Shown here: positions 1 to 64,000 of the stretch, piece by piece
How the letters are laid out: each line of letters opens with the position of its first letter
Numbering within the stretch: position 1 is the first letter of the stretch
From: Rhodothermales bacterium
GTDB lineage: Bacteria > Bacteroidota > Rhodothermia > Rhodothermales > UBA10348
Assembly (NCBI GenBank): GCA_024711125.1
Contig: JANJTM010000054.1
Location: 22,501 to 86,500 of the forward strand
Length of the DNA stretch: 64,000 bases
Reading direction: 5' to 3'
Notes under the pieces: model-generated
What the model saw: the letters and a program-made list of their open reading frames with translations, nothing else
Database searches by the model: none
What the model was told of the DNA's origin: nothing
Position numbers and translations under genes: made by a program

Positions 1-1
1 A

Positions 2-604
2 GCGGCCCGGGCACTGGACGAGGCCGGGCTGGTCGCCCAGTTCCAGACCCTGCGCAGACCGAATCTCCCGCGGGACATCGTGATCGACCAGCGACCCGCG
101 GCCGGTTCGGCGGTCAAACCCGGCCGCCACGTATTCCTCACGGTGAACACGGGAGACACCACCACGGTCACCGTTCCGAGAGTGCTGGGACTCTCCCTGC
201 GCGAGGCGCAGAGCCGGATGGTCCTGCTCGGGCTCGTGGTGCCGACCGTACTGCCGGACTCCATCCCGTCGTCCCACGCCAATACCGTCACGCGGCAGGA
301 GCCCGAAGCCGGCACGCGGGTGCCGGCCGGAATGGAGGTCACGCTCTGGTTTTCAACCGGGCTCGGGGAGCGTTACGTGACGGTTCCGGACGTCACCGGA
401 ATCCCGCCCGACGAAGCCAGGGCCCGCCTGCTCGAACTGCGCCTGAGATCGGTCGTGCTGGGTGAGACCGAGAATCCGGACGCCCCCCTGATCCTCGACC
501 AGAGCCCGCAGGCGGGCGCACAGGTGCGGGAGGGTTTCGAAATCCGGCTCAGGGTCGGCCCCACGGCGCCGGAGCAGCCCCCATCGGGAGAACAGGAACC
601 GTGA
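2..604 (+). CDS. PASTA-repeat protein, C-terminal part
   Basis: The reading frame is open from the left window edge, so the 5' end lies outside; the GTG at 80 is an internal valine and not a start. About 200 residues are visible, forming three consecutive PASTA-type repeats of about 70 residues, the first cut by the edge. Each shows the usual V-P-x-V/L-x-G-x-x-x-x-x-A start and a P-x-A-G-x-x-V end. PASTA repeats bind muropeptides or act as extracytoplasmic spacers in Ser/Thr kinases, penicillin-binding proteins and stand-alone envelope proteins. No kinase or transpeptidase domain is visible, so the class cannot be decided. The tail is proline- and glutamate-rich. The stop lies 10 bases before the end of the convergent pyrR. 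The repeat call is firm; the role is inferred. Confidence 0.8.
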   Translation, partial: AARALDEAGLVAQFQTLRRPNLPRDIVIDQRPAAGSAVKPGRHVFLTVNTGDTTTVTVPRVLGLSLREAQSRMVLLGLVVPTVLPDSIPSSHANTVTRQEPEAGTRVPAGMEVTLWFSTGLGERYVTVPDVTGIPPDEARARLLELRLRSVVLGETENPDAPLILDQSPQAGAQVREGFEIRLRVGPTAPEQPPSGEQEP

Positions 605-614
605 CCGGCCCGGG

Positions 615-1127
615 CTACTCCTCGATGTGAACGGCCAATCGGCCCGACAGCTCGACCACGACGCGCTCCCGGTGCTTGGTGGGCAGCCTGACGCCCACGT
701 AGTCTGCCTGGATGGGATACTCCCGGTGCCCGCGGTCCACCAACGCCACGAGTTGGATCGTCCGCGGGCGCCCATGGCGGACGACGGCGTCCAGCGCGGC
801 CCTCGCCGTGCGCCCCGTATACAGCACGTCATCCACGAGGATTACGTCCCGGTCCAACAGATCCGGCACGTCGCCCGCCGTCGGTGACGGAGCGCCGACG
901 GGACGGTCATCGCGGAACGGCGCCACGTCGAGCGCCACGACCGGCACCTCGCGCCCTTCGACTTCGGCGAAAACGTCCCCGAGATGCCGCGCCAGGGCGA
1001 GCCCGCGCTCCCGGATGCCTACGACGACCAGGTTGTCCGCACCCCGGTTCCGCTCGAGGATCTCGAAGACCAACCGGCGGATCGTGCGTCGCACTCTTCC
1101 GTCTTCCATTATCCGCTTGGCCGTCAT
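615..1127 (-). CDS. pyrR: PyrR bifunctional regulator/uracil phosphoribosyltransferase
   Basis: This 170-residue type I phosphoribosyltransferase has the PRPP-binding motif VILVDDVLYTGRTARAAL (roughly residues 95-112), which is the PyrR signature. The N-terminal alpha/beta part (LVVVGIRERG) and the C-terminal LPTKHRERV also match PyrR. Family members convert uracil plus PRPP to UMP, and in many bacteria bind pyr mRNA leaders to control pyrimidine genes. No pyr operon is adjacent, though pyrE lies about 31 kb away at 32412-33020. The start chosen (MTAKRIM) gives the normal family length. The gene lies 9 bases downstream of the preceding minus-strand gene (1137-1538), so the two are probably co-transcribed. 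Whether it regulates RNA here is unknown. Confidence 0.9.
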   Translation of the reverse strand: MTAKRIMEDGRVRRTIRRLVFEILERNRGADNLVVVGIRERGLALARHLGDVFAEVEGREVPVVALDVAPFRDDRPVGAPSPTAGDVPDLLDRDVILVDDVLYTGRTARAALDAVVRHGRPRTIQLVALVDRGHREYPIQADYVGVRLPTKHRERVVVELSGRLAVHIEE

Positions 1128-1136
1128 GGGACCGGC

Positions 1137-1538
1137 CTACTGGAACATGGCCTTGATGCTGCCCCAGGTGCGGCGGACGGCGGTCGTCGTGTAGTTCAGG
1201 GACTTCGTCACGATGACCTCGCGGAGCCCGTTCGAATACACGGCTTCCAGCCGGTAGTCGACCTGATCCGCGGCAGACTTGTACACCTGGTCGTCCCGGA
1301 ACGCATAGGGCCGGCCGCTCCCGTGGGCCTTGAAGCTCTGGACGCGCACGAACTGGTCGTTGCTGTACGGCGTGCGCCGCAACAACTCGTACTCCCGGAC
1401 ATCCTCTTCGAAATCGGTCTGCCACGTGATGGCAAAACTGCGCCCGTCGGGGCTCACGTCGAACGACGCGAGCCGCACACCGTAACCCATCGACATCGCG
1501 ACGAGCAGCGGCAGGGCCAGGATCGCAAGGCGCTTCAT
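1137..1538 (-). CDS. Exported fibronectin-III-like hypothetical protein
   Basis: This 133-residue protein has an N-terminal hydrophobic signal segment (MKRLAILALPLLVAMSMG). It is followed by one beta-rich domain whose pattern (SFAITWQTDFEEDVREYELL, then VDYRLEAVYSNG) resembles a fibronectin type III module. No catalytic residues are recognised. A longer in-frame opening extends upstream to 1913, but its codon pattern is an antisense artefact of the fur region. The start at 1538 is chosen because the signal peptide begins there, and a -7-like TATCTTTC lies 32-40 bases upstream on this strand (1571-1578). It probably forms a short operon with pyrR, 9 bases downstream. Function is unknown; an envelope or secreted location is inferred from the signal peptide. 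Confidence 0.7.
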   Translation of the reverse strand: MKRLAILALPLLVAMSMGYGVRLASFDVSPDGRSFAITWQTDFEEDVREYELLRRTPYSNDQFVRVQSFKAHGSGRPYAFRDDQVYKSAADQVDYRLEAVYSNGLREVIVTKSLNYTTTAVRRTWGSIKAMFQ

Positions 1539-1570
1539 CAGGGGACCGACGGAATCCGGATTCTCGTTCG

Positions 1571-1578
1571 GAAAGATA
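1571..1578 (-). promoter_or_regulatory. Candidate -7 element for 1137-1538/pyrR
   Basis: The minus strand reads TATCTTTC, one mismatch from the Bacteroidota -7 consensus TAnnTTTG, 33 bases before the FN3-like start. No convincing upstream -33 element was found. It is reported because similar sequences precede several unrelated genes in this window. Confidence 0.3.
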
Positions 1579-1639
1579 GTCGAGCCGCGACGCAATGCAA
1601 GCCGGGGTTCCCCCGACCCGTGCCCCGGGCGCCCGCCTA

Positions 1640-2137
1640 CTAACCGCGCACGTCGCGCCGCGTTCCGCCGGCGGTCGGCAGGTTGGGGCAGGCGTCGCGT
1701 CGGCAATGCCCGTACAGGTGGAGCGAATGGTGATTGATCTCGAAGTGCAGTACTTCCGACACCATCTCCTGCACGCTCTGCAGCCGCGGGTCGCAGAACT
1801 CGAACACCTCGTTGCAGTCGAGGCACAGCAGGTGGTCGTGCTGCCGGAAACCGTAGGCCCGCTCGTATTTCGCCTGGCGGTTGCCGAATTGGTGTCGTTC
1901 GACGAGACGGCACTCGGTCAGCAGTTCGAGCGTGTTGTATACCGTCGCGCGGCTGACCCGGATACCCCCGGAACGCAGTTGCGAATACAGCGTGTCGGCG
2001 TCGAGATGCCCGTCCGATTCGTACAGCGCCTTCAGTACGGCGAAACGCTCCGGGGTCTGCCGCTGTCCCCGTTCCCTCAGGAACTCGGCGAAAAGGTGTT
2101 CCACCTCGTTCAGCACACCCGTCAGCGGAGTCGCCAT
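1640..2137 (-). CDS. fur: Fur-family metal-responsive repressor
   Basis: This 165-residue protein has the Fur two-domain layout. A winged-helix DNA-binding region spans about residues 25-88 (RQTPERFAVLKAL, then VSRATVYNTLELL). A dimerisation domain follows with H-x-H (100-102), C-x-x-C (105/108) and a second cysteine pair (145/150), which usually hold structural zinc. Fur proteins repress iron-uptake genes when loaded with Fe(II); Zur and PerR members share this architecture, so the exact metal is not certain. The start at MATPLTG gives the standard length; longer upstream translations run into tmk. The gene lies 7 bases after tmk on the same strand, so it is probably translated from the tmk mRNA. 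No Fur box was identified by eye nearby. Confidence 0.88.
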   Translation of the reverse strand: MATPLTGVLNEVEHLFAEFLRERGQRQTPERFAVLKALYESDGHLDADTLYSQLRSGGIRVSRATVYNTLELLTECRLVERHQFGNRQAKYERAYGFRQHDHLLCLDCNEVFEFCDPRLQSVQEMVSEVLHFEINHHSLHLYGHCRRDACPNLPTAGGTRRDVRG

Positions 2138-2144
2138 GCGCGGT

Positions 2145-2798
2145 TCACGTTGTTTCCGAGCCGTTACCGGACCGGGCTCCCTCGGTTCCGTTCCCGACGA
2201 GCCTCGCAAGGTCAGACCACACGACGGCGTGCTGTGCCTCCACCGTATCCCGGGCGTCCACGACCAGGAAACGGTCGGGCTCTGCGCGGGCGATCGCATC
2301 GTAGCCATCGGAGACGCTCCGGTGGAACGCGTCCCCCGCCCGCTCCATGCGATCTTCGGCGCGCTCGGCCCGCCGCGCCCGGGCCGTCTCGACGGGCAGG
2401 CGGAACAGGTACGTGCGGTCGGGCACCAGCCCCCCGGTCACGCGACCGTGGAAGTCCCGGAGCCAGCCCGGATCGGCCACGCCCCGACCGGCGCCCTGGT
2501 ACGCCGTCGTCGAGTCGAAGAACCGGTCGCACAGCACCACCGCGCCCGATTCGAGCGCGGGCCGGATGCGCTCGGCGCACAGTTGCGCCCGGGCGGCGCT
2601 GAAGAGGAGCAGCTCGGCGAACGGATGGATCGGGTGGGAGGAGTCCAACAGCAGTTCCCGGATCCGCTCCGACAGCCCGGTGCCGCCCGGCTCCCTCACG
2701 AGCAGGGTCTCGAAGCCCAGGGACGCCAGGCGGTCGCGTACCAGGGCCGCCTGCGTTGACTTTCCGCTTCCGTCGATTCCCTCGAACGTGATGAGCAT
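2145..2798 (-). CDS. tmk: Thymidylate kinase
   Basis: This 217-residue P-loop kinase phosphorylates dTMP to dTDP with ATP, an essential step in dTTP supply. The N-terminus MLITFEGIDGSGKST carries the Walker A motif (residues 7-15). REPGGT and the DRFFDSTTAYQGAGRG segment are diagnostic for thymidylate kinase. The start is fixed by alignment of the P-loop at the N-terminus; the frame stays open upstream only in non-conserved sequence. It is first of a tmk-fur pair with a 7-base gap. A divergent TPR gene starts 164 bases away, so the 2799-2962 gap probably holds promoters for both directions. The C-terminal tail beyond the kinase core is short and polar. Identification is very secure. Confidence 0.95.
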   Translation of the reverse strand: MLITFEGIDGSGKSTQAALVRDRLASLGFETLLVREPGGTGLSERIRELLLDSSHPIHPFAELLLFSAARAQLCAERIRPALESGAVVLCDRFFDSTTAYQGAGRGVADPGWLRDFHGRVTGGLVPDRTYLFRLPVETARARRAERAEDRMERAGDAFHRSVSDGYDAIARAEPDRFLVVDARDTVEAQHAVVWSDLARLVGNGTEGARSGNGSETT

Positions 2799-2915
2799 GG
2801 GCGCCGTGTTGGATCGCGAGAAACTACGATTCCGACGTACTCTATCCACGGAATCCCGTGGGCCGGCGACCGGAAGTCCGGCCTGCGGTTCCGAACCTTT
2901 CATCGAATGGCGCGC

Positions 2916-2921
2916 TATAAG
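2916..2921 (+). promoter_or_regulatory. Candidate -10 element for the TPR gene
   Basis: TATAAG, one base from the sigma-70 -10 consensus, lies 41 bases before the start at 2963 in GC-rich surroundings. No good -35 hexamer is present 17 bases upstream. This is a weak prediction based on position and composition. Confidence 0.3.
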
Positions 2922-2962
2922 GCGCTCCGCCCGATCTCCTCGGACGCACCGACACGAAACGC

Positions 2963-4369
2963 ATGTTCCACTCCGGATTCGACGACTCGGACGAGCTTCA
3001 CGGCGAGGATCGCCTGCGCGAACTCGTGGAGTCGTACGAGGCCGCCGACGGCTCCCGGTATTTCGATTCGGATACTCTCGACGATATCGCGAGCTGGTAT
3101 TTCGAAGCCGCACGATTCGAGGACGCGCTCCGCGTGGTCGACCGGGTGCTGGAGGGCCAGCCCTTCTCGTCGGACGCCTGGATGCGCCGGGGCATCCTGC
3201 TGAACAACCTGAATCGGCACGCCGAAGCCCTGGACGCGTACGACCGGGCGCTTTCCCTGAATCCAGCCGACCTCGAGACGCTGGTCAACCGGGGCATCAC
3301 GCTCGACAGCCTCGAGCGGCCGGAGGAGGCCCTGGAGGCATTCGGGCAGGCCCTGCAACTCGACCCGACGCACGACGAGGCGCTGTTCCACATCGGCGTC
3401 ACGCTGGAGCGTCTCGGCCGGTCGCAGGAGGCCGTCGCGGCCTTCGAAGCCTGTGCCGACGCGAATCCCGAGCACGCGGAAGTCTGGTACGAACTGGGGT
3501 TCTGTCTCGATCGGCAGGGGGATCTCGAGCGGGCCATCGCCTGCTACGACCGCCATCTGGACGTCGATCCGTACTCGCACGATGCCTGGTACAACCGGGG
3601 TATCGTGCTCAACCGCGCCGAGCGGTTCGATGACGCCGTGGCCTCCTACGACATGGCGATCGTCATCGCGGACGACTTCGCGTCGGCCCACTACAACCGC
3701 GGCAACGCGCTGGCCAACCTCGGGCGACTTGACGACGCGATCGCCAGCTACCTGCGGGTACTCGAGTTCGAGGAGAACGACGCCGCCACGTGCTACAACA
3801 TCGCGCTGGCGTACGAGGAGAAGAAGGAATACCGGGACGCCATCCGCTATTTCGAGAAGGCCGTGGAGACCGACGACGCGTACGCCGAGGCCTGGTACGG
3901 CCTCGGGTGCTGCTTCGACGCGCTCGAGCGGTACGACGAAGCGCTGACGTTCTTCAACCGGGCGGTGGTGCTTTCCCCCAACACGGCCGACTTCTGGTAC
4001 GCGAAGGCCGACAGCGCCTATAACCTCGGGCGGCTCGCCGAGGCCGCCGCGGCCTACCGGACGGTCGTCCAGCTCAGCCCGGACAACCAGGACGCCTGGC
4101 TGGATTACGCGGAAACCCTCTTCGAGGCCCGTCGACCCGAGGAGGCGCTCGATGCATACCGGAAGGCGGTTTCGCTCAAGCCCGACAGCGCGGGGAGCTA
4201 CTTCCAGCAGGCCAAGGCGCTCATGGCGCTCGGGCAACGGGACGAAAGCATCCGTTCGCTGAAGACCGCCTTCCGGCTGGATCCGCGCACCAGGGACGAG
4301 TTCCCGCTGACGTATCCCGACCTGTACCGGGACGCGCGGATCCGCCGCCTGCTCGACCTCGATCGTTAA
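2963..4369 (+). CDS. Tetratricopeptide-repeat protein
   Basis: The 468-residue protein is almost wholly built of tandem 34-residue TPR units, about a dozen. Recurrent pattern residues include W/Y at the helix A start, G/A-x-x-L, and A-x-x-x-Y/F-x-x-A followed by P-x-x (for example AWYNRGIVLNRAERFDDAVA). The first 40 residues are acidic and not repeat-like. There is no signal peptide or membrane segment, so a cytoplasmic scaffold or adaptor is likely. TPR arrays mediate protein-protein contacts; no partner can be named. A strong intrinsic terminator lies 65 bases after the stop, so it is probably the last or only gene of its transcript. The repeat class is certain; the role is unknown. Confidence 0.88.
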   Translation: MFHSGFDDSDELHGEDRLRELVESYEAADGSRYFDSDTLDDIASWYFEAARFEDALRVVDRVLEGQPFSSDAWMRRGILLNNLNRHAEALDAYDRALSLNPADLETLVNRGITLDSLERPEEALEAFGQALQLDPTHDEALFHIGVTLERLGRSQEAVAAFEACADANPEHAEVWYELGFCLDRQGDLERAIACYDRHLDVDPYSHDAWYNRGIVLNRAERFDDAVASYDMAIVIADDFASAHYNRGNALANLGRLDDAIASYLRVLEFEENDAATCYNIALAYEEKKEYRDAIRYFEKAVETDDAYAEAWYGLGCCFDALERYDEALTFFNRAVVLSPNTADFWYAKADSAYNLGRLAEAAAAYRTVVQLSPDNQDAWLDYAETLFEARRPEEALDAYRKAVSLKPDSAGSYFQQAKALMALGQRDESIRSLKTAFRLDPRTRDEFPLTYPDLYRDARIRRLLDLDR

Positions 4370-4433
4370 GCCGGCGAAGAACGAAAGCGGTCGACCGCCG
4401 TTGCACCGGCGCGGCTTTCGGGAATCCCGCCCC

Positions 4434-4466
4434 ACGGCGGTCTTTTCGCGAAGACCGCCGTTTTTC
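4434..4466 (+). terminator. Intrinsic terminator after the TPR gene
   Basis: A perfect 11-base-pair stem (ACGGCGGTCTT pairing with AAGACCGCCGT) with a 6-base loop TTCGCG is followed by TTTTT. It separates the TPR gene from the DUF368 gene, which starts 22 bases later, so the latter probably has its own promoter or relies on read-through. Confidence 0.85.
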
Positions 4467-4488
4467 GTTCCACGACGGAGTCCCCTCC

Positions 4489-5394
4489 ATGCTCAAGCGC
4501 CTGACCCACGTCGCACAAGGATTCGGAATGGGTATCGCGAACGTGATCCCCGGCGTGAGCGGGGGCACGATGGCCCTGATCTTCGGCATTTTCGAGCGCT
4601 TGGTCGCCGCGATGCGCGACGGTGTTTCGGTTGCCGTCGATCTCGCACGTTGGCAGCCCGCATCGGCGTGGACGAGGGCCAAGGCCCTTCCGTGGGGATT
4701 CATCCTTCCGCTGGGCGTGGGATTGCTCGCCGCGCCGTTCTCGACGGCCGGACTGATGAAGTCGCTCCTGGCCGACCATCCGCAGATCATGCGGGGGCTG
4801 TTCTTCGGCCTGATCGTCGGATCGCTCCCCGTGCCCTGGATGCGCACCCGGGAGCGGAACGCCGTCGGCATCCTGCTCCTGGTGCTGGCCGCGGCCGGCG
4901 CCTACCTGCTCGCGGGCCTGCCGCCCCGGGCCGTCGCCGACCCGTCGGACCTGCAGATTGCCTGGACGGCGGCGCTCGCCATCACGGCGATGATCCTGCC
5001 GGGAATCAGCGGGTCGTACGTCCTGCTGGTGCTGGGCATGTACGATCCGATCCTGGGTGCGCTCGACTCGTTCGACGTGCAATACCTGGTCGTCTTCGCC
5101 GTGGGCGCGGGACTGGGCCTGGCCGCGTTCACCGTGGTGCTCAACTGGCTGCTGGAACACCGGCACGACCTCACGATGCTGGTGCTCGTCGGCCTTATGG
5201 CAGGCTCCCTGCGGGCCCTCTGGCCATGGCAGACCGACAACGTGCCGCGGTTGGCCGAGGCCGGCGAACCCGTGCTGCCGGTGCTCGCGGTGCTGGTCCT
5301 CGGCCTGGCGCTGACCGGCCTGCTGACCTGGATCGATCGCCGGCGCATCGGCGCGGCGGACGACGGGAAGGTGCGACCGGGGGCGTCAGCGTGA
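4489..5394 (+). CDS. popT: DUF368 undecaprenyl-phosphate translocase (PopT-type)
   Basis: This 301-residue polytopic membrane protein belongs to DUF368. It shows the internal repeat typical of the family: GMGIANVIPGVSGGTMAL near the N-terminus and ILPGISGSYVLLVLGMYDP in the second half. About eight to nine hydrophobic segments are visible. DUF368 proteins (PopT) have been reported to return undecaprenyl phosphate across the cytoplasmic membrane for reuse in wall and polysaccharide synthesis, a job shared with DedA/UptA proteins. The gene starts just after the TPR-gene terminator. Its stop overlaps the convergent gene at 5386-7077 by 9 bases. Family assignment is confident; the transport role is taken from family knowledge and not from residues visible here. 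Confidence 0.85.
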   Translation: MLKRLTHVAQGFGMGIANVIPGVSGGTMALIFGIFERLVAAMRDGVSVAVDLARWQPASAWTRAKALPWGFILPLGVGLLAAPFSTAGLMKSLLADHPQIMRGLFFGLIVGSLPVPWMRTRERNAVGILLLVLAAAGAYLLAGLPPRAVADPSDLQIAWTAALAITAMILPGISGSYVLLVLGMYDPILGALDSFDVQYLVVFAVGAGLGLAAFTVVLNWLLEHRHDLTMLVLVGLMAGSLRALWPWQTDNVPRLAEAGEPVLPVLAVLVLGLALTGLLTWIDRRRIGAADDGKVRPGASA

Positions 5395-7077
5395 GCGGAC
5401 CAGCGTGACGGTGCGTACGGAGCCCCCGACGCTCACCCGGAACCGGTAGCTGCCGGGCGGCAGTCCGCTTCCGCCTACCGCAAGGTCGAGGGTGGTACCC
5501 GCCTGGACGGGCCCGTCGAACACCACCGCCAGCACGCGACCCAACGCGTCGACCAGCTCGGCCCGTGCCGTCCCGGTTTCGTCGAAGGTCACCGGGATGC
5601 GGGCCGCTTCCGTGAAGGGATTCGGCCATGCGGCTCCCACGCGGAACGAGGCCGGAACGTCGGGGGCCGGGTCCGTGGAAGCCGCCACGGCCCCCGCGTC
5701 CACCGACAGCACGAAGAGTCCCTGCCCGATGGACGAAGCGAGCACCGTGTCGTCGTCGAAGTACGGGTAGACCGACCAGGTCCCGTCCCAGACCGATGGC
5801 CCGTTGGTGGGCGTCGTATCGAACCACGCGATCTCTTCCGGGCGCTCCGGGTCTGAAACGTCGAGCACGCGTATGCCCTCCTTGTAGTTGGCCTGGTACA
5901 GGCGGCCGCGCGTGGTGTACATGTTGTGGTCGATGCCGCTCCGGGTCGAGAAATACTGCCCGGCCACTTCGGGGTCGTCGAGCTTCGATACGTCGAAGAT
6001 GAGCGTGCGGATGGGTCCTCCCCCGTTGAGTTCGTCGAGTTCGTCGCCAAGGAAGAAGTACCGCTGGTCTTCCGAGAGCCATCCCTGGTGGGCGTAGCTC
6101 GTGCCGGGATACTGGCCCAGGCCGACGGGAACGGGGGCCGAGGCGTTGGTGACGTCGGCGATCGAAAGGGCGGTCTCGTTGGATCCGAAGCAGATCCGGC
6201 GACCCGTGAACCGCGTGTCCGGACCCCGATAGACGACACACTGGGCGTCGTGCGTGTAGCCGGTCAACGCGCGGCCCGTGCCGGGGTGGTTGAAACACCC
6301 CGCGAACCGCGGATCGGCCGGTACCGCCAGATCGAGCATCACCAGGCCGCCGGCGCAGGCCCGGGGCGAGGGCGATTGTCCGGCCGACGCCCCGACCACG
6401 AACGCGAATCCGGTCTCCTCGTCGATCGCGATGTTGTGTGCGCTTCCGAACCCGAAGTAATGGCCGGTCTCCTGAAAATTCGTGGGGGTGGTCACGCCCC
6501 TCAGGGTTCTCAGGTCGAACACCTGGAGCCCGTGACCCGGCTGGGCATCGGCCACGATGTAGGCATGGTCCTGGTAGACCTTGATGTCGCGCCACGACGA
6601 ATTCCGCCCGCCGTGGGACGGAAGATTGCCCACGTAGACCGGCGCGTCCGGATAGGTCACGTCGACGAAAGCCGTTCCGTTCGTGCGACCCACGATGGCA
6701 TAACGACGCCCCGTCTTGGCGTCCTGCCAACCCCAGACATCGTTGAGCCCTACGCCGGGACCCCCTCCGAGCAACTGGATGGGCAGGAACGATTGCAGGT
6801 GCATCCGGCTGCACGCGTATCCGGATGCCAGTCCCTCGACGCATTCCGACGGACCCATGGCGGAGGCCGCGGACGGGGCTTCCCCCCCGGTCGCGACGGC
6901 GAAGGGTCGCGACGTCCAGTCCACGGCGGTCGCCTTGCCGTCAGCGGCGCGCGTCGTCGGCACGTCCTGGGCGCGCAGGGGGTTCGGAAGCGCCAGCAGC
7001 AGCGTCGCGAGGACGAGCGCGCCGCCCGTATACTCCGGTGTACGACCAATCAGCCGAATGGAACGCCAGGGGATCAT
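5386..7077 (-). CDS. Secreted LVIVD (choice-of-anchor B) protein with T9SS-type tail
   Basis: The predicted 563-residue protein has an N-terminal signal-like hydrophobic stretch ending near PLRAQ. Several LVIVD beta-propeller-type repeats follow (for example GLQVFDLRTL, IADVTNASAPVPVG, IRVLDVSDPERPEEIAWFD). The final 85 residues (AWPNPF, then ALGRVLAVVFDGPVQAGTT, ending LPPGSYRFRVSVGGSVRTVT) match the type A sorting domain that directs proteins through the type IX secretion system. A cell-surface or secreted protein is inferred; the ligand is unknown. The chosen ATG (7075-7077) overlaps the divergent SDR start by two bases, leaving no room for a promoter, so translation may really begin nearer the hydrophobic core at about 7010-7030. 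The C-terminal end is secure. Confidence 0.8.
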   Translation of the reverse strand: MIPWRSIRLIGRTPEYTGGALVLATLLLALPNPLRAQDVPTTRAADGKATAVDWTSRPFAVATGGEAPSAASAMGPSECVEGLASGYACSRMHLQSFLPIQLLGGGPGVGLNDVWGWQDAKTGRRYAIVGRTNGTAFVDVTYPDAPVYVGNLPSHGGRNSSWRDIKVYQDHAYIVADAQPGHGLQVFDLRTLRGVTTPTNFQETGHYFGFGSAHNIAIDEETGFAFVVGASAGQSPSPRACAGGLVMLDLAVPADPRFAGCFNHPGTGRALTGYTHDAQCVVYRGPDTRFTGRRICFGSNETALSIADVTNASAPVPVGLGQYPGTSYAHQGWLSEDQRYFFLGDELDELNGGGPIRTLIFDVSKLDDPEVAGQYFSTRSGIDHNMYTTRGRLYQANYKEGIRVLDVSDPERPEEIAWFDTTPTNGPSVWDGTWSVYPYFDDDTVLASSIGQGLFVLSVDAGAVAASTDPAPDVPASFRVGAAWPNPFTEAARIPVTFDETGTARAELVDALGRVLAVVFDGPVQAGTTLDLAVGGSGLPPGSYRFRVSVGGSVRTVTLVRSR

Positions 7078-7867
7078 GTTCGAAAATCGCATCGTCTTCG
7101 TGACCGGTGCCTCGGCCGGGATCGGTGCCGCCTGCGCAGAGGCGTTCGCCGCCGCCGGGGCCTCGCTCCTGCTTTGCGCACGCCGCCCTGAGCGGCTTGA
7201 ACGCGTCGCGCTCACACTATCTTCACGGTACGGGGTTCCCGTGCATGCCTTCGGCCTGGACGTGACCCGGAAGGACGAAGTGGACCTCGCGCTGGCCGCC
7301 CTTCCCGAACCGTGGAGCCGGATCGACGTCCTCGTGAACAACGCGGGAAAGGCCCTGGGGCGGGACGCCGTGCACGAAGCCGAGGACCGGCACATCGACG
7401 GCATGATCGAGACGAACGTGCGGGGCCTCCTTCACGTCACCCGGGCCGTTCTGCCCGGCATGCTGAAACGGGGCCGAGGCCACGTGATCAACATCGGCTC
7501 GACGGCCTCTCGCTGGATTTACCCCGGCGGCGCGACCTATTGTGCCACGAAGGCGGCCGTCGCCGCGCTCACCGAAGGGCTCAAGATGGACCTGCACGGC
7601 ACTCCGATCCGGGTCAGCTCGGTCGATCCCGGCCTGGTCGAGACGGAATTCAGCCTCGTGCGTTTCGACGGCGATCGGAAGAGGGCCGACGAGGTATACG
7701 CCGACATGACGCCGCTTTCTGCCGAGGACGTCGCCCGATCCGTGGTTTTCGTGGCCGGTCAGCCGGCCCACGTCAACATCCTGCAGGTCGTCATGCTTCC
7801 GACCGACCAGTCGTCCTCGTCCATGGTCCACCGCCGCCCGACCTCCGGCGGCACAACCCGCGCCTGA
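7076..7867 (+). CDS. Short-chain dehydrogenase/reductase (YdfG-like)
   Basis: This 263-residue classical SDR carries the dinucleotide-binding motif TGASAGIG (10-17), NNAG (88-91), a catalytic serine region GSTAS (141-145) and the Y-x-x-x-K pair (Tyr155, Lys159). NAD(P)-dependent oxidation or reduction of a hydroxy compound is expected. The overall pattern (LDVTRKDEV, ETNVRGLLHVTRAVLPGM, VDPGLVETEFS) resembles YdfG/3-hydroxy-acid dehydrogenases. The last about 20 residues are low complexity. The stop overlaps the start of the following amidohydrolase (TGATG), suggesting a shared transcript. An in-frame ATG at 7059 is an alternative start. An AGGGGA stretch precedes 7076 but is unusually close. 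Substrate is unknown. Confidence 0.85.
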   Translation: MFENRIVFVTGASAGIGAACAEAFAAAGASLLLCARRPERLERVALTLSSRYGVPVHAFGLDVTRKDEVDLALAALPEPWSRIDVLVNNAGKALGRDAVHEAEDRHIDGMIETNVRGLLHVTRAVLPGMLKRGRGHVINIGSTASRWIYPGGATYCATKAAVAALTEGLKMDLHGTPIRVSSVDPGLVETEFSLVRFDGDRKRADEVYADMTPLSAEDVARSVVFVAGQPAHVNILQVVMLPTDQSSSSMVHRRPTSGGTTRA

Positions 7868-9543
7868 TGCTCATGCGCCGAATCTGCCTCTTCGTGATGT
7901 GCTCGCTCGTCGCGGCGGCGTGCTCCCGGACACCGGAATTCGACGTCGTGATCGCGGGCGGCACCGTCTACGACGGATCCGGTGCCGCGCCGGTCCGTGC
8001 AGACGTCGGCATCCGCGGGGATTCGGTCGCGGCCATTGGGGATCTGTCCGGCTCCCGGGCCCGCGAACGCGTCGATGCCGCCGGCCTGGCGGTCGCGCCC
8101 GGTTTCATCAACATGCTCAGCTGGGCCGACGAATCGCTCATCCAGGACGGTCGCGGACTCAGCGACCTCCTGCAGGGCGTGACGCTCGAGGTGTTCGGAG
8201 AGGGTACCTCCAACGGTCCGCTCACCGACGCGATGGCGGCAGAGATCCTCGCGGGCCAGGAACGCATCCGGTACGAGGTGCCGTGGCGCACGCTGGGGGG
8301 CTACCTCCGTTATCTCGAGGAACGGGGGGTATCTCCGAACGTCGCGTCGTTCGTCGGCGCGACGACCGTGCGCATCCACGAACTCGGGTACGAGGACCGC
8401 GCTCCGACGCCGGAGGAACTGGAGCGCATGCGGTCGCTGGTCCGGCAGGCCATGGAGGAAGGCGCCCTCGGGGTCGGCGCTTCGTTGATCTACGCCCCCG
8501 CGTTCTACGCCACGACCGAGGAACTCGTGGCGCTCGCCTCGGTGGCCGCCGAATTCGACGGGATGTACATCGCCCACCTGCGCAACGAGAGCGACCGGCT
8601 CGAGGAGGCGATCGAGGAACACCTGCGCATCACGCGCGAGGCCGGCGTGCGCAGCGAGATCTACCACCTCAAGGTCGCCGGGCGCGACAACTGGCCCCGG
8701 GCCGGGCAGGTGCTCGCCCGACTCGAGGCCGCCCGCGCCGAGGGACTCGAAGTTTCGGCCGACATGTATACGTATACGGCGGGCGCGACCGGTCTCGACG
8801 CGGCCATGCCTCCGTGGGTACAGGAGGGCGGATTCGGCGCGTGGCGCGACCGGCTGGCCGATCCGGACGTTCGGGCGCGGGTTGCCCGGGAGATGCGGGA
8901 GAAACCGGACGGCTGGGAAAACCTCTACCGGGCGGCGGGTGCCGACGGAGCGCTGCTCGCTGGGTTCCGCCAGGATTCGCTGCGACACCTGATCGGACGA
9001 ACACTGGCCGACGTGGCGCGCGAGCGCCGCCGGTCGCCGGAAGACGTCGCCATGGACCTCGTGGTGGCCGATTCCAGCCGGGTCGGCACCGTGTACTTCC
9101 TCATGTCGGAGGAGAACGTGCGGCGCAAGATCGCCACGCCCTGGATCACCTTCGGCTCGGACGGCGCGGCTCCCGCCCCCGAACCCCCGTTCACCGCGAC
9201 GAGCACCCATCCCCGCGCTTACGGGAATTTCGCGCGCCTGCTCGGCCGGTACGTGCGGGACGAGGGGCTCGTCCCGCTCGAACAGGCGATCCACCGCCTC
9301 ACGGCGCTGCCGGCGTCCCGGCTGCGCATCGAACGCCGGGGGGCGCTCGTTCCCGGTCACTTCGCGGATGTGGTCGTATTCGACCCGGCGACCATTCGGG
9401 ACACGGCGACCTTCGAGGATCCCCACCGCCTCGCCGAGGGGGTCCGCCACGTTTGGGTCAACGGCACGCGGGTCGTGTCGGAAGGGGTACATACCGGCGC
9501 GAAACCCGGACGGTTCGTTCGCCGGGGGAGCCGCAGGAACTGA
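7867..9543 (+). CDS. D-aminoacylase-like amidohydrolase lacking the HxH metal motif (lipoprotein)
   Basis: The 558-residue protein has a lipoprotein signal (lipobox ending at Cys19, SLVAAAC) and an amidohydrolase fold like N-acyl-D-amino-acid deacylases. At the end of the first strand, where the paralogue at 9916-11562 has D-I-H-S-H, this protein reads FINMLSWADES (80-90), so both metal-binding histidines are absent. Other family positions remain: YIAHLRN, IYHLK, and the aspartate in TFGSDG, plus HPRAYGNFARLL near the C-terminus. It is probably anchored in the outer or inner membrane facing the periplasm. The start overlaps the SDR stop (TGATG). It may hydrolyse N-acyl amino acids with altered metal use or be catalytically changed; the substrate is not known. 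Confidence 0.85.
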   Translation: MLMRRICLFVMCSLVAAACSRTPEFDVVIAGGTVYDGSGAAPVRADVGIRGDSVAAIGDLSGSRARERVDAAGLAVAPGFINMLSWADESLIQDGRGLSDLLQGVTLEVFGEGTSNGPLTDAMAAEILAGQERIRYEVPWRTLGGYLRYLEERGVSPNVASFVGATTVRIHELGYEDRAPTPEELERMRSLVRQAMEEGALGVGASLIYAPAFYATTEELVALASVAAEFDGMYIAHLRNESDRLEEAIEEHLRITREAGVRSEIYHLKVAGRDNWPRAGQVLARLEAARAEGLEVSADMYTYTAGATGLDAAMPPWVQEGGFGAWRDRLADPDVRARVAREMREKPDGWENLYRAAGADGALLAGFRQDSLRHLIGRTLADVARERRRSPEDVAMDLVVADSSRVGTVYFLMSEENVRRKIATPWITFGSDGAAPAPEPPFTATSTHPRAYGNFARLLGRYVRDEGLVPLEQAIHRLTALPASRLRIERRGALVPGHFADVVVFDPATIRDTATFEDPHRLAEGVRHVWVNGTRVVSEGVHTGAKPGRFVRRGSRRN

Positions 9544-9544
9544 C

Positions 9545-9835
9545 ATGCGTGTGTCCGGCACGCGCTTGGCAGGGGATCGGCCCATGATCCCGACCCACCC
9601 TGCCATGACCCCGGTGCAGCACGACCTTCCCGTCGACGAGCACGCGCTCGCCGCGCTCCTCGCCGGTACGCTTCCGGAGACGGAGCGCCAATCCCTTCTC
9701 GCCCGCCTGGCAACCGACCCGGAGGCCAGGATGGTCCTCCAGATGGCCGTGGAGGCCCTGGAGGCCGTCCAGGGACCTGGAATGTCGATCGCCGTCACGC
9801 GGCGCAGACCGGACGGAAGCCGACGCGCAGCCTGA
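9545..9835 (+). CDS. Small anti-sigma-like N-terminal domain protein
   Basis: This short frame encodes up to 96 residues. Its central part (DEHALAALLAGTLPETERQSLLARLATDPEA) resembles the helical N-terminal zinc-finger domain of anti-sigma factors or zf-HC2 proteins, but the usual H-x-x-x-C-x-x-C ligands are missing. The protein ends after a helix (MVLQMAVEALEAV) and a basic tail. Starts are possible at 9545, 9584 or 9605; the last two remove a poorly structured leader. It lies 1 base after the first amidohydrolase and 80 bases before the second. No sigma-factor gene is adjacent. It may be a remnant or a small regulatory protein; coding status is likely but not certain. Confidence 0.45.
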   Translation: MRVSGTRLAGDRPMIPTHPAMTPVQHDLPVDEHALAALLAGTLPETERQSLLARLATDPEARMVLQMAVEALEAVQGPGMSIAVTRRRPDGSRRAA

Positions 9836-9884
9836 TCCCGTCCCTTCGGGCCCGAACCGTTTCGCGTCGATACCCGGCACGCGC

Positions 9885-9892
9885 TAGATTTC
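9885..9892 (+). promoter_or_regulatory. Candidate -7 element for the second amidohydrolase
   Basis: TAGATTTC (followed by G) is one base from TAnnTTTG and lies 24 bases before the start at 9916. No clear -33 element was seen. It supports separate transcription of the second amidohydrolase. Confidence 0.35.
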
Positions 9893-9915
9893 GCGCGCAC
9901 TCTCCGGGCCTCGCG

Positions 9916-11562
9916 ATGCGGCGCTTTTTTCCGGCGGGCGGAACGACGTTCCCCGGCCTTGTCTCGGTCCTCCTGCTGGCAGCCGCTCCACGCGCGGCCG
10001 CGGGACAACCCGCGCGGGAGGCCACGGGGCCGCCCGCCTATTCGATCGTCCTCGTCGGGGGCACCGTCGTGGACGGGACCGGACGCGAAGGCGTCGTCGC
10101 CGACGTGGCGATCTCGGGCGGCCGCATCGCGGCGATCGGCGATCTCTCGAATGCCGCAGCCGCGTTCCGCGTCGACGTGACGGGTCTCGTCGTCTCGCCC
10201 GGATTCATCGACATCCACAGCCACGCCGACGGCGACGACGCGCTCACGAGCCCGATCGGCCGCCGACCGATGGCCGAAAACTACCTGCGCCAAGGGGTGA
10301 CGTCGGTGTTCGGCGGACAGGACGGTTCGTCCACCCTCGACGTCGGCGCATTCCTCGCGGCGTTCGACGCGCTTCCTGCCGCCGTGAACGTGGGCCTGTT
10401 CGCAGGTCACGGCTCGGTGCGTGCCTCCGTCATGGGCGAGGACGACCGCGCCCCGACCCGCGACGAGATGGACGGCATGCGACGCCTGGTCCGGCGGGCC
10501 ATGCGGGACGGGGCCTTCGGCCTGTCCTCCGGCCTCGAGTACACACCCGGCGCCTTCGCGCGCACCGACGAACTCGTGGCGCTCGCGGCGGAAACCGCAC
10601 CGTGGAACGGCCTGTACATCAGCCACGTGCGCGAGGAGGGGGGCGCGCTGCTCGAGAGCGTCGACGAGGTGATCGCGGTCGCGCGCGAGGCCGGCGTGGC
10701 GGCCCAACTCACCCACCACAAGATCATCGGAAAGCACCGCTGGGGTGGGACGAAAGCCTCGCTCGAGCGCGCCGCCGCGGCCCGGGACGAGGGGCTCGAC
10801 GTCACGATCGACGTCTACCCGTACACGGCGTCGAGCACCAACCTGACGATCCTCTTTCCGAACTGGTCCAAGGACGGGGGATTCGAAGCGCTGCGGGCCC
10901 GGCTGTCCGATCCCGCGACGCGCGCCCGCATACGGGCCGACGTGATCGCGCACATCCACGCGGAACGCGGGGGCGACCCGTCGACCATCGTGGCATCCCG
11001 CTGCGGTTTCGACGCGTCGCTTTCGGGCCTGAGCCTCGCCGACATGGCGCTCTCACGCGGCCTGGAGCCGACGGTCGGGAACGCCGCGGACGTCGCGCTG
11101 GACCTCGTCGAGCGCGGAAGCTGCCAAGGGGTCTTCCACTCGATGTCCGAGGAGGACGTCCAGCGGGTCCTGCAGGACGAGGCCTCGATGGTCGCCTCGG
11201 ACGGCGGGATCCCCGCATTCGGACAGGATGCGCCGCACCCCCGGTCGTACGGCACGTTTGCCCGCGTGCTCGCCCGGTACGTCCGGGACCTCGGCGTGCT
11301 GACGCTCGCCGACGCGGTGCGCCGGATGTCCGGGGCCCCGGCGGCGCGGTTGGGCCTGGAGGACCGGGGCGTACTGCGCGTCGGCGCGGTCGCCGACGTG
11401 ACGGTGTTCGATCCGGCCTCGGTGCAGGATCACGCGACGTTCGCCGATCCCCACCGGTACGCGACCGGTGTCGTGCACGTGTTCGTGGGCGGAACGTGGG
11501 CTCTCCGGGACGGGGAGCCGACCGGGATCCGGGCAGGTCGGGCGCTGCGCAAGGCCCGCTGA
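9916..11562 (+). CDS. N-acyl-D-amino-acid deacylase-like amidohydrolase, HxH intact
   Basis: The 548-residue protein has an N-terminal signal segment (LVSVLLLAAAPRAAAG) and a full amidohydrolase core. The metal motif DIHSHAD includes His101 and His103. Further likely ligands are the histidines in YISHVRE and LTHHKIIGKHRWG and the aspartate in MVASDGG. The order and spacing match D-aminoacylase and related periplasmic deacylases that release amino acids from N-acyl-D-amino acids. The C-terminal beta part (GVLRVGAVADVTVFDPASV) closes the composite sandwich. It is homologous along most of its length to the preceding 7867-9543 product, so the pair looks like a tandem duplication with divergence of the active site. 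It ends 4 bases from the convergent beta-lactamase-like gene. Confidence 0.88.
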   Translation: MRRFFPAGGTTFPGLVSVLLLAAAPRAAAGQPAREATGPPAYSIVLVGGTVVDGTGREGVVADVAISGGRIAAIGDLSNAAAAFRVDVTGLVVSPGFIDIHSHADGDDALTSPIGRRPMAENYLRQGVTSVFGGQDGSSTLDVGAFLAAFDALPAAVNVGLFAGHGSVRASVMGEDDRAPTRDEMDGMRRLVRRAMRDGAFGLSSGLEYTPGAFARTDELVALAAETAPWNGLYISHVREEGGALLESVDEVIAVAREAGVAAQLTHHKIIGKHRWGGTKASLERAAAARDEGLDVTIDVYPYTASSTNLTILFPNWSKDGGFEALRARLSDPATRARIRADVIAHIHAERGGDPSTIVASRCGFDASLSGLSLADMALSRGLEPTVGNAADVALDLVERGSCQGVFHSMSEEDVQRVLQDEASMVASDGGIPAFGQDAPHPRSYGTFARVLARYVRDLGVLTLADAVRRMSGAPAARLGLEDRGVLRVGAVADVTVFDPASVQDHATFADPHRYATGVVHVFVGGTWALRDGEPTGIRAGRALRKAR

Positions 11563-11566
11563 GGGC

Positions 11567-12490
11567 TCAGTATTTCGCCGAGCCGTCGGTCGGGCTCGGC
11601 CAGGGGTGGTCGGGCTCCCAGGTCTCCCAGAGCAGCTTCGACACCTCGCGCAGCAACACGAAACCCGCGTTGCCGGGCTCCCAACTCTCGTCGGCCTGGT
11701 CTTTCGTGATCACGCAGAACACGTAATCGCCCGAGGGAGCGTTCACCAGCACGACCTCGGACCGCGACCGGTTCACGGCGCCCTGCTTGGAGGCGGCCTG
11801 CACCCACGGCGGGAGCTGCGACAGCGCCTCGTCGTTCCAGTAGATGCGCGTCAGCATGCGGTACATCTCGGCGCTCGCCTCCGGCGACACCGCGCGTCCC
11901 TCCCGGATCATGACCAGCAGTTCGGCCATCTCGCGCGGCGTCGTCTGCCCCCATCCGAACCGGTTCCGGGCCTCCTCCCTTCCGGGGGTGCGGCTGTTCA
12001 CGCGCGTCGCCTCGAAACCGTGCTTCTCGAGCCAGGCGTTGATCGCGGTACCGGTGCCCGAAAGGTGCTGAAGCCACAGCGATGCGGTATTGTCGCTGGT
12101 CGTGATCATGAGCATCGCCGCCTGCGGGAGCGGGATCACCGAACTGTCGGCGAAGCTGCCGAGGATGTCCTCCCCCGGGTAGAGCAGCGAATCGCGGTAG
12201 ACGAGAACCTGGTCCCACGCGAGCTCCCCGCTCTCGATCGCGTCGAAGGTCTTCACCAGGATCGGCACCTTGATCATGCTCGCGGTCGGAAACAGGGTGT
12301 CCGCGTTGACTTCCGCGCGCAGTCCAGTGCCCAGGTGGCGCACGTAGATGCCGACCGTTCCTTCGAACCCGTCTGCGAGCGCGACGAGCCGGCGTTCGAG
12401 GTCCACGTCCCGCAGGTCGGGTCGCGTACACGCGCCCAGCGGCAGGACGCTTGACACGATCAGGAGAAGCACGGATCGGACGCGGTGCAT
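11567..12490 (-). CDS. Class A beta-lactamase-like serine hydrolase, lipoprotein
   Basis: The 307-residue protein has a lipoprotein signal with the lipobox at PLGAC (Cys21). The serine beta-lactamase/DD-peptidase motifs are visible: S-M-I-K (Ser71, Lys74), S-D-N (132-134) and K-Q-G (235-237) in place of the usual K-T/S-G. The conserved GWGQTTPREMAELL follows the omega-loop region, but a clear E-x-x-L-N is not evident. Relatives include true class A penicillinases and many uncharacterised serine hydrolases; the altered third motif and unclear general base argue against assuming antibiotic resistance. The start at MHRVRSVLL is chosen for the signal peptide; upstream in-frame sequence is not protein-like. 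It may instead act on peptidoglycan or related amides. Confidence 0.82.
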   Translation of the reverse strand: MHRVRSVLLLIVSSVLPLGACTRPDLRDVDLERRLVALADGFEGTVGIYVRHLGTGLRAEVNADTLFPTASMIKVPILVKTFDAIESGELAWDQVLVYRDSLLYPGEDILGSFADSSVIPLPQAAMLMITTSDNTASLWLQHLSGTGTAINAWLEKHGFEATRVNSRTPGREEARNRFGWGQTTPREMAELLVMIREGRAVSPEASAEMYRMLTRIYWNDEALSQLPPWVQAASKQGAVNRSRSEVVLVNAPSGDYVFCVITKDQADESWEPGNAGFVLLREVSKLLWETWEPDHPWPSPTDGSAKY

Positions 12491-12604
12491 GGCGGTATCG
12501 GCAATGGGCTGCGGGGGCAAAATCGCCCCTGGCGCCCGTGACCCGCAAGCCGCAGCCGCCTCTTGCCGTCCCGAAAAGCGCTTCCGCCCGGAACGGGCCG
12601 CGTA

Positions 12605-12633
12605 TTGCGAATCACCGGGGATTCTGCTAACGT
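12605..12633 (+). promoter_or_regulatory. Candidate promoter for the 12736 TonB receptor
   Basis: TTGCGA and TAACGT are separated by exactly 17 bases, with about 100 bases left to the receptor start. The -10 match is poor. The gap 12491-12735 must contain divergent promoters for the beta-lactamase-like gene and this receptor; nothing else was recognised in it. Confidence 0.3.
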
Positions 12634-12735
12634 CCCGCCGTCCGGCGATCCCGCCCATCCAGCACGGGTCTCGACGCTGCAGTCCGGCGGCGCACCCGTG
12701 TCGGGATCGCATCGAAAAACCACCTCGTAGGTTTT

Positions 12736-15573
12736 ATGAACCTCCTCTACGAAGCCTCTCGCCTCGTGGCGAGAAGCCTGTGTGTGCTTGCGCTCGCATG
12801 GGCAGCAACCGCGGTCCCGGCGCTCGCGCAGTCCGGGTCCATCTCCGGCAAGGTCACGGACGCCGCCGACGGCAGTCCGCTCGCCGGAGCCAACGTGCTC
12901 GTCATCGGTCCGGGGGGCGCCATGGTTACGGGTGCCGCGGCCACCGACGACGGCTCGTACCAGATCGACAGCGTGCCCGCCGGTTCGTACACCCTGCGCG
13001 GGCGTTTCCTGGGCTACCAGGAATACGAGCAGGCGGTCTCGATATCGGGCGGCCAGCGTCTCGTGGTCAACATCGTGCTGTCCCAGACCGGCTTCGAACT
13101 CAATACCGTCGTCATCACGGGCTCCCGCCGCCAGGAAAAGGTGCTCGACGCCCCGTCGTCGATCTCGGTACTCACGGCGCGCGACATCGAGACCAGCGTC
13201 GGCACCTCATCGGTCGAGGCGCTGCGCAACACGACCGGCGTGGACATGGCCCAGACGGGCGTCGATCGCCGCGAGGTCGTGCTCCGCGGATTCAACAACG
13301 CGTTCTCGGGCGCCGCGTATGTCATGACCGACTACCGCCACTCGGCGGTCCCGTCGCTCAACGTCAACATCTTCTCGATCATGCCCAACATGAACATCGA
13401 CGTCGACCGTGTCGAGGTCGTGCGGGGCCCGGGCTCTGCGCTGTACGGACCGGGCGTCGATTCCGGGGTGATCCACTTCATCACGAAGGATCCGTTCACG
13501 CATCCGGGTACCACGATCCAGGTCTCGGGCGGCGAGCAGTCCCTGCTCGGCGTCCAGTTCCGGCATGCCGGCGTCCTGGGCCCCTCGCGCAAGCTGGGCT
13601 ACAAGGTGACGGGCATGTACGGCACGGCCGACGACTGGCCGATGGACCCGGCCGATCCGGCCCTGGCGCGCGACCTGACGCCGCGCCGCACGGAGTACGA
13701 GAAGCTCAACGTCAACGGGTCTCTCGAGTACCGGCTGACCGAGAAGGCGTCCCTGATCGCCAACGGCGGCTATTCGACGCTGACCGCGGCCGTGCTCTCG
13801 GGCATCGGCAACCTGCAGGCCGACGGATTCGGCTACGCGTACGGACAGGTACGCTTCGTCTACGACCGCTTCTTCGCCCAGGCCTACCTGAACAAGAACG
13901 AGACGGGCGATTCCTTCGTCTACGGCCAGGACTTCGGCGGGGACGGCATCCCCGACCCCGTCGTCGACAAGTCGACGCTGCTCAACCTGCAGTCGCAGTA
14001 CGACTTCGACCTCGGATCGCGCACGAACGTGATCGTCGGCGCCGACGCCGAGTTCACGCGACCGAAAACCGAGGGCACGATCATCGGCAGGAACGAGGGC
14101 GAGACGATCACCGAGGCCGGCGCGTACGCGCAGACGCTGGTCCGGGTCGATCCCAAGCTCGACCTGACCCTGGCCCTTCGCGGGGACTACAACAACGTAG
14201 CCGACGACTTCCAGGTCTCCCCCCGTGCCGCGGTCGTCTTCAAGCCGACCAACTCGCACTCCTTCCGCGTGTCCTACAACCGCGCGTTCTCGTCCCCGAG
14301 TACCAACTCGATGTTCCTCGACATCATCGCCGGGCAGATCCCGGGGACGAACATCATGATCCGCGGTCGCGGTACCGGCCAGGGATTCTCGTGGGAACGC
14401 AACCCGGCATTTGAGGCCCTCGCCGGATCGGACCTTGTCGCCAGCAGCCTCAACCCGGCGACACTCGGAGCGAAGACCCCGCTCGGGCTTCCGCTCGACG
14501 CGGTCTACGCCTCGATGTACGCGGGGGTGAACGCGATTCCGAACGCCACCCTCCAGGCCATGCTGGCGCAGGCGGGGATCAACGTTCCGGCACCGCTCAT
14601 CCCGCAGCTGAAGGCCCTGCTTGCACCGGGCACGAACCCGGGACAGACCAACGTGCAGGGCTTCTCGCGCGGCATCCTCGGCAAGCTGAACCTGACGACG
14701 CTGGGCGTCGACATCGTATCGGGCCTGGACGACCTGCAGCCGCTGGAAGCCACGACCACCCAGTCGGTCGAGGTCGGGTACAAGGGCATCCTCGGTCCGC
14801 GGCTCATCGTCGCGGTGGACGCCTACTACACGAAGAAGAAGAACTTCGTGGGCCCGCTGCTCATGGAGACTCCCTTCGTGATCGTTCCGAACCTTCGCAC
14901 CGACCTCGGGGTCGCCATCGCGGCGGGCATCCAGGGTAACGCCGCGCTGGCAGGCGCGCTCGGCCAGCTCGGCCTGACGCCTGCCCAGGTGTCCGGCCTC
15001 CTTGTCCAGCTGGCCGGCTCGGCGCTTCCGAGCTCGTCGACTCCGGTGGCCATCGTACAGCCGGTCGAGAACAACCCGGGCGTCGGCCAGACCCCCGAAC
15101 TCATGCTCTCGTACCGCAACTTCGGTGACCTTTCGTACTACGGCGTAGATGCCTCGTTCGAATTCCAGGCCAGCGAAGAGTTCGGAATCTTCGGAAACCT
15201 CTCGATGGTCAACAAGGACCTCTTCGACAACGAGGATCTCGGCGGCGGCATGGGCGACGCGCTCGAGCTCGCGCTCAACGCCTCCAAGCTCAAGGGGCGC
15301 CTCGGCGTACGGTATGACGGCGCCTCGGGCCTCTCGGTCAACGTTGCCGCCCGCCAGACCGAGGGCTTCCCCGTCATCTCGGGCCCCTACGTCGGCGACG
15401 TCGAAAGCTACTTCGTGGTCGACCTCGGCGTGGGCTACGACCTGAAGGCCCTGGCACAGGGTCTCCGACTGGACCTCGGCATCTCCAACGCACTCGACAA
15501 CATGCACCGCGAATTCGTGGGAGCGCCCGAAATGGGCCGCATGGGCATCCTGCGCGCCACGTTCACGTTCTGA
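12736..15573 (+). CDS. TonB-dependent outer-membrane receptor with CarboxypepD-like domain
   Basis: The 945-residue protein has a signal peptide (cleavage near VPALAQ). A CarboxypepD_reg-like beta-sandwich follows (SGSISGKVTDAADGSPLAG, about 33-120), then a plug domain (about 140-260, with VDRVEVVRGPGSALYGPGVD) and a 22-strand-type barrel ending in the aromatic TFTF. This architecture is typical of Bacteroidota receptors importing siderophores, vitamins or glycans using TonB energy. No SusD partner follows; a terminator comes directly after the gene. About 110 residues near 560-675 are rich in Ala, Pro and Leu (NATLQAMLAQAGINVPAPL), probably a long extracellular loop. Substrate is unknown. 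The start is the first ATG before the signal peptide. Confidence 0.9.
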   Translation: MNLLYEASRLVARSLCVLALAWAATAVPALAQSGSISGKVTDAADGSPLAGANVLVIGPGGAMVTGAAATDDGSYQIDSVPAGSYTLRGRFLGYQEYEQAVSISGGQRLVVNIVLSQTGFELNTVVITGSRRQEKVLDAPSSISVLTARDIETSVGTSSVEALRNTTGVDMAQTGVDRREVVLRGFNNAFSGAAYVMTDYRHSAVPSLNVNIFSIMPNMNIDVDRVEVVRGPGSALYGPGVDSGVIHFITKDPFTHPGTTIQVSGGEQSLLGVQFRHAGVLGPSRKLGYKVTGMYGTADDWPMDPADPALARDLTPRRTEYEKLNVNGSLEYRLTEKASLIANGGYSTLTAAVLSGIGNLQADGFGYAYGQVRFVYDRFFAQAYLNKNETGDSFVYGQDFGGDGIPDPVVDKSTLLNLQSQYDFDLGSRTNVIVGADAEFTRPKTEGTIIGRNEGETITEAGAYAQTLVRVDPKLDLTLALRGDYNNVADDFQVSPRAAVVFKPTNSHSFRVSYNRAFSSPSTNSMFLDIIAGQIPGTNIMIRGRGTGQGFSWERNPAFEALAGSDLVASSLNPATLGAKTPLGLPLDAVYASMYAGVNAIPNATLQAMLAQAGINVPAPLIPQLKALLAPGTNPGQTNVQGFSRGILGKLNLTTLGVDIVSGLDDLQPLEATTTQSVEVGYKGILGPRLIVAVDAYYTKKKNFVGPLLMETPFVIVPNLRTDLGVAIAAGIQGNAALAGALGQLGLTPAQVSGLLVQLAGSALPSSSTPVAIVQPVENNPGVGQTPELMLSYRNFGDLSYYGVDASFEFQASEEFGIFGNLSMVNKDLFDNEDLGGGMGDALELALNASKLKGRLGVRYDGASGLSVNVAARQTEGFPVISGPYVGDVESYFVVDLGVGYDLKALAQGLRLDLGISNALDNMHREFVGAPEMGRMGILRATFTF

Positions 15574-15598
15574 TCGGCCCCTGGCCGGTTCCGGACGA

Positions 15599-15638
15599 AC
15601 GAGCCCCCGGAGGCGTGGCCTCCGGGGGCTCGTCTTTT
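15599..15638 (+). terminator. Intrinsic terminator after the TonB receptor
   Basis: A 16-base-pair perfect stem (ACGAGCCCCCGGAGGC with its complement) around a 3-base loop GTG is followed by CTTTT. It lies 26 bases after the receptor stop. On the opposite strand the same hairpin could also serve the convergent Bor-like gene. Confidence 0.85.
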
Positions 15639-15687
15639 CGAACCGAACCCGTTCGTCCGGGTCAGACCGACCGGGAAGCGCCGCGTC

Positions 15688-16110
15688 CTAGTCGAACTGC
15701 ACGTACACCGGGGCTCCACGGTCCGCGGCCTGTTCGACGGCCGACTCGAACGCGTCCGTGATCTGCACGTCGGTCGCACCGCTCGGGACCCGCACGTCGA
15801 TCGCCGATGCGGCACGGGGTGCCGCGCACGTCACGCGGATGTGCATCGGGGTCACGATGCCGAACGTGAGCCCGTTTACGAGCTGGTTGAGAAAACTCAG
15901 GCGGGTCTCCACCTTGGCCACCCCGCCGGTACACTGGGATTCGGCCTCCACGACGGCGGGCGGAATCAGTCCGTAAATGAAGCCCAGTGCCCAGGGCTTG
16001 TCGATGACACGGTTACCGGGCTCGAGGCCGGTCGTGACCTGGGCGTGGTAGCACCCGGTCCACGTCAGCACGGCGAAAAAGAGGATCACGCTGCGGAATG
16101 CCTGTCTCAT
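15688..16110 (-). CDS. Bor-family lipoprotein
   Basis: The 140-residue protein begins with a lipoprotein signal (ILFFAVLTWTGC, lipid-modified Cys20). It matches the Bor/Iss serum-resistance lipoprotein pattern: a W-x-x-x-F-x-Y-G-L core, C-x-GG-x-AKVET, a F-L-N-x-L-V segment, L-T-F-G-I-x-T-P-M and a terminal I-R-V-T-C. Phage lambda Bor is an outer-membrane lipoprotein; chromosomal relatives in free-living bacteria have unknown roles. The C-terminal about 45 residues (IDVRVPSGATDVQITDAFE) extend beyond the Bor core. It is flanked on both sides by hairpins that share a 13-base sequence. No phage genes surround it. Family call is made from motif order; function is not established. Confidence 0.72.
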   Translation of the reverse strand: MRQAFRSVILFFAVLTWTGCYHAQVTTGLEPGNRVIDKPWALGFIYGLIPPAVVEAESQCTGGVAKVETRLSFLNQLVNGLTFGIVTPMHIRVTCAAPRAASAIDVRVPSGATDVQITDAFESAVEQAADRGAPVYVQFD

Positions 16111-16226
16111 GGGATCTGCCGATGGATTGATGATGGGTTGCCGCCGACTCCGCGCCGCGGGGTCGGACCGGACCCGGGACCGCCCGGAGGACGAGTGACC
16201 CGATGTTCGGTTCCGTAAACAGGGGG

Positions 16227-16255
16227 AGCCCCCGGGGGCGCTGCCTCCGGGGGCT
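16227..16255 (-). terminator. Hairpin between the outer-membrane-barrel and Bor-like genes
   Basis: A 13-base-pair stem with one G-T pair (AGCCCCCGGGGGC with GCCTCCGGGGGCT) and loop GCT lies 30 bases beyond the stop of the minus-strand gene at 16285-16992. The tail on that strand (CCCCTGTTTAC) is only weakly T-rich; on the plus strand TTCTTTC follows. Its right arm is identical to part of the hairpin at 15599-15638. It probably terminates the minus-strand barrel gene. Confidence 0.55.
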
Positions 16256-16284
16256 TCTTTCGGTCACCGAACGGTAATGAACGG

Positions 16285-16992
16285 CTACTTCTTGAGCGTC
16301 ATGCCCGCCTTGAGGCCGAACTGCCACCCGGTGGCCGTGCGTTCGTAGTCGCCCTCGCCCTCGGTATAGCGGCTCATTTCGATCGAAGGCGTCACGGTCA
16401 CCAGGCCCGGACCCTTCTTCATCGAGCCCGTCAGGCCCAGCTTGAGCCCGAACGGGGTCCAATTGTATTCGTCGTCGCTGGACACTCCCTTGGAGGCCGA
16501 GTCATAGCTCGACGTGTACCGGTTGACGCGGATGGTCGCGTGCGGAAGCAGCCCGATGTCCTTCATCGGTTTGATCGAACGGGACACCCCTACGTCGATT
16601 CCGAAACCGCTGACGTCCACGTTCTCCTCGCCCGCGAAGACGAGGTGGTAGGTCAGGTCGGCGGACACCGTGACCGGGTACCTGTCGCCCTGCCGGATGG
16701 GCACCGCGATGAGTCTCGGGGAGACGTACAGGTTCGCTTCCGCATTCTCCTCCTTCTCCCGCTGGAATTCGAGCCCGACGCCGAACTTGGACGTGGGGAG
16801 GAAGCCCGCCTTGAACCCGAACAGGGACTTCGAGTGCGTGCCGCCTCCACAGCAGTCGGTCTTGTATTCGGTCGACCCGAAGCTGAACCCCAGGTCTCCG
16901 TAGAAGCCCTTGTCGACGAGGGCCTCCCACTGCGCCACCGCGGGCGCGGCGAGCAGCAGGCTCATCACCATCATTGCCGTGAACTTTCGCAT
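16285..16992 (-). CDS. Small outer-membrane beta-barrel protein
   Basis: This 235-residue protein has a signal peptide (MMVMSLLLAAPAVAQ). Alternating hydrophobic and polar strands follow (FYGDLGFSFGST, FGVGLEFQREKE, YPVTVSADLTYHLVF, GWQFGLKAGMTLKK), typical of an eight- to ten-stranded outer-membrane barrel. Two adjacent cysteines (TDCCGGG) lie in the first predicted loop. A strong Shine-Dalgarno GGAGGT precedes the ATG by five bases, which is unusual among genes here and fixes the start. Function is unknown; porin-like or structural roles are possible. It is transcribed away from the nuo operon, with a 288-base gap between them that contains the nuo promoter candidate. Confidence 0.75.
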   Translation of the reverse strand: MRKFTAMMVMSLLLAAPAVAQWEALVDKGFYGDLGFSFGSTEYKTDCCGGGTHSKSLFGFKAGFLPTSKFGVGLEFQREKEENAEANLYVSPRLIAVPIRQGDRYPVTVSADLTYHLVFAGEENVDVSGFGIDVGVSRSIKPMKDIGLLPHATIRVNRYTSSYDSASKGVSSDDEYNWTPFGLKLGLTGSMKKGPGLVTVTPSIEMSRYTEGEGDYERTATGWQFGLKAGMTLKK

Positions 16993-17150
16993 GGGTACCT
17001 CCGATGGTTTGCCGGACGTCCCAATCCTCGCTCAGGCGGAGGGAATCCGTGCGACAGGCACCTGCGCGAGTCTGCGTAGGACCGATCCCGGCACGGCCGG
17101 CGCCGTTCGTCCCGCCCGGTCGTTTCGTCCAATCTTCTACCCCCCGCGCG

Positions 17151-17181
17151 TTGACTACGGGAACGGGGTGGGCTAGCTTCG
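17151..17181 (+). promoter_or_regulatory. Candidate promoter of the nuo operon
   Basis: TTGACT (five of six to the -35 consensus) and TAGCTTCG are separated by 17 bases, with a leader of about 95 bases to nuoA. TAGCTTCG is also one mismatch from the Bacteroidota -7 element TAnnTTTG. This is the best-looking promoter in the window. Confidence 0.5.
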
Positions 17182-17280
17182 AAACCCTGAAAATCTCTCA
17201 TTTTCGGGCATTGGCCCACGGCGGAACCTCCCGCTGCCCGGCCCGGTCCCGAACGGCCGCTCCACCCGTCCTGGTCTCCC

Positions 17281-17652
17281 ATGCTGACCGACTTCGTGCC
17301 GCTGCTGATCACGATCGTGATCGCCGGCGGAATCGCGCTTACGCTGCTCAAGGCGGCCGAACTGCTGGGTCCGAGCCGACCCAACCTGATCAAGCAGAAG
17401 TCCTACGAGTCGGGCATGGACCCGATCGGAACGGCACGCGACCGGTACTCGGTCAAGTTCTACCTCGTCGCGATGGTCTTCATCGTGTTCGACGTTGAAG
17501 TGGTCTTCCTGTATCCGTGGGCGGTGAGCTTCCACGAGTTCCTCAAGGCGGGCGTCGGAGCGCCGCTCATGGGCATCGTGGTGTTCTTCGTGATCATCCT
17601 CGCGGTCGGGCTGCTGTACGACATCAAGAAGGGCGGCCTGGAATTCGACTGA
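17281..17652 (+). CDS. nuoA: NADH-quinone oxidoreductase subunit A
   Basis: The 123-residue membrane subunit of complex I has three transmembrane helices (about residues 4-26, 62-80 and 93-114). It carries the conserved loop with K-x-x-x-YESG-x-x-P (KSYESGMDPIG) and RYSVKFYLVAMVFIVFDVE, which is diagnostic. NuoA links the peripheral arm to the membrane arm near the quinone site. It is the first gene of the nuo cluster, 51 bases before nuoB. Length is normal and the start is unambiguous. The likely promoter is at 17151-17181. Confidence 0.96.
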   Translation: MLTDFVPLLITIVIAGGIALTLLKAAELLGPSRPNLIKQKSYESGMDPIGTARDRYSVKFYLVAMVFIVFDVEVVFLYPWAVSFHEFLKAGVGAPLMGIVVFFVIILAVGLLYDIKKGGLEFD

Positions 17653-17703
17653 GCTCCGCGCTTCCGTCTTCCCCGGGTATCCTCCGATCCATCCCCCAAG
17701 CCC

Positions 17704-18303
17704 ATGACCCTGGCACCGGACAGCCCCCTCCACAGCGAGGGATTCCTCACGACGCGCGTGGACGCGGTCGTCAACTGGGCGCGCTCGAACTCGCTGATGC
17801 CGATGCCCATGGGCCTCGCCTGCTGCGCGATCGAGATGATGGCCTTCGCCGCCCCCAAGTACGACGTGGCGCGCTTCGGCAGCGAGGCGATGCGATTCTC
17901 CCCCCGGCAGGCCGACCTGATGATCGTGGCGGGCTGGGTGTCCTACAAGATGGCCCACACGATCCGCCGCATCTGGGACCAGATGGCCGACCCGAAGTGG
18001 TGCATCGCCATGGGGGCCTGCGCGTCCACGGGCGGCATGCACCGGTGCTACGGCGTGGTCCAGGGCTGCGACAACTTCCTCCCCGTCGACGTCTACGTTC
18101 CCGGCTGCCCCCCGCGCCCGGAAGCGGTGATCCACGCGATCATGGACATCCAGGAGAAGGTGCGCAACGAGTACTCGGTGGCGACCGACGCGCACCGCGG
18201 AAAGGGAGCCCCCGAGCCCACCCCGCTGCGCCCGCGCGTGCTCACGCCCGGCGGCGACCGGGTCATCTCCCCCGTTGCGCTGTACGACCAGGAGGCCCTG
18301 TGA
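17704..18303 (+). CDS. nuoB: NADH-quinone oxidoreductase subunit B
   Basis: The 199-residue peripheral-arm subunit carries the terminal [4Fe-4S] cluster N2 next to the quinone site. The ligands are visible as the Cys40-Cys41 pair, Cys106 (GACAS) and Cys135 (PGCPP). The surrounding sequence ([18 protein letters not shown] and the [15 protein letters not shown] segment) is canonical. A C-terminal extension of about 35 residues, rich in Pro and Arg, follows the conserved core. Its stop lies 2 bases before the nuoC ATG, consistent with tight operon translation. Confidence 0.96.
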
Positions 18304-18305
18304 CC

Positions 18306-18974
18306 ATGGCGACCCGTACGCTGGCCTTTCACTTCACCCCGGTCGACGGGCCTCGTGCCGTCGAAGGAACGCGAAATCCGCACGCCAAGGCGACGACGTT
18401 CGACCCGGATACGGTCGAAGCCCTGCAGGCCGCCTTTCCTGACGCCGTCGGCGAGGTTTTCCTCTACGCGAACGAGCACACGGTCTACGTCGACCGCTCG
18501 CGCATCGTCGACGTCTGCCGTTTCCTAAAGGAGGATCGCGGGTTCGAGTACCTCGCCGACATGGGCGGAATCGACCTCTTCGTCGAAGGCACCCGGTACG
18601 AGGTGTTCTACAATCTCGTCTCGCTGTCCCGCTCCAGGCGGCTCCGGCTGAAGATCCGCGTGAACGAGGACGATGCCGTCGTGCCTTCGATCACCGGGAT
18701 CTATCGCGCCGCCGGCTGGAACGAGCGGGAATGCTGGGACATGTTCGGCATCCGGTTCGACGGCCACCCGGACCTCCGGCGCATGTACATGCCCGAGGAT
18801 TTCGAGTACCACCCGCTGCGCAAGGAATTCCCGTTGCTCGGCGTTCCGGGCTCGCTCCCCCTGCCGCCTCAGACACCCGAGGCGGGCCTCACGCTCGATC
18901 CGTTCGCCGCGGCCCACGGCTCGCGCCCCGTCAAGAGCTTCGAAGAGGCCGAGTCGGACCTCGCCCGCCAGTAG
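18306..18974 (+). CDS. nuoC: NADH-quinone oxidoreductase subunit C
   Basis: The 222-residue subunit matches the 30-kDa family. The hallmark C-terminal stretch includes ERECWDMFGIRFDGHPDLRR followed by EYHPLRKEFPL. The first about 40 residues are variable. It binds NuoD and NuoB in the connecting module of complex I. It is a separate gene here, not fused to nuoD as in some bacteria. The ATG at 18306 is preferred; a GTG at 18300, overlapping the nuoB stop, would add two residues. The stop is 4 bases before nuoD. Confidence 0.95.
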   Translation: MATRTLAFHFTPVDGPRAVEGTRNPHAKATTFDPDTVEALQAAFPDAVGEVFLYANEHTVYVDRSRIVDVCRFLKEDRGFEYLADMGGIDLFVEGTRYEVFYNLVSLSRSRRLRLKIRVNEDDAVVPSITGIYRAAGWNERECWDMFGIRFDGHPDLRRMYMPEDFEYHPLRKEFPLLGVPGSLPLPPQTPEAGLTLDPFAAAHGSRPVKSFEEAESDLARQ

Positions 18975-18978
18975 CGCC

Positions 18979-20298
18979 ATGAGCATCATCTCCAGGGAAG
19001 ACATCAGCGGAAATCTCCGCTTCTGGCCACGTCACAACGAGGCCATCTACCGGCGCCTCGAGTCGAAGCACTCCTGGCTCGAGGAGAAGGGTCTCGGCAA
19101 GGTGCGCGGCGCATCGGACCCGCTCGAGAACGAAATGGTGCTGAACATCGGGCCGCAGCATCCGGCGACGCACGGCGTGCTTCGCTGCGTGGCGCGGCTC
19201 GACGGCGAGACCATCGAGAAGTGCGTGGTCGATATCGGCTACCTGCACCGCGGGCTGGAAAAGGTCGCCGAGAACAAGACCTACCAGGAGTTCATGCCCT
19301 ATACGGACCGCATGGACTACCTGTCGCCTTACTCGAACAACGTGGCCTGGTGCCTCGCGGTGGAAAAGGTGGCGGGAATCGAGGTGCCGGAACGTGCGCA
19401 GTGGATCCGGATGATGATGTCGGAGCTTGCCCGCATCTCGTCGCACCTCATCTGGATGGGCGTGGGGCTGATGGACGCCGGCGCGGTATCGGTCTTCCTG
19501 TGGACCTTCAAGTACCGCGAGGATCTCTACTCGATCTTCGACCATGTGGCCGGCGCGCGCCTCACGGTGTCGCACAGCCGTATCGGCGGGGTCGCCAGCG
19601 ACGTGTCGGACGAGGCGATCGGCATGATCCGCGCGTTCGTGGACGACTTCCCGGCCGCGCTCACCGGGTGGGAGAAACTGCTGAACCGCAACCGCATCTG
19701 GATCGACCGCAACGTCGGTATCGGGGTCCTGACGAAGGAGGAGGCCATCGCGTTCGGCATGACGGGTCCGAACCTGCGCGGATCGGGCATTCCGCACGAT
19801 ATCCGGCGATTCGAGCCCTACCTCAAGTACGACGAGGTGGATTTCCTCATTCCGATCCGCGAGGAAGGCGACGCGCTGTCGCGGTACTTCGTGCGGCTCG
19901 ACGAAATGAAGGAGTCCCTCAAGATCGTGCGCCAGTGCCTCGATCGGCTCGACCGGGTGAAGGGCCCGGTGCGCACCGACGACGCCAAGCGGTCCTACCC
20001 TTCCAAGAACGAGGTCTATTACTCGATGGAAGGGTTGATCCACGACTTCATGTACACCGACACGGGCGTCTGTCCGCCCGACGGCGTGTGGTCGTACCAC
20101 GCGATCGAGGCGCCCAAGGGCGAACTCGGTTTCTATCTGCAGTCCGACGGCACGGGCCACCCGTTCCGGGCGCGCATCAACGCGCCGAGCTTCTCGAACA
20201 TCCAGGGTCTCGAGGCCATGATGGAGGGTGCGATGATGGGTGACATGGTCATCCTGATCGGCACCGTCGATCCGGTGCTCGGCGAGGCCGACAAATAG
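18979..20298 (+). CDS. nuoD: NADH-quinone oxidoreductase subunit D
   Basis: The 439-residue 49-kDa subunit forms much of the quinone-binding cavity with NuoB. Signature segments are GPQHPATHGVLR, DIGYLHRGLEK, YTDRMDYLSPYSNN and a C-terminal YHAIEAPKGELGFYL. The first about 45 residues form an extension before the conserved core. The frame is open further upstream inside nuoC, but that region is plainly out of frame with a good start and MSIISRED fits the family. It follows nuoC by 4 bases and precedes nuoE by 7, so it is part of a continuous operon. Confidence 0.96.
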   Translation: MSIISREDISGNLRFWPRHNEAIYRRLESKHSWLEEKGLGKVRGASDPLENEMVLNIGPQHPATHGVLRCVARLDGETIEKCVVDIGYLHRGLEKVAENKTYQEFMPYTDRMDYLSPYSNNVAWCLAVEKVAGIEVPERAQWIRMMMSELARISSHLIWMGVGLMDAGAVSVFLWTFKYREDLYSIFDHVAGARLTVSHSRIGGVASDVSDEAIGMIRAFVDDFPAALTGWEKLLNRNRIWIDRNVGIGVLTKEEAIAFGMTGPNLRGSGIPHDIRRFEPYLKYDEVDFLIPIREEGDALSRYFVRLDEMKESLKIVRQCLDRLDRVKGPVRTDDAKRSYPSKNEVYYSMEGLIHDFMYTDTGVCPPDGVWSYHAIEAPKGELGFYLQSDGTGHPFRARINAPSFSNIQGLEAMMEGAMMGDMVILIGTVDPVLGEADK

Positions 20299-20305
20299 AT
20301 CGACC

Positions 20306-20980
20306 ATGGCCGATTTCATCAAGCATCCGGTCGTCGAGCTCCCCGAGCGCGATCCCGAGCCGTCCGTTCCGGCAGACCGTCTCTTTTTCTCCGAGGAGGA
20401 GAAGGCACGCATCGCGACGTACGTATCGCGGTATCCGACGGCCGACGGCGCCATCATGCGCGCGCTCTGGCTCGCCCAGGAGAAGTTCGGATGGCTGCCT
20501 CCCGAGGTGATCCGGCTTACGGCCGACACCGTGGGCATCCCGTACTCCCAGGCGTACGGCGTGGCCACCTTCTACTCGCAGTACTACAAGCGGAAGATGG
20601 GCACGCACGTCCTCGACGTATGCACCTGTTTTTCGTGCCAGGTCTGCGGCGGCTACGACATGCTGCACCACCTGGAGAAGAAACTCGGCATCCGGAAGGG
20701 CGAAACGACCCCCGACGGTCGCTTCACGATCCAGGAGGTCGAGTGTCTCGGCGCGTGCGGCTCGGCCCCGATGATGCAGGTCACCAACGGCCCGTACGTG
20801 ATGAACCTCACCGAAGAGAAGCTCGACACGCTCGTCGATGCGCTCCAGGAAGGGCGCATGCCGCCGTTCGCTTCGGTCACCCTGCCGCAGGACCAGGACG
20901 AGATGGGTGGCAATCGCCGCTCCGACGCCCCGTCGCAGGAGATCTACCAGGCCCCTCCCGTATCGCAGACCATCCGCTGA
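20306..20980 (+). CDS. nuoE: NADH-quinone oxidoreductase subunit E
   Basis: The 224-residue subunit holds the thioredoxin-like [2Fe-2S] cluster N1a of the NADH dehydrogenase module. Ligands are Cys106 and Cys111 (VCTCFSC) and Cys147 and Cys151 (ECLGAC), with the expected spacing. Extra cysteines at 108 and 114 are unusual for the family. The protein has a longer C-terminal tail (about 45 residues, Pro/Gln-rich) than typical NuoE. The start is set by the ATG 7 bases after nuoD. nuoF follows after 33 bases. Confidence 0.95.
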   Translation: MADFIKHPVVELPERDPEPSVPADRLFFSEEEKARIATYVSRYPTADGAIMRALWLAQEKFGWLPPEVIRLTADTVGIPYSQAYGVATFYSQYYKRKMGTHVLDVCTCFSCQVCGGYDMLHHLEKKLGIRKGETTPDGRFTIQEVECLGACGSAPMMQVTNGPYVMNLTEEKLDTLVDALQEGRMPPFASVTLPQDQDEMGGNRRSDAPSQEIYQAPPVSQTIR

Positions 20981-21013
20981 GACCCGACCCGGGGCTCTTC
21001 GATTCCCACGCCC

Positions 21014-22351
21014 ATGTCCGTTTCCAACGGTAGCGTTTCCAAGGCCGGCGACTGGCGCTCGTACCAGCGCGTGCTGCTTCCCCCGGTCAAGGACCTGCAC
21101 AAGCTAGAGGTCTACGAGCAGCACGGCGGTTACGCCTCGCTGCGTAAGGCCCTGACCGACCCGGCCTGGACTCCCCAGGCCGTCACCGAGGAGGTGAAGA
21201 AGTCGGGCCTCAAGGGCCGCGGCGGCGCCGGATTTCCGACCGGTCTGAAGTGGACGTTCATGCCACCGGTGAACCCGGACGTTCCGCGCTTCCTCTGCTG
21301 CAACGGCGACGAGTCGGAGCCGGGCACCTTCAAGGACCGGCAGCTGATGGAGTACAATCCGCACCTGGTATTCGAGGGCATGATCCTGGCGTCGTACGCC
21401 ATGTCGGTCAAGACCTCGTACCTGTACGTGCGCGGCGAGTACGCCGACTGGATCAGCCACATGGAGCGGGAGCTCGAGAAGCTCTATGCCAAGGGATACG
21501 TCGGCAAGAACATCATGGGCACGGGGTTCTCGACCGACCTCGTGATCCACAAGGGCGCCGGCGCCTACATCTGCGGCGAGGAGTCCTCGCTCATGGAGTC
21601 GCTCGAGGGCAAGCGGGCGTACCCGCGCTCGAAGCCGCCCTTCCCGGCGCAGCGGGGCATCTGGGGCTATCCGACCACCATCAACAACGTCGAGACCCTC
21701 GCCTGCGTGCCGCTCATCCTCGAGAAGGGAGGCGACTGGTACGCGAAGATCGGCGCCGAAAAGCACCCGGGGCCGGTCCTCTACGGCATCTCGGGGCACG
21801 TCAACCGACCGGGCGTCTACGAGTACCCGACCGGCATGCTGATTTCTGACCTCATCTACGAGGTCTGCGGAGGCATCCGGGGCGGAAAGAAGCTCAAGGC
21901 TCTCGTTCCGGGAGGCAGTTCGACCCCGGTCCTGCGCGCCGACATGATCGACGGCGTGACCATGGACGCCGACGGACTTCGGGCGGCAGGCTCCATGATG
22001 GGTACCGCGGGCATGCTCGTGCTGGACGAGGACACCGACATGGTCTCGTTCCTTCGGCGCATCACGCACTTCTACCACCACGAGTCGTGCGGGCAGTGCA
22101 CGCCGTGCCGCGAGGGTACCGGGTGGCTCGAAAACATCGTCACCCGCATCGACGAGGGCGAAGGCAACCTGAGGGATCTCGACCTGCTGCTCGACCTCTG
22201 CTCCCAGATGGAAGGCCGCACCGTGTGCGCCCTGGCCGACGCCGCGGCGTGGCCCGTGCGGTACACGGTCGAACGCTTCCGTTCCGAATTCGAAGCCAGG
22301 TGCCGGCCTTCGCTCGTATCCGTTCCCGAGACCGCCGCACTCCCGGCGTGA
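21014..22351 (+). CDS. nuoF: NADH-quinone oxidoreductase subunit F
   Basis: The 445-residue subunit binds NADH, FMN and the [4Fe-4S] cluster N3, where electrons enter complex I. The FMN/NADH glycine loop GRGGAGFPTG is at 68-77, GAGAYICGEE lies mid-protein, and N3 ligands are Cys359, Cys362 and Cys365 (ESCGQCTPCREGT) with Cys405 (RTVCALAD). Length and order are standard. It is followed after 24 bases by a DUF4920 lipoprotein gene and then nuoG, where most operons go straight from nuoF to nuoG. Confidence 0.96.
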   Translation: MSVSNGSVSKAGDWRSYQRVLLPPVKDLHKLEVYEQHGGYASLRKALTDPAWTPQAVTEEVKKSGLKGRGGAGFPTGLKWTFMPPVNPDVPRFLCCNGDESEPGTFKDRQLMEYNPHLVFEGMILASYAMSVKTSYLYVRGEYADWISHMERELEKLYAKGYVGKNIMGTGFSTDLVIHKGAGAYICGEESSLMESLEGKRAYPRSKPPFPAQRGIWGYPTTINNVETLACVPLILEKGGDWYAKIGAEKHPGPVLYGISGHVNRPGVYEYPTGMLISDLIYEVCGGIRGGKKLKALVPGGSSTPVLRADMIDGVTMDADGLRAAGSMMGTAGMLVLDEDTDMVSFLRRITHFYHHESCGQCTPCREGTGWLENIVTRIDEGEGNLRDLDLLLDLCSQMEGRTVCALADAAAWPVRYTVERFRSEFEARCRPSLVSVPETAALPA

Positions 22352-22375
22352 CGACACCCTACCGTACCGAATCCC

Positions 22376-22939
22376 ATGACCCGTTTCCTCCTCGCGATTC
22401 TTCTCCTCGTCGTGGCCGGCTGTGCCGGTGGAACCAACGAATCCCTCGATCCCGCGGCGACCTATGACGCCGTCGGAGCCTCGATCACGCCCGACGAAGC
22501 GGTCGCCGCGGCGGCCGTGCTGGCCGATCCGTCGGCCTATGTCGGCAAGGAAGTGAAGATCGAGGGCGCGGTGACCGAAGTCTGCCAGAGCGCCGGATGC
22601 TGGCTGACCATGGGGGTTTCCGAAGCCGGCATGCTTCGCGTCGACGTTCCGCGGGACTCTGCGGGCGCGTACGTGTACACCTTCCCCAAGGATATCGCGG
22701 GCCGCCGCGTCATCGTCGCCGGCGTGCTGAAGCAGGGCGCCGATGCTGCGCACGAGCACGGCGAGCACGAAACGCACGATGCGACGGCCGCCGACACGGC
22801 TGCCGCGCAGGCCCACGACGAAGCCGAGGCGGCCGCGATGACCGTGAGCCTGGCCCTAGTGGCCGACGGCGCGCTCGTCGAACGCGCGCGCACCGAGGGC
22901 ACCGAGACCGAATCGCCGGCCGAAGGCGTCGAGAACTGA
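22376..22939 (+). CDS. DUF4920-type lipoprotein with His-rich segment, inside the nuo operon
   Basis: The 187-residue protein has a lipoprotein signal (LLVVAGC, Cys16) and a compact beta domain with the C-x4-C motif CQSAGCW (Cys70, Cys75). The motif and flanking sequence (GKEVKIEGAVTEV before it, WLTMG after it) are characteristic of DUF4920. Between about 125 and 148 is an acidic stretch with five histidines (AHEHGEHETH, then AHDEA), which could bind metal. It lies between nuoF and nuoG with gaps of 24 and 18 bases, so it is almost certainly co-transcribed with complex I. Possible roles include metal or redox sensing, or assembly of exported metalloproteins; none is proven. The location suggests a respiratory link. 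Confidence 0.75.
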   Translation: MTRFLLAILLLVVAGCAGGTNESLDPAATYDAVGASITPDEAVAAAAVLADPSAYVGKEVKIEGAVTEVCQSAGCWLTMGVSEAGMLRVDVPRDSAGAYVYTFPKDIAGRRVIVAGVLKQGADAAHEHGEHETHDATAADTAAAQAHDEAEAAAMTVSLALVADGALVERARTEGTETESPAEGVEN

Positions 22940-22957
22940 TTTCCAACCGTTGGATCC

Positions 22958-24676
22958 ATGCCCACGATCACCATCGACGGAGTCGCCCACGAGTTCGAGG
23001 CGAAGCAGGCCCTCCTGCAGTTCTGCCTCGACCGGGGCATAGAGGTTCCGCACTTCTGTTATCATCCGGCGATGTCGGTCCCGGCCAACTGCCGGCAGTG
23101 TCTCGTCGAGGTCGGGATGACCGAGGTCGACCGCGAGACCCGGCAGGTCAAGTTCGGCGAGGACGGCAAGCCCATCGTGCGCTTCCTGCCCAAGCTCCAG
23201 ACGAGCTGCTCGCAGGAGATCGCCGACGGCATGGTCGTGCGCACCCACCGGACGAGCGATCTCGTCGCGCGAGCCCAGAAGGACACGCTCGAGCTGCTGC
23301 TGATCAACCATCCGCTCGATTGCCCGATCTGCGACCAGGCGGGGCACTGCCCCCTGCAGATCCAGGCCTACAAGTACGGTCCGGAGGGCTCGCGCTTCGA
23401 GTTCGAGAAGACGCACAAGCCGAAGCGTATCGAGCTCGGCCCGCGCGTCATGCTTGACGGAGAGCGGTGCATCAATTGCACGCGCTGCGTGCGCTTCACG
23501 GGCGAAGTCTCGAAGTCGCACCAGCTCACGATCATCGAACGCGGCGTGCGCAACTACCCGATGACGCCGCCCGGAGTGGTGTTCGACGAGCCGTACTCGA
23601 TGAACGTCATCGACATCTGCCCGGTGGGAGCGCTGACGTCGGTGGATTTCCGGTTCAAGGCCCGTGTCTGGGAGATGTCGAAGACGGCATCGATCACCGT
23701 GTCGAACGCCAAGGGCTCGAACTGCTGGTACTGGGTCAAGGACAACCGGGTGCTGAAAGTCACCCCGCGGGACAACGAGCAGGTCAACCGGTACTGGCTG
23801 CCGGACGAGGATCGACTCGACTACGAGCGCTTCAACGACGGCCGGCTCAGCGGCCCTGTCGTGGACGGTCGTCCGTCATCGTGGGACGCCGCGTACGCCG
23901 CGGCGGCCGAGGTGCTGGGCTCGGTCGAGCCTGCCTCGATCCTGTTCCTCGGTTCGGCCCACGCTTCGGTCGAGGACAACTGGCTGCTCTCCCGCCTGGC
24001 GACGCATCTCGGCGCGCCCGCTCCGGTCTACATCCCCCACGTCGACCCCGGACACGGGGACGGCTGGCTGCGCACCGACGATCGCACGCCGAATGCCCGC
24101 GGCTGTGAAGCGCTCGGGATCCTCCCGATCGATGCCGACTCCGTGCGCAAGCGCCTGTCGTCCGGCGCGGTGAAGGCCGTCTACGTGCTGGAGGAAGATC
24201 CGATCGCATCGGGCGTCTTCTCGGCCGACGATCTCGGATCGGCGCCGGTGATCGTTCACGCCTGGCACACGGACAACCGTACGCTCGCGGCGGCGAAGGT
24301 CGGGCTCCCTGCCGCGATGGTCGTCGAAACCATCGGAACGTTCGTCAACGAGGACGGGCGCGCCCAGCGCGTGCGCCCGGCGAAGGCCATCAAGGGCGTC
24401 AACCGGACGCTGATGATGGAAGTGGGCAAGAGCCGGCACGACCTGCACGGCACCCCGTTCGACCGCTGGTACGACGAGACCAACCTCGTCGACTGCCAGC
24501 CCGGCTGGGTATCCCTCCCGGCCGTCGCGGCCCGCTGCGGGCTCGAACTTTCGTATCGCGGCCCGAAGGACATCCTCGCCGAGATCGCCGGGTCGAACGA
24601 AGCGTTTCGAGGTGTGAGCTACGAAGCGATGGGCGAATCCGGTGTCCGTCTGCAGGAGACCGCTCAAACGGCCTGA
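22958..24676 (+). CDS. nuoG: NADH-quinone oxidoreductase subunit G, short form
   Basis: The 572-residue protein carries the NuoG iron-sulfur region. A plant-type [2Fe-2S] site has Cys34, Cys45, Cys48 and Cys84. The His-ligated N5 site is His118, Cys122, Cys125 and Cys131 (HPLDCPICDQAGHC). A [4Fe-4S] site uses Cys171, Cys174, Cys177 and Cys221. The molybdopterin-oxidoreductase-like C-terminal part is shortened relative to the about 900-residue E. coli protein, ending after the domain III region, as in some other bacteria. The extra N7 cluster motif is not seen. The start lies 18 bases after the DUF4920 gene, and nuoH follows after 46 bases. Confidence 0.94.
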   Translation: MPTITIDGVAHEFEAKQALLQFCLDRGIEVPHFCYHPAMSVPANCRQCLVEVGMTEVDRETRQVKFGEDGKPIVRFLPKLQTSCSQEIADGMVVRTHRTSDLVARAQKDTLELLLINHPLDCPICDQAGHCPLQIQAYKYGPEGSRFEFEKTHKPKRIELGPRVMLDGERCINCTRCVRFTGEVSKSHQLTIIERGVRNYPMTPPGVVFDEPYSMNVIDICPVGALTSVDFRFKARVWEMSKTASITVSNAKGSNCWYWVKDNRVLKVTPRDNEQVNRYWLPDEDRLDYERFNDGRLSGPVVDGRPSSWDAAYAAAAEVLGSVEPASILFLGSAHASVEDNWLLSRLATHLGAPAPVYIPHVDPGHGDGWLRTDDRTPNARGCEALGILPIDADSVRKRLSSGAVKAVYVLEEDPIASGVFSADDLGSAPVIVHAWHTDNRTLAAAKVGLPAAMVVETIGTFVNEDGRAQRVRPAKAIKGVNRTLMMEVGKSRHDLHGTPFDRWYDETNLVDCQPGWVSLPAVAARCGLELSYRGPKDILAEIAGSNEAFRGVSYEAMGESGVRLQETAQTA

Positions 24677-24722
24677 TCCACCCGGGGCGGAAGAACCGCC
24701 GCCCCCCTACCGCGCCTATTCC

Positions 24723-25754
24723 ATGGACATCGCCTGGTACTGGACGGCCCTGATCGCCTTCCTGGTCGTCAATTTCATGCTGGTCTCGGCCTCGGTCCTC
24801 GTGTACGCCGAGCGCAAGGTTTCGGGATACATCCAGAACCGGCCGGGCCCCAACCGTGTCGGCCCGTTCGGTTTCCTTCAGCCGTTCGCCGACGTGGTGA
24901 AGCTGATCCTCAAGGAAAACATCGTCCCGACCGTCGCGAACCCCTTCATCCACTCGCTGGCGCCCTATATCATGGTGCTCATCGCCTTCACGGCGAGCGC
25001 CATGATCCCGCTGGCCCGTGGCGTGGTCGTGGCCGACATGGAGGTGTCGGCGCTCGTGCTGCTCGCGCTGACCTCGATCAGCGTCTACGGCGTGACCCTG
25101 GCCGGCTGGAGCTCCAACTCCAAGTACTCGCTGCTCGGCGGCCTGCGCTCGTCGGCCCAGATGATCTCCTACGAGCTTTCCATGGGGCTCGCCGTGATCT
25201 CGGTGGTCCTCCTCGCCGGTTCGCTCAACCTGTCGACGATCGTCGAGGACCAATCCGGCGGCTGGGGCCTCTTCGGGTGGAACATCTTCCGCAACCCGAT
25301 CGGTGCCATCATTTTCATCGTGACGGCGTTCGCCGAGACCAATCGTACGCCGTTCGACCTGCCGGAGGCGGAGCAGGAACTCGTGGGCGGATACCACACC
25401 GAGTACTCCGGAATGAAGTTCGGCATGTTCTTCCTCGCCGAGTACGTCAACTTTTTCATCGCCTCGTTCGTGATCGTAACGCTCTTCTTCGGCGGCTACA
25501 TGCTTCCGTTCGAGCCGCTGATCCTGCAGGCCGTGCCGTCGCTCGACGGATCGATTCTCCTGGGCCTGCTGCAGGGCTTCACGTTGCTGCTCAAGGCGGG
25601 CTTCTTCGCGTTCACGTTCATCTGGGTGCGCTGGACGCTGCCCCGGTTCAAGTACAACCAGCTCATGACCCTGGGCTGGAAGGTCCTGCTTCCGCTCGCG
25701 ATCGCGAACACCCTGCTCGTGGCCGGCGGCGTCGCCCTCTTCAGCACCTTCTGA
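24723..25754 (+). CDS. nuoH: NADH-quinone oxidoreductase subunit H
   Basis: The 343-residue polytopic subunit (about eight membrane helices) links the quinone site to the proton-pumping arm. Conserved loops are VYAERKVSGYIQNRPGPNRV, then FAETNRTPFDLPEAEQELV and GYHTEYSGMKFG. The ATG at 24723 is used; upstream in-frame sequence overlaps the nuoG end. It is the last nuo gene here: nuoI, J, K, L, M and N do not follow, and rpe begins 83 bases later. The rest of complex I must be elsewhere in the genome. Confidence 0.96.
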   Translation: MDIAWYWTALIAFLVVNFMLVSASVLVYAERKVSGYIQNRPGPNRVGPFGFLQPFADVVKLILKENIVPTVANPFIHSLAPYIMVLIAFTASAMIPLARGVVVADMEVSALVLLALTSISVYGVTLAGWSSNSKYSLLGGLRSSAQMISYELSMGLAVISVVLLAGSLNLSTIVEDQSGGWGLFGWNIFRNPIGAIIFIVTAFAETNRTPFDLPEAEQELVGGYHTEYSGMKFGMFFLAEYVNFFIASFVIVTLFFGGYMLPFEPLILQAVPSLDGSILLGLLQGFTLLLKAGFFAFTFIWVRWTLPRFKYNQLMTLGWKVLLPLAIANTLLVAGGVALFSTF

Positions 25755-25837
25755 TTCGTTCGTTCGCGAGCGGGAGACGGTCGTTTCGCCCTACCTTGGG
25801 TGATCCGAAGCCACCATTCCCTGCCCACGACCGTCCC

Positions 25838-26512
25838 GTGCCCATCCTGGCGCCATCCATCCTGTCGGCTGATTTCGGCCACCTGGAGGAGCACGTCCGC
25901 GAGGCCGTGTCGGCAGGGGCCGAGTGGATCCATGTCGACGTGATGGACGGGCACTTCGTGCCGAACATCACGGTTGGCCCGCTCGTCCTGCGCGCGCTTC
26001 GGCCCGTGGCCGACGACACCGGGGCGCTGCTCGATGTGCACCTCATGATCGAGCAACCGGACCGCTACGTGGACGCCTTTGCCGACGCGGGCGCCGACTT
26101 CATCACGGTCCACGTGGAGACCTGTCCGCATCTCCATCGAACCCTCCAGGCGATCCGGGAGCGCGGCGTGCGGCCGGGGGTCACGTTGAACCCGGGCACC
26201 CCGCTGTCGAGTCTCGACGCCGTACTGGATCAAGTGGACCTCGTCCTCGTGATGTCGGTCAATCCGGGCTTCGGCGGCCAGGAGTACATCGAAGGCTCCA
26301 CCGACCGGATACGGACCCTGCGCGATCGCCTCGACCGCCTGGGCTCCCGTGCGCATATCGAGGTGGACGGCGGCCTGAATCCCGACAACGTGCGCGCGGT
26401 CGTGGAGGCCGGGGCCGACGTGATCGTGGCGGGAAGCGCAGTATTCAAGGGGCGCGGAACGGTGGCTGACAACGTGCGGGCGTTCCGGAGGGGGTGGTCC
26501 AGCGAGGCATGA
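25838..26512 (+). CDS. rpe: Ribulose-phosphate 3-epimerase
   Basis: The 224-residue TIM-barrel enzyme interconverts ribulose 5-phosphate and xylulose 5-phosphate in the pentose phosphate pathway. The signatures are IHVDVMDGHFVPN (His32, Asp34), DVHLMIEQP, MSVNPGFGGQ and VDGGLNPDN, all with catalytic or phosphate-binding residues. A GTG start at 25838 gives VPILAPSIL, matching the family N-terminus; no ATG lies nearby in frame. A TACCTTGG element upstream (25793-25800) could be its promoter. The stop overlaps the following SDR start by 4 bases (ATGA). Confidence 0.95.
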   Translation: MPILAPSILSADFGHLEEHVREAVSAGAEWIHVDVMDGHFVPNITVGPLVLRALRPVADDTGALLDVHLMIEQPDRYVDAFADAGADFITVHVETCPHLHRTLQAIRERGVRPGVTLNPGTPLSSLDAVLDQVDLVLVMSVNPGFGGQEYIEGSTDRIRTLRDRLDRLGSRAHIEVDGGLNPDNVRAVVEAGADVIVAGSAVFKGRGTVADNVRAFRRGWSSEA

Positions 26513-27363
26513 GCATCGAAGAAGGAAGCACCTGCGTCGTGACCGGCGCGAATTCGGGAATCGGAAAGGTGGCGGCCGCCGAGTTCGCCCGCATGGGAGC
26601 CCGCGTGGTCATGGTCTGCAGGAACCGCGAGAAGGGCCGCACCGCGCTCGTGGAGATCTGCCAGGCGACCGGTAATACCCAGGTCGAACTCATGATCGCC
26701 GACCTGTCCGAGATGGAACAGGTCCGGGCCACCGCCGCCCGCATCCGCGACAGGTACCCGCACATCGACGTCCTGCTGAACAACGCCGGGGCCATCCACC
26801 GCCCCAGGCAGGTCACCTCGGACGGCTTCGAGCGCACGTTCGCGCTCAATCACCTCGCGCCGTTCCTGCTTACGCTGGAACTGGAGCCCGTGCTGCGGGC
26901 AAGCGCTCCGTCCCGGATCGTCACCGTGGCGTCGGACGCGCATCGCCGGGGCCGGATCCACTTCGACGACCTGCATCTCGAGCGCAAGTACAGCCCTCTG
27001 CGGGCCTACGCGCAATCCAAGCTGGCCAACGTGCTGTTCGCCCGCGAAATGGCGCGTCGCCTGGAAGGGTCCGGCGTCACGTCGAACGCCGTGCATCCGG
27101 GAGCGGTGGCCACCGGTTTCGGCCGCAACAACCGAGACCTGCTGGCCTGGCTGGTCCGCGTCGGCGCGAGGTTCCTGCGGACGCCCGAAGAAGGGGCCCG
27201 CACGCTCGTCTGGCTCGCCACCGAGGACTCCGTCGAAGGGGCCACGGGTGGCTACTACGTCGACGAGAAACTGCGGAAGCCGTCGAAGGCCGCCCTCGAT
27301 GACGAGGCGGCAACCCGGCTCTGGGACCTCAGCCTCGAGATGACGCGCCCAAGCGCATCGTGA
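26509..27363 (+). CDS. Retinol-dehydrogenase-like short-chain dehydrogenase
   Basis: The 284-residue SDR has T-G-A-N-S-G-I-G near residue 15, NNAG followed by a long spacer, and Y-x-x-x-K (AYAQSKLANVLFA). The pattern NHLAPFLLTLELEPVL, SRIVTVASDAHRRG and NAVHPGAVATGF is characteristic of RDH/WW-oxidoreductase-type SDRs. It probably reduces or oxidises a lipophilic alcohol or ketone using NADP(H), substrate unknown. Translation is likely coupled to rpe (ATGA). A GTG at 26494 with GGAGG before it is an alternative start. Its 3' end overlaps the convergent DegQ-like gene by 35 bases. Confidence 0.85.
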   Translation: MSIEEGSTCVVTGANSGIGKVAAAEFARMGARVVMVCRNREKGRTALVEICQATGNTQVELMIADLSEMEQVRATAARIRDRYPHIDVLLNNAGAIHRPRQVTSDGFERTFALNHLAPFLLTLELEPVLRASAPSRIVTVASDAHRRGRIHFDDLHLERKYSPLRAYAQSKLANVLFAREMARRLEGSGVTSNAVHPGAVATGFGRNNRDLLAWLVRVGARFLRTPEEGARTLVWLATEDSVEGATGGYYVDEKLRKPSKAALDDEAATRLWDLSLEMTRPSAS

Positions 27364-28474
27364 TTTCGCGGCTGCTCCCGTCCCTGATCACGGTGAACCG
27401 CACCCGGTCTCCGGGGCGCAGGTCATACATGCGCAGAAGGATGTCGCTCTGACCGACGATGCGTTCCCCGTCGACCCCGACGATCACGTCGTACGTCTGC
27501 AACCCCGCCTCCTCGGCAGGCGAGCCGGGCTCCACGCTCTCCACGAAGACCCCGCGGGCTTCGGCAAGGCCGAGGGCCTGGGCTACCCGGGCATTCACTT
27601 CGCGCACCTGGAGCCCCGTGTAGTAGTTGCGGTCCACGAAGCCCTTGTCGCGCAATTCCTCCACGATGCGAAGCACCCGCTCGTGGGGAACCGCGAAGCC
27701 GATGCCCACGGAGCCGCCGGCCGGGCTCACGATCGCCGTGTTCACCCCGATGACCTCGCCGAGCGCGTTGAGCAGCGGTCCGCCCGAATTGCCCCTGTTG
27801 ATCGCCGCGTCGGTCTGGATCATGTCCCGGTACACCCTGCCCTCCTGGGGGGCGAGATCGCGGCCGATCGCGGAAACGACCCCGACGGTGACCGTCGGTT
27901 CCGCCGCCTGGAACAGGCCGAACGGGTTTCCCAGCGCGATACACCATTCGCCGACGATCGGCTTGCCCGTCGACGAGAACGACAGGTACGGAAGGGGCGA
28001 ATCGGGTTCGACCTTGAGCAGGGCCAGGTCCGTGGCCGAGTCGCGGCCCACGAGGCGGGCCGGCAACGAACGGCCGTCGGGAAATGCGACCGTGATCTCG
28101 GAGGCTTCACCGGTGACGTGGTCGTTCGTCACGATGTACCCGTCGTCCGACATCACGAACCCGGATCCCATGCTCTGCACCTGGCGCTCCCGCACGCGGG
28201 AGCGCTGTCCGCCGAAGAAGAAATCGAAAAACGGGTCGGCGAACGGATCCCGGTACTGGATGCGCTGCACCACGTTGACCGATACGACGGCGGGCGAGGC
28301 CGCTTCGACGGCACGTGTGATCGCGTTCCGGCGCGACCGCATGATCTCGTCGTTACGCAGCAGTACCGCGGCGGAATCCACACGGGCCGACTCGGCCTGC
28401 TGACGAGACTGGACGTTCTCGGAGCAACCGGCCATCGCGACGACGCAGGCCAGGAGACGCAGGGTTCGGTTCAT
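27329..28474 (-). CDS. DegQ/HtrA-family serine protease, lipoprotein form
   Basis: The 381-residue protein has the trypsin-like triad His119 (TNDHV), Asp149 (ATDLALLKV) and Ser230 (RGNSGGPL). One C-terminal PDZ domain (about 285-375, VFVESVEPGSPAEEAGLQ) follows. The N-terminus reads as a lipoprotein signal (VVAMAGC, Cys17), so it is probably membrane-tethered in the periplasm, where HtrA proteins degrade misfolded envelope proteins. A Phe-rich loop (DPFFDFFFGG, about 80-90) before the protease core is typical of Deg proteins. It has one PDZ domain where DegP has two. Its end overlaps the convergent SDR by 35 bases. Confidence 0.9.
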   Translation of the reverse strand: MNRTLRLLACVVAMAGCSENVQSRQQAESARVDSAAVLLRNDEIMRSRRNAITRAVEAASPAVVSVNVVQRIQYRDPFADPFFDFFFGGQRSRVRERQVQSMGSGFVMSDDGYIVTNDHVTGEASEITVAFPDGRSLPARLVGRDSATDLALLKVEPDSPLPYLSFSSTGKPIVGEWCIALGNPFGLFQAAEPTVTVGVVSAIGRDLAPQEGRVYRDMIQTDAAINRGNSGGPLLNALGEVIGVNTAIVSPAGGSVGIGFAVPHERVLRIVEELRDKGFVDRNYYTGLQVREVNARVAQALGLAEARGVFVESVEPGSPAEEAGLQTYDVIVGVDGERIVGQSDILLRMYDLRPGDRVRFTVIRDGSSREITMRLGASSRG

Positions 28475-28545
28475 CTCGGGATGGCTGGGAAGAGCGCAGG
28501 TACTACGGGGCCGGGGCGAGCGGGTTTCTGACGCTCCGGGCCGAG

Positions 28546-28553
28546 TATCTTCC
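28546..28553 (+). promoter_or_regulatory. Candidate -7 element for the M20 hydrolase
   Basis: TATCTTCC, 20 bases before the start at 28573, fits the recurring TAnnTTcG pattern with one mismatch at the last base. No strong -33 box was found. Confidence 0.3.
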
Positions 28554-28572
28554 GTCCAGCCGCCGCACGAAC

Positions 28573-29802
28573 ATGCCCAAGCGACCCGACATCGACGGTC
28601 CCCGCCTGCTCGCCGACATCGAAACGCTCGCCCGGATCGGCCGAGACCCTTCGACCGGGGGCGTTACGCGCCTCGCATTCAGCGGGGAGGATCGCGCAGG
28701 TCGGGACTTCGTGGCCGGCCTCCTGGCCGAGCTGTCCATGGAAACGCGCTACGACGCGATCGGAAACGCGTTCGCCGTCCGCCCCGGCGCCCGGGAAGGC
28801 ATCGTCCTTGCAGGCTCACACACCGACACCGTGGCGTCCGGCGGTCGTTTCGACGGCGCACTCGGCGTCCTGGCTGCCGTGGCGGCCCTCCGCGCGGTAC
28901 ACGAGGCCGGCATGACCACGGGATGGGGATTGGGCGTGGTCAGCTTCGTGAACGAGGAGGGCGTGCGGTTCATGCCCGACATGATGGGCAGCCTGTACGT
29001 ACGGGGAAGCCTCGACACGGCGTCCGTCCGATCGGTGGTCGGAATCGACGGCATGACGGTCGGCGAGGCCCTCGACCGCTCCGGCATGGCGGGAACGGAT
29101 GACCTGTCTTCTCTCCCTGTTCGCGCCTATCTCGAACTGCACATCGAGCAGGGGCCGGTCTTGGCCGGCGAGGGAATCGACGTGGGTATCGTGACCGGTG
29201 TCCAGGGACTGCGCTGGATGCGGTGCCGGCTCGAGGGTGCGGCGAACCACGCGGGCACCACGCCCATGAGCGGGCGTCGCGACGCCCTGCTGGCCGCGGC
29301 TCTCGTCGCGGTCGAGGCCCGTGCGCTCACCCGCGAAATTCCCGGTCTTCGCGCCACGGTAGGCCAGGTGCGCTGTCTGCCGGGCCTCGTCAACGTCGTA
29401 GCGGGCTCGGCCGAGTGCACGGTGGATCTTCGCCACCCCGAAGCAGGGGAACTCGACCGGGCCTGGCATGCGGCGATCGAGCGATTCCGGGGTGCCTGCA
29501 CCGGCGAAGGCGTAGCGATTGAGGTCGAAGAACTCGCCCACGCCGCGCCCGTGACGTTCGACCCCGGATTGGTATCGGCGCTCGACACCGCCGCCGCCGC
29601 CCGCGGTCTCACCCGGCGACGTCTGCTCTCCGGCGCGGGACACGACGCCCAGATTCTGCAGGGGTTCTGGCCCTCGGCGATGCTCTTCGTGCCCAGCCGG
29701 AACGGCATCAGTCACAGCCCCCTGGAGTATTCGAGCCCCGAGGCCTGCGTGTCCGGTGCCCGGGTGCTGCTCGACGCGATGCTGGCCCTCTCGGCCGACT
29801 GA
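28573..29802 (+). CDS. M20-family N-carbamoyl-L-amino-acid/allantoate amidohydrolase
   Basis: The 409-residue enzyme matches the M20 subgroup containing allantoate amidohydrolase, N-carbamoyl-L-amino-acid hydrolase and beta-ureidopropionase. Metal motifs are visible: GSHTDTV (His83), GGRFDGALGV (Asp94), NEEGVRF (Glu128/Glu129), ELHIEQGP and a C-terminal ISHSPLEYSSPE. A lid/dimer domain lies about 205-320 (NHAGTTPM). These enzymes hydrolyse a carbamoyl or ureido group, releasing ammonia and CO2; the exact substrate cannot be read from sequence. There is no signal peptide, so it is cytoplasmic. No purine or pyrimidine catabolic genes are next to it. It ends 7 bases from the convergent Ctp protease. 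Confidence 0.85.
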   Translation: MPKRPDIDGPRLLADIETLARIGRDPSTGGVTRLAFSGEDRAGRDFVAGLLAELSMETRYDAIGNAFAVRPGAREGIVLAGSHTDTVASGGRFDGALGVLAAVAALRAVHEAGMTTGWGLGVVSFVNEEGVRFMPDMMGSLYVRGSLDTASVRSVVGIDGMTVGEALDRSGMAGTDDLSSLPVRAYLELHIEQGPVLAGEGIDVGIVTGVQGLRWMRCRLEGAANHAGTTPMSGRRDALLAAALVAVEARALTREIPGLRATVGQVRCLPGLVNVVAGSAECTVDLRHPEAGELDRAWHAAIERFRGACTGEGVAIEVEELAHAAPVTFDPGLVSALDTAAAARGLTRRRLLSGAGHDAQILQGFWPSAMLFVPSRNGISHSPLEYSSPEACVSGARVLLDAMLALSAD

Positions 29803-29809
29803 CGGCGCC

Positions 29810-31486
29810 TCAGCGGGGCGCGAGCAGCCTCTGGTGGCGGGCCGGGTCGCGCAGGATCTCGATGGCCGACGTTACGAACGGATCGCCGGTGAGTCCGGCC
29901 CGCACCCGCTCCTCCGGGCCCAGGAGGCGCGCCGAGACCTCCTCCGACAACCGGACCCTGAGCCGGTCGGCTTCCCGGTCGAACGCGAGGTCGCGCTCCG
30001 ACGCCGCGGCGCGCCGGAGCCGCTCGAGCGCCGTGCGCGATTCCGGTCCGAGCCCGTCAGACGCCAGGGATTCGAGCGACTCCTCGAACGGGGTCCGGAA
30101 CGAGAATTTCCGTTCCTGGAGCCAGGTACGGAAACGCGGAAGCACGTCGTCCGGAAGCAGGGGGCGCTGCGCCCGGCTCCAGGCCTCGCGCAATCCGCCG
30201 TCCGTCGCGAGGACTCCTGCAAACAGGAAGAACGCGGCATCCCGCTCCAGGGCCGCCTCGAGAGGTCCGGGACCGGGTCTCGCTCCCGCTTCGGCGGGCG
30301 CGGACCCGTACGCGGATGCGGCGAGATCCGGCTCGATCCCGAATCCCTCCCTCACGACGCGCCCGGCCGCGGTGCGGAATTCCGACCCTGCAGGAACTGC
30401 CTCCTGCCCGGAAGACCGGCGAAAGATGCCGCGCCCGCTCGGAGTGTAGTAGGCCGACATCGTCACCTTGAGCGAGGTGTTGTACGGGAGTTCGTGTACC
30501 GACTGCACGAGGCCCTTCCCGAAACTCGGCTCGCCTATGATCACGGCGCGATCGAAATCCTGGAGCGCGCCGGCGACGATTTCGCTGGCCGACGCGCTCG
30601 CCCGGTCCATCAGGACCACGGTCGGAACCGACGGAATGACGGGGTTGGCCTCGCTGCGGAATACGCGCGTCATGCCGCTCGACCGTCCGCGCGTCGAGAC
30701 CACGGGCGTCCCCTTGGGCAGGAACAGCCCTGCGACTTCGACCGCCTCGGAGACGAGCCCGCCCGGATTGCCCCGCAGGTCCAGGATGACCCCGGTTACC
30801 GGCCCCGACGCCGACAGCTCCTGCCAGGCCTTGGCCAGCTCGCCGGCCGCCCCCTGCCCGAACACGGCGAGCCGCAGCACGACGACGGCAGGATCCTCGG
30901 GGAGTCGACCGGCGAACGGAACCGATTTCTGCTCCGGGGCCTCACGGCGCAACGAGAAGGTCATGGTACCCTCGCCGGCGCGCTCGATATCCACGACGAC
31001 CACCGTGGCCGGCTCGCCGCGCAGCAGCTGCAGGACGTCGGGTATCGACAGGCTGTCCACCGGCTGTCCCGCCACGCGAAGCACGACGTCCCCGGTGCGG
31101 ATACCCTGCCGGTACGCCGTCGTCTCGAACTCCGGTTGGATCACGGTCACACGCCCATCCCGGCGCGAGAGGGCCAGGCCCACGTCGGCAAGCAGTCGGC
31201 GACCCCGGAGATCCATTTCGACGTTGTCGGCCTCGTCGAAGAAATCGGTCCACGGGTCGAGGGTCGACAGCATCGCGTCGAGACCTGTCCGCATGAACCG
31301 CTCGGGATCGACGCGCTGGTGGTACGTTGTCACCAGTTCGGCGTACGCGGCGCCGAAGATCTCGAAGTTCTTGCGCATCAGGTAGAAATCGTCGTCCCGG
31401 GTGCCGGGGGCCGACCCCGAGAGCAACAGGGCCGATGCCACGGCCGAGAGCAGGACGACGACGGATGCGGGGCGGAAGCGGGACAT
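29810..31486 (-). CDS. ctpA: C-terminal processing protease (S41)
   Basis: The 558-residue protein has an N-terminal signal segment, a helical region, a PDZ domain (about 95-180) and an S41 catalytic domain. The serine and lysine of the dyad are Ser299 (SASASEI) and Lys324 (FGKG), 25 residues apart as in Prc. The active-site strand DRASASASEIVAGALQD is conserved. Such proteases trim C-termini of periplasmic proteins and lipoproteins. The C-terminal about 190 residues after the catalytic core are charged and alpha-helical, longer than in minimal CtpA. tatC lies 51 bases upstream on the same strand, so co-transcription is possible. The exact substrate is unknown. Confidence 0.88.
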   Translation of the reverse strand: MSRFRPASVVVLLSAVASALLLSGSAPGTRDDDFYLMRKNFEIFGAAYAELVTTYHQRVDPERFMRTGLDAMLSTLDPWTDFFDEADNVEMDLRGRRLLADVGLALSRRDGRVTVIQPEFETTAYRQGIRTGDVVLRVAGQPVDSLSIPDVLQLLRGEPATVVVVDIERAGEGTMTFSLRREAPEQKSVPFAGRLPEDPAVVVLRLAVFGQGAAGELAKAWQELSASGPVTGVILDLRGNPGGLVSEAVEVAGLFLPKGTPVVSTRGRSSGMTRVFRSEANPVIPSVPTVVLMDRASASASEIVAGALQDFDRAVIIGEPSFGKGLVQSVHELPYNTSLKVTMSAYYTPSGRGIFRRSSGQEAVPAGSEFRTAAGRVVREGFGIEPDLAASAYGSAPAEAGARPGPGPLEAALERDAAFFLFAGVLATDGGLREAWSRAQRPLLPDDVLPRFRTWLQERKFSFRTPFEESLESLASDGLGPESRTALERLRRAAASERDLAFDREADRLRVRLSEEVSARLLGPEERVRAGLTGDPFVTSAIEILRDPARHQRLLAPR

Positions 31487-31537
31487 GGCGGGGCGGTCGG
31501 TGCGATGTCGGTCAGACGCTGCCGCCCGCCCCCGGTT

Positions 31538-32389
31538 CTAGGCCGCCGCGGCCAGCTGCTGTTTCTGCCGGTTGCGCTCGACCCCCTTCGCGATCCAGAT
31601 GGAAAGCTCGTACAGGAAAAAGAGCGGCGTGGCGACGATCATCTGCGAAATCGGATCCGGCGGCGAGAAGATGGCGCCGAGCACGAGGGCGATGATGATC
31701 GCCCAACGCCGGAATTCCCGAAGCCGCTGCGGGGTCGCGATGCCGAGCTTCGCGAGGAAGTAGATCACGACGGGAAGCTCGAACAGAAGGCCGGCGCCGA
31801 GCGACCAGCTCGTCACCATGCTGAAGTATTTCGAAATGTCGAACTCGTTGGCGATCTCGGGCGAAATCGAGTACCCCGCAAAGAACTGCAGCGCGATCGG
31901 CGTCAGGACGAGGTATCCGAAGGCGATTCCGAGCGCGAAGAAGAAGGTGGCGAAGAAGGCCGCGAACCTCGCCCCGCTCTTTTCGTGCGGATAGAGACCC
32001 GGCTCGATGAACCGCCAGAGCTGGTAGACGAAGATCGGGGACCCAAGGATGCCGCCCACGGCGAGCACCGTACCCCAGTCGGCGAAAAACTGGCCCGTGA
32101 TCGTGCGATTCTGCAGCACGAATTCGGTGGCCTCGATGCCGAACAGCCGGTACATGAAGAAGTCAGGCTTCTTCGGTCCCAGCAGCACCTCCTCGAGAAT
32201 CCAGCTGCGAAAGAAGACCGCGGCCACCGTGGTCACGATGAGGCCGGTGAACCCCTTGATGAGCGCCCATCGAAGCTCCTCGAGGTGGTCCAGGAAGCCC
32301 ATCTCCTTCATTCCGGCCTCCGGATCGCCGGGAGGAAGAGCCTTCCTGCCGGAGGAATCGGACGGGCGCAGTCGCCGCAGAAGTCCCAT
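31538..32389 (-). CDS. tatC: Twin-arginine translocase subunit TatC
   Basis: The 283-residue membrane protein has six transmembrane helices and TatC signatures: MGFLDHLEELRWAL near the N-terminus, FIEPGLYPHEKSG, FELPVVIYFLAKLG and SPPDPISQMIVA. TatC recognises twin-arginine signal peptides of folded proteins. The N-terminal 25 residues are a charged cytoplasmic extension. No tatA or tatB gene is adjacent. It probably sits in a transcript with pyrE upstream (22-base gap) and ctpA downstream. Confidence 0.95.
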   Translation of the reverse strand: MGLLRRLRPSDSSGRKALPPGDPEAGMKEMGFLDHLEELRWALIKGFTGLIVTTVAAVFFRSWILEEVLLGPKKPDFFMYRLFGIEATEFVLQNRTITGQFFADWGTVLAVGGILGSPIFVYQLWRFIEPGLYPHEKSGARFAAFFATFFFALGIAFGYLVLTPIALQFFAGYSISPEIANEFDISKYFSMVTSWSLGAGLLFELPVVIYFLAKLGIATPQRLREFRRWAIIIALVLGAIFSPPDPISQMIVATPLFFLYELSIWIAKGVERNRQKQQLAAAA

Positions 32390-32411
32390 GGGTCGTGGAG
32401 GTGCCGGAGGC

Positions 32412-33020
32412 TCAGCAGGAATCGGAGCTTCCCGGTTGGTTGTCGCGCAGGTTCAGGTCGAGCAGCGTGTCGAACCACAGGCCCTGCGCTTCGATCCGGG
32501 CCCGTCCCCCGCTCCACGTGAAGTTGAAGAGGGTCATCAGGCCCACGACTTCGAAGCCGTCGGACCGCAGGAGCCCGGCGGCCCTCAGGGCGCTTCGTCC
32601 GCTGTTCAGGATGTCGTCGAGCACGACGATCGGGCGCGACCGGTCCACGGGCCCTTCCACCAGGCGGCGACGACCGTGCGGCTTGCGTTCTTCCCGGATG
32701 AATCCGCCCCGGAACGGCGGCTGGCCGCCGGACGAAAGCACCGAGCCGACGAGCGCGAACGACCCGAACCCGAGCCCGGCCACCTGGTCGACGCCGCGCG
32801 CCCGAAGCCGCCCCGCCATCATCTCGCCCACTTCCTTGAACAGGCTGCCGTCGAGCATCGCGGCGCGCGTATCCAGGAGCCATCCGATGGGCTGACCCCG
32901 GGGATCGGTGATCAGCTCCTGCTCGCGGCGGACGAGCGCTCGGTCATAGAGTCGCCGCCCGAGGTCGAGAAGCTCGGCGTAGGCAGGGGAATGGGGCGCG
33001 GCGTGGGACATTGATGGCAT
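32412..33020 (-). CDS. pyrE: Orotate phosphoribosyltransferase
   Basis: The 202-residue enzyme joins orotate and PRPP to make OMP. The PRPP motif is PIVVLDDILNSGRSAL, and the catalytic flexible loop is EERKPHGRRRLVEG. These match PyrE more than PyrR or hypoxanthine enzymes. There is an ATG at 33011 as an alternative start to 33020; the first three residues have no effect on the call. pyrF is not nearby, and pyrR lies about 31 kb away. Gene order is pyrE, tatC, ctpA on the minus strand, with glyA starting 75 bases further upstream. Confidence 0.88.
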   Translation of the reverse strand: MPSMSHAAPHSPAYAELLDLGRRLYDRALVRREQELITDPRGQPIGWLLDTRAAMLDGSLFKEVGEMMAGRLRARGVDQVAGLGFGSFALVGSVLSSGGQPPFRGGFIREERKPHGRRRLVEGPVDRSRPIVVLDDILNSGRSALRAAGLLRSDGFEVVGLMTLFNFTWSGGRARIEAQGLWFDTLLDLNLRDNQPGSSDSC

Positions 33021-33095
33021 CTTGACCGGACGGCCGGTCCAGAAAAGTACGGTCGAAAACGCGGATTTCGGCTCCCGGGCGACCGACCTCCCCGG

Positions 33096-34403
33096 TCAGG
33101 CCACCACGAAGTCGTACAGGGGAAACTCGTCGCACAGCGTACGGACCTCGTCCCGTACGGATTCGGCAATCCCGTCGTCGGCCGGCCTGGACAGAACGCG
33201 GTCGACGAGTGCCACGACGCGCTCGAATTCGTCCGGCCCGAACCCACGGGTCGTCATGGCCGGGGTTCCCACGCGGATTCCGCTCGTAACGAAGGGGCTC
33301 TGCGTATCGAACGGTACCATGTTCTTGTTCACGGTGATCTCGGCGCGGCCGAGCGCCGACTCGGCGTCCTTCCCGGTAAGGCCCTTGCCGCGCAGATCGA
33401 TGAGCAGGAGATGGTTGTCGGTCCCGCCGGAAACCAGGTCGTAGCCCCGCTCCAGGAACGCTTTCGCCATGACCTGCGCGTTGTCGATCACCCGCCGCGA
33501 GTAGTCGTGGAATGCGGGCTGCAGGGCCTCGCCGAACGCGACGGCCTTCGACGCGATGACATGCATCAGCGGCCCCCCCTGCATGCCGGGAAACACGGCT
33601 CCGTCGAGCAGTTCGCTCATCATCTTCAGGCGTCCCGACTTGGGCGCGGTCTTGCCGAACGGGTTCTCGTAGTCGGTTCCGAGCAGGATCATGCCGGCAC
33701 GGGGACCGCGCAGCGTCTTGTGCGTCGTCGTGGTGACCACGTGGCAGTACGGCAGGGGGTCGTTCAGTTCGCCCGCCGCGATAAGGCCCGCGGTGTGGGC
33801 CATGTCCATCCAGAGGTGCGCTCCGACCTCGTCGGCGATCGAGCGGAAGGCCGCGTAATCGAAATCCCTCGTATAGGCGCTCGCGCCGATCGAGATCATC
33901 TTCGGGCGCACCGCCCGGGCCTTGTCGCGCACGCGATCCATATCGATTCGCCCGGCGAGCGGTCCGTCCTTCTCGACCCCGTAGTGCTCGGCGCGGTACA
34001 GGATGCCCGAGAAATTGACCGGCGAGCCGTGCGTCAGGTGGCCGCCGTGCGCGAGATCGAGGCCGAGAAACGTGTCCCCGGGCTGCATGAAGGCCAGGTA
34101 GACGGCCGCGTTGGCCGACGCGCCCGAGTGCGGCTGCACGTTCACCCATTCGCAGCGGAACAGGGCCTTCGCGCGCTCGCGGGCGAGATCTTCCACCTCG
34201 TCGACGAACTGGCACCCGCCGTAGTAGCGTTTGCCGGGAAGTCCCTCGGCGTACTTGTTGGTGAGCGGCGTTCCCATCGCCTGCATGACCGCCCGCGACA
34301 CGAAGTTTTCGCTCGCGATCAATTCGAGGCCGTCGTTCTGCCGCTCCACTTCGCGACGCAGGATGGCATGGACGTCGGGATCGGTTCGTTGGAGGTCGAG
34401 CAT
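33096..34403 (-). CDS. glyA: Serine hydroxymethyltransferase
   Basis: The 435-residue PLP enzyme interconverts serine and glycine with tetrahydrofolate. The Schiff-base lysine is Lys229 in THKTLRGPR. The segment [30 protein letters not shown] and GKRYYGGC are diagnostic. Length and start are standard. A -7-like TAGTTTCG lies 46 bases upstream (34450-34457), and no glycine-riboswitch pattern was recognised in the 270-base gap to the next gene. It is followed by pyrE after 75 bases, so it may head a one-carbon/pyrimidine transcript. Confidence 0.96.
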
Positions 34404-34449
34404 GGGGATCGGGGGAAGTTGGCTCCGGGACCGCGCGAAGCGGACCGTC

Positions 34450-34457
34450 CGAAACTA
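34450..34457 (-). promoter_or_regulatory. Candidate -7 element for glyA
   Basis: The minus strand reads TAGTTTCG, one base from TAnnTTTG, 46 bases before the glyA start. No convincing -33 box was recognised. It is the best promoter-like element in the 34404-34673 intergenic region. Confidence 0.35.
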
Positions 34458-34613
34458 CGGCACGGGGCTCGGACGCCGCGAACGCGGGCGATTTCTGCCC
34501 GCGATCGGGAAATTGTGCGGGGCATTTTCTGCACCGACGCGGCGATGCAAGGAATATCGCCCAAAGTCCCTGGTTCGTCCGGCCCTGGATTTTCGTTCAC
34601 CGGGCGGCAACGG

Positions 34614-34651
34614 CGGGGGGCCGGTCACTGAAGGTGGGAGCCGGCCCCCCG
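34614..34651 (-). terminator. Hairpin after the DUF4359 gene
   Basis: An 11-base-pair perfect stem (CGGGGGGCCGG with its complement) encloses a 16-base loop, 22 bases after the DUF4359 stop on the minus strand. There is no T-run on the minus strand; on the plus strand CTCGTATTT follows. It could be a terminator, an mRNA 3' stabiliser or a bidirectional hairpin. Confidence 0.5.
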
Positions 34652-34673
34652 CTCGTATTTCGCGGCCCGGGGT

Positions 34674-35012
34674 CTACCGCACCGCTTCCGGGGTCGCGAT
34701 CTGCCAGAAACGGCCGCCGAGCCCGAGAACCCTCCACTCGTCGTCCGGCCGCCCGTCGGCGCCGAGATCGATGGTGTACACGCTGAAAAGAAGCCAGTTC
34801 TCCCGCTCGGCGGCGCGACTGGCGATGCCCGAGACGACCGAGGCGCCCATGTCGGTCAGGATGCGGCCCAGCGTACCGTCGCCGGTTTCGTCCTGGAGCC
34901 GGGCCTCGACGCGCTCGCGGATCCACTCGGCGAAGGCGTCGTCGTCCGGGTTGGTGGTGGCCAGGAAGCCGCCGAGGAGGAGGAAGAGAAGGGCGAACAG
35001 GAGCTTCCGCAT
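34674..35012 (-). CDS. DUF4359 small exported protein
   Basis: This 112-residue protein begins with a signal-like hydrophobic helix (KLLFALLFLLLGGFLA) followed by the DUF4359 pattern ATTNPDDDAFAEWI. The middle is charged, and a C-terminal beta part ends in LGLGGRFWQIATPEAV. DUF4359 proteins are short exported or membrane-attached proteins of unknown role. It lies 32 bases after the DUF4159 gene on the same strand. The start at 35012 is chosen for the signal segment; upstream in-frame sequence is antisense to other genes. Confidence 0.7.
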   Translation of the reverse strand: MRKLLFALLFLLLGGFLATTNPDDDAFAEWIRERVEARLQDETGDGTLGRILTDMGASVVSGIASRAAERENWLLFSVYTIDLGADGRPDDEWRVLGLGGRFWQIATPEAVR

Positions 35013-35044
35013 GGTTTCTTCCGGAGAGGCTCGATCTGCGGTGG

Positions 35045-35716
35045 TCACCGCATGAGCGCGTAGGCCAGGAGATTGGTCCCCATCCGCAGCGCGGCGAGGC
35101 GCTTCTCGGGCGGGTCGTTGTGTACCGATTCGGGCTCCCATCCGTCGCCCAGATCCGATTCGTACGAGTAGAAGACCATCACCCGGCCCGCGTCGTCGAG
35201 GATCGCGAAACCCTGCGGCGGTTTTCCGTCGTGCTCGTGGATCTTCGGAAGCCCGTTCGGAAAGTCGAAGTGCGTGCGATAGACCGGGTGGTCGAACGGT
35301 AGCTCGACCAGTTCGCGGTCGGGAAATACCCGGGCGATTTCCCGTCGAAAGGCCCGGTCCATGCCGTAGTTGTCGTCGGCGTGCAGGAATCCGCCGCCCA
35401 GCAGGTAGCGACGCAGGCGCAGGATCTCGTCGTTGGACAGGACGATGTTGCCATGCCCGTTCAGGTAGAGATACGGGACCGTGAAGAGCTTGTCGCTCGT
35501 CAATTCGACCGTCTCCTCCGTCGGGGCGACGTCGATCAACGTCTCGCGGCGCACGAACGCCAGCAGCTCGGGAAGGGACCGGGGATTGGAATACCAGTCC
35601 CCTCCGCCCGAGTACTTGACCCGGCCGATCGTGAACGAGTGCTCGGTCTGCGCCCCGGCCGGGGCGGCGAGGCACGACAGGAGGATCAGGGTCGAGAGGC
35701 GCACGGCAGACGTCAT
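35045..35716 (-). CDS. DUF4159 exported protein
   Basis: This 223-residue protein has an N-terminal signal peptide (STLILLSCLAAPAGAQ). A DUF4159 domain follows: FTIGRVKYSGGGDWYSNP, then LRRYLLGGGFLHADDNYGMD, LPFDHPVYRTHFDFPNG and a C-terminal LGTN-like turn. The fold resembles glutamine-amidotransferase domains but no catalytic cysteine is seen. DUF4159 proteins occur across Bacteroidota and Planctomycetes with unknown function; many are near Ala-rich membrane proteins or MoxR operons, not present here. It probably shares an mRNA with DUF4359. The divergent gap to argS (187 bases) contains a terminator pointed at argS. Confidence 0.75.
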   Translation of the reverse strand: MTSAVRLSTLILLSCLAAPAGAQTEHSFTIGRVKYSGGGDWYSNPRSLPELLAFVRRETLIDVAPTEETVELTSDKLFTVPYLYLNGHGNIVLSNDEILRLRRYLLGGGFLHADDNYGMDRAFRREIARVFPDRELVELPFDHPVYRTHFDFPNGLPKIHEHDGKPPQGFAILDDAGRVMVFYSYESDLGDGWEPESVHNDPPEKRLAALRMGTNLLAYALMR

Positions 35717-35854
35717 GGGACGGGTGTACGACGTCCCGGCAGCCGGGTTGCCGGCAGGCGACACCCCGCGGGCTGCGTCGCGCACCCGAGTCCGGTGGTG
35801 TCCGGACCGACTTCCGAGCGGCCGCCGGACCGATTGCGTATTTTTCGGCGTGAT

Positions 35855-35880
35855 CCCCGGCCGCGGCCGGGGTTTTTTTT
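35855..35880 (+). terminator. Leader terminator directly before argS
   Basis: A perfect palindromic stem CCCCGGCCG/CGGCCGGGG is followed by eight T residues, ending 23 bases before the argS ATG. The only upstream gene on this side is divergent, so transcription from the left into argS must cross it. It is either an attenuator or a barrier to read-through, with the true promoter downstream or upstream of it. A TATTTTTC element lies just 7-14 bases before the stem (35839-35846). Confidence 0.8.
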
Positions 35881-35903
35881 GCCGGACCTGTCTGACGAAC
35901 CCC

Positions 35904-37583
35904 ATGCGCGAGTATATCGCGAACCGGATCCTGACCGCCCTCGAAGAGATGGGGGGCGTTCCCGAGGGCTTCGCGCCCGATTTCCAGCAGCCGGCCAATC
36001 CGGAGCACGGCGACCTCGCGACCAACGCCGCGATGCAGCTGTCCCGCGCCCTGCGCAGGGCGCCCCGTCAGATCGCCGAAGAACTCGTCCGGCGGCTGGT
36101 CCTCGATCCCCGCCGCGTGGCGTCGGCCGAGGTCGCCGGCCCGGGGTTCATCAATTTCCGCTTTTCCGACCGGTACGTGTCCGAGGCACTGCGCGACATC
36201 CTCGAGCAGGGGGACCGCTACGGGCGGACGGCGACGGGCGCCGGGCGCCGTGCGATCGTCGAATTCGTGAGTGCCAACCCGACCGGTCCGCTCACGGTCG
36301 GCCACGGCCGGAACGCCGTGCTGGGCGACACGATCGCGAACCTCTACGACTGGACCGGCTGGGACACCACGCGCGAGTACTACTTCAACGACGCGGGCCG
36401 CCAGATGCGCATCCTGGCGCAGTCGGTCGAGGCCCGCTACCGCGCGCTCGCCGACCCGTCCCACGGAACCAAGACGATCGACGGCGCCGGCGAACCGGTC
36501 GTGGTGCCCGAGAGCTTTCCCGAGGACGGTTACCTGGGCGACTACATCGCCACGATCGCCGGCGAACTGTTCGAGCGGCACGGCACGACGCTCCTCGGTG
36601 GGGACGTGCAACCCTTCAAGGAAGCGGCCGAAACGGCCATTTTCGCCGAGATCAAGGCGACGCTCGTGCGGCTCGGGATCCGCATGGACACGTATTTCAA
36701 CGAGCGCACGCTCTACGAATCCGGCGAGATCTGGCGCATCGTGGACGCGCTGAAGGCCCGCGACCTCGCGTACGAGAAGGACGGTGCCGTGTGGTTCCGC
36801 ACGACGGCGTACGGCAAGGAGACCGACACGGTCCTGGTCAAGTCGACGGGCGAACCCACCTACCGCCTTCCCGACATCGGCTACCACGTCGAGAAGCTCG
36901 GTCGAGGGTTCGATCGCGTCGTCGACATCTTCGGCGCCGACCACATCGCCACGTTCCCGGACGTGCTCTCGGGGGTGAAGGCCCTCGGGCACGACGCCGA
37001 CCGCATCCAGGTCATCATCTACCAGTTCGTGACCCTCGTGCGCGGGGGCGAGCCGGTCAAGATGTCCACGCGGAAGGCCACCTACGTCACGCTCGACGAG
37101 CTCATGGACGAGGTGTCCGAGGACGTGACGCGGTTCTTCTTCCTGATGCGGTCGCCGAACACGCACCTCGAGTTCGACCTGGACCTGGCCAAGGAAGCGA
37201 GCGAGAAGAACCCCGTGTTCTACCTGCAGTACGCGCACGCCCGCATCTGCTCGATCCTGCGCAAGGCCGAGGAGGTGGGGTTCGCGGCGGCGACGGACGC
37301 CGACCTCGGCCTGCTGACGCACGAGACCGAAACCGCCCTCGTCAAGACGCTGCTTTCGTTTCCCGACGTGCTCGACCGTGCGGCCGAGGCCCACGAACCG
37401 CACCGCGTGGCCACGTACCTGCGCGAGGTGGCGGTCGCGTTCACGCAGTTCTACGGCGCCTGCCGCATCATCGGGGAGGCCGCGCCGGTCGCTGCCGCGC
37501 GCATGCGCCTCGCCGTCGCCACCCGTCACGTCCTGCGCAACGGCCTCTCGGTGCTGGGCATCGGCGCGCCGGAGCGCATGTGA
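35904..37583 (+). CDS. argS: Arginyl-tRNA synthetase
   Basis: The 559-residue class I aminoacyl-tRNA synthetase charges tRNA-Arg. HIGH-type signature PTGPLTVGHGR (near residue 132) and KMSTR (386-390) are visible. The N-terminal Add-1 domain begins MREYIANRILTAL, and the DALR anticodon-binding domain follows (HEPHRVATYLREVAVAF). Length is standard. The start at 35904 is supported by family alignment, although open sequence continues upstream. A strong hairpin-T8 terminator lies 24 bases before it, suggesting leader control. The next gene, prephenate dehydratase, starts 4 bases after the stop. Confidence 0.96.
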   Translation: MREYIANRILTALEEMGGVPEGFAPDFQQPANPEHGDLATNAAMQLSRALRRAPRQIAEELVRRLVLDPRRVASAEVAGPGFINFRFSDRYVSEALRDILEQGDRYGRTATGAGRRAIVEFVSANPTGPLTVGHGRNAVLGDTIANLYDWTGWDTTREYYFNDAGRQMRILAQSVEARYRALADPSHGTKTIDGAGEPVVVPESFPEDGYLGDYIATIAGELFERHGTTLLGGDVQPFKEAAETAIFAEIKATLVRLGIRMDTYFNERTLYESGEIWRIVDALKARDLAYEKDGAVWFRTTAYGKETDTVLVKSTGEPTYRLPDIGYHVEKLGRGFDRVVDIFGADHIATFPDVLSGVKALGHDADRIQVIIYQFVTLVRGGEPVKMSTRKATYVTLDELMDEVSEDVTRFFFLMRSPNTHLEFDLDLAKEASEKNPVFYLQYAHARICSILRKAEEVGFAAATDADLGLLTHETETALVKTLLSFPDVLDRAAEAHEPHRVATYLREVAVAFTQFYGACRIIGEAAPVAAARMRLAVATRHVLRNGLSVLGIGAPERM

Positions 37584-37587
37584 GCCC

Positions 37588-38427
37588 ATGCGCGTCGCTT
37601 TCCAGGGAGAGATCGGAGCCTACAGCGAAGAGGCCGCGCTGGCGCTCTTCACCGGGGCCACGGTCGTACCCTACCCTTCTTTCGAAGGCGTCTTCGAAGC
37701 ACTGGAGGGAGGCGCGGTCGACCGTGCGGTGGTTCCGATCGAAAACTCCCTGCACGGGAGCGTGCACACGAACTACGACCTGCTGCGGGAGCACGACGTG
37801 CGCATTACGGGAGAATTGCAGCTGCGCATCCGGCACCACCTGCTGGCGCGCAGGGGCACGACGATCGACACCGTGCGGCGCGTGCTTTCGCATCCCCAGG
37901 CCCTCGGGCAGTGCCGGGATTTTCTCCGTTCGAGGGTCCCTGACGCCGACGTCGTTCCTGCCTACGACACGGCGGGCGCCGCGAAGCAGCTCGCCGAGGG
38001 AGGCCAGCCGGGGGATGCGGCCATCGCGAGCCGGCGTGCGGCACTGGAATACGGGCTCGTGATCCTCGCCGAGGGTATCGAGTCGAACCATCGGAACTAC
38101 ACCCGTTTCCTTGCGCTCAGCAGGGAGGCCGAGCCGATCGCCGATCCGGGGGCGCTCGGCTGGAAGACGTCGGTGGTCTACGCGCCGAAGGAGAACCTGC
38201 CCGGAGCGCTGTTCAAGAGCCTCGCGGTATTCGCGCTGCGGGATATCGACCTGTTCAAGATCGAGAGCCGGCCGCTGGTCGGCTCCGTCGGCAAGTATCT
38301 CTTCTACCTCGACCTCGCGGGCAGCGAGCGGGACGAGCCGGTCAGACTCGCCCTGGACCACCTCCGGGAGCTTGCGGCTTCGGTTCGTGTCCTCGGATCC
38401 TACCCCCGCGGCTCGACCGTAGGCTGA
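37588..38427 (+). CDS. pheA: Prephenate dehydratase with ACT domain
   Basis: The 279-residue enzyme converts prephenate to phenylpyruvate in phenylalanine synthesis. The catalytic domain shows VAFQGEIGAYSEEAA, VPIENSLHGSVH and the ESNHRNYTRFL motif containing the essential Thr-Arg-Phe. An ACT domain (about 190-275: NLPGALFKSLAVFALRDIDL followed by KIESRPLVG) is expected to bind phenylalanine for feedback control. There is no chorismate mutase domain, so this is the monofunctional form. It overlaps neither neighbour but is only 4 bases from argS and 2 from the methyltransferase gene, indicating one transcript. Confidence 0.93.
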   Translation: MRVAFQGEIGAYSEEAALALFTGATVVPYPSFEGVFEALEGGAVDRAVVPIENSLHGSVHTNYDLLREHDVRITGELQLRIRHHLLARRGTTIDTVRRVLSHPQALGQCRDFLRSRVPDADVVPAYDTAGAAKQLAEGGQPGDAAIASRRAALEYGLVILAEGIESNHRNYTRFLALSREAEPIADPGALGWKTSVVYAPKENLPGALFKSLAVFALRDIDLFKIESRPLVGSVGKYLFYLDLAGSERDEPVRLALDHLRELAASVRVLGSYPRGSTVG

Positions 38428-38429
38428 CC

Positions 38430-39161
38430 ATGGACCGCTCGCTGCGCGATGCGCTGGCCTCCGTGGAAGACCGCCACTGGTGGTTCGAGGGACGCCGGCG
38501 CATCGTGGCGGCCGTGCTCGAGTCGCTCGATCCGGGTTCTGACGCCCGTGTGCTTGAGGCCGGGTGCGGAAACGGAGCGAACCTCGAAATGCTCGCCGCA
38601 TTCGGTCTCGTCAGCGCGTTCGAACCGGATGCCGAGGATCTCGAGCGCGCGACGCGACGCGGCGCGGCGCGGGTCCGGCCCGGCAGCCTGCCCGACGCCG
38701 TTCCCTTCGAGGGGGAGCGCTTCGACGTCATCGCCGCGCTCGACGTCCTCGAGCACCTGGACGACGACCGCGCGGCGCTCTCGGCCCTGGCCCCCAGACT
38801 GGCCGACGGCGGACGGCTCGTGGTCACCGTTCCGGCCCTGCCGCGGCTCTGGAGCGCCCACGACGAGAGCAACCATCACCGCAGGCGGTACACGCGCCGC
38901 TCGCTGCTCGACGCCCTCCAGGAGACGGGATTCCTCGTGGAACGGATCACGTACTTCAATACGTTCCTTTTCCTGCCGGTGGCGATCGTCCGTACCGCAG
39001 GGCGCCGGTTCGGCCTCGACACGGCGGGCACCGGGATGCCGGCCGAGCCGCTCAACCGCCTGCTCGCCGGGATCTTCGCGGCCGAAAGCCGGGTTGTCGT
39101 CCGACGGTCGCTTCCCTTCGGTGTCTCGCTGCTCGCGGTCGCCCGTCTGCCCAAGCCATGA
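38430..39161 (+). CDS. Class I SAM-dependent methyltransferase
   Basis: The 243-residue protein has the SAM-binding Rossmann motif VLEAGCGNGA (41-50), an acidic end of strand 2 (AFEPDAEDL) and the motif ALDVLEHLDDD. The N-terminal EDRHWWFEGRRR is typical of a group of type 11/23 methyltransferases often linked to lipid or polysaccharide modification. A C-terminal hydrophobic stretch (FNTFLFLPVAIVRTA) suggests contact with membrane substrates. Its stop overlaps the ubiA-like start (ATGA), supporting coupling. Given its partner, a role in isoprenoid or glycolipid chemistry is possible but unproven. Confidence 0.82.
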   Translation: MDRSLRDALASVEDRHWWFEGRRRIVAAVLESLDPGSDARVLEAGCGNGANLEMLAAFGLVSAFEPDAEDLERATRRGAARVRPGSLPDAVPFEGERFDVIAALDVLEHLDDDRAALSALAPRLADGGRLVVTVPALPRLWSAHDESNHHRRRYTRRSLLDALQETGFLVERITYFNTFLFLPVAIVRTAGRRFGLDTAGTGMPAEPLNRLLAGIFAAESRVVVRRSLPFGVSLLAVARLPKP

Positions 39162-40009
39162 ACGCGGTACGGAACCGGCTTTTCGGTCTGCTTCGCCTCG
39201 TGCGTCCGCTCAACACGGCGCTTTTCGCCGTCGGAACGCTTCTGGGCGCGTTTCTCGCGGCGGGCGACGGACTCTTCTCGCAGACCGGGACGCTGCGCGC
39301 CGCGGCGCTGGCCGCACTGGCTGCCGCGCTCGCCGGCGCCGGCGGCAACGTGGTCAACGATCTCTTCGACGAGCCGATCGACCGGATCAACCGGCCCGAC
39401 CGCCCCCTTCCGTCGGGCCAGGCGAGCCGGCGATCGGCGTGGGCGGCATGGGCCGCGCTGGGAACGGCGTCCGTCGGCGTCGCATCCGGGATATCCCGCG
39501 CCCACGGGTACGTGGCCATGGCCGCCGTACTGATCCTGTTCGCGTACGCGGCCGTCGGCAAGAGACATCCCGCCTTGAAGAACGGCACGGTAGCCCTGGT
39601 CGTCGCGGCGGCCTTTCCGTTCGGCGGCGGAGCTGTCGGCGACTGGACCCTCACGATTCCCGCCACCGCGTTCGCGTTCCTGGCGACCTTGGCGCGTGAG
39701 GTCGTGAAGGACCTGCAGGACCTCGAGGGCGACCGCCTCGCGGGCGCGAACACGGTCGCCACCCGGTTCGGCGCCACCGTGTCGGCCCGACTCGCCACGG
39801 CCGTCGTCGCCGCCACGCTGCTGGCGGCACCCGTTCCCGTCCTCACTTCGGGATACACCGGGCTGTACCTGCTGCTGTTGCTGCCTTCGGCCACGGCGTT
39901 CCTCCTGGCCACCGTGCACCTGGCCGGGGATGCGGCGCATCGCGCCAGCTCGACGCTCAAGTGGGCCATGGCGCTCGGCATGCTGGCCCTGGCTTCGGCG
40001 GCGCCGTGA
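39158..40009 (+). CDS. UbiA-family prenyltransferase
   Basis: The 283-residue polytopic protein has the two aspartate-rich motifs of UbiA enzymes: NDLFDEPIDRINRPDRPL (67-84) and a second KDLQDLEGDRLAG (about 188-200). About eight membrane helices are visible. UbiA enzymes attach a prenyl group to an aromatic or glycerol-phosphate acceptor. The N-x-x-D-x-x-x-D-R-x-N-R-P-x-R-P-L pattern resembles the geranylgeranylglyceryl-phosphate synthase and menaquinone/tocopherol subfamilies. Paired with a methyltransferase in an overlapping operon, a lipid or quinone function is plausible. The start overlaps the preceding stop; longer starts are antisense artefacts. Substrate not determined. Confidence 0.85.
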   Translation: MNAVRNRLFGLLRLVRPLNTALFAVGTLLGAFLAAGDGLFSQTGTLRAAALAALAAALAGAGGNVVNDLFDEPIDRINRPDRPLPSGQASRRSAWAAWAALGTASVGVASGISRAHGYVAMAAVLILFAYAAVGKRHPALKNGTVALVVAAAFPFGGGAVGDWTLTIPATAFAFLATLAREVVKDLQDLEGDRLAGANTVATRFGATVSARLATAVVAATLLAAPVPVLTSGYTGLYLLLLLPSATAFLLATVHLAGDAAHRASSTLKWAMALGMLALASAAP

Positions 40010-40028
40010 ACGGACTTCCGAAGCGGCC

Positions 40029-40595
40029 ATGACCCGACGCGTTCGCGCCGCCGATTTCGAATCCCTCGTCGCCAGGGCGCGGGACGGCGACCGGGAAGCC
40101 CGCTCCCGCGTCGTGGAGATCCTCCGGCCGGTGCTGGTCGGCTTCTTCCGGAGCCGCCTGTCGAACGCGGATCCGGTCGAGGACCTCGTTCAGAACAGCC
40201 TGCTCCGTGTGCTCCGGGGTTTCGACGAGCTGAACGACGCCCGTGCCATGAAGGCTTTCGCGATGAAGGCGGCACTCTTCGAACTCCAGGATCACTACCG
40301 GGGTCGATACGCCATGCGCGAATCGGCGCTCGACGAATCGACCGAGATCGCCGCGGACCGGGCTCCGGAGGGACTCGCCCTGGACCTGGATGCCGCGCTC
40401 GCGTCGTTGCCCGAGAAGGCCCGGACGATCCTCGAGCTGAAGGCCATGGGATACCGCTACGAGGAGATCGCCGGCATGCTCGGCACGACGGAGGCCGCGG
40501 TGAAGATGCAGGTGAAGCGAGGAATCGAACGCCTGCGGGCTTTCCTGGGGGTTCCCGCCTGGGTGGCCTGGTTTCTGCTGCGCGGAATCCCGTGA
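40029..40595 (+). CDS. ECF-type RNA polymerase sigma factor
   Basis: The 188-residue protein has sigma region 2 (PVEDLVQNSLLRVLRGFDEL near 50-70) and region 4 (LPEKARTILELKAMGYRYEE and VKMQVKRGIERLR), separated by a short linker. It is a group IV sigma factor. The next genes encode a FecR-type anti-sigma regulator, a TonB receptor with an STN signalling domain and a DUF4249-like lipoprotein, so it probably activates that cassette when the receptor binds ligand. The ATG at 40029 is used, 19 bases after the ubiA stop. The first about 10 residues are basic. Regulon unknown. Confidence 0.88.
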   Translation: MTRRVRAADFESLVARARDGDREARSRVVEILRPVLVGFFRSRLSNADPVEDLVQNSLLRVLRGFDELNDARAMKAFAMKAALFELQDHYRGRYAMRESALDESTEIAADRAPEGLALDLDAALASLPEKARTILELKAMGYRYEEIAGMLGTTEAAVKMQVKRGIERLRAFLGVPAWVAWFLLRGIP

Positions 40596-40655
40596 TCCCG
40601 ACGTTACCTGTGGCCGCTCTCGCGCGGCTATTCCCTTGAACCGCTTCCGCTTTCC

Positions 40656-41789
40656 GTGAACGACGATCTCCTGGACCTGCTGTCCGACGATTCGCCCGAC
40701 GGCATCCGCCGGCGGGCGGAATTGCTGCGCGGGTCGGCGTCGGACACCGCCGGGGCCCTGTCCCGGTGGGAAGCCGTCGAGCGTCGTGTATCCGGAATCG
40801 TCGAGCGGTCCCTTCCCGACCGCGAGATCGTCGTGCTCCACGCCCTGGAGCGTTCGGGCCGCTCGGCGGGATTCACCGGGCAGGAGCGTGCTCGCCTGGA
40901 CGGGGCGCGTGATTCGATCGACCGGGCCCGTGTGACCCTGGCGTCCTTCGATCTGCTCCTCGACGCCGTGGACCGGGATATCGAGTCGTTCGACGCGGCG
41001 TGGACCGGAGTCGTCGAGCCGGCCGTCCCGCGGAGGACCGGTACGCGACGGGACCGTCCCGCCGTTCCGGACCCGCGACGCGGCCGCCGACTCGCCGTTC
41101 GCTGGCTTTCGGCCGCCGTCACGCTGGCGTTCGTCGTGACCGTCACGCTGGTCGGCCGCCGCGACGCCGACCGGATCGTGCTGACGGCCGGCGATTCGGT
41201 GCGCGTGGAAACCCTGGCCGACGGTTCGGTCGTGCGTATCCAGCCCGGTTCGAGCCTCACGCTGGATCCGACGCGTACCCGATCGGTCTCGTTGGACGGT
41301 CGTGCGTTCTTCGACGTGCGTTCCGACGGTACGCCGTTCGTCGCATCCACCGCACATGCCCGCGTGACGGTGCTCGGTACGACGTTCGCGATCGCCACAT
41401 CCCCGGACGCCACCGAAGTCGTACTGGTGTCGGGTCGCGTCGCCGCGTCCTCGCTGAGACGCCCCGATGCGGCCGTGTTCCTCGCGCCGGGCGACCGTGT
41501 CGTGATCCGGGACGACGGCGCGCAACCGACCGAATCGGTGGATCTCGCCCAGACGCTCGAGTGGACCGGCCTGTTGCTCTTCCGCTCGACCCCGCTCGGG
41601 CAGGCGATCGAGCGCGTCGAGGCGGTCTACGGCATCCGCGTCTCGCTCGACGGACGGTTGGACGGCGAGCGCGTGACGGGAACCTTCACGCCCGAGCAAT
41701 CGCCCGGCGAGGTGGTGGCCCTGCTGGCCGAGACGCTGTCGGCCCGCGTGGTTTCCGAAGGCAACGGACGCTTCCGCATCGGCCTTTAA
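40656..41789 (+). CDS. FecR-family anti-sigma/signalling protein
   Basis: The 377-residue protein has an N-terminal cytoplasmic, Arg-rich region (about 1-140) and one transmembrane helix (about 147-168, SAAVTLAFVVTVTLV). A FecR periplasmic domain follows (VETLADGSVVRIQPGSSLTL, then FFDVRSDGTPFVASTAHARV and VLGTTFAIATSPD). The last about 80 residues (GQAIERVEAVYGIRVSLDG) resemble a DUF4974/STN-like beta domain found in Bacteroidota FecR proteins. Start is GTG at 40656, 60 bases after the sigma gene. It is expected to bind the sigma factor inside the cell and the receptor STN domain in the periplasm. Confidence 0.85.
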   Translation: MNDDLLDLLSDDSPDGIRRRAELLRGSASDTAGALSRWEAVERRVSGIVERSLPDREIVVLHALERSGRSAGFTGQERARLDGARDSIDRARVTLASFDLLLDAVDRDIESFDAAWTGVVEPAVPRRTGTRRDRPAVPDPRRGRRLAVRWLSAAVTLAFVVTVTLVGRRDADRIVLTAGDSVRVETLADGSVVRIQPGSSLTLDPTRTRSVSLDGRAFFDVRSDGTPFVASTAHARVTVLGTTFAIATSPDATEVVLVSGRVAASSLRRPDAAVFLAPGDRVVIRDDGAQPTESVDLAQTLEWTGLLLFRSTPLGQAIERVEAVYGIRVSLDGRLDGERVTGTFTPEQSPGEVVALLAETLSARVVSEGNGRFRIGL

Positions 41790-41807
41790 CCGCGCCCGTT
41801 CTCCGGC

Positions 41808-41815
41808 TATCTTCG
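41808..41815 (+). promoter_or_regulatory. Candidate -7 element for the STN TonB receptor
   Basis: TATCTTCG lies 4 bases before the ATG at 41820, in the 30-base gap after fecR. If used, the transcript would be leaderless or start at the ATG. It supports a receptor promoter separate from fecR. This is a prediction only; an alternative ATG at 41835 is in frame. Confidence 0.3.
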
Positions 41816-41819
41816 CACC

Positions 41820-44465
41820 ATGCGTGGTGTCGAAATGCCGATTCCTGGCCGCCGGAGCCTCGTCCGCGGGTTCGCGTTCGCGACGACGCTGGTACTGCAT
41901 GTCGGCGCGGCAGCGGCCCAGGACCTGCGCATCGACGTCCGGGACGTGCCCCTGCCGGCCGCTCTCGCGATCGTGGAGCGTCAGGCGGCCGTGACGGTCA
42001 TCTTTGCAGACCGTCTCGTCGCGGGTCGCCGGGCCACCTGCCGATACGAGGGTGATTCGGTACCGGACGCCCTGGCGTGCGTGCTCACGGGTTCGGGACT
42101 CGTGGCGAGGGAGAGCGCCGATCGTCAGTACGTGCTCTCGGCCGGCCGCCGGGTCGAGACGCGGCCGCTTGCGGGGTTCGTGCGGGATGCACGCACGGGG
42201 GAGCCGCTGCCCGGGGCACATGTCGTGCTTCCGGAACCCGGAATCGGTCTCGCGACGAGCACGGCCGGCTTTTTCTCTTTCGCGGCGCTCGAGCCGGGCG
42301 AGCATCGCGTACGGGTCAGCTTCATCGGATTCGCGGTACTTGATACCGTGCTCGTGACGCGGCCAGGTCCGCACTTCCTGTCGCTGGAGCCGAGAGCGAT
42401 CCAGACCGAAGACGTGATCGTCGAGACCGCGGCCTCCCAGCGTGCCGACCTCACGCTCGTCCCCGGCCTCGTCAACGTTCCCGTCAGCCGGCTGCAACAA
42501 CTTCCGTCGTCACTGGGAGGCCAGGACCTGTTGGAGGCGCTCAAGTGGCTGCCCGGCATCAGCCGGACGAGCGAGGTCACCGGCGGCCTGGTCGTACGCG
42601 GAAGCGGCCCCGACCAGAACCTGTACCTGGTCGACGGGGCTCCGGTCTACCACCCTTGGCATGCGTTCTCGCTCGTATCGACGTTCGAGACCGAAAGCTT
42701 CCGACAGATCCGCCTGTACCGAGGCTCGTTCCCGGCCGAGTTCGGTGGTCGCCTGTCGTCGGTCCTGGACGCCGAACTCTCGGACGGACGACGGACCGAG
42801 CCCAGGGCGGTCGCCTCGATGTCGGTCCTCGCCGCCCGATTCCTGGTCGAGAGTCCGATCACGTCCACGAGTTCCTTCATGCTGGCCGGGCGTCGGTCCT
42901 TCATCGACCGGCTCATCGGGCGGACCCACCCGGTGTCTGACCCGTCGGGTCGGGTCGATACGCTGCGCACGGGATATTTCTTCTACGACTGGAGCGCGAA
43001 GGTCGCCCTGCGTCCGGACAAGGACAGCCGGTTCACGGCGTCCTATTACCTCGCGGGCGACGACCTGGACCTCCGGCTTCCGTTCGACCTCTCCCTCGAC
43101 CGGAATTCATGGATGCGCCCGGCCGACCTGCTGTTCGAGGTGGACGAAGCCTGGCGCAACGCACTGGTCAGCCTGCGATTCGAGCGACTCCTCGCCGCAG
43201 ACTGGTTCCTGTCGGCCAACGGGTATGACGTCCGGTACGCGGCCGACGAAGGCGCCTTCGTCCAACCGTCCCGTACGGCCGACGTGACGTCGGACTATTC
43301 GGTCCGGCTGCGTGACGTGGGGGTGAGCGTGGACGCCGACCACTACCGGTCGCTCGAGCACCAACTCCGGGCCGGCGCGTCGATCGTCCGGCGCAGCTTC
43401 GATTCGAGCGTGGCCGCCCTGATTTCGTACGCGCCGGGCGTCACCGACGAAATCGAGCAGGACACCGGCTCCGACGCGTTCGAATTCTCGGCCTATGGGC
43501 AGGACGTATGGCGACCGGAACCCCGCCTGCACCTCGTGACCGGCCTGCGCATCACGCATTTCTCGGGTGGGCCGTTCACGAGGCTCTCGCCGAGGCTGAG
43601 CGCGCAGTATGCATTCCACCCGTCGCGCCTGGTCGTCCAGGCGGCGGTCTCGAGGAACAACCAGTTCATCCACCGGGTGCGCGACCGCCACTCGTTCCTG
43701 TACGACCTCGTGTCGAGCCGCTGGGTGCCGTCCTCCCGCGACGTTTCGCCCGCCGACGGCGACCAGGTCGCGCTGTCGGTCGAAAGCCGACCGGGCGCCG
43801 GGCTGGAGGTGCGGGCCGGCCTGTACGCCCGCCGCGCTTCCGGCGTGTTGCTTCCGGACGACGCCTTCCAGGACAAGGACGGCCTGGCGGGACCCGGAAT
43901 CGAAACGGCCACCCTGTTGTCCCAATACGTTTCCGGCGAGGAGCGGTCGCGTGGCTTCGAGTGGGAGACTACGCTCGACCGCCCCGACTGGCTCGCAAGC
44001 ATAGCCTACACGTGGTCCGAGGCCGAGAACCGGCAGCGGGATGCGACGTCCCGGTGGTACCGCTCGCGTTACGACGTACCCCACGCCCTGGATGTGCTCC
44101 TCCGGCGCAAGGGCGGGGCTTTTTCCGGTTCCGTATCCCTCTCGTGGCGCTCGGGAAACGTCCTGACCGTACCCGTTGCCCGGTATTTCCTCGAGGATCC
44201 CGGGGGGGGGCCGCCGACCGGATACCTGTATCGACCCGATCTGAACAACGGGCGGCTGCCCCCCTACCTTCGTTTCGACGTCGAACTGTCGTACCGATTC
44301 TCGGGCCTCGGGGCCGACTGGCTCGTGCGGGCCCAGATCTACAACCTCTTCTCGCGCCGTAACGTGGTCTCGCGTCTGTACGAACCCGACGAACTGGCCG
44401 TTCGGCAACGGGATCGCCGAGGACTGCCCCGCATTCCGCTCCTTGAAGTGAGGATGGAACTGTGA
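41820..44465 (+). CDS. TonB-dependent receptor with STN signalling domain
   Basis: The 881-residue outer-membrane protein has a signal peptide (TLVLHVGAAAAQ) and an STN domain (about 38-95, DLRIDVRDVPLPAALAI). A CarboxypepD_reg-like domain (about 115-190, GFVRDARTGEPLPGAHV) and a plug (about 215-320, ALKWLPGISRTSEVTGGLVV and LYRGSFPAEFGGRLS) follow, then the barrel. The STN domain is the hallmark of receptors that signal to FecR/sigma partners, which are the two genes upstream. The substrate may be a siderophore, heme or glycan. The downstream DUF4249-like gene overlaps it by 4 bases (GTGA). The start may be at the ATG 41835, which would trim five residues. Confidence 0.9.
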   Translation: MRGVEMPIPGRRSLVRGFAFATTLVLHVGAAAAQDLRIDVRDVPLPAALAIVERQAAVTVIFADRLVAGRRATCRYEGDSVPDALACVLTGSGLVARESADRQYVLSAGRRVETRPLAGFVRDARTGEPLPGAHVVLPEPGIGLATSTAGFFSFAALEPGEHRVRVSFIGFAVLDTVLVTRPGPHFLSLEPRAIQTEDVIVETAASQRADLTLVPGLVNVPVSRLQQLPSSLGGQDLLEALKWLPGISRTSEVTGGLVVRGSGPDQNLYLVDGAPVYHPWHAFSLVSTFETESFRQIRLYRGSFPAEFGGRLSSVLDAELSDGRRTEPRAVASMSVLAARFLVESPITSTSSFMLAGRRSFIDRLIGRTHPVSDPSGRVDTLRTGYFFYDWSAKVALRPDKDSRFTASYYLAGDDLDLRLPFDLSLDRNSWMRPADLLFEVDEAWRNALVSLRFERLLAADWFLSANGYDVRYAADEGAFVQPSRTADVTSDYSVRLRDVGVSVDADHYRSLEHQLRAGASIVRRSFDSSVAALISYAPGVTDEIEQDTGSDAFEFSAYGQDVWRPEPRLHLVTGLRITHFSGGPFTRLSPRLSAQYAFHPSRLVVQAAVSRNNQFIHRVRDRHSFLYDLVSSRWVPSSRDVSPADGDQVALSVESRPGAGLEVRAGLYARRASGVLLPDDAFQDKDGLAGPGIETATLLSQYVSGEERSRGFEWETTLDRPDWLASIAYTWSEAENRQRDATSRWYRSRYDVPHALDVLLRRKGGAFSGSVSLSWRSGNVLTVPVARYFLEDPGGGPPTGYLYRPDLNNGRLPPYLRFDVELSYRFSGLGADWLVRAQIYNLFSRRNVVSRLYEPDELAVRQRDRRGLPRIPLLEVRMEL

Positions 44466-45325
44466 AACGGATGGCCATCCTGCTGGTCGCGACGGCGGCC
44501 CTCGCGTGCGACACGGTCCAGCCCCGGTCCGACGGAGCGCTCGTGGTCCAGCTGTTCGTCCGACCGGACCAACCTCCTCCCGCGCTTCGCCTGACCCGGA
44601 CGGCGCCTTTCGGGGCTCCCGACCCCGGGGTGCGAAGTGCCGACGTAAGCCTCTGGATCGCGGGCCGCCGGGTTCGCTACCGGCCCGCCGATTCCGTCGG
44701 AACGTGGGTCCCCGACACCCCGACCGATACCGTGCGTGCCGGCGCGTATTTCCGTCTCGAGGTGGTTTCCGGGGCAGACCGGCTCGAGGCGGACGGCATC
44801 GTGCCGCCTGCCATCGGACCCGTTTCGGTGGACGTCAGCGTGCCCGACCACGCGGTGGAAGCCGTACTGCTGGATTCGCTGAGCCTTCCGCTGGACTCGC
44901 TCCGGTTCGAACTGCCGTCCCGGACCGGGTTCCTCTACCCGGTCGTGGCGCGGGTCCGCTGGAATCCGCCGCCCGCGTCGTCGATCCCCGAGTGGTGGAT
45001 GGAGACCCGCCTCGTACCCGTGCGACGGTTCTCGTCGACGCTCATCGACTATTTCCTGCGTCCCGAAGGCGTACTGCGCGAGCCGTCGGGCAAGGACGGC
45101 CCGCTCGAGTGGAGCGGCGTGTACGCCGTTCCCGTCGCGGCGGCCGACGAGCCGCTGCCGCCGCACGAACTGCGCGTGGTCCTCGTGCGCGGATCCGGGG
45201 ATTGGGCCGCGTTCGCATCGAGCGACGGGGATCCGGATCGCCGCGAACCGGTTTCGAACGTGCGGGGCGGAATCGGTATCGCCACCGGCCTCGCCATCGA
45301 CACGCTTCGCATCGTGATCCGCTGA
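44462..45325 (+). CDS. DUF4249-like lipoprotein paired with the receptor
   Basis: The 287-residue protein has a lipoprotein signal (LVATAALAC, Cys16) and a beta-sandwich-rich body (VVQLFVRPDQPPPALRLTRT, then GAYFRLEVVSGADRLEADG), which resembles DUF4249 proteins. DUF4249 genes commonly sit after CarboxypepD TonB receptors in Bacteroidota, with suspected substrate-binding or complex-assembly roles at the cell surface. The GTG start overlaps the receptor stop (GTGA), and the stop overlaps recX (TGATG). Similarity to DUF4249 is judged by context and the N-terminal pattern, so this is moderately sure; SusD-like helices are absent. Confidence 0.62.
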   Translation: MKRMAILLVATAALACDTVQPRSDGALVVQLFVRPDQPPPALRLTRTAPFGAPDPGVRSADVSLWIAGRRVRYRPADSVGTWVPDTPTDTVRAGAYFRLEVVSGADRLEADGIVPPAIGPVSVDVSVPDHAVEAVLLDSLSLPLDSLRFELPSRTGFLYPVVARVRWNPPPASSIPEWWMETRLVPVRRFSSTLIDYFLRPEGVLREPSGKDGPLEWSGVYAVPVAAADEPLPPHELRVVLVRGSGDWAAFASSDGDPDRREPVSNVRGGIGIATGLAIDTLRIVIR

Positions 45326-46023
45326 TGATACCGGTTCGCCGAACGAAACCCGCCGATCCTCCCGCCGCGGACCGCCCCGCGTCGGGTACGGTCACGCGTG
45401 TCGTCGCACAGGCCCGACGCGCCGACCGGGTCTCGGTATATCTCGACGACACCTTCGCTTTCGGTATTCCCGCTGAAGTCGCCGTGGCGGCCGGGCTCGT
45501 CAAGGGGCGTTTTCTCGATGAGACCGAGGTCGTCTCGCTCCGGTCGGAAGGCGGCCTTCACGACGCGAAACAGGCGGCCCTTTCGTTGCTTGCCCGCCGG
45601 GCGTTTTCGGAGGCCGAAATGCGAAGTCGGCTGATGTCCCGTGGCCACCCGGAATCCGTGGCCGATCGTGTGGTCGACCGGTTGCGGGAGTTGGGGTACC
45701 TGGACGACGCACGCTTCGCGGCCTCGTACACATCCGGTCGCTTCCGATCGAAGGGTTACGGTCCGCGCCGCATCCTCCAGGACCTTCGTCGCCGCGGCGT
45801 GTCCGACGCCGTCGCGCGACAGGCGGTGTCAACGCTGCAGGAGGACGTCGATCCGGTCCAGGCTGCCCTCGCCTCGGCACGGAAGGTCTGGCCCCGGCTC
45901 TCCCGCGAGCCGGACCGTCGCAAGCGGGAAGCCCGCCTCCACGGCTACCTGGCCCGGCGGGGCTTCGACTCGGATACGATACGCGCCGTTCTGCCCCGCC
46001 TCGAATCCTTCGACCCGTCATGA
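45325..46023 (+). CDS. recX: RecX regulatory protein
   Basis: The 232-residue protein matches RecX, a small inhibitor that caps and destabilises RecA filaments. The three-helix repeats are seen in LLARRAFSEAEMRSRLMSRG, VVDRLRELGYLDDARFA and GPRRILQDLRRRGVSD. The N-terminal 70 residues (GTVTRVVAQARRADRVSVYL) form a beta-like extension seen in some bacteria. It overlaps the upstream DUF4249-like stop and the downstream PNP start (ATGA). recA is not within the window. The last gene pair suggests operon translation rather than a link in function. Confidence 0.87.
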   Translation: MIPVRRTKPADPPAADRPASGTVTRVVAQARRADRVSVYLDDTFAFGIPAEVAVAAGLVKGRFLDETEVVSLRSEGGLHDAKQAALSLLARRAFSEAEMRSRLMSRGHPESVADRVVDRLRELGYLDDARFAASYTSGRFRSKGYGPRRILQDLRRRGVSDAVARQAVSTLQEDVDPVQAALASARKVWPRLSREPDRRKREARLHGYLARRGFDSDTIRAVLPRLESFDPS

Positions 46024-46859
46024 CCCAGTATTCGCTGGAACCCGTGCTCGACGCGGCCGAACGCGTCCTGCGCGACCGCACCGATTCCGTACCGCGATTG
46101 GCCCTGGTCCTCGGCTCGGGGCTGAACGGGCTCGCCGACCAGGCCGAGGACCCGGTCGTCGTGGGTACGGAATCCCTGTCCGGGTATCCGAGGAGCACCG
46201 TGGAGGGGCACCGGGGGCGGCTCGTCTTCGGCCGGCTGGGGGCGTGTCCCGTGCTGTTCCTGCAGGGCCGCGTCCATGCGTACGAGGGACACGACCTCGA
46301 TGCCGTCACCCTGCCCGTCCGGCTGGCGGCCCGGCTCGGCGCAACCCACGTGCTGCTGACCAACGCCGCAGGAGGCATCAACCCGGCGTACGCGCCCGGC
46401 ACCCTGATGTGGATCGTGGACCACATCGACTGGGTCCGACGGCGACCCTACCCGGGTCCCGTGGGCGAGTCGGAGGCAAGGCCCGGGGCCTGGGCGCGTC
46501 CGGCGGTGCCGCCCTACGATCCCGAGTGGTACCGCCGCGCCGCGGCGACGGCCGACGCGCTGGGCATTCCGACCGTCATGGGAACGTACCTGTGGACGCT
46601 GGGCCCGAGTTTCGAGACGAAGGCCGAGATCCGCGCTTTTGCCGGCCTGGGCGCCGACGCCGTCGGCATGAGCACCGTTCCCGAGGCCGACGCGGCCTCG
46701 GAGCTGGGAATGCACGTGCTGGGCCTGTCGACCATCACGAATGCGGCGGCGGGCATCTCGTCCGGGCCTCTGAACCACGAAGAAGTCCTCGAGGCGGGCC
46801 GCGCCGTGCAGGATCGCCTGTCCACGCTCGTTCGGGCGATCGCCGCGGACCTTGCGTGA
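46020..46859 (+). CDS. punA: Purine nucleoside phosphorylase (trimeric type)
   Basis: The 279-residue enzyme splits purine nucleosides with phosphate, giving base and ribose 1-phosphate. The motifs LGSGLNGLAD, STVEGHRGRLVFG, GRVHAYEGHD, LTNAAGGINPAY and YLWTLGPSFETKAEI with VGMSTVPEA are characteristic of class I trimeric PNP rather than MTAP. It is cytoplasmic. The start overlaps the recX stop. It is followed by a 161-base gap containing a promoter-like element for the DUF3276 gene. Purine salvage is the expected role. Confidence 0.93.
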   Translation: MTQYSLEPVLDAAERVLRDRTDSVPRLALVLGSGLNGLADQAEDPVVVGTESLSGYPRSTVEGHRGRLVFGRLGACPVLFLQGRVHAYEGHDLDAVTLPVRLAARLGATHVLLTNAAGGINPAYAPGTLMWIVDHIDWVRRRPYPGPVGESEARPGAWARPAVPPYDPEWYRRAAATADALGIPTVMGTYLWTLGPSFETKAEIRAFAGLGADAVGMSTVPEADAASELGMHVLGLSTITNAAAGISSGPLNHEEVLEAGRAVQDRLSTLVRAIAADLA

Positions 46860-46910
46860 GGTAGAAGCCGGCTCCCGCGTCTCCGCGTTCGGCGTCCGAA
46901 CGTGGGCTTG

Positions 46911-46939
46911 TTGACGTTCTTCTTCACGGTTTGTTTATT
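46911..46939 (+). promoter_or_regulatory. Candidate promoter of the DUF3276 gene
   Basis: TTGACG (five of six to the -35 consensus) and TTTATT are separated by 17 bases in an unusually AT-rich stretch, about 80 bases before the start at 47021. TCGATTTG just downstream (46939-46946) also resembles TAnnTTTG. The 46860-47020 gap holds nothing else recognised. Confidence 0.4.
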
Positions 46940-47020
46940 CGATTTGCAACTCTCCGATTCACCACGATCGGACCGCAGGACCCCGGGAGTTCCGACCCGG
47001 GGATACGGCGGTTCAGGCCA

Positions 47021-47380
47021 ATGGACTACGACAGCGAGTATCGCGACCAGCCGGACCGCCGGCCTGACGGACGTTCCCGGGACGAAGTATGGTCGAAGCG
47101 TGTCCCGGCCGGAAAACGGACCTATTTTTTCGACGTCAAGCCGACGCGCTCCGGAGAGGATTTCTTCATCACGATCACCGAGTCGAAGCGCGTAGACGAC
47201 ACCCACTACGACAAGCACAAGATCTTTCTGTACAAGGAGGACTTCGGGAAATTCGTCGCCGCCATGCTCGAGACGGTCGCCTTCATCCAGGAGGAGTGCC
47301 TCCCGGATTACGAGTTCCGCGGTCTTCCGGACCTCAGCGGCCTCGAGTTCGACCCGTACCCGGACGACTACGACGACTGA
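47021..47380 (+). CDS. DUF3276 PUR-alpha-like nucleic-acid-binding protein
   Basis: The 119-residue protein carries a single DUF3276 domain (KRTYFFDVKPTRSGEDFFIT, then HKIFLYKEDFGKFVAAMLET), related to PUR-alpha domains that bind single-stranded nucleic acid. The N-terminal 30 residues are polar and the tail is acidic (PYPDDYDD). The family is nearly confined to Bacteroidota and allies, giving taxonomic support. The start at 47021 is used; an upstream in-frame start at 46931 would add non-conserved residues. It is separated from hisC by 36 bases. A role in RNA or DNA binding is inferred from the fold; the target is unknown. Confidence 0.85.
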   Translation: MDYDSEYRDQPDRRPDGRSRDEVWSKRVPAGKRTYFFDVKPTRSGEDFFITITESKRVDDTHYDKHKIFLYKEDFGKFVAAMLETVAFIQEECLPDYEFRGLPDLSGLEFDPYPDDYDD

Positions 47381-47416
47381 ACCGGGGATTTCCGGGCAGG
47401 ATGGCCAAAGCCCTTC

Positions 47417-48529
47417 ATGACTGAAGCCGATATCCTGGGTCTCGTCAGGCCGGCCGTTTCGTCGCAGCGCGCCTACCACGTGGGCGGTACGATCGACCCG
47501 CCCGTCAAGCTGAACCAGAACGAGAGCCCGTACGACCTTCCGGACGACCTGCGCGGCGAGATCCTGGACGCGTTCGGCCGCATCGCGTTCAACCGGTATC
47601 CGACCGAACAGCCCGACAGCCTCGCGGCCGCCCTCGGCGAGCGCGAAGGACACCCGGCCGAAGGCATCCTGGTCGGAAACGGTTCCAACGAGCTCACCTA
47701 CACCCTCGGCCTGAGCTTCGTCGAGCCCGGAGTGCAGGTGGTGCTGCCGCGACCGATGTTCGCGCTCTACACGACCATGGTGCGCATCCATGGCGGTACC
47801 GTCGTCGACGTACCGCCCCGTGGCGACCTTTCCTTCGATGTGGACGGAATCATCCGGGCGATGCGCGTCACCGGGGCCGCTATGACCGTGGCGTGCACGC
47901 CGAACAACCCCACGGGGCTCGCGCTCACGCCGGACGATCTGGAGCGTATCGTGCGGGCGGCGCCGGGCCTGGTCGTGATCGACGAGGCGTACGTGGAATT
48001 CAATCCGCACGGCTCTGCGATGGACCTGCTGCGCCGCTATCCCAACGTGATCCTGCTGCGCACGCTGTCCAAGGCGTTCGGACTCGCCGGACTGCGCGTG
48101 GGCTATCTCGTGGGTCGGCCGGCGCTCATCCGGGAGCTGCTCAAGGCGCGCCTTCCGTTCATGATCGACCGCTTTGCACAGGCGGTTGCCCAGGCCGTGC
48201 TGGACCACCCCGACCTCGTCGACCGCAGGATTCGCGAGATCCGGTCGTCCATCTCGTCGCTGACCGCGGCCCTGTCGTCCACGCCGGGCGTCGAGGTGCT
48301 GCCGTCGGCGACCAATTTCGTACTGTTCCGTACGGCCCGACCGGCGGCCGAACTCATGAACGCGCTGGCGCGGAGGGGAGTCCTGGTCCGTGACATGGGC
48401 GGGTATCCCGACCTGAAGGGGTGGCTGCGCGTATCGGCAGGCCTCGAGAGCGAGAACCGGGCATTTCTCGAGGCGTTGAACCGTTCGCTCGACGAAGTGC
48501 CGCGTGATCCGGAGGGAGCCGAAACCTGA
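47417..48529 (+). CDS. hisC: Histidinol-phosphate aminotransferase
   Basis: The 370-residue class I PLP aminotransferase matches HisC. The PLP lysine is Lys219 (TLSKAFGLAGLRVGY). NENPYD-like NQNESPYDLP, LVGNGSNELTY, CTPNNPTGLA and VIDEAYVEF are in order. It uses glutamate to convert imidazole-acetol phosphate to histidinol phosphate. No other his genes are nearby, and some HisC paralogues act on other aromatic keto acids; the call as HisC is likely but broad specificity cannot be ruled out. It is 4 bases upstream of the DUF151 gene. Confidence 0.9.
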   Translation: MTEADILGLVRPAVSSQRAYHVGGTIDPPVKLNQNESPYDLPDDLRGEILDAFGRIAFNRYPTEQPDSLAAALGEREGHPAEGILVGNGSNELTYTLGLSFVEPGVQVVLPRPMFALYTTMVRIHGGTVVDVPPRGDLSFDVDGIIRAMRVTGAAMTVACTPNNPTGLALTPDDLERIVRAAPGLVVIDEAYVEFNPHGSAMDLLRRYPNVILLRTLSKAFGLAGLRVGYLVGRPALIRELLKARLPFMIDRFAQAVAQAVLDHPDLVDRRIREIRSSISSLTAALSSTPGVEVLPSATNFVLFRTARPAAELMNALARRGVLVRDMGGYPDLKGWLRVSAGLESENRAFLEALNRSLDEVPRDPEGAET

Positions 48530-48533
48530 GGCC

Positions 48534-49148
48534 ATGTCTTTGATCCAGGTCGACATCATCGGTCTTTCGACCAGCCCGTCGAGCGGAGGCGCCTACGCGC
48601 TCGTGCTCGGCGAAGTGGACGGCAACCGCCGGCTTCCCATCATCATCGGGGCTTTCGAGGCCCAGGCGATCGCGCTCGAACTGGAGAAGATCCAGCCGCC
48701 GCGTCCCATGACCCATGACCTGCTGCGGGACCTCTTCGAGGCCGTCCGCGCCGAGGTCATCGACGTGGTCATCGACGAGCTTCGGGAAGGCACGTTCTTT
48801 GCCAAGATCCGCTTCACGCACGACGGCGAAGACAACCAGCTCGATGCGCGACCGAGCGATGCCGTCGCGCTGGCCGTCCGGCTCGAGGCGCCGATCTTCA
48901 TCGCGCCCTCCGTGCTCGACGAAGCGGGCATTCCGACCGAGGACGGAGAATCGGCGGACGCCGAGGGCGAGGGCGAGGAGACACCCGAAGAACTGCCTGA
49001 CCTCGAGGCGGCCTCCCCGGTCGACGAGCCGGGCTCGGACCTCGAGAGGCGGGAGCAGGAACTCCAGCAGGCCATCGCCGACGAGGACTACGAGAAGGCC
49101 GCGAAGCTGCGGGACGAGATCAATCGCCTTCGCGGCAAGGCCAATTGA
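48534..49148 (+). CDS. DUF151 bifunctional nuclease with UVR domain
   Basis: The 204-residue protein has a DUF151/BFN domain (residues about 5-135: GGAYALVLGEVDGNRRLPII and FEAQAIALELEKIQPPRPMT, then RPSDAVALAVRLEAPIF). An acidic linker (about 138-170) leads to a C-terminal UVR motif (LQQAIADEDYEKAAKLRDEI). BFN proteins have been reported with DNase and RNase activity; the UVR motif is shared with UvrB and UvrC. This DUF151-UVR combination occurs in Bacteroidota. The stop overlaps the bshC start (TTGA). A link to nucleotide excision repair is inferred only from the motif. Confidence 0.85.
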   Translation: MSLIQVDIIGLSTSPSSGGAYALVLGEVDGNRRLPIIIGAFEAQAIALELEKIQPPRPMTHDLLRDLFEAVRAEVIDVVIDELREGTFFAKIRFTHDGEDNQLDARPSDAVALAVRLEAPIFIAPSVLDEAGIPTEDGESADAEGEGEETPEELPDLEAASPVDEPGSDLERREQELQQAIADEDYEKAAKLRDEINRLRGKAN

Positions 49149-50833
49149 GTACCGACGCGCGGGCAGCGGGCTCCGGCCGATCCCTCGCTGCCGGACTGGA
49201 ACACGTTCCGCTCGAACGGCTCCGCTCCTTTTCTGCGCTGTACCGCGAGTACGTATCCCGCTTCGACGGCGTTTCGGAGTTTTACGCCCGCGACTGGAGA
49301 TCGTCAGACGACTGTCTCGCGGCGGTCCGCGAGGCCGCGGCGCATCCGAGGGACCGCGGGGTGCTGGTGGATGTGCTGCGGGAACAGCAGGCCGCGTGGA
49401 ATAACCTCGGGCCCGCCGCCGCGCAGGTCGAGCGCCTGCTCGATCCGCGAAGCGCCGTCGTGGTGACCGGCCAGCAGGTCGGGCTTTTCACCGGGCCCCT
49501 GTACACCGTGCTCAAGGCCATGACGACGGTGCGCCTCGCCCGGCATCTCGAGGCCGAGACCGGACATCCCGTCGTACCCGTGTTCTGGCTCGGCACCGAG
49601 GACCACGACCTGGCAGAGATGTCGGTCGCCTCCGTTCCCGGTTCGGACGGACCCGAGCAGCTGGTCTACGACGGTCATCGCCTGCCCCGCGTAGGCAACC
49701 TCGGCTCGGTAGGCGCGCTTCGGCTGGCCGCCCCGATCGCCGCGTTGGTCGACCGGCTGGAGCGGCTGCTCGCAGGCACCGAGTTCTCCGGACCCGTGAT
49801 GGACGCCGTGCGCGCGGCCTACCGACCCGGAGCGACGTTCACCGACGCGTTCGCGGCCCTGCTTACCGCACTGCTCCCCGACTCCGGCCTGGTCCTGATG
49901 TCGGCCGAGGACGTTCGGCTGAAACGCCTCGCGCTCCCGCTCTGGCGTCGGGAAATCGAGGACGGAGAACGGCTGCACCGGGCGCTGACCGACGTGACGG
50001 ACCGGTTGGAAGGCGCATCGTGGCATGCCCAGGTGCGCACGGCTCCGACCAACCTGTTCCTCGAACAGGGGGGCATGCGTCTACCGATCGACCGCGACGG
50101 GGCTTCCTACCGCGTACGGTCGACGGACGTGGCGTTCGACGGAGCCGGGCTCCTCGACCTCCTCGAACGCGAGACGGGACGTTTCACGCCGAACGTCGTG
50201 CTCCGTCCCCTGACCCAGGACTGGCTGCTCCCGACTGCGGCGTACGTCGCCGGGCCCGGCGAAGTGGCCTATTTCGCGCAATTCCGACCGGCCTACGAGT
50301 GGGCGGGCCTTCCGATGCCCAGCATCCATCCCAGGGCTACCGTCACCGTCGTCGAACCCCGGGTCGGCCGGTTTCTCCACGAGACCGGGCTGCCCGTCGA
50401 GGCGTTGCAGGAGCCCGTGGATTCCCTGTTCACGAGACTGGTGCAGGAGCGTACCGGGATCGACCTGGAGGCGACGTTCGCGACCGCCGGGTCCCGGATC
50501 GACGCGTCGCTCGCGGCGCTGGATTCGGTAGTTTCGGGGCTCGACGCGGGGCTTTCAGCCACCGTCGGCGCGAGTTCGGCGGCGATGAGGCGTGAACTCG
50601 AACGCCTGCGGGAGCGCGTGCTGCGCGCGCAGCGCCGTCGCGAAAGCGAGCTCGGACACCGGCTGCGGCACGCCGCGTCGTCGGTTTTTCCCCGGGGAAC
50701 GCCGCAGGAGCGCGTATCGTCTCCCCTCTGGTTCGCCGCCCGTTTCGGCCCGGGGTTCCTTCCCGAACTGATGGAGAGCATCGACGTCATGGCTCCCGCG
50801 CACCAGGTGATCCACCCGGCCGGACAGCCGTGA
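49145..50833 (+). CDS. bshC: Bacillithiol biosynthesis cysteine-adding enzyme BshC
   Basis: The 562-residue protein matches BshC, which adds cysteine to glucosaminyl-malate in the last step of bacillithiol synthesis. Signatures include VVTGQQVGLFTGPLYTVLKA, PVFWLGTEDHDLAE and a coiled-coil C-terminus with RRRESELGHRLRH near residue 500. A TTG start overlaps the DUF151 stop (TTGA), a rare start codon but the only in-frame choice near the family N-terminus. The bshB1 deacetylase gene lies 3.4 kb downstream with leuS and an HD gene between; bshA is not in the window. The C-terminus overlaps the HD gene (GTGA). Confidence 0.9.
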   Translation: MSTDARAAGSGRSLAAGLEHVPLERLRSFSALYREYVSRFDGVSEFYARDWRSSDDCLAAVREAAAHPRDRGVLVDVLREQQAAWNNLGPAAAQVERLLDPRSAVVVTGQQVGLFTGPLYTVLKAMTTVRLARHLEAETGHPVVPVFWLGTEDHDLAEMSVASVPGSDGPEQLVYDGHRLPRVGNLGSVGALRLAAPIAALVDRLERLLAGTEFSGPVMDAVRAAYRPGATFTDAFAALLTALLPDSGLVLMSAEDVRLKRLALPLWRREIEDGERLHRALTDVTDRLEGASWHAQVRTAPTNLFLEQGGMRLPIDRDGASYRVRSTDVAFDGAGLLDLLERETGRFTPNVVLRPLTQDWLLPTAAYVAGPGEVAYFAQFRPAYEWAGLPMPSIHPRATVTVVEPRVGRFLHETGLPVEALQEPVDSLFTRLVQERTGIDLEATFATAGSRIDASLAALDSVVSGLDAGLSATVGASSAAMRRELERLRERVLRAQRRRESELGHRLRHAASSVFPRGTPQERVSSPLWFAARFGPGFLPELMESIDVMAPAHQVIHPAGQP

Positions 50834-51486
50834 CGCCGCTCGCCCCCCTCATCGAGGAGGCCGTGGAACTGGCCGCGGAATGGCACGACCGCACGTACCG
50901 GAAGAGCCGATGGCGCGCCTCCGCGTTTCGCCTGGCCGACGGGTCCGAGCCCGGCATCCCCGTCCTTTCCCACGTGGTGAACGTCGCGATCGTCGTACAG
51001 CGGGCGGGATGGGACGACGCCACCGTCGCGGCCGCGGTGCTCCACGACCTGGTCGAGGACGCCAACGCGCTCGGCCAGGGATTCGACCCGGTGGAACTCC
51101 TCGCCCGCATGGGACCGGAGGTCGCCGGGCGTGTGCACGAGGTCAGCGAACGCAAGTTCGACGACCGGGGCCGCTGGCGCCCCTGGCAGGATCGGAAGGA
51201 TGATTACGTGAAGGCACTCGCCTCGGCCTCGCCCCAGGCCGTCGCCATCAGCCTGGCCGACAAGCTGCACAACGTGTGGACGATGAACCGGGCGATCGAG
51301 CGCGGCGTCGACGTGTTTTCTGACGCGCCCGGCCGCCGCCGGCTCGTCGCCGGTCCGGAACGGCAGGCCTGGTTCATCCGGGCGGTGTTGGAGGCCTCGT
51401 CGGCGGCCGTCGATCCCCGCCTCGAGCCCCTGCGCGCCGCGTTGCGCGACGAACTTCGCCGCTTCGAGGAACTGACCGGCCTCTGA
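50830..51486 (+). CDS. HD hydrolase, SpoT/Mesh1-like
   Basis: The 218-residue protein is a stand-alone HD domain. Metal residues appear as His48 (VLSHVV), His72-Asp73 (LHDLVED), with Glu76-Asp77, and the later Asp144 in LADKLHN. The order, spacing and the R-K-x-x-Y stretch (DRKDDYVKAL) match the hydrolase domain of RelA/SpoT and small alarmone hydrolases that degrade (p)ppGpp. The synthetase, TGS and ACT domains are absent. There is a GTG start overlapping bshC (GTGA). Its role may be alarmone turnover, but general HD phosphohydrolases look similar; no biochemical claim is made beyond the family motif. Confidence 0.72.
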   Translation: MTPLAPLIEEAVELAAEWHDRTYRKSRWRASAFRLADGSEPGIPVLSHVVNVAIVVQRAGWDDATVAAAVLHDLVEDANALGQGFDPVELLARMGPEVAGRVHEVSERKFDDRGRWRPWQDRKDDYVKALASASPQAVAISLADKLHNVWTMNRAIERGVDVFSDAPGRRRLVAGPERQAWFIRAVLEASSAAVDPRLEPLRAALRDELRRFEELTGL

Positions 51487-51518
51487 CCGCCTCCGGGACC
51501 CCCGAAGCCGCCCCTCGG

Positions 51519-51524
51519 TACAAT
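51519..51524 (+). promoter_or_regulatory. Candidate -10 element for leuS
   Basis: TACAAT, one base from the -10 consensus, lies 29 bases before the leuS start, in the 67-base gap after the HD gene. There is no good -35 match at 17-base spacing. This is weak evidence for separate leuS transcription. Confidence 0.3.
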
Positions 51525-51553
51525 CGGGCTTCCCTACACCGCAGCGTCCGACG

Positions 51554-54256
<2,703 letters not shown>

Positions 54257-54257
54257 C

Positions 54258-55016
54258 ATGAGCACCGACTCCGACCGCCTGGACGTCCTGGTCTTCGCCG
54301 CACATCCGGACGATGCCGAGTTGAACGTGGGCGGAACGATCGCGACGCTCGTCGCCCAGGGCTACCGCGTCGGCGTCGCTGACTGCACCCGCGGCGAACT
54401 GGGCTCGCGGGGCACGGTCGAAGGGCGTGCGGCGGAGGCTGCCGAAGCGGCCCGGGTGCTCGGCCTGTACGCCCGGTACAACCTCGGGCTGCCCGACGGA
54501 GCGATACCCGACACCCCGGAAGCGAGGCTCGCGGTGATCCGCATCGTGCGGCGCACCCGCCCCGACATCGCCCTCGTCCCTCCCGTCGCCTGCCGCCATC
54601 CCGACCACGAAGCGGCGTCGCGGCTCGTGACGGCCGCGTTGTACCAGTCGGGCCTGGTCCGCATCGAGGCCGGGGATGGATTGGCCCCCTGGCGCCCGCA
54701 CCACGTCCTGCACTACATGCAGACGCTCGACTTCGAACCGACCCTCGTCGTCGACGTGACGGCGGCATGGGAGGTCCGCATGCAGGCGCTGCGGGCTTAC
54801 CGCAGCCAGTTCCACGATCCCACGTACTCGGCGGCCGACGGCGAACCCGAGACCTACATCTCGAATCCGGCGTTTCTCGAGTCGGTCGAGGCAAGGGCCC
54901 GTTCGTACGGTCACCGCATCGGCGTGCGGTACGGCGAGCCCTTCCTGTATCGCCATGGACCTTTCGGGGTCACCGACCTGGTGGGCACCTTCTCCACGCG
55001 GCGCGAGCACCGCTGA
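54258..55016 (+). CDS. bshB1: Bacillithiol deacetylase BshB1 (PIG-L family)
   Basis: The 252-residue zinc-dependent deacetylase removes acetyl from GlcNAc-malate in bacillithiol synthesis. The first metal motif is AAHPDDAEL (His16, Asp18, Asp19), with the third ligand in CRHPDHEAA (about 114-120). GELGSRGT and SNPAFLESVEARARSYG fit the BshB1 subgroup better than other LmbE proteins. The start lies one base after the leuS stop. bshC is upstream at 49145. The hairpin at 55035-55070 marks the end of the transcript. bshA must be elsewhere. Confidence 0.88.
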   Translation: MSTDSDRLDVLVFAAHPDDAELNVGGTIATLVAQGYRVGVADCTRGELGSRGTVEGRAAEAAEAARVLGLYARYNLGLPDGAIPDTPEARLAVIRIVRRTRPDIALVPPVACRHPDHEAASRLVTAALYQSGLVRIEAGDGLAPWRPHHVLHYMQTLDFEPTLVVDVTAAWEVRMQALRAYRSQFHDPTYSAADGEPETYISNPAFLESVEARARSYGHRIGVRYGEPFLYRHGPFGVTDLVGTFSTRREHR

Positions 55017-55034
55017 GACGTGCAGGCCTGAAAT

Positions 55035-55070
55035 GAGTCGTCCCGCGACCGGATGACCGCGGGACGACTC
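55035..55070. terminator. Bidirectional hairpin between bshB1 and the polysaccharide locus
   Basis: A 13-base-pair perfect stem (GAGTCGTCCCGCG with its complement) around a 10-base loop lies 18 bases after the bshB1 stop and 68 bases after the end of the convergent minus-strand gene. The tails are TCTCCCC on the plus strand and ATTTC on the minus strand, with no long T-run. It probably terminates both directions but less firmly than those with T-tracts. Confidence 0.55.
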
Positions 55071-55137
55071 TCCCCGACGCACACATCCCCTGTGATAGGG
55101 AACGTGAGGTTTTCCGTTGCGCCAGTCGGCGCGGATT

Positions 55138-57021
55138 TCACCAGGCGAAACGCACCCGGCGTGACCCCGGCGGCAGGCTGCGGATGACCACGTGATGCGA
55201 CCCGGCGGTATCGGTGGTCTCGACGTCCACGCTGAGACCGTCCAGGTCTTCGGCCTCCAGACCGTCCTTGCCGTGCACGAGCAGGGTGATGCCTTCGACG
55301 GGCTCGTCGAGGTCATTCACGAGCTCGATGGTCACTCCCGAGCGATCCTGTTCGGTCACCTGCACCGAGACGTGCGACCGGCGTGACCACCACTGGGCGA
55401 TGTCGGCGAGGGTGGCAATCCAGGTACCCGAGTTTCGGGCCGTGAGCAGCGTCTCTTCGAGCCGGCGGAAGGGCCCCGATCCCGAGCGGTGCATTTCGGG
55501 GTAGAACGGGATGACGAAGAGCCCGCCCGCCCGGTCGATTTCCGAGAACCGCGTCGGAAAGTCGACCACGCCCGGGTCGAGCGGCATGGCCATGACGGGC
55601 GCCGCCATGGGATCCTCGGCGGCGGGTGCCGCGGGTAGGGTTCGCTGGGTAAGGAACGGCAGGTCCGACGGTTGGGTCGATGCACGCATCGCGCGGTAGT
55701 CCACGTCGTCCCACCAGCGCACCACGCCGGGTGAGAGGCTCGATGCCGAGGGCAGCAGGAGGTAGGCGAGGCCTTCCTCCAGGATCGCACGCACGGTATT
55801 GCCGTCGTAGAACCCTCCGGGCGGATACACGCCGAGCCCGCCGGAAGCGCCTATCTCGTTGCGAGCGGCGGCGAGACGCTGCCCCTGCACGTCGCTCGGC
55901 ATTCCGGAAATGACGTCATCCGAAGGGCCTGCGAGTGCAATTTCGCCCTCGGCGTGCAACTCGGCCACGAAATTCGGAAACGCCACGGCTTCCCTGCTCG
56001 TCAGGAAATACGTCGCGGGCGTGGACGTCCGGGACAGCAGCCCACGGAAATCGGTCCATCCGCCCAGGTATCCCAGCGGTTCGAAGCCGACCGAGGGCAA
56101 CGCGGCGACCGCAAGGGCCGACCTGCGCCCTTCCGGCCAGGCCGCGATCGAGATGCCGGGGGTGCGACTTACCCACGCCATGGCATTCACCATAAGGCGC
56201 TGGTAGTTCACCTGGTGGTCACGCTCTCGCGAAACGTCCTGGGGTTGGAACCGGGTCCAGAAGACCCGTCCCTTTCCGCGTTCGTTCGCAAGGATCAGCG
56301 TGGCTCCGGCGAGCTTGTCGTCATCGCGACCCGAATACGACCGTATCGTGCCCAGCGAGCGGCCGGAGACCGGGCGCGCGCCCGTCAGGGGCCGTTGGAC
56401 CGAGATGTTGAGGCGAAAACCGGGCTCGATACCGGCCGACACCGCATGGCGTGCGTCGATTTCGTGCAGGAGTCCGAACGGCTGCTCCGGCAGCCGGGTA
56501 ACCGGCTCGGCGCCCAGCAGGTCCACGAACAGCCCGTCGGTTACCGCGCGGCCGCGCTCGTCGAGCGCCCCGAGCCGGCCCGAAACGATCAGTCCGCCGC
56601 CCTTTTCGGTAAACCGAAGCAGGGTTCGGCGCTGGCGGTCGCCCAGCGCGTCCGCTCCCGGAACGATGAGCAGCCGGGTGTGCTTCGAAACGCCCCGTCC
56701 GAGTTCGGCCGCGTCCACCGTCTCGAAAGGTACCTGGAGGCCCAGGAGGAATACCTCCCAGTTGTAGACCGCGTCCCGGCCCAGGGTGGCGGCCGCGGCA
56801 TCCTGCGTCTGCCATGTGGCCGGGCGGACGAGCGTGATCGCCGGCTTTTCGCCGTCGCGGAACCCCTCGAACGCGTGGGCCACCATGCTGCCGGGCTGGA
56901 GGAGGTGCATGCCCGGTTCGAGCGGCTGCGCCCCTGCCGCCGCGGCCGACGCCAGGCACAGCGCCGCCACGAAGGCGGTGTGTCGCACGGAAAGCTGCAG
57001 GCGGTGCGTCATGGTGTTCAT
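55138..57021 (-). CDS. Exported GATase-like/degenerate polysaccharide-deacetylase protein (second copy)
   Basis: The 627-residue exported protein has a signal peptide (AALCLASAAAAGAQ). A GATase1-like beta/alpha region follows (about 80-170, RLLIVPGADALGDRQRRTLL and GGGLIVSGRLG), then a NodB-like fold (about 300-425) and a C-terminal beta domain. In the NodB part the expected T-F-D-D is AALPS (306-310), the H-x3-H motif is GEIALAG, yet PPGGFYD (400-406) is kept. It therefore looks like an inactive deacetylase fold. It lies 4 bases after a homologous protein (57026-59320), the last gene of a polysaccharide operon. It may bind, guide or modify polymer without metal catalysis; unproven. Confidence 0.72.
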   Translation of the reverse strand: MNTMTHRLQLSVRHTAFVAALCLASAAAAGAQPLEPGMHLLQPGSMVAHAFEGFRDGEKPAITLVRPATWQTQDAAAATLGRDAVYNWEVFLLGLQVPFETVDAAELGRGVSKHTRLLIVPGADALGDRQRRTLLRFTEKGGGLIVSGRLGALDERGRAVTDGLFVDLLGAEPVTRLPEQPFGLLHEIDARHAVSAGIEPGFRLNISVQRPLTGARPVSGRSLGTIRSYSGRDDDKLAGATLILANERGKGRVFWTRFQPQDVSRERDHQVNYQRLMVNAMAWVSRTPGISIAAWPEGRRSALAVAALPSVGFEPLGYLGGWTDFRGLLSRTSTPATYFLTSREAVAFPNFVAELHAEGEIALAGPSDDVISGMPSDVQGQRLAAARNEIGASGGLGVYPPGGFYDGNTVRAILEEGLAYLLLPSASSLSPGVVRWWDDVDYRAMRASTQPSDLPFLTQRTLPAAPAAEDPMAAPVMAMPLDPGVVDFPTRFSEIDRAGGLFVIPFYPEMHRSGSGPFRRLEETLLTARNSGTWIATLADIAQWWSRRSHVSVQVTEQDRSGVTIELVNDLDEPVEGITLLVHGKDGLEAEDLDGLSVDVETTDTAGSHHVVIRSLPPGSRRVRFAW

Positions 57022-57025
57022 CGGA

Positions 57026-59320
57026 TCAATTCGACGACCGGAAGGGGGTCCGGTCGGGACCGAGCAGGTCGATGTGGAAGATGCGGTACTGCTGCGGCTT
57101 CAACTCGCGGATCGGCAGCACCAGCACGGTTCCGTTCTCCTTCAGTTCGTAGGCCGGGATGTCGTTGTCGTCGGGTACCGGCTTGAAGATGTTGATCAGT
57201 TCGGGGCGGATGTTTACCGCGGTGACCTCCCGCCCGAGCGCGATCGACACGGTGGCGCCGTGCGCCACGTCTCCGTTGTCGTTCGATACCCGAACGAAGA
57301 TGCGCGACGGCCCACGCTGCTCCACGTCGGTGTTCAGGGCCTGGTGAAGCCTCCACCAGTGGGCGATGGAGTCGCCCGATGCGGTCCAGAACCCCTGCGA
57401 ACGTACCTGGCGCGCAACGGTGCGGATGGCCTCGAGCGAGCCCGCGTGCTCCAGCTCCGAGGACGAGTAGACGAGGTGGAAGAGCGACCCGTCATACCGC
57501 GCACGATCGATCCCTTCGGAGAGCGTGGGCGATACGAGCCCGCCGAGGTCGGTTCCGTTCACCGAACCGCGCGTGGTAACCCCGATGCGGACCAGCGTTT
57601 CGAACGGGAAGCCCATGATCTTCGGCGCGGTCCGGCGGCCGATCGAGTCGGGTATGAAGTACGTGTATCCGGAGGCCTGCACGAGTCCGCCCATCGTGTG
57701 GTCGCTGTACATGCCCCGCTTGGAGGAGCGGTACCCGCGCACGGGACCCTCCACCAGGCGCTCCAGCGCCTCCCGCTGCCGTTTCAGGCGCGCGGCCTGG
57801 CTGCTGACGATGCCGTCGCTGCGGTATTGCAGGGTATCGTAGACTCCCACGTCCCCATTGTCGTGCAGCCGGCGCATCAGCGCGCCGTACGGAGCGGCAT
57901 CTTCGGGGCGCACCATGTACGTGCCGGGGACCCGTTCCTGGTTGAGGACGTCGACCACCTTGGAGAACTGCTGCACGTCCCGGTCGCCGAACCCGGTGAC
58001 CATCGCCGCCGCGTCGTACGGGTGCGGCCAGTCATGCACCCAGATGACCGGCTTTCTGCGCAGATAGTTCATCACGTTGGCGAAGTACTGCGCGAGTACC
58101 ACCCAGTCCTCCCGGTCCTGCGGGCCGAGACCCATGGCATTCCGCTGGAAGCCCATGTATACGAAGCGGCCCTTCCCGTACGTGCCGTACACGACACCGC
58201 TCGTATTGTCGAAGTTGTCGACGCCCACGGCCTCGTCCGTCGCGAAATCGAACCAGTAGCCCGCCGAATGGGCGCGGTCCGGCTCGACGACCCGGACCTT
58301 CACGCCGGGATTGTAGACCTGGATCTTGACGCGGTATCCGCCGACGATACCCGCGGTCAGCGGCGTATTCGAGCGGAAGGTGAACCGGCGGATGCCCGCG
58401 CTCGTGCGCGGGTAGGGGACCTGCGCCGTGGGGTCGCCGCCGATCCACGTGTAGTAGGTGACGATCACGGCGTCCTGCTCCCGCTCGCTTCCGTCGAGGT
58501 CACGCAGCATCGCGCGGATGGGCTGCGCCTGGGCGAAGTCGCGCGCCGGGGGCTGGGCCCCGAGCGAATCGAACCATTCGTACGTCTCCAGCGGCGCAAA
58601 GCCCGAGGCGCGGGCCTCGTCGATTCGCTGTCTGCGCGTGACCTCGTATTCGTTGCTCGACCCCAGGAACGCGGGGTCCCGCTCGAGCGAAGCGAGATAC
58701 GACGGTTGATAGAGACCCGCGGGCGTCACGCCCGGAAAGGTGTCGGTGTATACCCGGTAATTACCCACCCCGCGCTCCACGAACCCCTGGAACTCCACGC
58801 CGAAGAGGTCCTCGACGAAGCTCCAACCGCGCCAGGAACCGTCTTCGCGGTATACGCCCGGAGTCCAGGTCGCAAAGACGCTTCCGCCCTGCTCCATGAA
58901 CTCCTTGATGCGCTGGATCTGCAGGTCGCTCATCGCCCGTACCGAGGGCAGCACGAGCACGTCGAAGTCGTTGATGGCCCCGCTCTCGACATCCAGGTCC
59001 GTGATGTCGCGGAACGGGATGCGGCGGTCCTTCTCGATGAGGAATTCCCTCCACGAGAGGAGCGTCTGGTCGATCCACGACGTACTCGTATCCGAGACGT
59101 TCAACGCCCGGTGGGCACGCCGCGTGTAGTCGCTGTTGAGCAGGGCAACCGTCGGCCGACCTGCGTCGACGCGGGTCCTCGGGTCTGCGTCACGGATGGA
59201 GAACGCGCCCAGCGCCGACTCGATCAGCAGGATATAGACGAGGATGGCCGCGGCCAGGGCCGTCACGCCGAGCGTGACGAACCAGAGCGTGTTGACCCGT
59301 TCGAGTCGAGGCAGTGCCAT
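57026..59320 (-). CDS. Membrane-anchored GATase-like/degenerate polysaccharide-deacetylase protein (first copy)
   Basis: The 764-residue protein has one N-terminal transmembrane helix (about 12-33). A GATase1-like region follows (about 55-160, FDVLVLPSVRAMSDLQIQRI then EQGGSVFATWTPG), an insert of beta structure, and a NodB-like domain (about 430-700). At the first NodB motif it has GFGDRD (443-448) in place of T-F-D-D-G. At the second it has GDVGVYDTLQ in place of H-x3-H, and GYRSSKRGMYSD where R-x-P-P-G is normal. The metal ligands thus appear lost. It probably projects into the periplasm from the inner membrane. Sequence and layout resemble the 55138-57021 protein, indicating ancient duplication. 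Role is inferred from operon context. Confidence 0.72.
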   Translation of the reverse strand: MALPRLERVNTLWFVTLGVTALAAAILVYILLIESALGAFSIRDADPRTRVDAGRPTVALLNSDYTRRAHRALNVSDTSTSWIDQTLLSWREFLIEKDRRIPFRDITDLDVESGAINDFDVLVLPSVRAMSDLQIQRIKEFMEQGGSVFATWTPGVYREDGSWRGWSFVEDLFGVEFQGFVERGVGNYRVYTDTFPGVTPAGLYQPSYLASLERDPAFLGSSNEYEVTRRQRIDEARASGFAPLETYEWFDSLGAQPPARDFAQAQPIRAMLRDLDGSEREQDAVIVTYYTWIGGDPTAQVPYPRTSAGIRRFTFRSNTPLTAGIVGGYRVKIQVYNPGVKVRVVEPDRAHSAGYWFDFATDEAVGVDNFDNTSGVVYGTYGKGRFVYMGFQRNAMGLGPQDREDWVVLAQYFANVMNYLRRKPVIWVHDWPHPYDAAAMVTGFGDRDVQQFSKVVDVLNQERVPGTYMVRPEDAAPYGALMRRLHDNGDVGVYDTLQYRSDGIVSSQAARLKRQREALERLVEGPVRGYRSSKRGMYSDHTMGGLVQASGYTYFIPDSIGRRTAPKIMGFPFETLVRIGVTTRGSVNGTDLGGLVSPTLSEGIDRARYDGSLFHLVYSSSELEHAGSLEAIRTVARQVRSQGFWTASGDSIAHWWRLHQALNTDVEQRGPSRIFVRVSNDNGDVAHGATVSIALGREVTAVNIRPELINIFKPVPDDNDIPAYELKENGTVLVLPIRELKPQQYRIFHIDLLGPDRTPFRSSN

Positions 59321-59368
59321 GGCCGGAGTGCGTCTGGGATGAACGGCAGGGGGCGGCTGCGGCCGGGC

Positions 59369-59779
59369 TCAGAGCCAGGCGTAGCCTTCGTCCTGCGCCT
59401 GCTGCTGCTGCGCGGGCTGCCGGGACGGCTCGCGGCTCGCCTGGGGCTCTTCCTGGGGATTCACCGGGACGAAACCCTCGTCGGTGTATTCCCAGAAGAG
59501 CGAGCTCTGCGGCCGCTGCGAGGGTGCCGCCGGCGCCTGGAGCGACGGCTGCTGCCGGCTGGGGGCGTACATCGACGCTTCGGCCGGGGCCTGCAGCGAC
59601 ATCGCCGTCTGCGGCGCGACGAGCACGTGCGGCTCGGGCTGTGCGTACATGGCCGGACGACTCGACTCGCGGGCGCGGCGCTCGCGGATCTTGTACAGGA
59701 TATACGCTGCCACCGCCAGGATGAAGGTGGCAATCGTACCGACCAGGATGATCGTGGAGAGGATCGGGACTAGTTCCAT
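59369..59779 (-). CDS. Small membrane protein with Gln/Pro-rich tail
   Basis: The 136-residue protein has one N-terminal transmembrane helix (about 6-30, STIILVGTIATFILAVAAYI). A basic stop-transfer KIRERRAR and a long Pro/Gln/Ala-rich cytoplasmic tail follow, with a central conserved-looking SLFWEYTDEGFVPV. No enzyme motif is seen. It lies between the glycosyltransferase (153-base gap upstream) and the first pseudo-deacetylase gene (48 bases downstream). Its position recalls PgaD, a small membrane partner of the PgaC synthase, but it has one helix and no sequence resemblance that I can see. Coding status is likely given frame-consistent codon use; the role is unknown. Confidence 0.6.
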   Translation of the reverse strand: MELVPILSTIILVGTIATFILAVAAYILYKIRERRARESSRPAMYAQPEPHVLVAPQTAMSLQAPAEASMYAPSRQQPSLQAPAAPSQRPQSSLFWEYTDEGFVPVNPQEEPQASREPSRQPAQQQQAQDEGYAWL

Positions 59780-59932
59780 GACGATTGCGTGCGGGGACGC
59801 TTCGGAGGTTTCGGTTCGCGGTCAGGTATCACAAGGTCCGTGCCCAATGGCCCGTGAGGGCTTTTTCCCCCGGAAACCGGGGTCAGGACGTCTCAATCGG
59901 GCTATCGCAGGTTCATTCTGAGACGGCGGCGC
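59780..59932 (-). other. Operon-internal intergenic region with three hairpins
   Basis: This gap lies between the glycosyltransferase stop and the small membrane-protein start on the minus strand. It holds CGTCTCA/TGAGACG (59889-59895 with 59919-59925), a CCCCGG-AAA-CCGGGG stem (59868-59882) and a GGCCC/GGGC stem followed by TTTTT on the plus strand (59849-59866). It could be an mRNA-processing or attenuation site between the synthase and downstream genes. No known riboswitch pattern was recognised, including both c-di-GMP classes. Confidence 0.45.
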
Positions 59933-61429
59933 TCATCGGGCGCCCGAGCCGATGCGCTCGAGCTTGCCCCACGTCATGCCGAATCCGAGGAATTCCTCCA
60001 CCGTGGCGAGCGTCTTGCAGACGTCCACGATGAGGATGAAGAAGAGCCGGTAGAAGAGCGAGTAGAAGACCAGGCGGGCCTCCTCCTTCTCCACGGCGAC
60101 GCAGTAGAGCGCCGCGATCAGGTCCAGGATGGTCAGGCTGAGCCACCAGTACACCAGGTAGTAGCTCATGTTGAAGACCAGCGCGATGAAGATGAAGTAC
60201 GCGTTCGCGAAGATGTTCATCACCGGCCAGATCAGCGACTCGAACGCCATCGACCACATCACGATGGTCCCGCCGAAGTTGATCGTGGGATTCAGGAAGA
60301 GATCCCGGTGCTTGCGCACGGCCTGGATGATGCCGCGCGTCCAGCGGTACCGCTGTTTCAGCAGCGACACGATCTTGTCCGGCGCCTCGGTATAGGACTT
60401 GGCATCGGGTTCGTACTCGACGCGCCATCCGGCGCGGATGATCTTCAGCGTGATGTCGGCATCCTCGGCGAACGTATCCGAGCTGTACCAGCCCGCGTCG
60501 AGGATCGCCTGCTTTCGGAAGAGGCCCAACGGACCCGGGATGATGTTGACCAGCTTGACGATCGACTGGGCCGATCGGGCCATGTTGAGGCCCTCGACGT
60601 ACTCCAGCGCCTGCAGCGTCGTCCATACGTTGCCGCGGTTCAGCACCTTCACGTTGCCCGCGATGGCGCCCAGCCGGGGGTCGACGAAGTGCCGGATCGT
60701 CTTGCGCAGCGTATCGGGCGATAGCTGCGAGTCTCCGTCCACGTTGAGCACGAAATCGTACCGCGAAACCTGGATGCCGGCGTTCAGCGCGGTGGCCTTT
60801 CCGCCGTTGGGCTTCTCGACCAACCGTACCTCGACGCGGCCGCCGTGGTAGAATCCGACCAGTGTGCGGGCCACCTCGCGGGTGTCGTCGGTCGATCCGT
60901 CATCGACGATCACGATCTCGTATTTCGGGTAGTCCATCTCGACCAGCGAGCTGATCGTGCCCTGGAGCAGTTTGCCCTCGTTGTAGGCCGGGACGATGAT
61001 CGAGATCGGCGGCATGAACGTGCCGTCGTGCCCTTCGTCCACCGTGTGTTTGGCCGTGTTCAGGTACGCCATGTTCATCAGCGACAGGTACCGGAACAAC
61101 AGGATCACGAGGAAGAGCACGAGCGCGACGATCGACGAGTACACGATGAGGCCGCTCCACGAGAGCGTGCTCGTCCATCCGGTCAGGCGGAACAGGTAGC
61201 CCCCGGGGTCCTCCAGGAAGACATAGACGATGGCGAACAGCAGCACCGAGAGCGTGCCGTAGACGATCATCCGGCGCAGGTAGACCCGGTCGTCCTCGCG
61301 GGGACCGACCATCTCCTTCTCGGGACGGTGCAGGGGCTGAAATGCGACACGGCGCACGGGCACCGAGGGCCGCATCCGGTCCGGAGCATCGGCCTCGGGG
61401 CCGACCAGTTCCTGTTTCGTCGTTTCCAT
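59933..61429 (-). CDS. Membrane processive glycosyltransferase, family 2
   Basis: The 498-residue inner-membrane synthase has two N-terminal helices (about 55-72 and 95-113), a cytosolic GT2 domain and three or four C-terminal helices. The processive-synthase motifs are present: VDDGST (175-180), the D-x-D NVDGDS (229-234), EDAD (322-325) and Q-x-x-R-W (QRYRW, 359-363). These resemble PgaC/IcaA N-acetylglucosamine, hyaluronan and cellulose synthases. There is no PilZ domain, so c-di-GMP control is not evident in the protein. Its upstream neighbour (36 bases) is an outer-membrane TPR exporter. The product sugar cannot be read from sequence. Confidence 0.9.
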   Translation of the reverse strand: METTKQELVGPEADAPDRMRPSVPVRRVAFQPLHRPEKEMVGPREDDRVYLRRMIVYGTLSVLLFAIVYVFLEDPGGYLFRLTGWTSTLSWSGLIVYSSIVALVLFLVILLFRYLSLMNMAYLNTAKHTVDEGHDGTFMPPISIIVPAYNEGKLLQGTISSLVEMDYPKYEIVIVDDGSTDDTREVARTLVGFYHGGRVEVRLVEKPNGGKATALNAGIQVSRYDFVLNVDGDSQLSPDTLRKTIRHFVDPRLGAIAGNVKVLNRGNVWTTLQALEYVEGLNMARSAQSIVKLVNIIPGPLGLFRKQAILDAGWYSSDTFAEDADITLKIIRAGWRVEYEPDAKSYTEAPDKIVSLLKQRYRWTRGIIQAVRKHRDLFLNPTINFGGTIVMWSMAFESLIWPVMNIFANAYFIFIALVFNMSYYLVYWWLSLTILDLIAALYCVAVEKEEARLVFYSLFYRLFFILIVDVCKTLATVEEFLGFGMTWGKLERIGSGAR

Positions 61430-61465
61430 GGTGCTGGGGAATCGGTTCCCGCGGTATCGGCCGCC

Positions 61466-64000
61466 CTAGAGCGTCCAATAGAGCGTGGCCGTGAGAGAAA
61501 ACGTGTTGTAGTCGTCGACGAAGCTCGAGGCGCCGCTTCCGAGCGAACGGCTCGACTGTCCGACGGCACCGACCACGTTGAGCGAGAAGTGGTTCGAGAG
61601 GCGCTTGATGAGGTCCATCTCGATGCGTCGCGAGATGAAGCCGTTGGACTCTGCGATGATGCCCATGGCGCCGCGCAGGCGCAGGTACCAGTTGTAGGGC
61701 ACGTTCTTCTCGTACTCGAGGAAGATGTCCCACGACTGGTAGTCGCGCGGCGACCAGTACAGGTCGGTCGTCGTGCGCCAGGCGATCTTGTGCCACATCA
61801 CGCCGAACCAGGTGTGCGGAACGATCTTGTAGGAGCCCTCGAGACGCGTCGACACGCCGATGTTGGCGTTCGACGTGGTCGCGATCGTGCCGAAGTTGTC
61901 GCGGACCAGGTTCATGCCGAGGAACCCGCCGAGTCGAAGGGTGGAGTCGGCCATCGCGTTGGGCAGGAAGCCCTGGATGTCGAACTGCGTGTTGCGAAGG
62001 TTGTACTCGCCGCCGGCCGGAGACCAGAGATCGATCGACCCTTCGCCGGCGCGGAATCCGAGCGATCCCCGGTAGACACCGGGGTCCTGGCGCCAGTAGC
62101 GGATCCCACCGAAGCCGACGGTCCTTCCGCCTTCGTAGTCGTACAGACCGCCCTCGACCGAAATCCGGCTCGAGAACGAGGCGTGGTTCAGCTCGGCGAA
62201 TTTCTCGGCCAGGTCCACGTATCCGGCGGCGAAGACCTGGTTGACGCGACCGCGCGCCGTCGGCGAATTCGGAATCAGCTGCCGCGTCCCGGTCATGAAG
62301 TGCGAGTTCACGCCCGCCATGAGCACCGACCCCCAGCCGATGGGGAGCGTGACGTGCGCCTGGGCGCCCTGCATCCAGCGGTCGTAGTTCGTGCCGCCGC
62401 CGTGACCGATCACGGCCTCGACGGTCGGCACGATGATGCCGACGAAATCGTAGCCGCGGCCCTCGGCCGTCTGGCCGAGGCTGGCACGCATACGGAGATC
62501 CAGCGTCACCGACCGCTCGCCGACGGTCGTCGCCGATCCGGAGAGCCGCTGCGCATCGGCGTAGATCTCCTCGGCCTGCGCGTAAAGACCCAGTTCACGG
62601 TACGCGTCAGCCTGCAGGAAGCGCGCCTCGTAGTCGTACGGGTTGCGGGCGACGAGATCCTGCAGGGTCACCAGCGCTCCGGAGAAGTCCTTGCGGTAGA
62701 TCTGGTTACGGGCGATTTCCTTCGCCGTGTCGTAGTCCCAGGACTGTTCCTGCAGGGCGAGAAGCACCGAAAGGGCCCCCACGAAGTCGCCCTTGGCGGT
62801 GTGGACCTGCGCCAGTTCGCGCATCTCGGCGCGGTTCCGACGTCCCTGCGTCTCGAAGTAGGCTTCGTACGCGCGGATCGCTTCGTCATACCGGCGGGCC
62901 GTCGCCAGCGTCCGGGCCTGGTTCAACTGTTCGAACCGCAGCGCGTCGGTTCGGCGGATCCGTGCACGCTCCACCAATTGGGCCAGCGCGTCGATCCTGC
63001 CGGCGTACCGGGTATCGGCGAACGAATCGGCTCGGCGCAGCAGGGCCTCGGCGCCGTCGGCGTCCCCTTGGGCAAGGCGGAAGTCGGCGAGGTCGAGCAG
63101 AAGTTGGGGATCCCGAAGATCCTGGACGGCGACCAACCGGGACGCAAATCGTTCGGCCCGCTCGTCCATCTGGCCGCCCGCGATCGCGGCCATCACGTAC
63201 AGCCGCTGGAAATCGGGGTTGTCCGGCTGACGATCCACGAGCATCGCGGCCTGCCGGGCCGCCTCCTCCGTATAGCCGTTGACCCGAAGCGCGTCGGCGT
63301 ACCGGGCGCGCTGGGTGTCGTTGCCTGGCTCGAGCCGCAGCAGCGCCGCATAGACGGCGAATGCGTCGTCCGACCGCCCGAGAACGAGGTAGGATTCGGC
63401 CAGCTCACGCAGGGCTTCGCCGTCGTCGGGGCGGGACGAGAGGGAACGCTCGAGTTCGGCGATCCGGGACGTCGCCATGTCCCGCCGGCGGCCGGACAGC
63501 ACGGCCAACCGCGCCTGGTATCCTTCGTCGGCCGGATTGGCATGCACGGGGTCGGTCAGGACTTCCAGCGCCTCGGCCACGCGACCGGCGTCGGCCAGCG
63601 CGTCGACGAGAGCCAACCGCGTCGACATGTCGCGCGGATCGAAGCGGAGGCGGTACGTGAACCGGTCGATCGGGAAGATCGGCGATACCCCGTTGGCCGC
63701 GACGAGTCCGTTGTCGGCCGCCACGAACTGGGCGAGCCAGCGCTGCGTATTTCCGTGGCGCTCCACGAGCTGGAGCAGCTGGTCGTACGCTTCCTGGTGA
63801 CGCCCGTACCGGTTCAGTTCCTCCACCAGGCGGAACCGCTTCTCGTCGTCGTTCGGGTTCGCCCTCAGTTCGCGCAGCAGGCGGTCGACCACGAACTCGG
63901 TAGCGGGACGCTGCTGGCGGGGCGAAGGCGCCGACGCGAGACCGCGCCGAGCCGTTTCGTAGCGTGTCGTCCACTCGCTCGACGACCGGTGGCGGGGCGC
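61466..64000 (-). CDS. TPR-repeat outer-membrane exporter, 5' end outside window
   Basis: The frame is open to the right edge (first visible residues RHRSSSEWTTRYE), so the true start lies beyond 64000; the GTG at 63892 is internal. Over 840 residues are visible. The N-terminal about 500 are TPR-like repeats (EAYDQLLQLVERHG, LAESYLVLGRSDDAFAVYAA). The last about 310 form a beta-barrel with alternating strands and a terminal aromatic (SFVDDYNTFSLTATLYWTL). This TPR-plus-barrel design matches PgaA, BcsC and PelB, which export synthase-dependent polysaccharides. It precedes the GT2 synthase by 36 bases, so the two probably work as secretion and synthesis parts. Polymer identity is unknown. Confidence 0.82.
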   Translation of the reverse strand, partial: APRHRSSSEWTTRYETARRGLASAPSPRQQRPATEFVVDRLLRELRANPNDDEKRFRLVEELNRYGRHQEAYDQLLQLVERHGNTQRWLAQFVAADNGLVAANGVSPIFPIDRFTYRLRFDPRDMSTRLALVDALADAGRVAEALEVLTDPVHANPADEGYQARLAVLSGRRRDMATSRIAELERSLSSRPDDGEALRELAESYLVLGRSDDAFAVYAALLRLEPGNDTQRARYADALRVNGYTEEAARQAAMLVDRQPDNPDFQRLYVMAAIAGGQMDERAERFASRLVAVQDLRDPQLLLDLADFRLAQGDADGAEALLRRADSFADTRYAGRIDALAQLVERARIRRTDALRFEQLNQARTLATARRYDEAIRAYEAYFETQGRRNRAEMRELAQVHTAKGDFVGALSVLLALQEQSWDYDTAKEIARNQIYRKDFSGALVTLQDLVARNPYDYEARFLQADAYRELGLYAQAEEIYADAQRLSGSATTVGERSVTLDLRMRASLGQTAEGRGYDFVGIIVPTVEAVIGHGGGTNYDRWMQGAQAHVTLPIGWGSVLMAGVNSHFMTGTRQLIPNSPTARGRVNQVFAAGYVDLAEKFAELNHASFSSRISVEGGLYDYEGGRTVGFGGIRYWRQDPGVYRGSLGFRAGEGSIDLWSPAGGEYNLRNTQFDIQGFLPNAMADSTLRLGGFLGMNLVRDNFGTIATTSNANIGVSTRLEGSYKIVPHTWFGVMWHKIAWRTTTDLYWSPRDYQSWDIFLEYEKNVPYNWYLRLRGAMGIIAESNGFISRRIEMDLIKRLSNHFSLNVVGAVGQSSRSLGSGASSFVDDYNTFSLTATLYWTL

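Follow-up and report, generated by a model that had tools for sequence, protein, structure and literature searches.

We read the minus-strand operon at the end of the window (the whole 64,000-nucleotide stretch of Rhodothermales DNA analysed here) as a synthase-dependent system for polysaccharide synthesis and export, in which two related proteins of deacetylase fold, A and B, act as polymer-binding conduits between the synthase and the exporter, probably under regulation by a nucleotide. We give this reading a probability of roughly 60%. The gene set is conserved but apparently undescribed, and we found no description of it in the open-access literature searched. A possibly undescribed exopolysaccharide operon had been proposed in a preliminary description of this DNA, and that interpretation is supported by our analysis.

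Locus layout and start of the operon

The genome carrying the window comprises 3.79 Mb in 81 contigs. The window corresponds to G000:C32:22501-86500, and the contig ends 536 bases beyond it, at window position 64536. Five open reading frames were confirmed at the positions first given for them, all on the minus strand (Table 1), and are transcribed in the order exporter, GT2 synthase, 136-residue small protein, B and A, with intergenic gaps of 36, 153, 48 and 4 bp, the last of these between B and A. Converging on the operon from the plus strand, and outside of it, are a gene for the bacillithiol deacetylase BshB1 (window 54258-55016; TIGR04001, 5.3e-83) and an adjoining leucyl-tRNA-synthetase-like gene, and the same neighbourhood is present in most relatives.

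The operon start had been placed outside the window, and reading past position 64000 confirmed this on an overlapping contig, C61, of the same genome. The N-terminus of the exporter, including a signal peptide, is encoded there, and a search that started from a KaiC-like gene seen upstream of the exporter in relatives located its counterpart at G000:C61:62233-63480 (L077:10234-11481), followed by the start of the exporter. Since an almost identical sequence, ADALYDGRR(V/F)REA..GAYGEYLE, is encoded at the ends of both C61 and C32, the two contigs join at this point, and the operon therefore begins with the KaiC-like gene, the exporter and the GT2 synthase.

Table 1. Genes of the operon and domains of proteins A and B, in window coordinates
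Feature	Positions	Strand	Evidence
Outer-membrane exporter: TPR repeats and predicted C-terminal beta-barrel	61466..64000, running past window end	-	Pfam TPR matches; inferred barrel
GT2 processive glycan synthase	59933..61429	-	PF00535 7.7e-33; motifs DDG, DxD, ED, QxxRW
Small single-helix membrane protein	59369..59779	-	Present in almost every complete locus
Protein B: membrane-anchored, ThuA-like + NodB-like + beta, without NodB metal triad	57026..59320	-	Profiles, AlphaFold2, Foldseek, motif counts
B, N-terminal transmembrane helix, residues 11-36	59213..59290	-	Sequence and AlphaFold2 helix
B, ThuA/GATase/GH42-trimerisation-like region, residues 56-423	58052..59155	-	8ibr beta-galactosidase domain 3.6e-8
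B, NodB-like domain, residues 424-660, MT1 and MT2 residues absent	57341..58051	-	Profile match to solved deacetylase 3rxz 2.7e-5; Foldseek 6.4e-9
B, C-terminal beta domain, residues 661-764	57029..57340	-	AlphaFold2 strands
Protein A: secreted, ThuA-like + NodB-like + beta, without NodB metal triad	55138..57021	-	Profiles, AlphaFold2, Foldseek, motif counts; signal peptide by eye
A, ThuA-like region, residues 56-284	56170..56856	-	Foldseek to GH42/GH164 ThuA-like domains ~1e-9
A, NodB-like domain, residues 285-548, MT3-like YPPGG kept, MT1/MT2 absent	55378..56169	-	Profile matches to solved deacetylases 4m1b 1.1e-6 and 2j13 1.4e-6
A, C-terminal beta domain, residues 549-627	55141..55377	-	AlphaFold2 strands

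Fold and metal-site residues of proteins A and B

A and B had been described as two related proteins joining a GATase-like region to a NodB fold. Profile comparison with hhalign shows them to be homologous over 545 columns (100%, 1.3e-45), and thus paralogues, and profile searches and predicted structures agree on a NodB-like rather than an unrelated fold. PF01522 was found in 10 of 12 A homologues, and the AlphaFold2 models have mean pLDDT values of 83.0 for A and 74.6 for B. Besides the matches in Table 1, Foldseek related B to ArnD (5.9e-8), GH42 (2.0e-7), PelA (9cgy, 2.3e-7) and the CE4 pseudoenzyme BA3943, and A to NDST1 (8ccy, 1.2e-8 over 565 columns), ArnD and 3rxz. The GATase-like domain is closest to the GH42 trimerisation/ThuA-like fold. 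In B of Rhodothermales this region contains an insert of ∼130 to 170 residues (residues 201-372, window 58205-58720), which is absent from the homologues of another class of the same phylum (class 2, from which 26 loci were compared).

The metal triad, made up of the MT1 aspartate and the MT2 HxxxH motif, is missing from A, from B and from 61 of 62 A/B homologues spread over the two classes, in agreement with the absence of catalytic motifs first noted for the window's own pair. Asp and HxxxH occur together in no A protein (15 compared) and in no order-level B protein (16 compared). The sole exception is a second copy in genome G181 of class 2 (L075:9087-10904, minus strand), which carries SCDVE, HGDDH and RPP and, judging by these residues, is probably an active family member. 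Because this homologue keeps an intact-looking metal site, activity is possible in part of the family. Class-2 B proteins have not kept MT1 or MT2 but retain the MT3 proline in 25 of 26 cases and the MT5 histidine also in 25 of 26, while in Rhodothermales B the MT5 histidine is lost too, a pattern of motifs that points to an active deacetylase as the probable ancestor. The NodB part of B is its least conserved domain, with a mean pairwise identity of 43% against 54 to 56% for the ThuA-like and beta parts, and the ThuA-like part may therefore be the functional core of the protein.

A or B, or both, might still be active esterases or hydrolases with a relocated or different active site, as in the CE18, CE21 and CE26 enzymes, in which some of the motif residues have moved. 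The retention of MT3 and MT5 in class-2 B would fit such an activity, as would the recurrent acidic residues, which lie close to MT1 in B and, in both A and class-2 B, at a single MT2 column, and motif positions can indeed shift in PelA and PelADA (PMC12022489, PMC13254593). Nevertheless, the uniform absence of Asp plus HxxxH from A and order-level B and the loss of the MT5 histidine in Rhodothermales B make an active enzyme unlikely, and we favour polymer-binding proteins without deacetylase activity.

The genome also has canonical CE4-type genes at sites not linked to the operon, one on contig C22 with the motif TFDDG (L001:1117-2061) and one on contig C35 with SWDDG (L002:1165-1863).

Synthase, exporter and distribution of the gene set

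The GT2 protein has all of the motifs originally reported for it, read as VDDGSTDD, VDGDS, AEDADIT and QRYRW, with hydrophobic flanks. It is closest to the PgaC and NodC models while scoring under the cut-offs of both; the nearest NCBIfam model, PgaC_IcaA, gives 3e-58 and 197.7 bits against a cut-off of 422.3, and the CelA model only 75.2 bits, far below its cut-off of 699.1. The small protein, likewise present as first described, combines a conserved and nearly invariant membrane helix, MELVPILSTIILVGT.ATFILAVAAYILYKIRER, with a conserved acidic/aromatic tail, FWEYTDEGFVPV...AWL, the two being joined by a variable Gln-rich linker, and it matched no family in Pfam or NCBIfam. For the exporter, which had been called a TPR/barrel protein, the TPR repeats are confirmed by Pfam (PF14559, 2e-19). 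The C-terminal barrel is a prediction from strand-like sequence and exporter architecture, the profile of this part having matched no solved barrel.

The reliance on prediction for the barrel, together with the good matches of the GT2 protein to non-processive enzymes, would also be consistent with a locus that makes no secreted exopolysaccharide and instead decorates an envelope component, such as a lipid- or protein-linked glycan, with the TPR protein serving as a scaffold. However, QxxRW with flanking helices is typical of processive synthases, PgaC/IcaA is the nearest curated family, and the TPR exporter is accompanied in class 2 by a GH9 glucanase, comparable to the periplasmic glucanase of cellulose systems. 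We therefore consider envelope decoration quite unlikely and retain secretion of a polysaccharide as the preferred reading.

The gene order is kept in neighbouring genomes. Among 41 genomes, made up of 40 relatives and the window genome itself, B has a match in 19, and all five genes stand in order in 11 relatives and the window genome; the remaining loci are truncated at contig ends, have no A, or have no exporter that was detected. Of 395 genomes sampled from the phylum, 89 had some match, the strong ones falling in the order Rhodothermales and in a few families of class 2. The class-2 order is (GH9)-KaiC-exporter-(GDSL)-GT2-small-B-(second copy)-lipoprotein-PAS histidine kinase. The set of KaiC, exporter, GT2, small protein and B is complete in 25 of the 26 loci, and the same order of these five recurs in Rhodothermales. 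Ten of the loci contain a GDSL hydrolase gene, five have a second A/B-like copy, and in 23 GH9 lies immediately ahead of KaiC. On the 3' side, class-2 loci (L068-L075, L093-L110) have as neighbours an Ig/fn3 lipoprotein and a large PAS histidine kinase-response regulator. GH9 was rejected as a universal component, since most operon-bearing Rhodothermales genomes are without it. A comparison of class-2 B with plasmid records returned one weak partial match, in an alpha-amylase-family protein.

A regular A partner occurs only in Rhodothermales. The pairing of homologues, initially taken as a feature of the operon, is mainly a trait of this order; in other lineages B is found alone or with a decayed second copy, one genome having an intact-looking one. 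In the tree, Rhodothermales A proteins form one group (100/99) and Rhodothermales B is nearest to class-2 B; the placement of the second copies, which have long branches, is unsure.

These loci also bear on the idea that A and B are regulatory decoys or partners of an active deacetylase or esterase, be it the CE4 protein encoded on C22 or, in class 2, the operon's own GDSL hydrolase or second copy. The genome does encode intact CE4-type proteins, the TFDDG one could act in trans, and the GDSL genes and the intact-looking second copy offer candidates within class-2 operons. Yet the canonical CE4 genes are unlinked to the operon and most operons are missing an intact esterase gene, which leaves such a partnership improbable, and a conduit function for A and B remains our preferred explanation. 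That A and B are merely decaying pseudogenes of former deacetylases, as the lost catalytic residues might suggest, is hardly credible: open frames are full length in all complete loci, B is conserved across two classes, dN/dS is 0.02-0.12, and the NodB regions are not decaying, because they are under strong purifying selection (dN/dS 0.03-0.12 in three pairs, rough values with synonymous changes near saturation in several comparisons).

The KaiC-like protein clearly matches PF06745 (2e-16) and solved KaiC (1.8e-28). Its Walker A lysine is an arginine in all nine aligned sequences, and the protein may serve as a switch that binds a nucleotide but lacks ATPase activity. The C-terminal tails have weak matches to GGDEF_2 (7 of 8, best 1.5e-4) and PelD_GGDEF (2 of 8, best 0.028), with scores below the curated cut-offs, and RxxD stands at the place of an I-site in 7 of 8 aligned tails and in the window genome's own copy. 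When compared with solved structures, the tail profile matched no solved GGDEF domain and gave chance matches only; a degenerate GGDEF domain is put forward here as a suggestion. Divergent from the KaiC-like gene and upstream of it, Rhodothermales relatives have a gene for a lipoprotein with Big_7 Ig domains and a PQQ-type beta-propeller (L026:3137-5005, minus strand, and neighbours).

Proposed polymer route and comparison with known systems

In our model, the GT2 protein would polymerise a glycan and push the chain through the inner membrane, with the one-helix small protein as a putative synthase subunit. B, anchored beside the synthase by its N-terminal helix, would take up the emerging chain in a cleft formed by its ThuA-like domain, of carbohydrate-binding-module type, and its NodB domain. 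A, free in the periplasm, would carry the route on as far as the exporter's TPR domain, and the exporter would then pass the chain through its predicted barrel. Because the metal triad is absent, both proteins would hold and steer the chain rather than deacetylate it. This route from GT2 through B and A to the exporter is modelled on PelADA and on PelA-PelB. Synthesis is probably switched by the KaiC-like protein with its GGDEF-like tail, which would respond to a nucleotide signal, possibly c-di-GMP. As for the polymer, the linkage of GH9 to the class-2 operons gives a hint of a beta-1,4-linked glucan in that class.

In both Pga and Pel, deacetylation is important if the biofilm polymer is to function, and in PelA or PgaB a structural role can hardly be told apart from the catalytic one. 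Deacetylase-fold proteins that are conserved under strong selection but have lost the active site would allow a direct test of whether such proteins also have a structural task in moving the chain through the periplasm, and the operon adds a probably new polymer and a new candidate type of switch, KaiC-like plus GGDEF-like. Tentatively, and at less than even odds, we propose that exopolysaccharide machines of this kind are widespread in the phylum Bacteroidota, with dead deacetylase-fold proteins as obligate guides and a KaiC-like/GGDEF-like switch whose catalytic motifs are degenerate as well.

Proteins in which a ThuA-like domain is coupled in tandem to a NodB esterase have been described: PelA (PMC12022489), Agd3 (PMC7229062), NDST1 (PMC10864358) and the membrane-anchored PelADA (PMC13254593). 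The first domain of Agd3 and PelADA is a carbohydrate-binding module. PelADA of Bacillus cereus (CBM114-CE26), from a Gram-positive pel operon, resembles B both in its N-terminal transmembrane helix and in the order ThuA-like, NodB and beta, and is anchored beside the inner-membrane Pel transporter (PMC13254593). Its operon includes the c-di-GMP-binding regulator PelD, and PelADA is active, with D262/D263, HxxxH and H488 (PMC13254593), whereas B is without the Asp and HxxxH. Pel systems use PelF and PelG where the present operon has a GT2 synthase and a TPR exporter, and no PelF (GT4)- or PelG-like gene was found in the operon.

Pseudomonas PelA (CE21), the Foldseek match 9cgy of B, has ThuA-like, NodB and beta-rich domains in the same order as A and B, and its partner PelB is a TPR and barrel exporter (PMC12022489). 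Modelling of PelA with PelB has the ThuA-like and NodB domains in contact with the exporter TPRs (PMC12022489). Unlike A and B, PelA carries an additional hydrolase at its N-terminus and its metal site is active, and the composition of the Pel operon differs. The tandem of a ThuA/Rossmann-like domain and a NodB deacetylase is shared with Agd3 (CBM87-CE18) and NDST1, which, in contrast to A and B, are active, eukaryotic and outside synthase operons.

The CE4 pseudoenzymes BA3943 and BA0150 (4m1b), both among our structure and profile matches, have a NodB fold minus the catalytic residues, as A and B do. To our knowledge, neither is regularly encoded in an operon for polysaccharide synthesis. 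Bacterial cellulose systems (Bcs, Ccs) have a GT2 synthase, a TPR exporter and an endoglucanase in common with the present loci (GH9 in class 2), which differ from them in having no PilZ domain and no BcsB.

PgaABCD, the PNAG system, combines a TPR-barrel exporter, a GT2 synthase (PgaC, to which ours is related) and a small membrane partner, and the present operon has a TPR exporter with a predicted barrel, a GT2 synthase and a small membrane protein. Its deacetylase, PgaB, is active, carries a glycosidase at the C-terminus and has a NodB domain of another topology, NodB2 (PMC10967932), whereas A and B have a ThuA-like N-terminal domain and no active site, and the operon contains no PgaB-like gene. 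The preliminary description drew its comparison with Pga; for A and B the closer counterparts, in place of PgaB, are PelA and PelADA, which have the same succession of ThuA-like, NodB and beta domains and, in PelADA, a membrane anchor.
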